IMG/VR virus record: IMGVR_UViG_3300025369_000054
Coordinates: 1-26,171 of that record
Length of the DNA: 26,171 nucleotides
DNA from: a virus
Strand: one strand, 5' to 3'
Under the pieces are notes generated by a model that worked only from the letters and a program-made list of their open reading frames with translations, did no database searches and was not told the origin of the DNA. Position numbers and translations under genes: made by a program. How positions within the stretch are numbered: the stretch's first letter is position 1; every line of letters starts with the position of its first letter. This document shows, one piece after another, positions 1 through 26,171 of this stretch.

Positions 1-411
1 ATTGCTACCTTACATAAAAAAGAAAACAACAAATTTGTTTTAAGTAGTACTCAAGGCGAAGTAATGTTTAATAAGAAACAAGACTTAACTAAACAATTTG
101 GCGATGGTTTCTTTTTAAATAATACTAAAGTAAAAGTTACACAACCTGAAGAACATGAATGTCATGGATATCCGACATTATGTGTTCCTTATAACAGTAT
201 GTATGATGTTAGACGTAAACTCCCGTTATTCACTAAGAGTTTGCAAAGTAAAAGTTTATATTGTGCAGGATATTATATTATTAAATTTAACAAGGGCTGG
301 GTTAAGAGTTTCTGTCCTAAAGCAATTACTATTGAAAGATATCCATATCAAGGACCATTTATGGATAAACTAGAAATGAAAACGGTATTGGCAAATGCAA
401 AATCCAATTAA
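1..411 (+). CDS. hypothetical protein, probably 5'-truncated by the window edge
   Basis: I do not recognise the family. The frame is open from base 1 to the stop at 409-411. An ATG at 64 has a fair Shine-Dalgarno (AAGG at 53-56, 7 nt spacing) and would give 115 aa. The 21 codons before it contain no stop and use the same AT-ending codons as the rest, so the gene probably begins outside the window; 64 is the fallback start. The protein is basic, with several Cys (ECHGY, LCVPY, YCAGYY, FCPKA) and aromatic residues. No signal peptide or membrane segment is visible in the part seen. The next gene starts inside its 3' end with a 17-nt overlap, which indicates co-transcription. The true 5' end is not certain. 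Confidence 0.7.
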   Translation: MATLHKKENNKFVLSSTQGEVMFNKKQDLTKQFGDGFFLNNTKVKVTQPEEHECHGYPTLCVPYNSMYDVRRKLPLFTKSLQSKSLYCAGYYIIKFNKGWVKSFCPKAITIERYPYQGPFMDKLEMKTVLANAKSN

Positions 412-643
412 TACTACACCAATTAGTCAGTTAATTCAACTGATAAAAGCCGCCGAATTAAGTCAAAGCAAAGAAGTTAAAATTACTATTCAACAAGCAA
501 GAATGTTAAATTTGGCTCTTACTGAAATTTTAATTAAAATGAATCAAGACTATGAAAGTATGTATAACGCATTAAAGGCTAGTGTAAGCTCTGAAGTTGT
601 TACAGTACAATTAGACGGTGGTGACTTCGGTAACACAGAATAA
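395..643 (+). CDS. small hypothetical phage protein (82 aa)
   Basis: Unknown function. The ATG at 395 lies inside the preceding gene in another frame (overlap 395-411) and has no strong Shine-Dalgarno, so it is probably read by translational coupling. The sequence is almost entirely helix-forming: residues 8-62 are rich in Leu, Ile, Ala, Lys and Gln with heptad-like spacing. An acidic, Gly-rich tail ends in GGDFGNTE. This composition suits a small oligomerising or coiled-coil protein. No catalytic motif is seen. A hairpin and a late-promoter-like octamer follow it at 646-679. Confidence 0.75.
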   Translation: MQNPINTTPISQLIQLIKAAELSQSKEVKITIQQARMLNLALTEILIKMNQDYESMYNALKASVSSEVVTVQLDGGDFGNTE

Positions 644-645
644 AA

Positions 646-653
646 GATAAATA
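646..653 (+). promoter_or_regulatory. possible T4-type late promoter octamer, weak
   Basis: GATAAATA matches 7 of 8 bases of the T4 late consensus TATAAATA and lies 27 nt before the ATG at 681. The match is short in AT-rich DNA and this strand otherwise carries sigma70-like promoters, so it is only suggestive. Confidence 0.3.
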
Positions 654-679
654 TATGCGTATATTACCAGGACGCATAT
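653..679 (+). promoter_or_regulatory. 5'-UTR hairpin over the ribosome binding site of the 94-aa gene
   Basis: ATATGCGT (653-660) and ACGCATAT (672-679) are perfect 8-bp inverted arms around an 11-nt loop. The right arm ends one base before the ATG at 681. The only Shine-Dalgarno-like sequence, AGGA at 669-672, lies at the edge of the loop. The hairpin could modulate access to the start codon or act as a processing or termination signal for the gene upstream. There is no U-tract. Confidence 0.45.
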
Positions 680-680
680 T

Positions 681-965
681 ATGTCAAGACCTAAGCCAAA
701 AGTTTTATTAGAATACACAAACAAGAAAACTTATAAATCTGAACAGATTTTAGAAGCAGAAGCCATTTGGGCTGTATTTTATAAAAATGAACCGTTTAAT
801 CTTAAAAGTTTTAATAGTCTAGTCAATTATCCTGGTCCTAAGTATAAAAAAGTATCTTTTAGTAACCCAGGCCACGCACGTAATTTAGCCAAAAAATTAA
901 ACTTAACATTTGGCTGTGAAGATTTTCAAGTAGTTATGCTGACTACTGGCACTATAGTAAAATGA
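681..965 (+). CDS. conserved-looking phage hypothetical protein (94 aa)
   Basis: A small basic protein of unknown function. It begins MSRPKPKVLLEYTN, followed by an apparent alpha/beta core with EAEAIWAVFY and a Pro/Gly/Lys-rich segment YPGPKYKKVSFSNPGHA at about residues 50-66, then a Leu/Lys helix and a final hydrophobic strand. The style resembles conserved hypotheticals of T4-like marine phages (from memory, not searched). The start has AGGA with 8-nt spacing at the loop edge of the upstream hairpin. Its stop overlaps the next start as ATGA (962-965), so the two genes are translationally coupled. Confidence 0.8.
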   Translation: MSRPKPKVLLEYTNKKTYKSEQILEAEAIWAVFYKNEPFNLKSFNSLVNYPGPKYKKVSFSNPGHARNLAKKLNLTFGCEDFQVVMLTTGTIVK

Positions 966-1369
966 TTAATCGAAATGCATTAACCAAAATATTTCTGGAG
1001 CAATGGGGTAAAAGCACAGACGAGGCTAATGTAAAATTATTTGGTCGTAAATGGTGGCAAAGTAATCGAGTTGGTAAAGAAAATGCATTTCGATTAACCG
1101 AAGAAGGTTACGAATTTTTGGTAAGAGATTTGGAATTAAAAGAGTACGAAATTCCGTTTACAGAACCAATTGAACTAAGTCCTCAAACAATCGTATTTTT
1201 GGAAAGATACATCGATTGTCCGTATTATCTTACACCAATGTCAATTACTGTGTTCGCTGAAAAGAAAGGATTTGAACTGATGTTGTTTTCCGACGACATC
1301 AGAAAATTTGGCTTAATTAAAGCCATGAATGAGCGAGAAAAAGAACTAGCTAGCCAAAATAATAGTTGA
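962..1369 (+). CDS. conserved-looking phage hypothetical protein (135 aa)
   Basis: Unknown function. It starts in an ATGA overlap with the previous gene and has no Shine-Dalgarno of its own, which is consistent with coupled translation. The first 60 residues have a compact pattern (FLEQWGKST, KLFGRKWWQSN, FRLTEEGYEFL) that looks like a small helical DNA- or protein-binding module. This is followed by a proline-containing strand region and a charged helical C-terminus (KAMNEREKELASQNN). No enzyme motif is visible. Its TGA stop at 1367-1369 lies inside the -35 box of the next promoter, so the operon boundary is very tight. Confidence 0.8.
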   Translation: MINRNALTKIFLEQWGKSTDEANVKLFGRKWWQSNRVGKENAFRLTEEGYEFLVRDLELKEYEIPFTEPIELSPQTIVFLERYIDCPYYLTPMSITVFAEKKGFELMLFSDDIRKFGLIKAMNEREKELASQNNS

Positions 1370-1394
1370 CTTAGTTACGGTACTATTGTATAAT
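1366..1394 (+). promoter_or_regulatory. strong sigma70 promoter for the MoxR-type gene
   Basis: The -35 box TTGACT (1366-1371) and a perfect -10 TATAAT (1389-1394) are separated by exactly 17 bp. This is a near-consensus host-polymerase promoter, suggesting early expression. The -35 overlaps the stop of the preceding gene. ATACATAG (1397-1404) follows 2 nt after the -10 and recurs at the same place in the next promoter. The leader to the ATG at 1451 is about 50 nt and includes a run of seven T. Confidence 0.85.
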
Positions 1395-1450
1395 AGATAC
1401 ATAGAGCGTTAATTCAACAACACTTTTTTTAAACTAAGATAGGAAAAGAA

Positions 1451-2542
1451 ATGGCATCAGATCTAGCTACTCGCACCGTTGGCCCCCAAGGTGCAAAAAA
1501 ATCTCTGCGTAAAGCATTTAAAAACAAGCGTCCAATTTTCCTATGGGGTCCTCCCGGAATTGGCAAATCCGATATTATTAAACAGCTCGGTACTGAGCTC
1601 GATGCTCATGTTATCGATGTTCGTTTGAGCCTTTGGGAACCTACTGATATTAAAGGTATTCCATATTTTGACTCTAACGATAACACTATGCGTTGGGCAC
1701 CTCCTAGCGAATTGCCAACACAAGAAATGGCAAGTAAGCACAAGAACATTATTTTGTTCTTGGATGAAATGAACAGTGCGGCACCTAGTGTACAAGCGGC
1801 GGCTTATCAATTAGTTTTGAATCGTCGTGTAGGTACCTATCACTTGCCAGACAATGTTATGTTGGTTGCGGCAGGTAATCGTGAAACTGACAAAGGTGTA
1901 ACATTCCGTATGCCAGCTCCGTTGGCTAATCGTTTTGTTCACTTGGAAATGACTGTAGATTGGGATGACTACTTTGATTGGGCTGTTGACAACAAGATTC
2001 ATCAAGATGTTGTGGGCTTTTTGACTTTCTCTAAGAAAGACTTGTATGATTTCGATCCTAAGTCCAGTTCACGTGCCTTTGCTACTCCACGTAGCTGGAG
2101 TTTTGTAAGCGAATTACTTACAGACGATGACTGTGATAACGACACACTAACAGACTTAGTGTCCGGTTCAGTTGGTGAAGGTTTGGCTGTTAAGTTTATG
2201 GCGCACCGCAAACATGCTAGCAAAATGCCTAATCCTACAGACATTTTGAGTGGCAAAGTTAAGAAAATGGATTCAAAAGAGATTTCAGCAATGTACTCTT
2301 TGACTGTATCTTTGTGCTATGAATTGAAAGATTCTTGCGAGAAGAAAGCTAAAAACTGGAACGATCAAGTTAATAATTTCTTCCAATTTATTATGGATAA
2401 TTTTGAAACAGAATTGGTTATTATGGGTACTAAACTAGCATTGTCAACTTACAAGTTGCCGTTAGATCCAGACGAAATCAAATGTTTTGATGATTTCCAT
2501 GCCAAATTTGGCAAGTACATTAGCCAAGCTACAGAAAAATAA
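1451..2542 (+). CDS. MoxR-type AAA+ ATPase
   Basis: A 363-aa AAA+ ATPase of the MoxR kind. Visible motifs are Walker A GPPGIGKS at residues 33-40, Walker B IILFLDEM at 100-107, sensor-1 region AAGNR at 140-144, a likely arginine finger in LANRF (R161), and sensor 2 TPRSW at 212-216. The C-terminal third is a helical lid. MoxR proteins act as ATP-driven remodelling chaperones and usually pair with a VWA-domain protein encoded next to them; that partner is the next gene here. The start is supported by AGGA about 8 nt upstream and by the sigma70 promoter at 1366-1394. All ATPase motifs look intact. Its substrate in the infected cell is unknown; virion assembly, host-protein remodelling or counter-defence are all possible. 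Confidence 0.93.
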   Translation: MASDLATRTVGPQGAKKSLRKAFKNKRPIFLWGPPGIGKSDIIKQLGTELDAHVIDVRLSLWEPTDIKGIPYFDSNDNTMRWAPPSELPTQEMASKHKNIILFLDEMNSAAPSVQAAAYQLVLNRRVGTYHLPDNVMLVAAGNRETDKGVTFRMPAPLANRFVHLEMTVDWDDYFDWAVDNKIHQDVVGFLTFSKKDLYDFDPKSSSRAFATPRSWSFVSELLTDDDCDNDTLTDLVSGSVGEGLAVKFMAHRKHASKMPNPTDILSGKVKKMDSKEISAMYSLTVSLCYELKDSCEKKAKNWNDQVNNFFQFIMDNFETELVIMGTKLALSTYKLPLDPDEIKCFDDFHAKFGKYISQATEK

Positions 2543-2558
2543 TTTGGTTTAGCACTAT

Positions 2559-2587
2559 TTGACACCTCCTTCGGGAGGTGTTATACT
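2559..2587 (+). promoter_or_regulatory. sigma70 promoter with a hairpin spacer, for the VWA/zincin gene
   Basis: A perfect -35 TTGACA (2559-2564) and a -10 TATACT (2582-2587) are separated by 17 bp. The leader is about 22 nt, with GGAG before the ATG at 2617. The spacer plus part of the -35 is a perfect inverted repeat. ATACATAG (2590-2597) occupies the same position relative to the -10 as in the promoter at 1366-1394. Confidence 0.82.
2562..2581 (+). terminator. TTCG-loop hairpin between the ATPase and VWA genes (terminator-like)
   Basis: ACACCTCC (2562-2569) and GGAGGTGT (2574-2581) form an 8-bp stem closed by TTCG, a very stable RNA tetraloop. As RNA the stem can extend by a G-U and a U-A pair. 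It lies 20 nt after the ATPase stop and looks like an intrinsic-terminator stem, but what follows is TATACTATAT rather than a clean U-tract. It may attenuate upstream transcription, and it coincides with the spacer of the next promoter. Confidence 0.6.
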
Positions 2588-2616
2588 ATATACATAGTAA
2601 CAATTCAGGAGCATAA

Positions 2617-3801
2617 ATGTCACACGCAGATCCAGTTATAGACAAAATTATTGTAGCCCGTGTGGGTCTACTACTTCGTCATCCGTTTTTCGGTAATATG
2701 GCTACACGCTTAAAAATACAAGAAGCTAGCGATTGGTTACCTACTGCGGCTACAGACGGTCGTACTATTTTCTTTAACCGTAAATTTTTCGATCCACTAA
2801 CAGTTAAACAAGTCGAGTTTGTTATTGCACATGAAATTCTGCATAATGTATTCGATCATATGGGTCGGCGAGAAGGACGTAATCCGCGCATTTTTAACAT
2901 TGCCGCTGATTATTGTGTAAACGGACAATTAGTCCGTGACCGTATCGGCGATCATCAAATTCCTGATATTAAAATTTTCCATGATCCTAAATATTATGGC
3001 ATGGGCGCAGAAGAAGTCTACGACAAAATTTTTGATGAAATGGACGAAGATGAACTCAATGCACTTGGACAATTATTGGACGAGCACATTGACTGGGGAG
3101 AAGATGGCAAAAATGGTCAGCCAAAGTACACTAAAGAAGAATTAAAACAGATTCGTGACGAGATTCGTGAAGCTACAATTCAAGCCGCAAATGCCGCAGG
3201 TGCTGGTAACACTCCTGCTAGTGTACAACGCATGATTAAAGAATTTACAGAGCCTAAAATGAATTGGCGTGAAATTTTACGTCAACAAATCCAAAGCACT
3301 ATTAAAAACGATTATTCATTCATGCGTCCTAATCGTAAGGGTTGGCATATGAACGCAATTCTACCAGGCACTCAATTTCAAGAAACAATTGATATCTGTG
3401 TAGCTATTGACATGTCAGGTTCTATTGGTGATGAACAAGCCAAAGACTTCTTAAGTGAAATTAAGGGCATTATGCAAGAATATCAAGACTTTAAAATTAA
3501 AGTTTGGTGTTTTGATACTCGAGTGTATAACGAAGCAGACTTTGACGGTTACAATATCGATGAGTTTGATAGCTATGAACCAATGGGCGGTGGTGGAACT
3601 GATTTTGATGCTAACTGGGAATACATGAAAGAAAATGATATTCAGCCTAAGAAGTTTATCATGTTTACTGACGGATATCCGTTTGGTTCATGGGGTGATG
3701 AATTGTATTGCGATACAGTATTCATCATACACGGCAATGATAAGATTGTTCCTCCATTCGGGGAATTTGCTTATTACGAACAAGTTAAAGAAGTAGCATG
3801 A
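2617..3801 (+). CDS. VWA-domain protein with N-terminal zincin-like (DUF2201-type) metallopeptidase domain
   Basis: A 394-aa two-domain protein. The N-terminal region has the zinc-peptidase signature HEILHNVFDH (residues 72-81, HExxH at 72-76). The C-terminal half is a von Willebrand A-like domain with a MIDAS set: DMSGS at 265-269, GGGGTD with T328, and FTDG with D352. The middle is a charged helical linker rich in Asp, Glu, Lys and Gln. This architecture matches the DUF2201 putative metallopeptidase/VWA-like family, usually encoded beside a MoxR ATPase, as it is here. The protein probably acts as adaptor or substrate arm of the ATPase; whether the zinc site is catalytic is not shown. The start is well supported (CAGGAG 5 nt upstream). 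Its stop overlaps the next gene as ATGA (3798-3801). Confidence 0.88.
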   Translation: MSHADPVIDKIIVARVGLLLRHPFFGNMATRLKIQEASDWLPTAATDGRTIFFNRKFFDPLTVKQVEFVIAHEILHNVFDHMGRREGRNPRIFNIAADYCVNGQLVRDRIGDHQIPDIKIFHDPKYYGMGAEEVYDKIFDEMDEDELNALGQLLDEHIDWGEDGKNGQPKYTKEELKQIRDEIREATIQAANAAGAGNTPASVQRMIKEFTEPKMNWREILRQQIQSTIKNDYSFMRPNRKGWHMNAILPGTQFQETIDICVAIDMSGSIGDEQAKDFLSEIKGIMQEYQDFKIKVWCFDTRVYNEADFDGYNIDEFDSYEPMGGGGTDFDANWEYMKENDIQPKKFIMFTDGYPFGSWGDELYCDTVFIIHGNDKIVPPFGEFAYYEQVKEVA

Positions 3802-4076
3802 CATTAAAAGCGGGAAAGGCCAATCCTTTAAATTACTTTAATTTACGGAGGGTTGACTTTGCCTGCCCTCATTTTAAGTATACAACTATAAACAAATATA
3901 ATCCTACTTTAATCAAATCTTTAGATGCTTGGATTAGCAAAAACTTAAATAATCGGTATTACATAGGACAAGGCATAGGTTTAGATAATTCCAATACTAT
4001 TGTGTATAATACACGTATTGGTTTTGAATCAGAAAAAGAGTTAAGTTTTTTCACGATTGCTTGTCCTATTTTGTAA
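3798..4076 (+). CDS. hypothetical protein (92 aa), coupled to the VWA gene
   Basis: Unknown function. It starts in the ATGA overlap with the VWA gene and has no Shine-Dalgarno of its own, so it should be made with that protein. The sequence is basic and aromatic at the N-terminus (NPLNYFNLRRVDFACPHFKY), has a helical middle (LIKSLDAWISKNLNN) and ends in a hydrophobic strand with FFTIACPIL. Cys residues fall near both ends. No known motif was recognised. Its place makes it a candidate third component of the ATPase/VWA unit, but that rests on position only. Confidence 0.75.
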   Translation: MTLKAGKANPLNYFNLRRVDFACPHFKYTTINKYNPTLIKSLDAWISKNLNNRYYIGQGIGLDNSNTIVYNTRIGFESEKELSFFTIACPIL

Positions 4077-4086
4077 ACAAGATAAT
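4057..4086 (+). promoter_or_regulatory. possible weak sigma70 promoter
   Basis: TTGCTT (4057-4062) and GATAAT (4081-4086) are separated by 18 bp, upstream of the 79-aa gene. The match is weaker than at the other sigma70 promoters here, and the ATACATAG motif seen after two of them is absent. The next gene has an excellent ribosome binding site, so independent transcription is plausible but not secure. Confidence 0.3.
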
Positions 4087-4115
4087 TATATTAGTACTTT
4101 TCAAAGGAGATACAT

Positions 4116-4355
4116 ATGACTGATACTGTACAAGAACCAACACAAGAACAACCAACTAATACTGCACAACAAGATCAAAATAACGATTTAACAATTAACG
4201 ATTTGGCTGCAATGAAAAACATTATTGATATTGCTAGCACACGCGGTGCATTTAAACCAAATGAAATGGTAGCAGTTGGTACGATTTATAACAAACTATC
4301 TGCTTTTTTAGATCAGGTTCAAAAACAAGCTGAAGCACAAAAAGCTCAAGGATAA
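4116..4355 (+). CDS. conserved-looking phage hypothetical protein (79 aa)
   Basis: A small protein of unknown role. The first 25 residues are a low-complexity tail rich in Gln, Thr and Asn. Residues 26-70 (LTINDLAAMKNIIDIAS, GAFKPNEMVAVG, YNKLSAFLDQV) form a helical core of a type I associate with T4-like marine phages, followed by a Gln/Ala/Lys-rich helix. It has the strongest ribosome binding site in the region (AAAGGAG, 6 nt before the ATG), which predicts high translation. The next gene starts 4 nt after its stop and takes its Shine-Dalgarno (AAGGA) from the 3' end of this one. Confidence 0.8.
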   Translation: MTDTVQEPTQEQPTNTAQQDQNNDLTINDLAAMKNIIDIASTRGAFKPNEMVAVGTIYNKLSAFLDQVQKQAEAQKAQG

Positions 4356-4359
4356 TATT

Positions 4360-4974
4360 ATGGCCGAACTCAAACATGTAGGCAGAGTTATATCTACAAA
4401 GAAAAAATGTATTGTAGTATATCGTACTTTGCCAGGCGATGCACATAGTTGCCTAATTGTACCAACTGAAAATTTACCAGATAGCTATCACGATAGTTTA
4501 ATCAATTTAGTAGAAAGTAATGCTGGGCAAAGTTCCTACGAGTTTGCCGAAGTAATGGCACGTAGTAATTTTTCCGATGGCAGTATTATGCTAGCGGCAT
4601 TACATGCTCAAGGTCGTTTAGTTAAGCTAGGTACTAGCGAAGTAGAAATGACTCCTACTACATCAGGTAGTATTGTGTTGTCAGAATTAAATCAAATTAT
4701 TGCTGAACAACGCGGTGTTGCAGTTGACGATTTATCACTTAAATCAAATTCTGCAGAACCTACTGCATCTAAAACTGTAGAAGCTCCAGTCGTAGAAGAA
4801 AAAATTGATACTACGCCCACTATAAGTGCTAATGTAACGCTTACACCAGAAGAACAAGCTAAACAATTTAGAAGTGATGCTGATCGTTTAAGCAAACAAG
4901 CGGCTGAATTAAGACGTCAAGCAGAAGCATTAGTACCTACAGCAAAGAAGACCAAGGTAACTGACGCATCGTGA
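4360..4974 (+). CDS. conserved-looking T4-like phage hypothetical protein (204 aa)
   Basis: The N-terminal 125 residues form a mixed alpha/beta domain (LKHVGRVISTKKKCIVVYRT, LPGDAHSCLIVPTENL, FAEVMARSNFSDG, IVLSELNQIIAEQRGV). I associate this pattern with a conserved but uncharacterised protein of T4-like cyanophages and pelagiphages, from memory. The last 70 residues are a Pro/Thr/Glu-rich linker followed by a charged coiled-coil-like helix (EEQAKQFRSDADRLSKQAAE) and a Lys-rich end. There is no catalytic motif. The end overlaps the next start as GTGA. It may be a virion-assembly or replication accessory protein, but there is no direct sign of which. Confidence 0.82.
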   Translation: MAELKHVGRVISTKKKCIVVYRTLPGDAHSCLIVPTENLPDSYHDSLINLVESNAGQSSYEFAEVMARSNFSDGSIMLAALHAQGRLVKLGTSEVEMTPTTSGSIVLSELNQIIAEQRGVAVDDLSLKSNSAEPTASKTVEAPVVEEKIDTTPTISANVTLTPEEQAKQFRSDADRLSKQAAELRRQAEALVPTAKKTKVTDAS

Positions 4975-5291
4975 CATCATCGGGAAAAGTACTTCCCAAG
5001 GATGTCATAGCAAATTGGCCGGAAGTGTTTGGCGATATCAAACTAAATGTACTACCTCTTGGGTATGTACATGCAGTTATGATTAATTTTAAAAATGGCA
5101 AAACTTGGGAAATTAAAATAACTAATCAAGTTAAACGAGAAGGATGGACTGCCTTTGAAAAGAATCTATCTGAAATGGTTAAACGCTACGAAAGTGAAAT
5201 AATCGATGTCGATTTTAAACTAGACACTATTAGGGTTAAAAAAGACATCGAGCGTAGCACTCAAAAATTCCTTAAGAAAAAGAAGTTATAA
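4971..5291 (+). CDS. conserved-looking T4-like phage hypothetical protein (106 aa), GTG start
   Basis: Unknown function. The start is GTG at 4971, overlapping the TGA of the gene before it (GTGA, 4971-4974), so translation is probably coupled. A compact alpha/beta N-terminus (LPKDVIANWPEVFGDIKLNV, VHAVMINFKNGKTWEI) is followed by a helix (FEKNLSEMVKRYE), a strand (IIDVDFKLDTIRV) and a very basic tail (FLKKKKL) that could bind nucleic acid. The pattern recalls a protein often found beside the preceding gene type in marine T4-like phages (memory, not searched). The stop is immediately followed by the thyX ATG. Confidence 0.82.
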   Translation: MTSSGKVLPKDVIANWPEVFGDIKLNVLPLGYVHAVMINFKNGKTWEIKITNQVKREGWTAFEKNLSEMVKRYESEIIDVDFKLDTIRVKKDIERSTQKFLKKKKL

Positions 5292-5972
5292 ATGAATGTT
5301 AAATTGCTTAGTTACAGCCAGCCAACTGAAGAATTCGCTAGCATGGGAATCTCGGATGCACAAGAACTCATTGCCTACTGTGCAAGAGTCAGTAACCCGA
5401 GCAATCAGCTTAATACAGAAACCTCAGAAAAACTCATACGATATCTTATTAAGCACCAACATTGGAGTCCTCTCGAAATGGTGTCCGCCTGCATCGAGAT
5501 TACTACTACAAGAGATATCGCAAGACAAATCCTTAGACATCGAAGCTTCAGCTTTCAAGAGTTCAGCCAACGTTATGCTGACCCAACAAAGGATCTCAAC
5601 TTTGTACTTAGAGATGCTCGCAAGCAAGATACCAAAAATAGACAAAACAGTATAGAGCTTGATATTCATAATAACGACGAAGATCGTTTTCTTGCTTATC
5701 AATGGGAACGTATGCAAGAGTTAGTTATTAAACAAAGCCGTGATGCATACGAATGGGCTGTTAGTAAAGGTATTGCCAAAGAACAAGCTCGTGCTGTACT
5801 GCCAGAAGGACTTATTGAAAGTCGTTTGTATATGAATGGCACACTACGCAGTTGGATTCATTTTATTGAATTGCGTAGTTCAAACGGTACACAAAAAGAG
5901 CATCAAGAAGTTGCTATCGCTTGTGCCGAAGTTATAGCTAAGATCTTCCCAATGACTACAGATCTTATTTAA
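5292..5972 (+). CDS. thyX: flavin-dependent thymidylate synthase ThyX
   Basis: It methylates dUMP to dTMP using methylene-tetrahydrofolate, FAD and NADPH, giving the phage a dTTP supply independent of host ThyA. The ThyX signature RHR-x7-S is present as RHRSFSFQEFS (residues 82-92), followed by QRY. The C-terminal part keeps ARAVLPEGL, a Tyr-Met pair and RSWIHFIELR, as expected for the dUMP/FAD site. At 226 aa it is of normal length. The ATG directly follows the stop of the upstream gene, with AAGAAG as a weak ribosome binding site. Arg and Leu codon use changes abruptly near base 5650-5685 (see findings). The 3' end overlaps the convergent minus-strand gene by 8 bp. Confidence 0.95.
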   Translation: MNVKLLSYSQPTEEFASMGISDAQELIAYCARVSNPSNQLNTETSEKLIRYLIKHQHWSPLEMVSACIEITTTRDIARQILRHRSFSFQEFSQRYADPTKDLNFVLRDARKQDTKNRQNSIELDIHNNDEDRFLAYQWERMQELVIKQSRDAYEWAVSKGIAKEQARAVLPEGLIESRLYMNGTLRSWIHFIELRSSNGTQKEHQEVAIACAEVIAKIFPMTTDLI

Positions 5973-6678
5973 AAGTCTCCGGAGGAAACAGTTCAATATG
6001 CACTTTGAACTGTTCTTCTAACCAATCCCAATCATTAATTTTTGCAAGTGCTTCAGGGTCATCTTTATATGTTGTTCCGTACCATTCGCCTGCACTTGCA
6101 CCGCCTCTAGAATATTCAGAAAACTTTTCTCGGCTGTTATTAAATCTCCAAGTATCTAGTCGATGTTTTGTTTCGTCATCAATTTGACCGTGAATTGCTT
6201 TGCTGGCTAATTTGGCACATTCTCTAAAACTACTACGCCAGGTACTTAACGGATCAGTATTGAATACTGTTATGTTACTAACTTCTTCTATTACTTTAAA
6301 TCTAGGACTAATACTGGTAGTCATATCTGGACTGTCAATATCCATATTTAAAGTTAATTTTGTAGGAAGAAGTTTAATTCCACCGTAACCATATTCTAAC
6401 CCATTAATAGGATTGACACTACGCCAAACGTGTACAATATCCTCTTCGCTAGGATCTAATTTTATATCAAATTTAAAAGATGGCAATATAAATGCATCAG
6501 CATCAACAACATAAAACATATTAGTGGTTGATCTTTTAGCGGCTTCTACGTGAGCTCGATGAATTCCTTTTACATTTTGTACTCTAAAAATTTTATTGTA
6601 GGGAGCTTTTTCTAATAAATTTATATAGTTTGTCGTAGAGTCGGATTCTTGATAACTTATAAATGCGATATCATACAT
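5965..6678 (-). CDS. glycosyltransferase-like protein, GT-A type (237 aa)
   Basis: Probably a nucleotide-sugar-dependent glycosyltransferase. The N-terminus has alternating strands (YDIAFISYQ, KIFRVQNVKG), followed by FYVVDADA with a DxD metal/nucleotide-binding motif at residues 59-61. Further on are YGYGGIKLLP and DPLSTWRSSFRECAKLA, which also occur in the next upstream gene as YGNGGLKMW and SPFQAWRAGFREG, so the two are paralogues. It ends with WDWLEEQF, like the paralogue's FDWLTEQW. The start overlaps the upstream gene's end by 8 nt, with AAGGAA as ribosome binding site. There is no signal peptide, so it should act in the cytoplasm. The sugar and acceptor are unknown. It is the last gene of the minus-strand run. 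Confidence 0.75.
   Translation of the reverse strand: MYDIAFISYQESDSTTNYINLLEKAPYNKIFRVQNVKGIHRAHVEAAKRSTTNMFYVVDADAFILPSFKFDIKLDPSEEDIVHVWRSVNPINGLEYGYGGIKLLPTKLTLNMDIDSPDMTTSISPRFKVIEEVSNITVFNTDPLSTWRSSFRECAKLASKAIHGQIDDETKHRLDTWRFNNSREKFSEYSRGGASAGEWYGTTYKDDPEALAKINDWDWLEEQFKVHIELFPPETFK
5987..6014. terminator. possible terminator hairpin at the convergent junction
   Basis: AACAGTTCAA (5987-5996) and TTGAACTGTT (6005-6014) form a perfect 10-bp stem with an 8-nt loop, just after the thyX stop and inside the 3' coding end of the opposing gene. Towards the right it is followed by CTTCT, a weak U-rich tail; towards the left there is a short TTT. It is a candidate end for the thyX operon. The stem is AT-rich and the tail poor, so it is not a textbook intrinsic terminator. 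Confidence 0.4.
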
Positions 6679-7570
6679 TATGTTTTTTCCTTACAATTCT
6701 TGGACTATTATTAAAAACCCTTTTGAAAAACTTACTAGAATCTTTGCATGGTTCAAACAATTCTAAACCACATTCATCTCTAAGTGTATAACCTAATCCA
6801 GAGATTTCGTGAGGTAGCATTTCATCAGTAACTTTACTATATCTAGTTTCCCATTGTTCAGTCAACCAATCAAAATCACGAACATTAGCGTAATCCCAAT
6901 CTGTACAATTAGTCAGATATGCTCCTTCTCTTGCACCATATACACTCCATAACCCATTAGTAACATCGGCGCCTACGTTACACCACACTAGCAATCTATC
7001 ATAATTTTGCCACCAAATTGTTTTAAGATCTGCTACCTTAGCACCTTGATTCAAAGACATTTTTACGCCTTCTCTGAAGCCGGCTCGCCATGCTTGAAAT
7101 GGACTAGCATTGGTAAAACTTTCTGAATAGTTTTCATTAAATTGATAATATTTTTCATCAAAACAAAATTCAACTAGACCTTTTGTATCGTTAGGATCCG
7201 AATTTTCATGTGTACGCATATTGTTTACAAACGCTGGAGTCCACATTTTAAGTCCGCCGTTACCGTACATAAGATAGTTAACATGAACTTTACCGCACCA
7301 ACTAAACACATAATCTTTAGTTAATCCTAATTCATCTAAATCAATTTCAACTTCTAAGAATGAAGGATCAATTATATTATCACCATCAACTGTAACAAAA
7401 TACTCAGTTTCGCATAATTTTGCACAGGCCTTATGAGCGGCATCACTACCTTTAACTCCGTGTACACGTTTTGCCCAAGGTACTTTTTTTAGCAAATCTG
7501 CATAATTTTTTTCAGCATTAGGTTCATCGTAACTTAAAAATATAATATCTTGATCTATAACTTTTATCAT
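6671..7570 (-). CDS. glycosyltransferase-like protein, GT-A type (299 aa), paralogue of its neighbour
   Basis: Same family as the 237-aa protein downstream, with an extra ~50-residue basic C-terminal extension (SKFFKRVFNNSPRIVRKKHN). DIIFLSYDEPNAEKNYADLL and HGVKGSDAAHKACAKL lead to YFVTVDGDN, with DxD at residues 62-64. The conserved later blocks YGNGGLKMW and WRAGFREGVKMSL follow. It is likely to transfer a sugar from an activated donor. Acceptors could be fibre proteins, phage DNA or host surface glycans, and nothing in the sequence decides between them. The start lies in an ATGA overlap with the upstream gene (7567-7570). Confidence 0.77.
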   Translation of the reverse strand: MIKVIDQDIIFLSYDEPNAEKNYADLLKKVPWAKRVHGVKGSDAAHKACAKLCETEYFVTVDGDNIIDPSFLEVEIDLDELGLTKDYVFSWCGKVHVNYLMYGNGGLKMWTPAFVNNMRTHENSDPNDTKGLVEFCFDEKYYQFNENYSESFTNASPFQAWRAGFREGVKMSLNQGAKVADLKTIWWQNYDRLLVWCNVGADVTNGLWSVYGAREGAYLTNCTDWDYANVRDFDWLTEQWETRYSKVTDEMLPHEISGLGYTLRDECGLELFEPCKDSSKFFKRVFNNSPRIVRKKHNV

Positions 7571-8208
7571 TTTGTTTTAATTTTCCATACTTTTAATCCG
7601 TAGCTATCAAAAACAGTTTTTGAACTAACAGATATTTTATTAATTTGAGATTCTAAATTTGTGTCAAACGGCACAACTACTTTATCCGCTATCAAAGATG
7701 TCAATTCAATATCTATAGTTCTAATTAAAAAATCTAAATCATTTTTAAGTGTTATAAAAATTTTAATTACTCTTGTAGTTATTTTTTTATCATAAAATTT
7801 TTTTCTATCAGAATCTGATATAATAAAGATCCATTGTTTATTATACTCATCCCAATGAACAACTAGTTCTGTAGTTTTTGTAGGAGGATTAACAATCCAT
7901 TCAAACATGTGATTTCTAAATGCCTGACCTTGGAATTCTTTTTGTACTAAATCCACTCCGTATTCATTGCCAGGATTTTTAGTTTTAACAACTGCCCAAT
8001 CTTTAAATTGCTCCTCACCTGAAACCAATGCATCGTACTGTTCGTAAGGAACTACTATACTATGATCATATTCAGGTCTGTGTTCGTTTGATGCCGCTAA
8101 TAATTCCCCAGTTTCCAAATCAAAATATATTCTGTAAATTGGCTTAAATGAAATTCTTGCAATATTAGCTAAATCTTCGGGGCTTAATCCGTCATCAATT
8201 TCGTTCAT
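7567..8208 (-). CDS. hypothetical protein (213 aa) between the two glycosyltransferase pairs
   Basis: I do not recognise a family. It begins MNEIDDGLSPEDLANIARIS, then a beta-rich middle (PIYRIYFDLETGELLAASNE, SIVVPYEQYDALVSGEE, WAVVKTKN) and a Lys/Ile-rich C-terminal half with KIFITLKNDLDFLIRTIDIE. There is no DxD, signal peptide or membrane segment. A good ribosome binding site (GAGGAG, 8 nt upstream) supports the ATG at 8208, which lies 14 nt inside the upstream gene's end. It ends in an ATGA overlap with the next gene. Position suggests it works with the glycosyltransferases, perhaps as an accessory or specificity protein. Confidence 0.78.
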   Translation of the reverse strand: MNEIDDGLSPEDLANIARISFKPIYRIYFDLETGELLAASNEHRPEYDHSIVVPYEQYDALVSGEEQFKDWAVVKTKNPGNEYGVDLVQKEFQGQAFRNHMFEWIVNPPTKTTELVVHWDEYNKQWIFIISDSDRKKFYDKKITTRVIKIFITLKNDLDFLIRTIDIELTSLIADKVVVPFDTNLESQINKISVSSKTVFDSYGLKVWKIKTK

Positions 8209-9040
8209 TTGCTAACTCCTCTAATTTAGATAATATAGTATTATTGATAAAATTCTTTTCAACGTAGTGAAACAAACTATTTTGTTGTATGTTTCCTATT
8301 ATAATATTTCCTTTATCATTTAGTATACAAGGAACAGCAGTTTGCCAACTATCAGGAACAATGGGCCAACCTTGAATAGGAGTTTTCATATGGGTGAATT
8401 GCATTGGGTTATGCAGACTAACTATGCTATCTTCCATCCCTGAAATCTTAATTGCAATTGCCGTAGAAACATCCATACTTAACCAATTTTGATATTCAGT
8501 AGGACTAAATTTTCCGTAGCATGCTTCCCAATTATTAACTACAAATTCGAGAACTTTATAAAATTCTCTCGCTTGATCGGATTTTTTAAAATAATGTAAT
8601 GCATAATATACATTAGGCAAATGATTTGCAATAAATGTTTTACGATGTACAGTATCTACTACTGTTTCTAATTTATAATTTGTAATGCGATTACAAAAAT
8701 GCACATCGTAATTTTTACAATAATCCCACCAACTACTAATGTCTTCTGTCAGTAGCATATCGCTATCTAATACAATCGTCTCGTCGTAAGGGGTAGCATT
8801 ATATAATTGATATCTGTGTTCGGCTTGTAACGGACTATTTTCCACTATTTTAAAATAAGGAATCGGAATAATTTTATCAAATATATCACGATATTTTTTA
8901 GGAACTTTTGAATTAGTAACTAAGGATACATTGTTAATGCTATTCTGACTAATTTTAATACTGAGAGCAAGCGCATACGCCTGTTTAACATAATCAATAG
9001 AATCAGTATTTTGTGCAAATAATAAAAATCCTTTAGACAC
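8195..9040 (-). CDS. glycosyltransferase-like protein (281 aa), GTG start
   Basis: A GT-A/GT8-like glycosyltransferase candidate. GFLLFAQNTDSIDYVKQAYALA forms the first strand and helix, NNVSLVTNSKVP the second strand, and PYDETIVLDSDML carries the DxD motif (residues 92-94). Residues about 100-260 hold aromatic-rich acceptor-side segments (CYGKFSPTEYQNWLSMDVS). The start is GTG at 9040, supported by GGAGG 5 nt upstream (9046-9050); it overlaps the upstream gene by 8 nt. It is clearly paralogous to the next upstream gene (AQNNSTIDYVKL, PYDTTLVLDVDY). No signal peptide. Donor and acceptor are unknown. Confidence 0.78.
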   Translation of the reverse strand: MSKGFLLFAQNTDSIDYVKQAYALALSIKISQNSINNVSLVTNSKVPKKYRDIFDKIIPIPYFKIVENSPLQAEHRYQLYNATPYDETIVLDSDMLLTEDISSWWDYCKNYDVHFCNRITNYKLETVVDTVHRKTFIANHLPNVYYALHYFKKSDQAREFYKVLEFVVNNWEACYGKFSPTEYQNWLSMDVSTAIAIKISGMEDSIVSLHNPMQFTHMKTPIQGWPIVPDSWQTAVPCILNDKGNIIIGNIQQNSLFHYVEKNFINNTILSKLEELANERN

Positions 9041-9881
9041 CTGAACCTCCGTCTATGTATCGGCTAAGGCTCAATTTATTCATTACATGAATATCAAGTC
9101 CTTGTGTTTTTGCTAAAGTATATTCACCCAAGTAATCCTTTTTTTCTACTAAAAATTTCATTGTAGTGTCTTCAGCGGAGATAAGAATATCTGTATCTTT
9201 TGCATAAATCATTTTTCCGGGTAATTCTTTGGCAAAATCTCCAGATTTTTTTCCATTCATAATATGTATAGCTATACTAAAAACTATATCATTTCTAAAC
9301 ATAGGACTAGTTACACAATAAAGTGTTCTAAAATATTCCCAGTTATCTTTTATATGACTTAGTACCGCAAAGAACGAAGCTGTTATATTACCTTTATTGA
9401 ATACAAATGCAGTAGCCCAAAAGAAAGGTATACTATAAGGATTTATACGTTTAAATTCTGATGAATCTCTCCATTCTGCAATATCCATACTTTGCGAATA
9501 AATTTGCAAAGGATAATCTTCCTGTAATGCTAATTTTAATACAGAAGAATTTATAATATAATCAACATCTAGCACTAGAGTTGTATCATAAGGTGTAAGA
9601 TCGTATACTAGATATCTTGATAAATTTTTCCATTCAAGAATTTTACTCGATAACGATCCGTCATTAAATCTACGCTGGAAATAATTTCCATCTGCTGGTA
9701 TGTCTATTATTCGATCGAACAGATGATCAGGATATTGTGATTCTAAATATCCCCGGCTGTCGGTCATAATACTAACCGGAATATCTAAGAATTTTTTAAT
9801 CCGTTTAGCTGAAAATACAGACAATTTAACATAGTCAATTGTAGAATTGTTTTGAGCAACAAGAACTGCACCTTGTGTCAT
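9033..9881 (-). CDS. glycosyltransferase-like protein (282 aa), paralogue of its neighbour
   Basis: Same architecture as the 281-aa protein: GAVLVAQNNSTIDYVKLSVF, a second strand IPVSIMTDSRGY, then PYDTTLVLDVDYI with the DxD at residues 105-107. The two proteins align across the first ~110 residues but differ widely after that, so they probably use different acceptors or linkages. A Ser/Asp/Lys-rich central part carries FFWATAFVFNKGN and RNDIVFSIAIHIMNG. The ATG at 9881 overlaps the preceding stop (ATGA, 9878-9881), so it is coupled to the 116-aa gene. Likely a cytoplasmic nucleotide-sugar transferase of unknown specificity. Confidence 0.78.
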   Translation of the reverse strand: MTQGAVLVAQNNSTIDYVKLSVFSAKRIKKFLDIPVSIMTDSRGYLESQYPDHLFDRIIDIPADGNYFQRRFNDGSLSSKILEWKNLSRYLVYDLTPYDTTLVLDVDYIINSSVLKLALQEDYPLQIYSQSMDIAEWRDSSEFKRINPYSIPFFWATAFVFNKGNITASFFAVLSHIKDNWEYFRTLYCVTSPMFRNDIVFSIAIHIMNGKKSGDFAKELPGKMIYAKDTDILISAEDTTMKFLVEKKDYLGEYTLAKTQGLDIHVMNKLSLSRYIDGGSGV

Positions 9882-10228
9882 AACTCAACAATATCCTTAA
9901 TTCTTCTTTTAACTCTAATATCGGCGTATTTTTCTAAATATTTTTGAGTAGCTGTAAAATACTGATTTGAAATATTGTTAAAAAACTGTTGTATGTCATC
10001 GATCAGTACAGGCACATTATTACTATCGATTAATATCACATCAGTTGTACGATTTATATCAATTAATGTTTTGACATAACAAATTAGTTCTGTGCTAATT
10101 TGAAAAGTACTACCGTTAATATAAAACACTAACTCTTGTGTAAATTCTTCTTGTATTATTCGTTTTTGATTTGAAAGTGTAGCCATATAGTTGGCTGTTT
10201 CAAACGCTTTTTCAATTCTTTCGTCCAT
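9878..10228 (-). CDS. hypothetical protein (116 aa) leading the glycosyltransferase operon
   Basis: An alpha/beta protein of unknown function: an N-terminal helix (RIEKAFETANYMATLSNQKR), a strand pair around ELVFYINGSTFQIS, a helix CYVKTLIDI, strands VILIDSNNVPVLID, and a charged helical end (YLEKYADIRVKRRIKDIVEL). Small proteins of this style sit next to fibre genes in T4-like marine phages (from memory); a fibre-assembly helper is one guess. It is the first gene after the promoter at 10249-10277, has a 13-nt leader with CGGAG, and is coupled to the first glycosyltransferase through ATGA. Confidence 0.8.
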   Translation of the reverse strand: MDERIEKAFETANYMATLSNQKRIIQEEFTQELVFYINGSTFQISTELICYVKTLIDINRTTDVILIDSNNVPVLIDDIQQFFNNISNQYFTATQKYLEKYADIRVKRRIKDIVEL

Positions 10229-10239
10229 AGATAAACTCC

Positions 10240-10260
10240 GTAGTGTACATAATACACTAC
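10240..10260. promoter_or_regulatory. perfect palindrome over the -10/start region (candidate operator)
   Basis: GTAGTGTA (10240-10247) and TACACTAC (10253-10260) are perfect 8-bp inverted arms around CATAA. The repeat covers the -10 box and expected transcription start of the minus-strand promoter at 10249-10277, where a dimeric repressor would block initiation. There is no U-tract, so a terminator for the 307-aa gene is less likely. Confidence 0.5.
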
Positions 10261-10277
10261 AGTAATTAGCTTGTCAA
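10249..10277 (-). promoter_or_regulatory. consensus sigma70 promoter for the 116-aa/glycosyltransferase operon
   Basis: On the minus strand, a perfect -35 TTGACA (10272-10277) and a -10 TATTAT (10249-10254) are separated by exactly 17 bp. It lies in the 61-bp gap between the 307-aa structural gene and the 116-aa gene. It gives the glycosyltransferase block host-polymerase expression independent of the late promoters upstream. Confidence 0.82.
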
Positions 10278-10289
10278 TGGGTTATGGTA

Positions 10290-11213
10290 TTATAAAGTTG
10301 AACTAACAGTTGTAGGAGCGGCAACTGAAACATTGCTACCACTAGGTGTTAATATCGTTACATTACTAGTCAATGTACCGTTGGCAGCTTCATGAATATT
10401 GCCGCCGCCAGTATAACTAAATGTTGGAGTAAAAATAATTTGAGCATTAGTACTACCAAATCTTGCATACAAATCATATTGGTTAGGACTATATGTAGGA
10501 GTATAAGCAGGATCGACTAATTTAGTAAAAATTAATTGATCGCTAGTAGTAAGGTCAAAAAATCCTTTAGCCTGGGGAGTGCCTGAGCCAGTGTTAGTCG
10601 TTGCATGGGCACCAAAATTAATCGTACCCATATTAGTTAGCAATGTTGCCCAAGATTGATTAACGCCTAATGATCCGTCAGTAGTGTAATTAGTAAAGCT
10701 AGCACTAAATTTAACACTGCCGCCTGCATTAAAAAATGCTCGGGCATTGTTTATAGCAGAAACTACAGTCGAACCACTAGTGTATCCTGGAAAATTTAAA
10801 GTTAATGTATAACTAATTGTACTTGCCCAAGGGTTAGTTCTAACCACTGGAGCTACCGTAGGAATTAAAGAGTATTGACTGCTAGGAGGAACTACTAATC
10901 TATTAGTTGTAATTACATCTGCAAAACTATTATATGCCGCACGATCCGCTTCTTTAATAGTAGTACTAGTTGTGGGCAAAGCTAAATTAGCACTTTGATC
11001 TGTACCAGTTTGATGCTGGCGAGCTAATAATAAATCTGTTCTTAAATTATTCCATTGAGTAACTGTAATTTTAGTATTTAGATTATTAACTTGGCTACTC
11101 AAAACTTGCTGATTATATCCGTAATCTGACGAGCCAGTACCAAGTACCAATGCAATTTTTGATTGAATTGTATTATAATCTGTTGCTACAATTAACGTTC
11201 CTTGACCTGCCAT
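10290..11213 (-). CDS. virion structural protein, fibre-associated (307 aa)
   Basis: A Thr/Ser/Asn-rich beta protein. The N-terminal ~80 residues (GTLIVATDYNTIQSKIALVL, TVTQWNNLRTDLLLARQHQT) form a recognisable module of structural proteins in T4-like marine phages (from memory) and probably mount it on the tail or fibre. The rest (STISYTLTLNFPGYTSG, AFFNAGGSVKFSASF, YDLYARFGSTNAQIIFTPTF) is a beta-sandwich-like distal domain that could bind a ligand. Cys are absent, as is usual for such proteins. A perfect T4 late promoter lies at 11236-11243, with AAAGGT as ribosome binding site. Confidence 0.8.
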   Translation of the reverse strand: MAGQGTLIVATDYNTIQSKIALVLGTGSSDYGYNQQVLSSQVNNLNTKITVTQWNNLRTDLLLARQHQTGTDQSANLALPTTSTTIKEADRAAYNSFADVITTNRLVVPPSSQYSLIPTVAPVVRTNPWASTISYTLTLNFPGYTSGSTVVSAINNARAFFNAGGSVKFSASFTNYTTDGSLGVNQSWATLLTNMGTINFGAHATTNTGSGTPQAKGFFDLTTSDQLIFTKLVDPAYTPTYSPNQYDLYARFGSTNAQIIFTPTFSYTGGGNIHEAANGTLTSNVTILTPSGSNVSVAAPTTVSSTL

Positions 11214-11235
11214 AATGTACCTTTAAATTAGCTTT

Positions 11236-11243
11236 TATTTATA
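11236..11243 (-). promoter_or_regulatory. T4-type late promoter (perfect octamer)
   Basis: TATAAATA on the minus strand matches the T4 late consensus exactly. It ends 23 nt before the 307-aa start codon and overlaps the stop codon of the 498-aa gene (11239-11241). In T4 this element is read by host polymerase with gp55 and the sliding clamp, after replication begins. Confidence 0.75.
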
Positions 11244-12735
11244 ATACTACAACTTCAATAACACCAGTTTCGGTGCTACCATCAAAGTCTTCTAATGCTA
11301 TAGCAAAAGGATATAGCGATGTTACAGCAGTATCATCAATATTTTGAATAGATATTGCCAAGCCGCCATTAGTTGCAAGTAATTGATCGCCTTTATTCAC
11401 CGGTTGAGTAACCTTGCATGGTACTCGACCTTTAAGGGCAATATATGTTCCACCTACTAGCTCGCTATTCATCATATACGCAGGGTTAGTAGAAACAACA
11501 CCAATTGGTCTTTCTCCCCAAACGCTAGCACGTACTTCGGCACTGCCACCTACTGATATTACAGTGCCTGGCTCGTATTCTTTATCTGCAAGATATTTTT
11601 CTGCTAAGTCAGCGTAATTAGCACTAGTAGCAGTACCTTGGAATAATGTAGCATTTAAATTGCCTAAATTGTCACGAACTGCAATAGTATTAATTGCACT
11701 AGCAACACTTGCAGTTCTATATGTTCCGCTAACACTCAATGTATCAGCTTGCTGAGCAGTACTATAAACATATCCAGCGTAGATATTATTCCACTGTAAC
11801 GTACTAGAACCGATATTATTAGATAATGTTACACCTGGAAGCATGTCCGATCCAACTAAATTTAATGGATTTTTAGTAACAGCATTAACAGTTGTTTCAA
11901 AAGCTAAAGTATCGCCTACTTGATTAATAATTGTTGGAGTAGTAGCGGCACTATTGTAAATTTTTAATTTAGCTGGAGTTGCACCTACTGTAAAACCAGC
12001 ATCTCCAAACTGAACTAAACTTGAAAATACTGCATTTCCAGTTTGAATAAAATTACTTGCACTTAATCCGCCAAGGCGGTCTGAATTAGTCGATGTTCCC
12101 CAGAATCTATGATTACTTGTAGTTTGCCCTGGAAGAGAATCATTATTAGTATAGACTAAAGTAACACCTTGATGAATTGTCGAAAATCCTGTAATAGCAT
12201 TAGCTGAATTGTTTAGCACAAAATCAGCATCTGAACTAATTGTGAATATTACGTTTCCGTTATCAAGAGCTTCAATAATAGGATGAGATGTACCGTTAGA
12301 ATCTAACACACTAATTGAGCGCATTTGAGTTGTTGCTGAACCAGCAACGCCTTGTGGCCCAACTAATGTAAATCCTGAACCATTATAAGAATAAAGTTGC
12401 TGATTAACTGTATCCCACCAAAAATCACCTTGTGTCAATCCAGTAGGTTGGGTTGCAGATATCTCTGCACCGCCTGCAATTCTAAATTTACCGTTAATAT
12501 CGTAAAATTTTAACTTGTTTGCACTACTATCAAACCATAATTGACCGCTAACAGGGCGAGGAGGTTGCGATGATCCGGAGAAATTTTCAAGCAAATACAC
12601 AAAATTTTCGTTTTGTACTGCACCGTATCCGGCATAATTTTTGCCGATTAACTTAAGATCTAATGTAGAATCAATGGTCCCATCTGCTACTATAGCTACT
12701 TGAGTTCCATTAAATCTGTTTATGGTATATGACAT
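11239..12735 (-). CDS. tail fibre protein with shared N-terminal anchor and G2-peptidase-like C-terminus (498 aa)
   Basis: Residues 1-128 are the anchor module shared with the next two fibre genes (ADGT, LIGKN.AGYG, NF..LLENF, P..GQLWFD, GDFWWD, QLYSYNG). The middle is a Thr/Ser/Asn-rich beta shaft with NIGSSTLQWNNIYAG, also seen in the 733-aa fibre. The last ~115 residues (YADLAEKYLADKEYEPGTVI, RPIGVVSTNPAYMMN, GRVPCKVTQPVNKGDQLLA) resemble the C-terminal domain of fibres with peptidase-G2-type self-cleaving or trimerising ends; cleavage is not proven. It has its own late promoter at 12759-12766. Its stop lies in the late promoter of the next gene. Confidence 0.85.
   Translation of the reverse strand: MSYTINRFNGTQVAIVADGTIDSTLDLKLIGKNYAGYGAVQNENFVYLLENFSGSSQPPRPVSGQLWFDSSANKLKFYDINGKFRIAGGAEISATQPTGLTQGDFWWDTVNQQLYSYNGSGFTLVGPQGVAGSATTQMRSISVLDSNGTSHPIIEALDNGNVIFTISSDADFVLNNSANAITGFSTIHQGVTLVYTNNDSLPGQTTSNHRFWGTSTNSDRLGGLSASNFIQTGNAVFSSLVQFGDAGFTVGATPAKLKIYNSAATTPTIINQVGDTLAFETTVNAVTKNPLNLVGSDMLPGVTLSNNIGSSTLQWNNIYAGYVYSTAQQADTLSVSGTYRTASVASAINTIAVRDNLGNLNATLFQGTATSANYADLAEKYLADKEYEPGTVISVGGSAEVRASVWGERPIGVVSTNPAYMMNSELVGGTYIALKGRVPCKVTQPVNKGDQLLATNGGLAISIQNIDDTAVTSLYPFAIALEDFDGSTETGVIEVVVL
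12352..12735 (-). repeat. fibre N-terminal anchor module, copy 3
   Basis: The third occurrence in transcription order of a ~130-residue module also at 16250-16660 and 14079-14459. Shared landmarks are ADGT, GKN.AGYG, F..LLENF, P..GQLWFD and a GDFW.D...QLY block. It probably docks each fibre on the same baseplate or fibre-network site. Confidence 0.75.
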
Positions 12736-12758
12736 TTCGCCCGTTCCTTATTCTAGTG

Positions 12759-12766
12759 TATTTATT
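12759..12766 (-). promoter_or_regulatory. T4-type late promoter (7 of 8)
   Basis: AATAAATA on the minus strand lies in the 41-bp gap before the 498-aa fibre gene, 24 nt from its ATG. It differs from TATAAATA only at the first base. Confidence 0.6.
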
Positions 12767-12776
12767 CTATTTTGCA

Positions 12777-14459
12777 TCACAGTTGAGTCTGGAACGACCA
12801 TGTTCCAGCTAATAACTGAAATTGTCTAACTGTTGTAGTTCCCGAATCTGTGCAAACAATCCTAGCAATGGTGTTATCTGGATGCTCTGTACTAGGAAAT
12901 ACCTTACTTAGATAATTACCAGCAATTTGAGCATTAGTTAGTCCAGTTGTAGTTAAACTTAAGGCTAAAGGTGCTTTAGAAATTGCAGTATCTACGTAAG
13001 ATTTGTTTGCACCGTCTGTTGTACTAATCGGTGTTGCTACGTTGGTTAAGTTAAAACTACCAAAATCTACTGTTCCAGTTCCCTTAGGAACTAGATATAT
13101 TGTGCCGTTAGACTGGCTGTTATTAGTATAAGCTATTCTAGATTCATTTCCAGTACCGCCAATTGTCAAATAACTAACACTGACACCATTTAGTGTACCT
13201 ACACTAGTTAAGCCTGGCGCACTGGTAACTACAGATCCCAGTGCAATCGAGCCGCCACTAGTTCCAAGAACATTAAATCCGCCAATATAGTAAGATTTTC
13301 CAGCAGTTAAATTGATATTTTCACTGCTATTCCAACTTAAATTACTTACTGCCCATTGGAAAACTTTATTTGTGTCGGCGCCGCCTGCTAGGATTAAACC
13401 ACCGCCGTCTGCCGTACTATTATTAGGAGTTTGAACTTGGCCCAATGTAATATATTTGTCAGCAATATTAATTACTGTCGTACTAACAGTTAAAGTACTG
13501 CCTTTTACTGTAAGATTACCCTCTACAGTAACATCACCATTAACATCTAATGTACTAGTTGGAGTGTTTGTATAAATTCCAACATACTTGTTTGCACTAT
13601 TAATAAACAAACTATTCTGCAATCCGCTATTATTGAAAGTATTAATTCCAAAATTTTGATTTACAGTATTTGACTTAATCTGAAATAATGTCGATGTAGC
13701 ATCTATTTCTGTGTTGGCGCCAACTCCCAACACTAAAGGTGTGGAATTTTGAATAGTAATGGTGCCAGTTGTGCTTGAACTATCAGTTGTACTTAAAAAG
13801 TTCGCGGCAGTTTTGTGTGTTCCGTCCGGAGCCAACAAATAATCAGCTTGTGTTGTCGGTGTACTAAATTTAATTCCAGAATAATTCCCTACATTGAAAC
13901 CTGCCGTTATACTACCGGTAAACCCGCCTATTGCGGTAGCCGGTGTAAAATTATCTTTACTGAATATTCCGATTAATGTTTGAGCAACATAAAGTAATAA
14001 AATTGTATGGCTTATATTGTTAATGTCTAATACATCAGATGTACTAAACCCAGTAATACCTTGAGTAGAAGTATATATAGGTCCTGCTAGTTTTGTACTA
14101 GTACCATCATTAAAATAAAGCTGTTGGCGGGCACTATCTATCCATAGATCGCCGGCAGTTATACTGCTAGGAACAGTATTAGATATAATTGTTCCGCCGC
14201 TAACCTTAAATACAGTGCCGTCATAAACTTTTAAACGATTTTCAGTAGTATCGAACCATAGTTGTCCAGTTATTGGACGTATCGGTTGTGTTATGTTAGC
14301 AAAATTTTCAAGTAAATTTACAAAATTATTATCAATATAGTTTCCGTAACCGCTAGCATTTTTACCAATTAGTGTAAGATCTGTCGATGTTTGATCAAGT
14401 GTACCATCTGCAATCTGCGTTAAAGTACTTCCGTTAGTTAAAATAATTGAATATGTCAT
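12777..14459 (-). CDS. tail fibre protein (560 aa) with shared N-terminal anchor
   Basis: Residues 1-127 are the shared anchor module. The middle contains a repetitive shaft including VGIYTNTPTSTLDVNGDVTV and EGNLTVKGSTLTVSTTVINI, a beta-strand pattern common in phage fibres; NLTV.GST recurs in the 913-aa protein. The C-terminal ~100 residues (NGTIYLVPKGTGTVDFGSFN, ISTTDGANKSYVDTAISKAP, ARIVCTDSGTTTVRQFQLLA) form a distinct tip. The ATG shares one base with the previous stop (TAATG), so translation is coupled to the 733-aa fibre. The protein should assemble as a trimer on the virion and take part in host recognition. Confidence 0.85.
   Translation of the reverse strand: MTYSIILTNGSTLTQIADGTLDQTSTDLTLIGKNASGYGNYIDNNFVNLLENFANITQPIRPITGQLWFDTTENRLKVYDGTVFKVSGGTIISNTVPSSITAGDLWIDSARQQLYFNDGTSTKLAGPIYTSTQGITGFSTSDVLDINNISHTILLLYVAQTLIGIFSKDNFTPATAIGGFTGSITAGFNVGNYSGIKFSTPTTQADYLLAPDGTHKTAANFLSTTDSSSTTGTITIQNSTPLVLGVGANTEIDATSTLFQIKSNTVNQNFGINTFNNSGLQNSLFINSANKYVGIYTNTPTSTLDVNGDVTVEGNLTVKGSTLTVSTTVINIADKYITLGQVQTPNNSTADGGGLILAGGADTNKVFQWAVSNLSWNSSENINLTAGKSYYIGGFNVLGTSGGSIALGSVVTSAPGLTSVGTLNGVSVSYLTIGGTGNESRIAYTNNSQSNGTIYLVPKGTGTVDFGSFNLTNVATPISTTDGANKSYVDTAISKAPLALSLTTTGLTNAQIAGNYLSKVFPSTEHPDNTIARIVCTDSGTTTVRQFQLLAGTWSFQTQL
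14079..14459 (-). repeat. fibre N-terminal anchor module, copy 2
   Basis: Shared ~130-residue module: IADGTLDQTSTDLTLIGKN, NNFVNLLENF, RPITGQLWFD, AGDLWIDSARQQLYF. Of the three copies it looks closest to copy 3 in length and spacing. Confidence 0.75.
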
Positions 14460-16660
14460 TAAATGACTCCGGTATAGATGATATAATTAAGAGTTGCATA
14501 CGGATTCATCACATTCAATGCATTTCCTAACGTAGTATTTTGATCTGGAATTACTCCTCCGCTGTTTGGAAGACCTGAACCGGTACTAAAATTAGGTAAA
14601 CCATATGAAGGAATTGCTGCCGGATCAGGTACACCAGTTGGCAGACCTGGAGCATAATACTGCGCGGCACTACTACTTAAATTATGCTTGTGGTCTGGTA
14701 GGTTTTTAGTTGCGATTGTAACTTGCTGAGTACCTGAACCTGTTCCTAAAGTTTTACCAGTAATATCTGAAACACGGTTAGCAGAACCACCGCCGGCATT
14801 TACTAATGTTCCAGATCCGTCCGAGCTTGGAACTTCCTGTCCGTTATTCATATCATCTTTACCTAACGGGAATCTACCTCTAAGATCAGGTAATCCAAAT
14901 GTTCCAAATCCAATTAACGAACTAGCAGGTTTATAAGTATACCCAATTATGCTGAACAAGGTTGAATATTTTGATGTTAGAACTTCGCTGCCATCGCATA
15001 ACAAATAACCTGTAGGAACTGAACTAGCAGATCCAGCATAAGGAAAAATAACTCCTACTGGAATCTGTGGAATATGATTAAACAAGACTTGTTTAGTCAT
15101 ATTAATTAAACCAACAGATGGTCTGTATACTAATAGTTGATCAGTTACTAATGAATCAGCCGCTGATTGTTTCGTTGATATAAAATCAGGGCTGATAACA
15201 GTATTTAAATAAGCGGTTCCATTAGTAGTTTGGCCAGTAAATGCTGTTCCGCCATCGCTACTAGCTACATCACCTCGTAAAATAAATTCTGTGGCACTTG
15301 CTAGTCTTGCGGCCGATCCACTTATGCTACCTTGTAGTGTACCAGTAAAAGTTCCAGTAAAATTTCCTACAAATGTATTAGCATAAATGTTTCTAAAACT
15401 ATAAGAACTGCTACCAATATCATATATGCCGGTTGTAGTTGGTAATAACGCTGATCCTGTCTGTGGGATTCCGTTCGAATCAAGCCAATTTAAATATAAT
15501 TGTCCGTTAATTGTAGTGTCATCGCCTAATGCAGTTTTTTTAGCTACTTTCAAACCACCTAATGTTTGTATACTTGGACCCCCGGGATCAGTTATTCCAG
15601 TGCTTAAATCTCCTACATCATTAGTTCCGTTAACTAATAATCTTCCAAATAAACTAGATGCAGTATCATTGCCAATGTTTACTTGGCCTATAACATCTAA
15701 GGTTGCCTGAGGGCTTGAATTATTTTTTCCTACACCAATTTTTAAAGTAGAATCAATATATAATGCAGTATATGGCACATTTGACTGTGTAACTCTAATA
15801 CTCATACTCTTATTACTAGAGTTGTTATACAGAATTCCGTTACCTGTATTATCTGTTACCAAACTAACACTTAATGCACTTCCAACTGTTATACCGCCGT
15901 TAGCTCTTACACTAATAGGAAAACTACTAACATCTGAAATATCTTTTCTTAAAAAATTAGTAGACGCCACTGCGGATCCATTATACAATAATGAAGCTGC
16001 CTGCTGTGCAGTTCCCCATAATCCTGCACTAAGACCATCTGATGGATTTGCATCAGTACTAATTGTATATAAATTAATACCTTTATTAATTGATGCGAAC
16101 CCAAGTAACGTTGACTTAGGAGTAAAAGAATCCTGACTAATGATTGCTACACGATTATTATTTGAATAAATGGTAACAACGCTATGAGAAACATTAACAC
16201 TATCAATAATATTTTCAACTTGCGGGCCAGTTAAAGTACCTTGACTAAATTGAGGCCCGACTAAAACCCAATTACTACCTGTAAAAATATACAATTGGCT
16301 ATTTGTAGTGTCAGTCCATAAATCTCCTGCCACACTATTTGCCGGTGCAGGTTGTTGACTGCTTGCACTTTTCTTTACTGATCCTGCCGCAGTCCATGTA
16401 GTACCGTCATAAATTTTTAATAAATGAACACCGCTAGTATTATCATACCATAACTGACCTTCTACAGGATTGCTAGGCGCAGTATTAGACGCAAAGTTTT
16501 CTAATAAATGTAAAAAATCGTTAGCAACAATAGGAGCATAACCTGCATAATTTTTTCCAACAAATGTTAAACTAGTTTGATTATTAAGAGCTTGATCAGC
16601 TACTGTAATTGGCGGTTTAGCAGGATTTGTTGAATCAGTAAACGTAACTTGATATGGCAT
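14459..16660 (-). CDS. tail fibre protein with C-terminal phage Collar domain (733 aa)
   Basis: Residues 1-137 are the shared anchor (FVGKNYAGYAPIVANDFLHL, VEGQLWYD, AGDLWTDTTNSQLY). The shaft includes VGKNNSSPQATLDVIGQVNI and YDIGSSSYSFRNIYANTFVG. From about residue 530 a Collar-type domain is clear: IPVGVIFPYAGS, PTGYLLCDGSEVL, FGLPDLRGRFPLG, LPDHKHNLS, ending PYATLNYIIYTGVI. This domain occurs at the receptor-binding end of T4 gp12-like short fibres and similar adhesins, where His can bind metal in the trimer tip. AAGGGG 6 nt before the ATG supports the start. It lies 10 nt after the 205-aa gene and is co-transcribed from the late promoter at 17309-17316. Confidence 0.9.
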   Translation of the reverse strand: MPYQVTFTDSTNPAKPPITVADQALNNQTSLTFVGKNYAGYAPIVANDFLHLLENFASNTAPSNPVEGQLWYDNTSGVHLLKIYDGTTWTAAGSVKKSASSQQPAPANSVAGDLWTDTTNSQLYIFTGSNWVLVGPQFSQGTLTGPQVENIIDSVNVSHSVVTIYSNNNRVAIISQDSFTPKSTLLGFASINKGINLYTISTDANPSDGLSAGLWGTAQQAASLLYNGSAVASTNFLRKDISDVSSFPISVRANGGITVGSALSVSLVTDNTGNGILYNNSSNKSMSIRVTQSNVPYTALYIDSTLKIGVGKNNSSPQATLDVIGQVNIGNDTASSLFGRLLVNGTNDVGDLSTGITDPGGPSIQTLGGLKVAKKTALGDDTTINGQLYLNWLDSNGIPQTGSALLPTTTGIYDIGSSSYSFRNIYANTFVGNFTGTFTGTLQGSISGSAARLASATEFILRGDVASSDGGTAFTGQTTNGTAYLNTVISPDFISTKQSAADSLVTDQLLVYRPSVGLINMTKQVLFNHIPQIPVGVIFPYAGSASSVPTGYLLCDGSEVLTSKYSTLFSIIGYTYKPASSLIGFGTFGLPDLRGRFPLGKDDMNNGQEVPSSDGSGTLVNAGGGSANRVSDITGKTLGTGSGTQQVTIATKNLPDHKHNLSSSAAQYYAPGLPTGVPDPAAIPSYGLPNFSTGSGLPNSGGVIPDQNTTLGNALNVMNPYATLNYIIYTGVI
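16250..16660 (-). repeat. fibre N-terminal anchor module, copy 1
   Basis: The longest copy of the shared module (~137 residues), with small insertions relative to the other two (SGVHLLKIYDGTTWTAAGSV). The core landmarks GKNYAGY, LLENFAS, GQLWYD and GDLWTDT are intact. Confidence 0.75.
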
Positions 16661-16670
16661 TTGCTACCCC

Positions 16671-17288
16671 TTAAACTGACACTAGGCCAGTTAAACTTTG
16701 TAATCTCACAGTATAATCAATTTGAATAAGTCTATTAAGACTTTTTTGAACTGGATGAAAAATTACGTGAGTTAATAAAAGCGGATTGCCACTGGCGCTA
16801 TAACTAACTAAACCTAGCTCGTCGAACACAAAAGTACTATTGTTATTGTTAGTATTATCAAATGCGCTCTGTCCAGAACCATTGCCATCGCCGTAATCTA
16901 ATAAACAAGTTACAAATACATCACTATAGTTTGTACCAGTAACATGCCTAACTTCCATATAATTTCTAGTAGGATCAGTATTGCTAGTAGAATTTTGATT
17001 AACTATTTTAGAATAAGTTTGATTGTATAAACTAGCATTACTTCCGCTACTGTTTGGAGTAAAATATGTAATAATTCCTGTAGGATCAATTGCAGTTCCG
17101 CCGTTGCCAAATGCCATTTGGCTAATAAATCCGCCATCAGTGTTGTTGGATAAGCTATTGGCTAATGCTGTACTAATGTTTTCGTAATGAATTGCATTAC
17201 GTTTATTAATATAGATTTCTTTACTTTCAGGATCCCATATTTTAATATGTCCCTCAATGTGGATTCCGGTTAGGTCTTTACTCTGCAT
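16671..17288 (-). CDS. virion structural protein (205 aa)
   Basis: The N-terminal GIHIEGHIKIWDPESKEIYI and NKRNAIHYENIS, then FISQMAFGNGGTAIDPTGII, form a pattern I associate with a conserved structural protein of T4-like cyanophages and pelagiphages that sits in the fibre cluster (from memory). A Ser/Asn-rich middle (SSGSNASLYNQTYSK, DNTNNNNSTFVFDELGLVSY) leads to a C-terminal beta segment. No enzymatic motif. It probably connects fibres to the baseplate or forms part of a fibre. It is the first gene after the late promoter at 17309-17316, with GAGAG as the only ribosome-binding candidate. Confidence 0.8.
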   Translation of the reverse strand: MQSKDLTGIHIEGHIKIWDPESKEIYINKRNAIHYENISTALANSLSNNTDGGFISQMAFGNGGTAIDPTGIITYFTPNSSGSNASLYNQTYSKIVNQNSTSNTDPTRNYMEVRHVTGTNYSDVFVTCLLDYGDGNGSGQSAFDNTNNNNSTFVFDELGLVSYSASGNPLLLTHVIFHPVQKSLNRLIQIDYTVRLQSLTGLVSV

Positions 17289-17308
17289 GTTGGTCTCTCT
17301 TTATCTTA

Positions 17309-17316
17309 TATTTATG
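17309..17316 (-). promoter_or_regulatory. T4-type late promoter (7 of 8)
   Basis: CATAAATA on the minus strand lies in the 48-bp gap between the S53 peptidase and the 205-aa gene, 21 nt from its ATG. It matches the late consensus except for the first base and starts a new late unit (205-aa, 733-aa and 560-aa genes). Confidence 0.62.
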
Positions 17317-17336
17317 CGTATTCATTATGTGCTAGT

Positions 17337-18977
17337 TTAATCCGTTCTTGCACCGGTTGATATTCGGGGGTATGCCGGTCCATTAGGCCTAAAACCAAAA
17401 TTTTGTTTAGGGTATGTTTGTCCTGTATGGAATAATTTATAAATTTGATCAGCTTTTGGACTGCCTAATCCTGTCACAGCATCCCATCCAGCAGTGCAAA
17501 CATAGCCAGTAGAGTAACCGTCTCTGTTGTTTCCAGTGGTTACGTCGTTGAATAGTGTTGTGCTGTTAGCATAAAATGTTGTCATATTAAAGGGTATTCG
17601 ATAACCTAATAGTTGTGTTAGGCGCACCCATAGGCCTGCAAGAAATGGAGCGGCAGCACTGGTACCTCCATACTGTACTTGTGATCCTTGCGCACTACTT
17701 GTGCCGCCAATATAAAATTGATACCCTGTGTTAGGATCAGCAGGAGCACTCCAATCAGGAACACCTCTGTAAGGCAACGAAGTTGGAGTTCCCAATCCTG
17801 ATGAGTTAGATCCTGTAGTAGTCGTATATGTTAGTCCAGACTGCCAACTTGGAACTGCAACACTGGAACTATGTCCTCCACCAGTTGCTCCGTTATGATT
17901 TGATCCGTTTGAACCTTGACCAGTGCCAGCACTATCTCCCCATGCTACTTCGGCCGTAAGTGCATTAGATCCGTTAAGTGTTACATTTGTGCCGCCTGCT
18001 GATACAATGTATTGACTACAAACTGTTGCTGCCATACTTAAATTAACTGCGCCGCTATCGCCTGCACTGACAAAAAATGTTATTCCCTTAACAGTGCCTG
18101 ATTGAAACGCTGTATCATAACTGGTAGTATCGCCTAGGCCCCAACTGATACTTAATACGCTAGGATTGTTTGTGGTATCGTTTACTGCGGCATTAATAAC
18201 ATCTGTTATACTTCCGCCGTTTTGTCCAATATAATAAACTATTTTTGCTTTAGGTGCGGCAGCTCCGGCACAGTATATATCTAGCATGCTTTCAGCAGTT
18301 GATGTAGAATTTACAGTTACTCCATCTACAATTACTGTAGTTATAGAGGGAGAAGTTAAACCAATTCTACTAAAACTAGCAGTAACATCAGGTTGTTGCC
18401 AACCTTCCGGACTTCCGCTATATGTTAACTCGAATATACCGATACATCCCCCGTAGCCATCTCCGGCAGGAGCATTGTAGGCAGTACACATCTGCACTGG
18501 AGTAACTGCTGATCCTCCATATGAACTTCCTAATTCAGGATGAGATGCATCATGTTGAACTGCATGATTAGTTGCAATAAAACTTTGATCAAATCCAAAT
18601 AAATCTCTTACTGCTGGAGAAATTTCTGCAGGAATAATAACCGGTGTTATATTTTTTATATAAGTTCGATTGTTGTCTGTTATTTCTTGTAACGTTACAG
18701 AAAATAAATCTTTAAGATGTCCTAAAGTACCTTGTATTTTAATAGTTGCAATAGCAGATTCTGCCATAATTATTGTTAAATTATTTTCTACAGCCCAGTT
18801 AGATACTAATTGCATGTTGTATTCAGTGGTTCCAAATTGATATGCAAATTCCTCGTGACCTAAAATAGGATGAGTACCCGCTAATACAGCATCAGCATAT
18901 TCCTTTAATGTCATTCCATTATCATGGATGTCATTATGCAGATATATACTTAATTGAAATGTTTGATTGTAATCCAT
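17337..18977 (-). CDS. S53 family serine-carboxyl peptidase (sedolisin/kumamolisin type) with prodomain
   Basis: A 546-aa sedolisin. Residues ~10-135 form a Pro-kumamolisin activation domain (HEEFAYQFGTTEYNMQLVSN, IQGTLGHLKDLFSV). The catalytic domain follows: Glu229 and Asp233 in AESMLDIYCAGAAAPKAKI, oxyanion Asp307 in FFVSAGDSGA, and Ser440 in YGGTSAAAPFLAG. FNDVTTGNNRDGY (Asp478) and GWDAVTGLGSP (Asp499) match the calcium-site region of the family. All key residues of the Glu-Asp-Ser triad are present, so activity is expected. Characterised members cleave proteins at acid pH after losing the prodomain. There is no signal peptide. A 30-residue Pro/Arg/Gly-rich C-terminal tail extends beyond the usual end. 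It lies 1 nt after the 913-aa fibre gene and so is co-expressed with virion genes: a virion protease or fibre-processing enzyme is likely, but unproven. Confidence 0.93.
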   Translation of the reverse strand: MDYNQTFQLSIYLHNDIHDNGMTLKEYADAVLAGTHPILGHEEFAYQFGTTEYNMQLVSNWAVENNLTIIMAESAIATIKIQGTLGHLKDLFSVTLQEITDNNRTYIKNITPVIIPAEISPAVRDLFGFDQSFIATNHAVQHDASHPELGSSYGGSAVTPVQMCTAYNAPAGDGYGGCIGIFELTYSGSPEGWQQPDVTASFSRIGLTSPSITTVIVDGVTVNSTSTAESMLDIYCAGAAAPKAKIVYYIGQNGGSITDVINAAVNDTTNNPSVLSISWGLGDTTSYDTAFQSGTVKGITFFVSAGDSGAVNLSMAATVCSQYIVSAGGTNVTLNGSNALTAEVAWGDSAGTGQGSNGSNHNGATGGGHSSSVAVPSWQSGLTYTTTTGSNSSGLGTPTSLPYRGVPDWSAPADPNTGYQFYIGGTSSAQGSQVQYGGTSAAAPFLAGLWVRLTQLLGYRIPFNMTTFYANSTTLFNDVTTGNNRDGYSTGYVCTAGWDAVTGLGSPKADQIYKLFHTGQTYPKQNFGFRPNGPAYPRISTGARTD

Positions 18978-18978
18978 A

Positions 18979-21720
18979 TTAATTTTCTAATTTTAAATAT
19001 GTTATGGTTACAGTTATAGTATTTGTACCACCGCTGTTATTATAAATTTTCAAATACATATTTGTTCCAACAGTACCGTCATTATTAAATCCATACACTG
19101 CTGGAGTAAAATATGTCGTAGTTGCTATTGTTGTAATTGCTTCGGCTACTACTCCGCTACCTGGAGTAGGGTCTGTTGTAATTGTCCTTGAGCTATCTGT
19201 AGACTGTGCTGAACTACTAGTATAAACTGTTACCCAAGCTCCTGCATTAACTTGAATACTATATAGTGCATAACCTTTTGCCGCTGTTACTGTTGCCGTA
19301 GCACTTGTACCATTGGCTAAACTTGCTGTCGTAGTTGATACAGTTGCTCTACTACTTAAGGCACCGCCAAGAGTTGGAGCAGCCGTAATTACTCCGTTAT
19401 TAATAGTAATTGTAGAGCCGTCAATCTTAACTCCACCTAATGTACTAGTTGATGCAGTAGGCAATGTGTAAGTCACTGCTCCGCTAATAATACCATTGTT
19501 AATAGTAATTGATGACCCGTCTACTTTAACAACACCTGCGATACTAGTACTTGCAACTGGAACACTTATAACTCCACCGCTAATAGTAATCGTAGTGTTA
19601 TCAACTTTAACTCCACCCAATTGACTTGAAGTCGCTGTTGCAATTCCAATCGTACCGCTTGTATTTGTAATGCCACTAGTGCCAACTGCTGGTATAATCA
19701 CTCCGCCTAGTGTAGTAGTAGTTGCGGCCGATAACTGGGCGGCTGGAGTAAACTGAAACACGTTACCACTTAAACTTAAAGCTCCGCCTCCGCTAGCACC
19801 ATTTGTAGTAACACTATAAGAAGGAACTGATGGAATTACTGGAGGAGTATAAGTGAAAACAGTTCCAAGTAAACTTACACTACCGTTTCCGCTTGGACTA
19901 CTTGTCTGTACACTATAAGTAGGAACGCTAGCAGGAGTAAATGTAAATGTACTTCCACTTAAACTTAAACTGCCACCACCGCTGGCGCTATTTGTTTGTA
20001 CAGTATATGTTGGAACAGTTGGTATTGCTGGGGGCGTATAACTGAATACATTTCCGCTTAAACTCAATCCCCCGTATCCACTTGGACTATTTGCTTGTAC
20101 ACTATAAGTAGGAATATTAGCAGGTGTAAATGTAAATGTAGTCCCATTTAAACTTAAACTACCGCCGCCAGATGAAGATAAACTATTTGATACTGTGTAA
20201 CTAGGAACACTTGCCGGTGTAAATGTAAATATACCGTTACTATAACTAAGGCTTCCGCCACCGCTAGCAGGACTTCCGGTAACTATACTTAAACTAGTAT
20301 TTTGAAGTGGTGTATATCCTAATGCAGAAATTACCTGACTACCTGTAATGGTTGTTAGATAACTTGATAAGTTTGGAGGGGTAAATGTAAACACTCCATT
20401 TAAGTAACTTAGTGATCCACTACCGCTTGCAGATTGAGTTGTTACGCTTAAACTATTAACGTTAAGATAATTTGATAAGTTAGGAGGTGTAAAAGTAAAT
20501 GATCCTGCAGAATAACTTAATGAGCCGTTGCCGCTTGCAGTTACCGTTGACACACTAAGACTGTTAAGAGATATTGGAGTATAGCCCAATGCTGTTATTA
20601 CTTGACCATTAGTTAACGATCCTCCGTAGACTCCTGTAATAGTACCAGCCGTGCCGCTGACATTTCCAGTTACATTTCCAGTTACATTTCCAATTAAGTT
20701 ACCCGTAAACGAACTAGCAACTAAAGGAATATTACTTGTAAAACTAGTATTTGATGCGGTATATAAAAAACTAGCAGGAGTTGCGGGCCCGTTTACAACT
20801 ATTCCGCTGCCATCGCTAAGTGCGCTACTAGTACTACCGTTACTAACAACAATAGTTTTATTAGCTACATTTAATGTGCTTGTACTTGTGCTAGTTGTTG
20901 ATCCTGTTACTGTTAAATTTCCAGTAATTACTGTATTTCCAGTAACATTTAAGCCAGTTAATGTGCCAACTGTTTGCAAACTAGAATTTATTACTGTACT
21001 AGGCAATGTAGTTAAACTGCTAGCAATACTAACCGCAGGAATTGTAATATTTGTCGTACCATCAAAATTAATTCCATTAATTGTTCTAGCAGTTTGTAAT
21101 GCGGTAGCAGTTCCTGCATTACCGGTAATATTAGTAACTGTTGCCGGAGGAGTAAATGTAAATAATCCAGTAGAGCTGTTGTACGCTATATTACCGGCTC
21201 CGCTTGGAGTAACATTTATCACACTTAAATTATTCAAACTAATAAATGATGATATGTTTGGCGGTGTATAAGTGAAAACACTTCCGCTCAAACTCAAACT
21301 TCCAGTGCCGCTAGCACTGTTGGTTGAAACAGTATATGTAGGTATCACTGGAGGAGTAAACGTAAATTGATTTGCAGAATAGCTTAATGCTCCGCTTCCG
21401 CTAGCAACACCAGTCCGCACTGACAAGCTATTAGAAGTCAAATAAACAGCTAAGTTTGGAGTATTTGTTAGTTTAGTATAACTTAGGCTAGTAATCCAAG
21501 CGGGATCAGCATAAGCCGATGTGGTAACAACACCATTAGTAGCTACAAACGGTTGCCAAGTAACTACATTGCCGTCAGTTGTTAAATATTTTCCGCTATT
21601 TCCAATCAGTGATGGTATAGAAAGAGAATATAACTCAGTAAAATTACTGTTTATTTTGGCAGCTCCCGATTTTAAACTATCGGCAGCTCCCGGTGTTGTA
21701 TTAATTATTAATTGTGACAT
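18979..21720 (-). CDS. repeat-built tail fibre / adhesin (913 aa)
   Basis: The N-terminus (LIINTTPGAADSLKSGAAKI, NSNFTELYSL) matches a common attachment motif of phage fibre proteins. Most of the rest is tandem repeats: about 11 copies of a 30-36-residue unit (V.T..ASG.GSLSYS.G.FTFTPP), split by a NLTVTGST segment and by QVISALGYTPL-type linkers. Then come four LGGVKVDG.TITI..GVI units and a beta-rich C-terminal tip (residues ~800-913). It contains no Cys and is rich in Ser, Thr and Gly, as expected for a long trimeric beta shaft. AAAGGA supports the start, 19 nt after the large structural gene. It is probably a distal host-recognition fibre whose length could vary by repeat recombination. 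Confidence 0.85.
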   Translation of the reverse strand: MSQLIINTTPGAADSLKSGAAKINSNFTELYSLSIPSLIGNSGKYLTTDGNVVTWQPFVATNGVVTTSAYADPAWITSLSYTKLTNTPNLAVYLTSNSLSVRTGVASGSGALSYSANQFTFTPPVIPTYTVSTNSASGTGSLSLSGSVFTYTPPNISSFISLNNLSVINVTPSGAGNIAYNSSTGLFTFTPPATVTNITGNAGTATALQTARTINGINFDGTTNITIPAVSIASSLTTLPSTVINSSLQTVGTLTGLNVTGNTVITGNLTVTGSTTSTSTSTLNVANKTIVVSNGSTSSALSDGSGIVVNGPATPASFLYTASNTSFTSNIPLVASSFTGNLIGNVTGNVTGNVSGTAGTITGVYGGSLTNGQVITALGYTPISLNSLSVSTVTASGNGSLSYSAGSFTFTPPNLSNYLNVNSLSVTTQSASGSGSLSYLNGVFTFTPPNLSSYLTTITGSQVISALGYTPLQNTSLSIVTGSPASGGGSLSYSNGIFTFTPASVPSYTVSNSLSSSGGGSLSLNGTTFTFTPANIPTYSVQANSPSGYGGLSLSGNVFSYTPPAIPTVPTYTVQTNSASGGGSLSLSGSTFTFTPASVPTYSVQTSSPSGNGSVSLLGTVFTYTPPVIPSVPSYSVTTNGASGGGALSLSGNVFQFTPAAQLSAATTTTLGGVIIPAVGTSGITNTSGTIGIATATSSQLGGVKVDNTTITISGGVISVPVASTSIAGVVKVDGSSITINNGIISGAVTYTLPTASTSTLGGVKIDGSTITINNGVITAAPTLGGALSSRATVSTTTASLANGTSATATVTAAKGYALYSIQVNAGAWVTVYTSSSAQSTDSSRTITTDPTPGSGVVAEAITTIATTTYFTPAVYGFNNDGTVGTNMYLKIYNNSGGTNTITVTITYLKLEN
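19380..19720 (-). repeat. four LGGVKVDG-type repeats in the 913-aa fibre
   Basis: Four copies of roughly 25-30 residues with the pattern LGGV..DG.TITI..GVI, of which the first (LGGVIIPAVGTSGIT) is the most divergent. They sit C-terminal to the FTFTPP repeats and look like a second shaft type before the tip domain. Confidence 0.65.
19740..21460 (-). repeat. tandem ~90-105 bp coding repeats in the 913-aa fibre
   Basis: About 11 degenerate copies, seen on the plus strand as recurring GGAGGAGTAAATGTAAA-like blocks (near 19746, 19850, 19930, 20030, 20119, 20212, 20377, 20481, 21147, 21260, 21351). Each codes G.FTFTPP. Adjacent copies between 19740 and 20500 are the most regular. The gap 20560-21130 holds the NLTVTG shaft part. 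Confidence 0.75.
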
Positions 21721-21739
21721 TTTTTATGTTTTTCCTTTG

Positions 21740-24700
21740 TTACCACTGATCTGTATTATCATCGAATCCAGCACTACTATTATCAAACGATCCAGTAAAC
21801 GTTGTACTAGTTGTTAATCCAACCTTGTCGCTATACCAAATACCCGGAGTTGCTTTTAAGAAAGTAGCAATGTTATTATTGTCATACTGAATATTTAACG
21901 AACTATCCCAACTTATGCCTTTTCGTCTTACCACAGTAATTTGAGTGCCGGCAGGTATTAAATTTGTTAATCGTAAACTTGAACTAACTCCATCTACTGC
22001 AAATTCGGCATCTAACTGCACATCCCCAGCTGGGCTATAAGGTGCAATAGTTTCATTATGAACTTTGTACGGTTTCTTTTTAAGTCTTAAATTTCCGATA
22101 AAGAATTGCCAGTTGGCGCTATCTGCCAAGAAATTAGTTGAACTAGTATGTGATGTAATGCATCTGTAATTATAAGACGCTACTTTAATTATAATTCCAA
22201 CTGTATATTCTACATTTGGCATCCAGTCAATTGCATCATTATAACCTGCGATGAATACTTCAAGCTGGTCGCTCTGACCATACCCGGTAGGTATTGTGCT
22301 TGTGAATCCAGTTGAATAAGTCCATATTTCATTTGATTTTTCAGGAACGAATGGTAAAGAAACTATATTAGTTCCATCACTAATTATAGTTGTTATTGTA
22401 GAAGACTCAGAATAAGGCAGTGTTTCTGATGGACCAATATCTTGCACAGGTGTACCTATTGGATGGACTTGAGGCGTTCCAGTTCCTTGTGTACCGCGGC
22501 GCAATTGACTCAATGTGTTTCCATCAATTTGATAAAACTCAATACGTTCTCCGTAAATTTCAACCACTCCGGGTTTTTGTAAGGCCGTGTTAGGTTTATC
22601 AAAATTACTAGCATCGATTACTTGGATTACTACATCATTATAATGTAAATCATTAGCTAGCTGTGTTTGTTTATTTTTGCTTAATCTCTTAAAATGAACT
22701 CTATTAAGCATATCTTTAAATTGCATATAAGAAATGCCAGGAGTCAACACATTACTACTGAATGTCATTAAAGAAAATACATCATTAAGAGCTGGTGTTT
22801 GAGCCAACCATACATATTTTTTATCGTCTGATATTTTATAATCTAACGAAGGAGTCAATAATGTATTATTATGTGTTATCCATACATACGAATCATTAAG
22901 CACTGTTCTATCTAACGGTAATATTCCAGCACCAAGGCCCGTGTAATTAAAATATGTTACTGAATTTTGTATGTAAGATATATCAGTTGTAATGTTAAAT
23001 GCAGTTCTTTGAACATCTAAAATATCCTGATTGTAAAAGCTAATTACTTCTACAACATTTGAAGAATTATAAACATTACTAAAAGATATTTGTTGTGTAT
23101 TAGGCAAATATGCATAACCATTATTTTGTATAATGCTAATAGATAAAATTTGGCCTTGATATAAATTATAATTTTGTTTAGTTATAGTTACAGTTATGCC
23201 GCCTAAATTGATTGTATAATCAGTTCCTAGATTCAATTTAACTCCAGAAACATATACTAATATATTATCAATAGTAATACTATAAGGAATCGCTCTATCT
23301 TCATCTACAGTATAACTAAGTTCATTATTGGCAATAGTATAATACTGATTTATCGGACTAGACAATATAGTTTGATCTACTCTTACAATCATATTAGATT
23401 CTGCTGGAAGTACATTTCCGACTGGATAAAATAAATTGTATACTCGATTAACTCCATCTGTTGGAATCTTTTCAGTCTTAGCAATACTGAATGTTTGTTG
23501 TGTGCCGCTGACAATTACATAATTTATTACAGAACCTACAGCAGGAGCAATACCAAATCGTATACCAGTTCGATTTGAAGCCGCATAGGTTGAATCTGTT
23601 TTGAATAATTCAATAACTGATGCAACACCGTCAACATAAACTAAACTTGTTTCATAAGTAGTCCAAGGCGCTTTTGTTAAAAATTCAGTAGTTGATCCAT
23701 CACCTACAAAAGAATCGATATCTAAAATATTAGAACCATTAAATCCAAAACTGAATATACTAACTATATTTCCAGCTATTGGAGCAACGTTAAATTTAAT
23801 CTGTTTATTTTTGTAATCGACTGTATAATCTGTGTTATATGTAACTATAGAATCGTTATTTTTAACTATAAGAGCTCTGGAATTGTTAATGGGCTGTGTT
23901 ATATCAAATAGCACAGTATTGCCATCTGCAATATATTTGTCTACTTTTATATTTGCACTACCCGAGTTAGGCTGGTCAAACACTTTAATAGCCAGTGTAT
24001 CCACTATTTGGCCTGGAACTACTTCTTCAGGTGCTGGGCTAGTTGTAGGACTAATTAAATCATCACCATCTACAATAATATCTTCAGGTGCCAGACCAGT
24101 TGCAGTCGTATAACCCATATCACCACCAGACAACGCTGTATCATAATCCTGATCTAATGGCTTAACTGATCCGTCGCTAGTGCTTTGTCTTAAAATAAAT
24201 CTATCGCCATCTGTTACAATAACTGTATTTGGTATCGTAATTACACTAGTAATACCATTCATCACTGGAGTACTCATTACTGCATTACTATTAGTTTGCA
24301 ACATTGTACCGTAATTAGGGTCGTCAATTCTTACAGGATCAAAGTAACTCTTAATGATAATATTTGTGCCAGCTGTTAACGGGGCAGATAAAATAGCATT
24401 ATAATTAGAAAAGATCGGTGATAACGATCTAGAAAATACTATAGACGAACTATTAAGTATAGTAACAAATGTTATTTGATTTAACGTAACTTCATTAGTT
24501 ACTGAATTTATTGCAGTAACAACGGTATCTTGTCCAAACGCTGATACTGCCGACGTAGATACCGCATCACCAATCTGAATACCAGCTACACTAGATAGCG
24601 CTAGTATAGTAGATTTAGCCACATTTTTTGTAAAAGTTAATGTGCCGTTAGGTTGTGTATTTGGAACAATATTTAATTTTAAAGTGGTACTGTTAATTAC

Positions 24701-26171
24701 CGATACCACTTGTTGCAATGGAACAAGTGTAATAGAATCAGCAACAAATCCTGCGCCAATTACAGTCATTCCTGGAACGATGCCAACTGTGCTAGCTACA
24801 GTTAATGTTGTCGATGGAATATATGCACCTGCTGGAGGGTAGTAATTAGTCTGGATTGAGACGGATTGGTGTGCTATATTTGCACTAACTACTGGCAATA
24901 CATCATACAAATTAAATGGATAACTTGTAGTAACACCATCTGATGTGTAAGCATCAGTATTTAAAACTGAATGGTATACATTAATGTCAACTCCTGCTAC
25001 TGGAGTATATGGTAATGTAAATGAATGTGTATTGGCAGAAACTGTTACAATATAATCATTGAATGTAGGATCTGCGCTGTCCCATTTATCGCTATAGTAC
25101 GGCAACGTTCCCCAGCCTGTAGCTACATCAAACCCTAGCCCATTTACAATAACTCCTCCGTAATCAATTCCAGTCATCAATTGTGCAAAATCTGTACCTA
25201 ACGATCCGTTACTTGATTTATAATAATATTTTATTCTATCATTAGCATTTAGTAAAGATTCATCTTTAATATAATTTACAACAATTACAGATCCTGTAGC
25301 AGGAGATGTTAAGAATGTTATTAATCCAGAATATTGTGTGTAACCATTAGTAGTGGTTGTTTTTACAGCTAATGTGTACGAATCTCTAAGAATTAGCACA
25401 CCGTCAACTGTTACTGAAGAATTTCCAACTTTAATATCTGGTGCCCATGTTAGATTAAATTGTAATATTCCAGATCTGCCGGTAAATGTTTGACTTACAT
25501 CTAACTGTGTAATATAATACGAATATGTAGTTCTATCAAATTTAATTTTAATTAAATTGCTTCTAACTACACTATTTCCAATAATTGCAATTGCAGTAGC
25601 TTGTTTACCACTTACTGATAATCCACCGCTTAGTGTTACAGTTGGAGCTGACAAATAACCTGAACCTGGTGTTAGTATTATAATTCGATTAACAACTCCG
25701 TTAGCAAAAAATGCACGGGCTGTTGCTCCGCTACCTGAATCACTAGTAATAGTTACTACCGGTTCTGAAATATATCCAGTACCGCCGTCTACAATTTTAA
25801 GTTCAGTTATTGAAAATCCAACATTATCTAACCAGTTTTTCCAAGGATAAGTTTGTATGTTAGCATCATCCGCTTGTATCTTACCATTGCTTACATAAGC
25901 ATTGATAATTGTTTCCATGCCATCTTCATATATTGGAGGAATATCAAAGTCAGTAACTAAAGTATGTTCGTAATCTGTTCCAGAAAATGCGCTGACATAT
26001 TCTCTTACGGTACTACGATACGGTACTACCTCAGAAATATAATCTTGAAAATTACTTAAATTATCAGGTTTATAAGTTACCGGTTGATCTAATACTCCAA
26101 GATTATGTGTAGATTTAACAAAACTTGTTTTAAAGATCCAATCTAAATATAGTTGTTCGCTAAGTGCATAT
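21740..26171 (-). CDS. large virion structural protein / adhesin, 5' end outside the window
   Basis: The frame is open from the stop at 21740-21742 to the window edge: 1476 complete codons and no start that can be trusted. The internal ATG at 25918 has no Shine-Dalgarno, and the 84 codons before it read as normal protein (LYLDWIFKTSFVKSTHNLGV, NLSNFQDYISEVVPYRSTVR), a motif set I associate with very large T4-like cyanophage structural proteins. Next come two G.GY..P.VT.SGG repeats (IVDGGTGYISEPVVTIT, LTPGSGYLSAPTVTLS), then several 70-90-residue beta repeats (DG.T..F.., VYVDG, DYT, I.F..AP..G..V). Near the end are VVEIYGERIEFYQIDGN and a carbohydrate-binding-like stretch at 22100-22235. Likely a long tail or baseplate-linked fibre; the whole protein may be far larger. 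Confidence 0.88.
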   Translation of the reverse strand, partial: YALSEQLYLDWIFKTSFVKSTHNLGVLDQPVTYKPDNLSNFQDYISEVVPYRSTVREYVSAFSGTDYEHTLVTDFDIPPIYEDGMETIINAYVSNGKIQADDANIQTYPWKNWLDNVGFSITELKIVDGGTGYISEPVVTITSDSGSGATARAFFANGVVNRIIILTPGSGYLSAPTVTLSGGLSVSGKQATAIAIIGNSVVRSNLIKIKFDRTTYSYYITQLDVSQTFTGRSGILQFNLTWAPDIKVGNSSVTVDGVLILRDSYTLAVKTTTTNGYTQYSGLITFLTSPATGSVIVVNYIKDESLLNANDRIKYYYKSSNGSLGTDFAQLMTGIDYGGVIVNGLGFDVATGWGTLPYYSDKWDSADPTFNDYIVTVSANTHSFTLPYTPVAGVDINVYHSVLNTDAYTSDGVTTSYPFNLYDVLPVVSANIAHQSVSIQTNYYPPAGAYIPSTTLTVASTVGIVPGMTVIGAGFVADSITLVPLQQVVSVINSTTLKLNIVPNTQPNGTLTFTKNVAKSTILALSSVAGIQIGDAVSTSAVSAFGQDTVVTAINSVTNEVTLNQITFVTILNSSSIVFSRSLSPIFSNYNAILSAPLTAGTNIIIKSYFDPVRIDDPNYGTMLQTNSNAVMSTPVMNGITSVITIPNTVIVTDGDRFILRQSTSDGSVKPLDQDYDTALSGGDMGYTTATGLAPEDIIVDGDDLISPTTSPAPEEVVPGQIVDTLAIKVFDQPNSGSANIKVDKYIADGNTVLFDITQPINNSRALIVKNNDSIVTYNTDYTVDYKNKQIKFNVAPIAGNIVSIFSFGFNGSNILDIDSFVGDGSTTEFLTKAPWTTYETSLVYVDGVASVIELFKTDSTYAASNRTGIRFGIAPAVGSVINYVIVSGTQQTFSIAKTEKIPTDGVNRVYNLFYPVGNVLPAESNMIVRVDQTILSSPINQYYTIANNELSYTVDEDRAIPYSITIDNILVYVSGVKLNLGTDYTINLGGITVTITKQNYNLYQGQILSISIIQNNGYAYLPNTQQISFSNVYNSSNVVEVISFYNQDILDVQRTAFNITTDISYIQNSVTYFNYTGLGAGILPLDRTVLNDSYVWITHNNTLLTPSLDYKISDDKKYVWLAQTPALNDVFSLMTFSSNVLTPGISYMQFKDMLNRVHFKRLSKNKQTQLANDLHYNDVVIQVIDASNFDKPNTALQKPGVVEIYGERIEFYQIDGNTLSQLRRGTQGTGTPQVHPIGTPVQDIGPSETLPYSESSTITTIISDGTNIVSLPFVPEKSNEIWTYSTGFTSTIPTGYGQSDQLEVFIAGYNDAIDWMPNVEYTVGIIIKVASYNYRCITSHTSSTNFLADSANWQFFIGNLRLKKKPYKVHNETIAPYSPAGDVQLDAEFAVDGVSSSLRLTNLIPAGTQITVVRRKGISWDSSLNIQYDNNNIATFLKATPGIWYSDKVGLTTSTTFTGSFDNSSAGFDDNTDQW
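22100..22235 (-). other. carbohydrate-binding-like segment in the large structural protein
   Basis: WMPNVEYTVGIIIKVASYNY followed by RCITSHTSSTNFLADSANWQFF has the W..n..Y..G..V...Y.C...H.S...F..d...W pattern of CBM5/12-like modules, which occur in chitinases and phage tail proteins. The three aromatic positions expected for sugar stacking are present. This is a pattern judgement without a profile search. Confidence 0.5.

Follow-up and report, generated by a model that had tools for sequence, protein, structure and literature searches.

Why does a phage tail-fiber operon encode a sedolisin? Sedolisins (family S53) are classically extracellular acid enzymes. The window analyzed here, an IMG/VR virus record of 26 kb (26,171 nt), carries an S53 open reading frame among fiber genes (Table 1), and a first-pass annotation had taken it for an intact sedolisin with Glu229, Asp233, Asp307, and Ser440 and without a signal peptide. 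Closer analysis upholds that assignment. In a phmmer search against solved structures, the protein matched kumamolisin (1t1e) at 1.7e-51, and the alignment places E229, D233, D307, and S440 on the four catalytic residues of kumamolisin. The HMM check that had been proposed for the prodomain placed Pro-kuma_activ (PF09286) on residues 4–124 (Pfam, 2.4e-10, above cut-off). An AlphaFold2 model built with 26 phage homologues as input (pLDDT 80.9, pTM 0.86) has pro-kumamolisin, again 1t1e, as its nearest solved structure (Z 46.7, rmsd 2.2 Å, 476 residues). The superposition spans residues 1–518, corresponding to intact pro-kumamolisin, and among the structures listed those of family S53 outrank every S8 structure. 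Four features by which MEROPS describes S53 are present: a Ser-Glu-Asp catalytic triad plus the oxyanion Asp, a subtilisin-like fold with sedolisin architecture, an N-terminal Pro-kuma_activ prodomain, and a C-terminal Ca2+ site, whose Asp478 and Asp499 are kept in all complete phage sequences.

The tetrad is invariant in all 41 distinct phage homologues (Ser in 40/40, one sequence being truncated before it). Values of dN/dS lie at ~0.05–0.2 in eight phage S53 pairs, and the sequences support purifying selection on the phage genes. By inspection, no hydrophobic signal peptide is present, in agreement with the first-pass reading; in the AlphaFold2 model, the prodomain has its first strand at residues 6–13. 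The phage enzyme shares with the kumamolisin group the prodomain and catalytic fold, the tetrad, and the Ca-site residues, but differs in lacking a signal peptide, in carrying a 30-aa C-terminal tail found only in phages, and in its coupling to a fiber gene; some phage S53s also lack the prodomain.

No S53 match was found among 50,697 cultured phages. In viral contigs, relatives increased from 4 to 17 and then to 52 loci as the profiles were widened, and the same locus recurs in a second contig at 99.6% identity. Hence the gene is neither an assembly artefact nor a chance ORF. Phage S53s with the invariant tetrad and Ca-site Asp residues reach down to 38% identity to that of the window; cellular S53s, for which the comparison set comprised the 80 best cellular matches only, are ~33% identical to the phage proteins. 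Phage sequences lie on one side of a branch from these 80 with an SH-aLRT of 100, which marks them as an established phage lineage and a new phage branch within a known family. Given this separation from the 80 nearest cellular S53s, the data do not support that a host gene was captured recently. Of 13 large contigs, seven encode a T4-type gp23. The tail sheath PF04984 was unmatched in the large relatives, a result that is uninformative since T4-type sheaths may be modelled elsewhere.

The window operon runs from a giant structural protein through the fiber, S53, and phrog_11259 to collar fibers; among cultured phages, its relatives are jumbo phages. A baseplate wedge gene in Phosso and Atu_ph07 is followed by a giant "virion structural protein" of ~4,500 aa, whose position the giant protein of the window fits, and then by a phrog_11259 homologue, with no S53 between them. 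Among 80 contigs with phrog_11259, most lack an insert; others hold a fiber of the kind described below together with one more gene, or inserts of a different sort. It had been noted that S53 lies just before another structural unit; that unit is phrog_11259, whose homologue in phage 7t3 is annotated "structural protein."

Table 1. Features of the sedolisin locus (positions in the window)
Feature	Position	Strand	Remarks
S53 sedolisin	17337..18977	-	546 aa; prodomain ~1-145, catalytic ~156-515, C-terminal tail 517-546
C-terminal tail of S53	17340..17429	-	residues 517-546, HTGQTYPKQNFGFRPNGPAYPRISTGARTD; candidate docking tag
Tail-fiber ORF, 913 aa	18979..21720	-	directly upstream; stop codon 1 nt before S53 ATG
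TIP domain	18982..19371	-	C-terminal beta-sandwich, last 130 aa of fiber; also ends cyanophage fiber/tail-pin proteins
phrog_11259 protein, 205 aa	16671..17288	-	match 2.2e-67; homologue in Salmonella phage 7t3 bears a structural annotation
Giant structural protein, 3' part	21740..26171	-	cut by window edge
Collar-domain fiber, 733 aa	14459..16660	-	PF07484 4.2e-15; next in operon

The fiber that precedes S53 ends in a conserved domain of ~110 aa, which we name TIP. It is modelled as a beta-sandwich (pLDDT 91); its matches in the PDB are weak and viral jelly-roll-like (Z 8.2 or less), so we draw no functional inference from them. A neighborhood survey, also proposed with the first-pass annotation, was made on S53 genes collected without reference to TIP: among the 43 phage S53 genes that were complete and non-redundant, 39 follow a TIP-ending fiber, 38 of them at exactly 1 nt. 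The 1-nt spacing reported earlier for the window is the junction TAA-T-ATG, an instance of the usual TAA-N-ATG. The last TIP codons (L-E-x) often provide a GAGG-like Shine-Dalgarno sequence for the protease, which is weak in the window itself. Distances among S53s and among TIP domains are correlated (Mantel r 0.59, n = 34); in an 18-locus subset, chosen because it allowed a comparison with the other neighbor, phrog_11259, r was 0.47 for S53 and TIP versus 0.16 for S53 and phrog_11259. As judged from sequence, S53 and the TIP fiber are coupled and co-inherited. A random, non-conserved insertion, the outcome that had been set against the first-pass reading, is excluded by the conserved slot, the coupling, and the 52 loci. 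Fiber shafts vary widely (216–1071 aa). TIP-ending fibers also occur without an adjacent protease (L185, L195, L204–L209), and in phage S-SCSM1 gp141, with TIP at its C terminus, is followed by a protein without a Pfam match; TIP therefore has other roles as well.

In the first eight contig loci inspected that have a gene other than S53 closely after a TIP fiber, this gene is an S8 subtilase. An S8 gene follows the TIP fiber also in the cultured cyanophages S-H38, S-CREM1, Sf-FR1, S-H9-1, S-WAM2, S-RSM4, S-CAM4, and ACG-2014e/h, with a spacing that is usually 1 nt in cultured Synechococcus phages, and the D/H/S triads are intact in nearly all S8s of the slot. Because TIP, phrog_11259, and one cyanophage S8 served as the entry points to this sample, the frequency of S8 elsewhere is not readable from it. 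The cyanophage "subtilisin-like serine proteases" (S-H38 gp095, S-CREM1 165, S-RSM4 039) are likewise coupled to a fiber or tail-pin protein ending in TIP and have the same kind of C-terminal tail and clan SB fold as the window S53, but they belong to family S8 (Asp/His/Ser); they are annotated only, and the papers found propose no function for them. Novelty had initially been seen in the S53 alone; the enzyme is instead one of two interchangeable proteases in a wider cassette. On the best TIP tree the S53/S8 labels need at least three changes, but the well-supported branches force only one, so repeated swapping is suggested and no more. One S8 relative (3.5e-10), in S-CAM1 (L157:5317–7572), is annotated "putative proximal tail fiber" and has an apparently degenerate triad.

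The slot also accepts S53s that have lost the prodomain. Four non-redundant genes of 408–416 aa (L097:7716–8945, L190:6320, L192:6302, and L193:6305) occupy it, with catalytic residues and tail retained, and their surroundings showed no ORF for a separate prodomain. Because of these four and of the S8 (His-type) proteases in the slot, the earlier idea that prodomain and acid chemistry keep the protease silent does not apply generally.

S53 and S8 proteins of the slot share their C terminus. The tail consensus for both families is PKxNYxxRPxxGxxYPR (FPKxNYxxRPxxGxxYPR-like), and the window S53 carries RPNGPAYPR 17 residues from its C terminus. Thus the window has both marks of the cassette, a protease ORF starting 1 nt after a TIP-ending fiber and a C-terminal YPR tail on the protease. 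An HMM made from S53 tails alone finds S8 C termini (best 6.2e-7, 1.7e-6, and 2.9e-5), with no cellular S53 above chance among 80 and no shuffled controls. By pattern, 60 of 61 proteases coupled to TIP have the tail, against 0 of 80 cellular S53s; the single coupled exception (L203) has a variant ending VFPR. Two of ten phage proteases uncoupled from TIP have the tail, both from phages that lost the fiber gene and kept the tail (L014 and L016); the association between tail and TIP coupling has a Fisher p of 3.7e-8, relatedness ignored. Although the tail is conserved in phages, the monomer model leaves it disordered (pLDDT <50), as expected of a docking peptide. S8 proteases behind fibers that end in another domain (P-SSM2, Sf-CH8, and S-SCSM1 gp144) lack the YPR tail. 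The upstream fibers in these phages (L165–L167) end in a conserved TPEPGVTGxVTYRxxR, perhaps a second type of dock. Two further phage S53s (L147:8971–11553 and L154:8899–12882) are fused to cadherin-like repeats (PF12733) and lack both the TIP fiber and the YPR tail; this is another design, for the virion or for secretion.

Information on virion location comes from homologues. Mass spectrometry of CsCl-purified S-SCSM1 virions detected 45 phage proteins (PMC9602691). The S-SCSM1 GenBank entry carries "(virion protein)" notes on, among others, a D-alanyl-D-alanine carboxypeptidase and a lysozyme-like protein; since these two match detections named in that paper, we took the notes as the mass-spectrometry list. 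The same notes mark gp144, which has an S8 domain (2.9e-26), and gp141, which ends in TIP. Having neither a YPR tail nor a TIP fiber directly upstream, gp144 speaks for a virion-borne protease from the fiber locus but not for the cassette as such. Fiber-locus proteases and TIP fibers are thus supported as virion parts through homologues, which is not proof for the window S53. The earlier proposal of a protease borne on the virion or fiber gains strength from the S8 counterpart, the common tail, and the S-SCSM1 data.

We lean toward a fiber-coupled sedolisin whose catalytic residues are intact, which is docked by its tail on the fiber tip and cuts host surface or extracellular protein at adsorption. 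S53 would be translated in coupling with the fiber just upstream and carried on the tip of that fiber, its conserved tail bound to the TIP domain or to a site to which TIP contributes. The fiber would bring the protease to the cell, where it may cut a host surface or extracellular protein, or the surrounding matrix, during adsorption. The docking unit would be generic, holding an S8 subtilase instead in related phages. The tail as dock, the tip position, and a host target are what we infer from the coupling, the common tail, and the homologues; uncultured T4-type phages probably carry a protease on the fiber tip. In T2/S16-type phages, the adhesin gp38 is encoded right after the fiber gene (gp37) and sits on the fiber tip; like S53, it is the product of a gene directly following a fiber gene, but it is a glycine-rich adhesin, not an enzyme, and we liken the two by gene order alone. 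With the polysaccharide depolymerases of fibers and tailspikes, S53 would share a place at the end of the virion that faces the receptor. Their substrate is polysaccharide, and they usually belong to the spike chain, whereas the window S53 is a separate protease chain.

The main rival is fiber maturation, which we regard as unlikely. In this case S53 would bind the new fiber via its tail, cut the fiber or adjacent tail proteins while assembly proceeds or following release, and then leave or stay. Tight coupling and co-inheritance with the fiber would suit such a role, the tail could dock transiently, and phage proteases that process structural proteins are common. However, acid-type S53 chemistry fits the neutral cytoplasm poorly, the slot takes two protease families while the shafts differ so much in length, and in many close relatives this operon contains no protease. 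S53 is missing from many relatives and is hence dispensable, which speaks for a released extracellular protease, a "moron" that would be made late, freed at lysis, and degrade environmental or host protein without being part of the virion; nutrition, biofilm matrix, and the clearing of receptors from debris would be possible uses. The classically extracellular habit of sedolisins points the same way. We nevertheless hold it quite improbable, in view of the fixed place and 1-nt coupling to the fiber, of a tail that is common to a different protease family and absent in the 80 cellular S53s, and of the homologous fiber-locus S8 protein detected in purified S-SCSM1 virions.

The sedolisin fold might instead have been re-used on the fiber without catalysis, as an adhesin or spacer only. 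The alignment suggests that the S8-like protein of S-CAM1 is missing the Ser and Asp motifs; activity may thus be lost in the slot. Against this stand the tetrad and Ca-site Asp residues, invariant across the whole identity range of the phage S53s, and the S8 triads, intact in nearly all, and we consider re-use of this kind very improbable.

The tail-docked, fiber-borne protease that we favor may belong to a broader pattern. Tentatively, and with somewhat less confidence than we would need to call it likely, we suggest that T4-type phages of many aquatic hosts have exchangeable fiber-tip proteases held by a YPR-tail/TIP dock, with acid-type S53 and neutral S8 swapped (perhaps by habitat or host) and proteolysis as a general adsorption strategy. 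The papers searched named no habitat for the IMG/VR samples. If the favored reading is true, proteases would join the enzymes that phages carry on receptor-facing fibers, proteolysis at adsorption would parallel the use of polysaccharide depolymerases, and a modular peptide dock for two protease families would be a new way to diversify the working end of a fiber. The TIP domain and YPR tail together give a simple rule for finding fiber proteases, one that reaches cultured cyanophages whose proteases are annotated but unexplained. The open literature searched, with most subscription journals outside the search, contained no prior description of the TIP-fiber/protease cassette and its tail; the cyanophage S8 genes had been annotated one by one.

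Several minor observations concern other parts of these loci. S8 proteases of some cyanophages (L155, L160, L163, and L164) are extended C-terminally beyond the tail, and the extension in S-MbCM7 (L155) gave a weak plastocyanin/azurin match (0.0014, below cut-off). In the window, positions 11239–16660 hold three consecutive fiber genes with paralogous N-terminal halves, which suggests a shared attachment domain. A ThyX thymidylate synthase (2.6e-46) is encoded at 5292–5972, on the strand opposite to the fiber operon.
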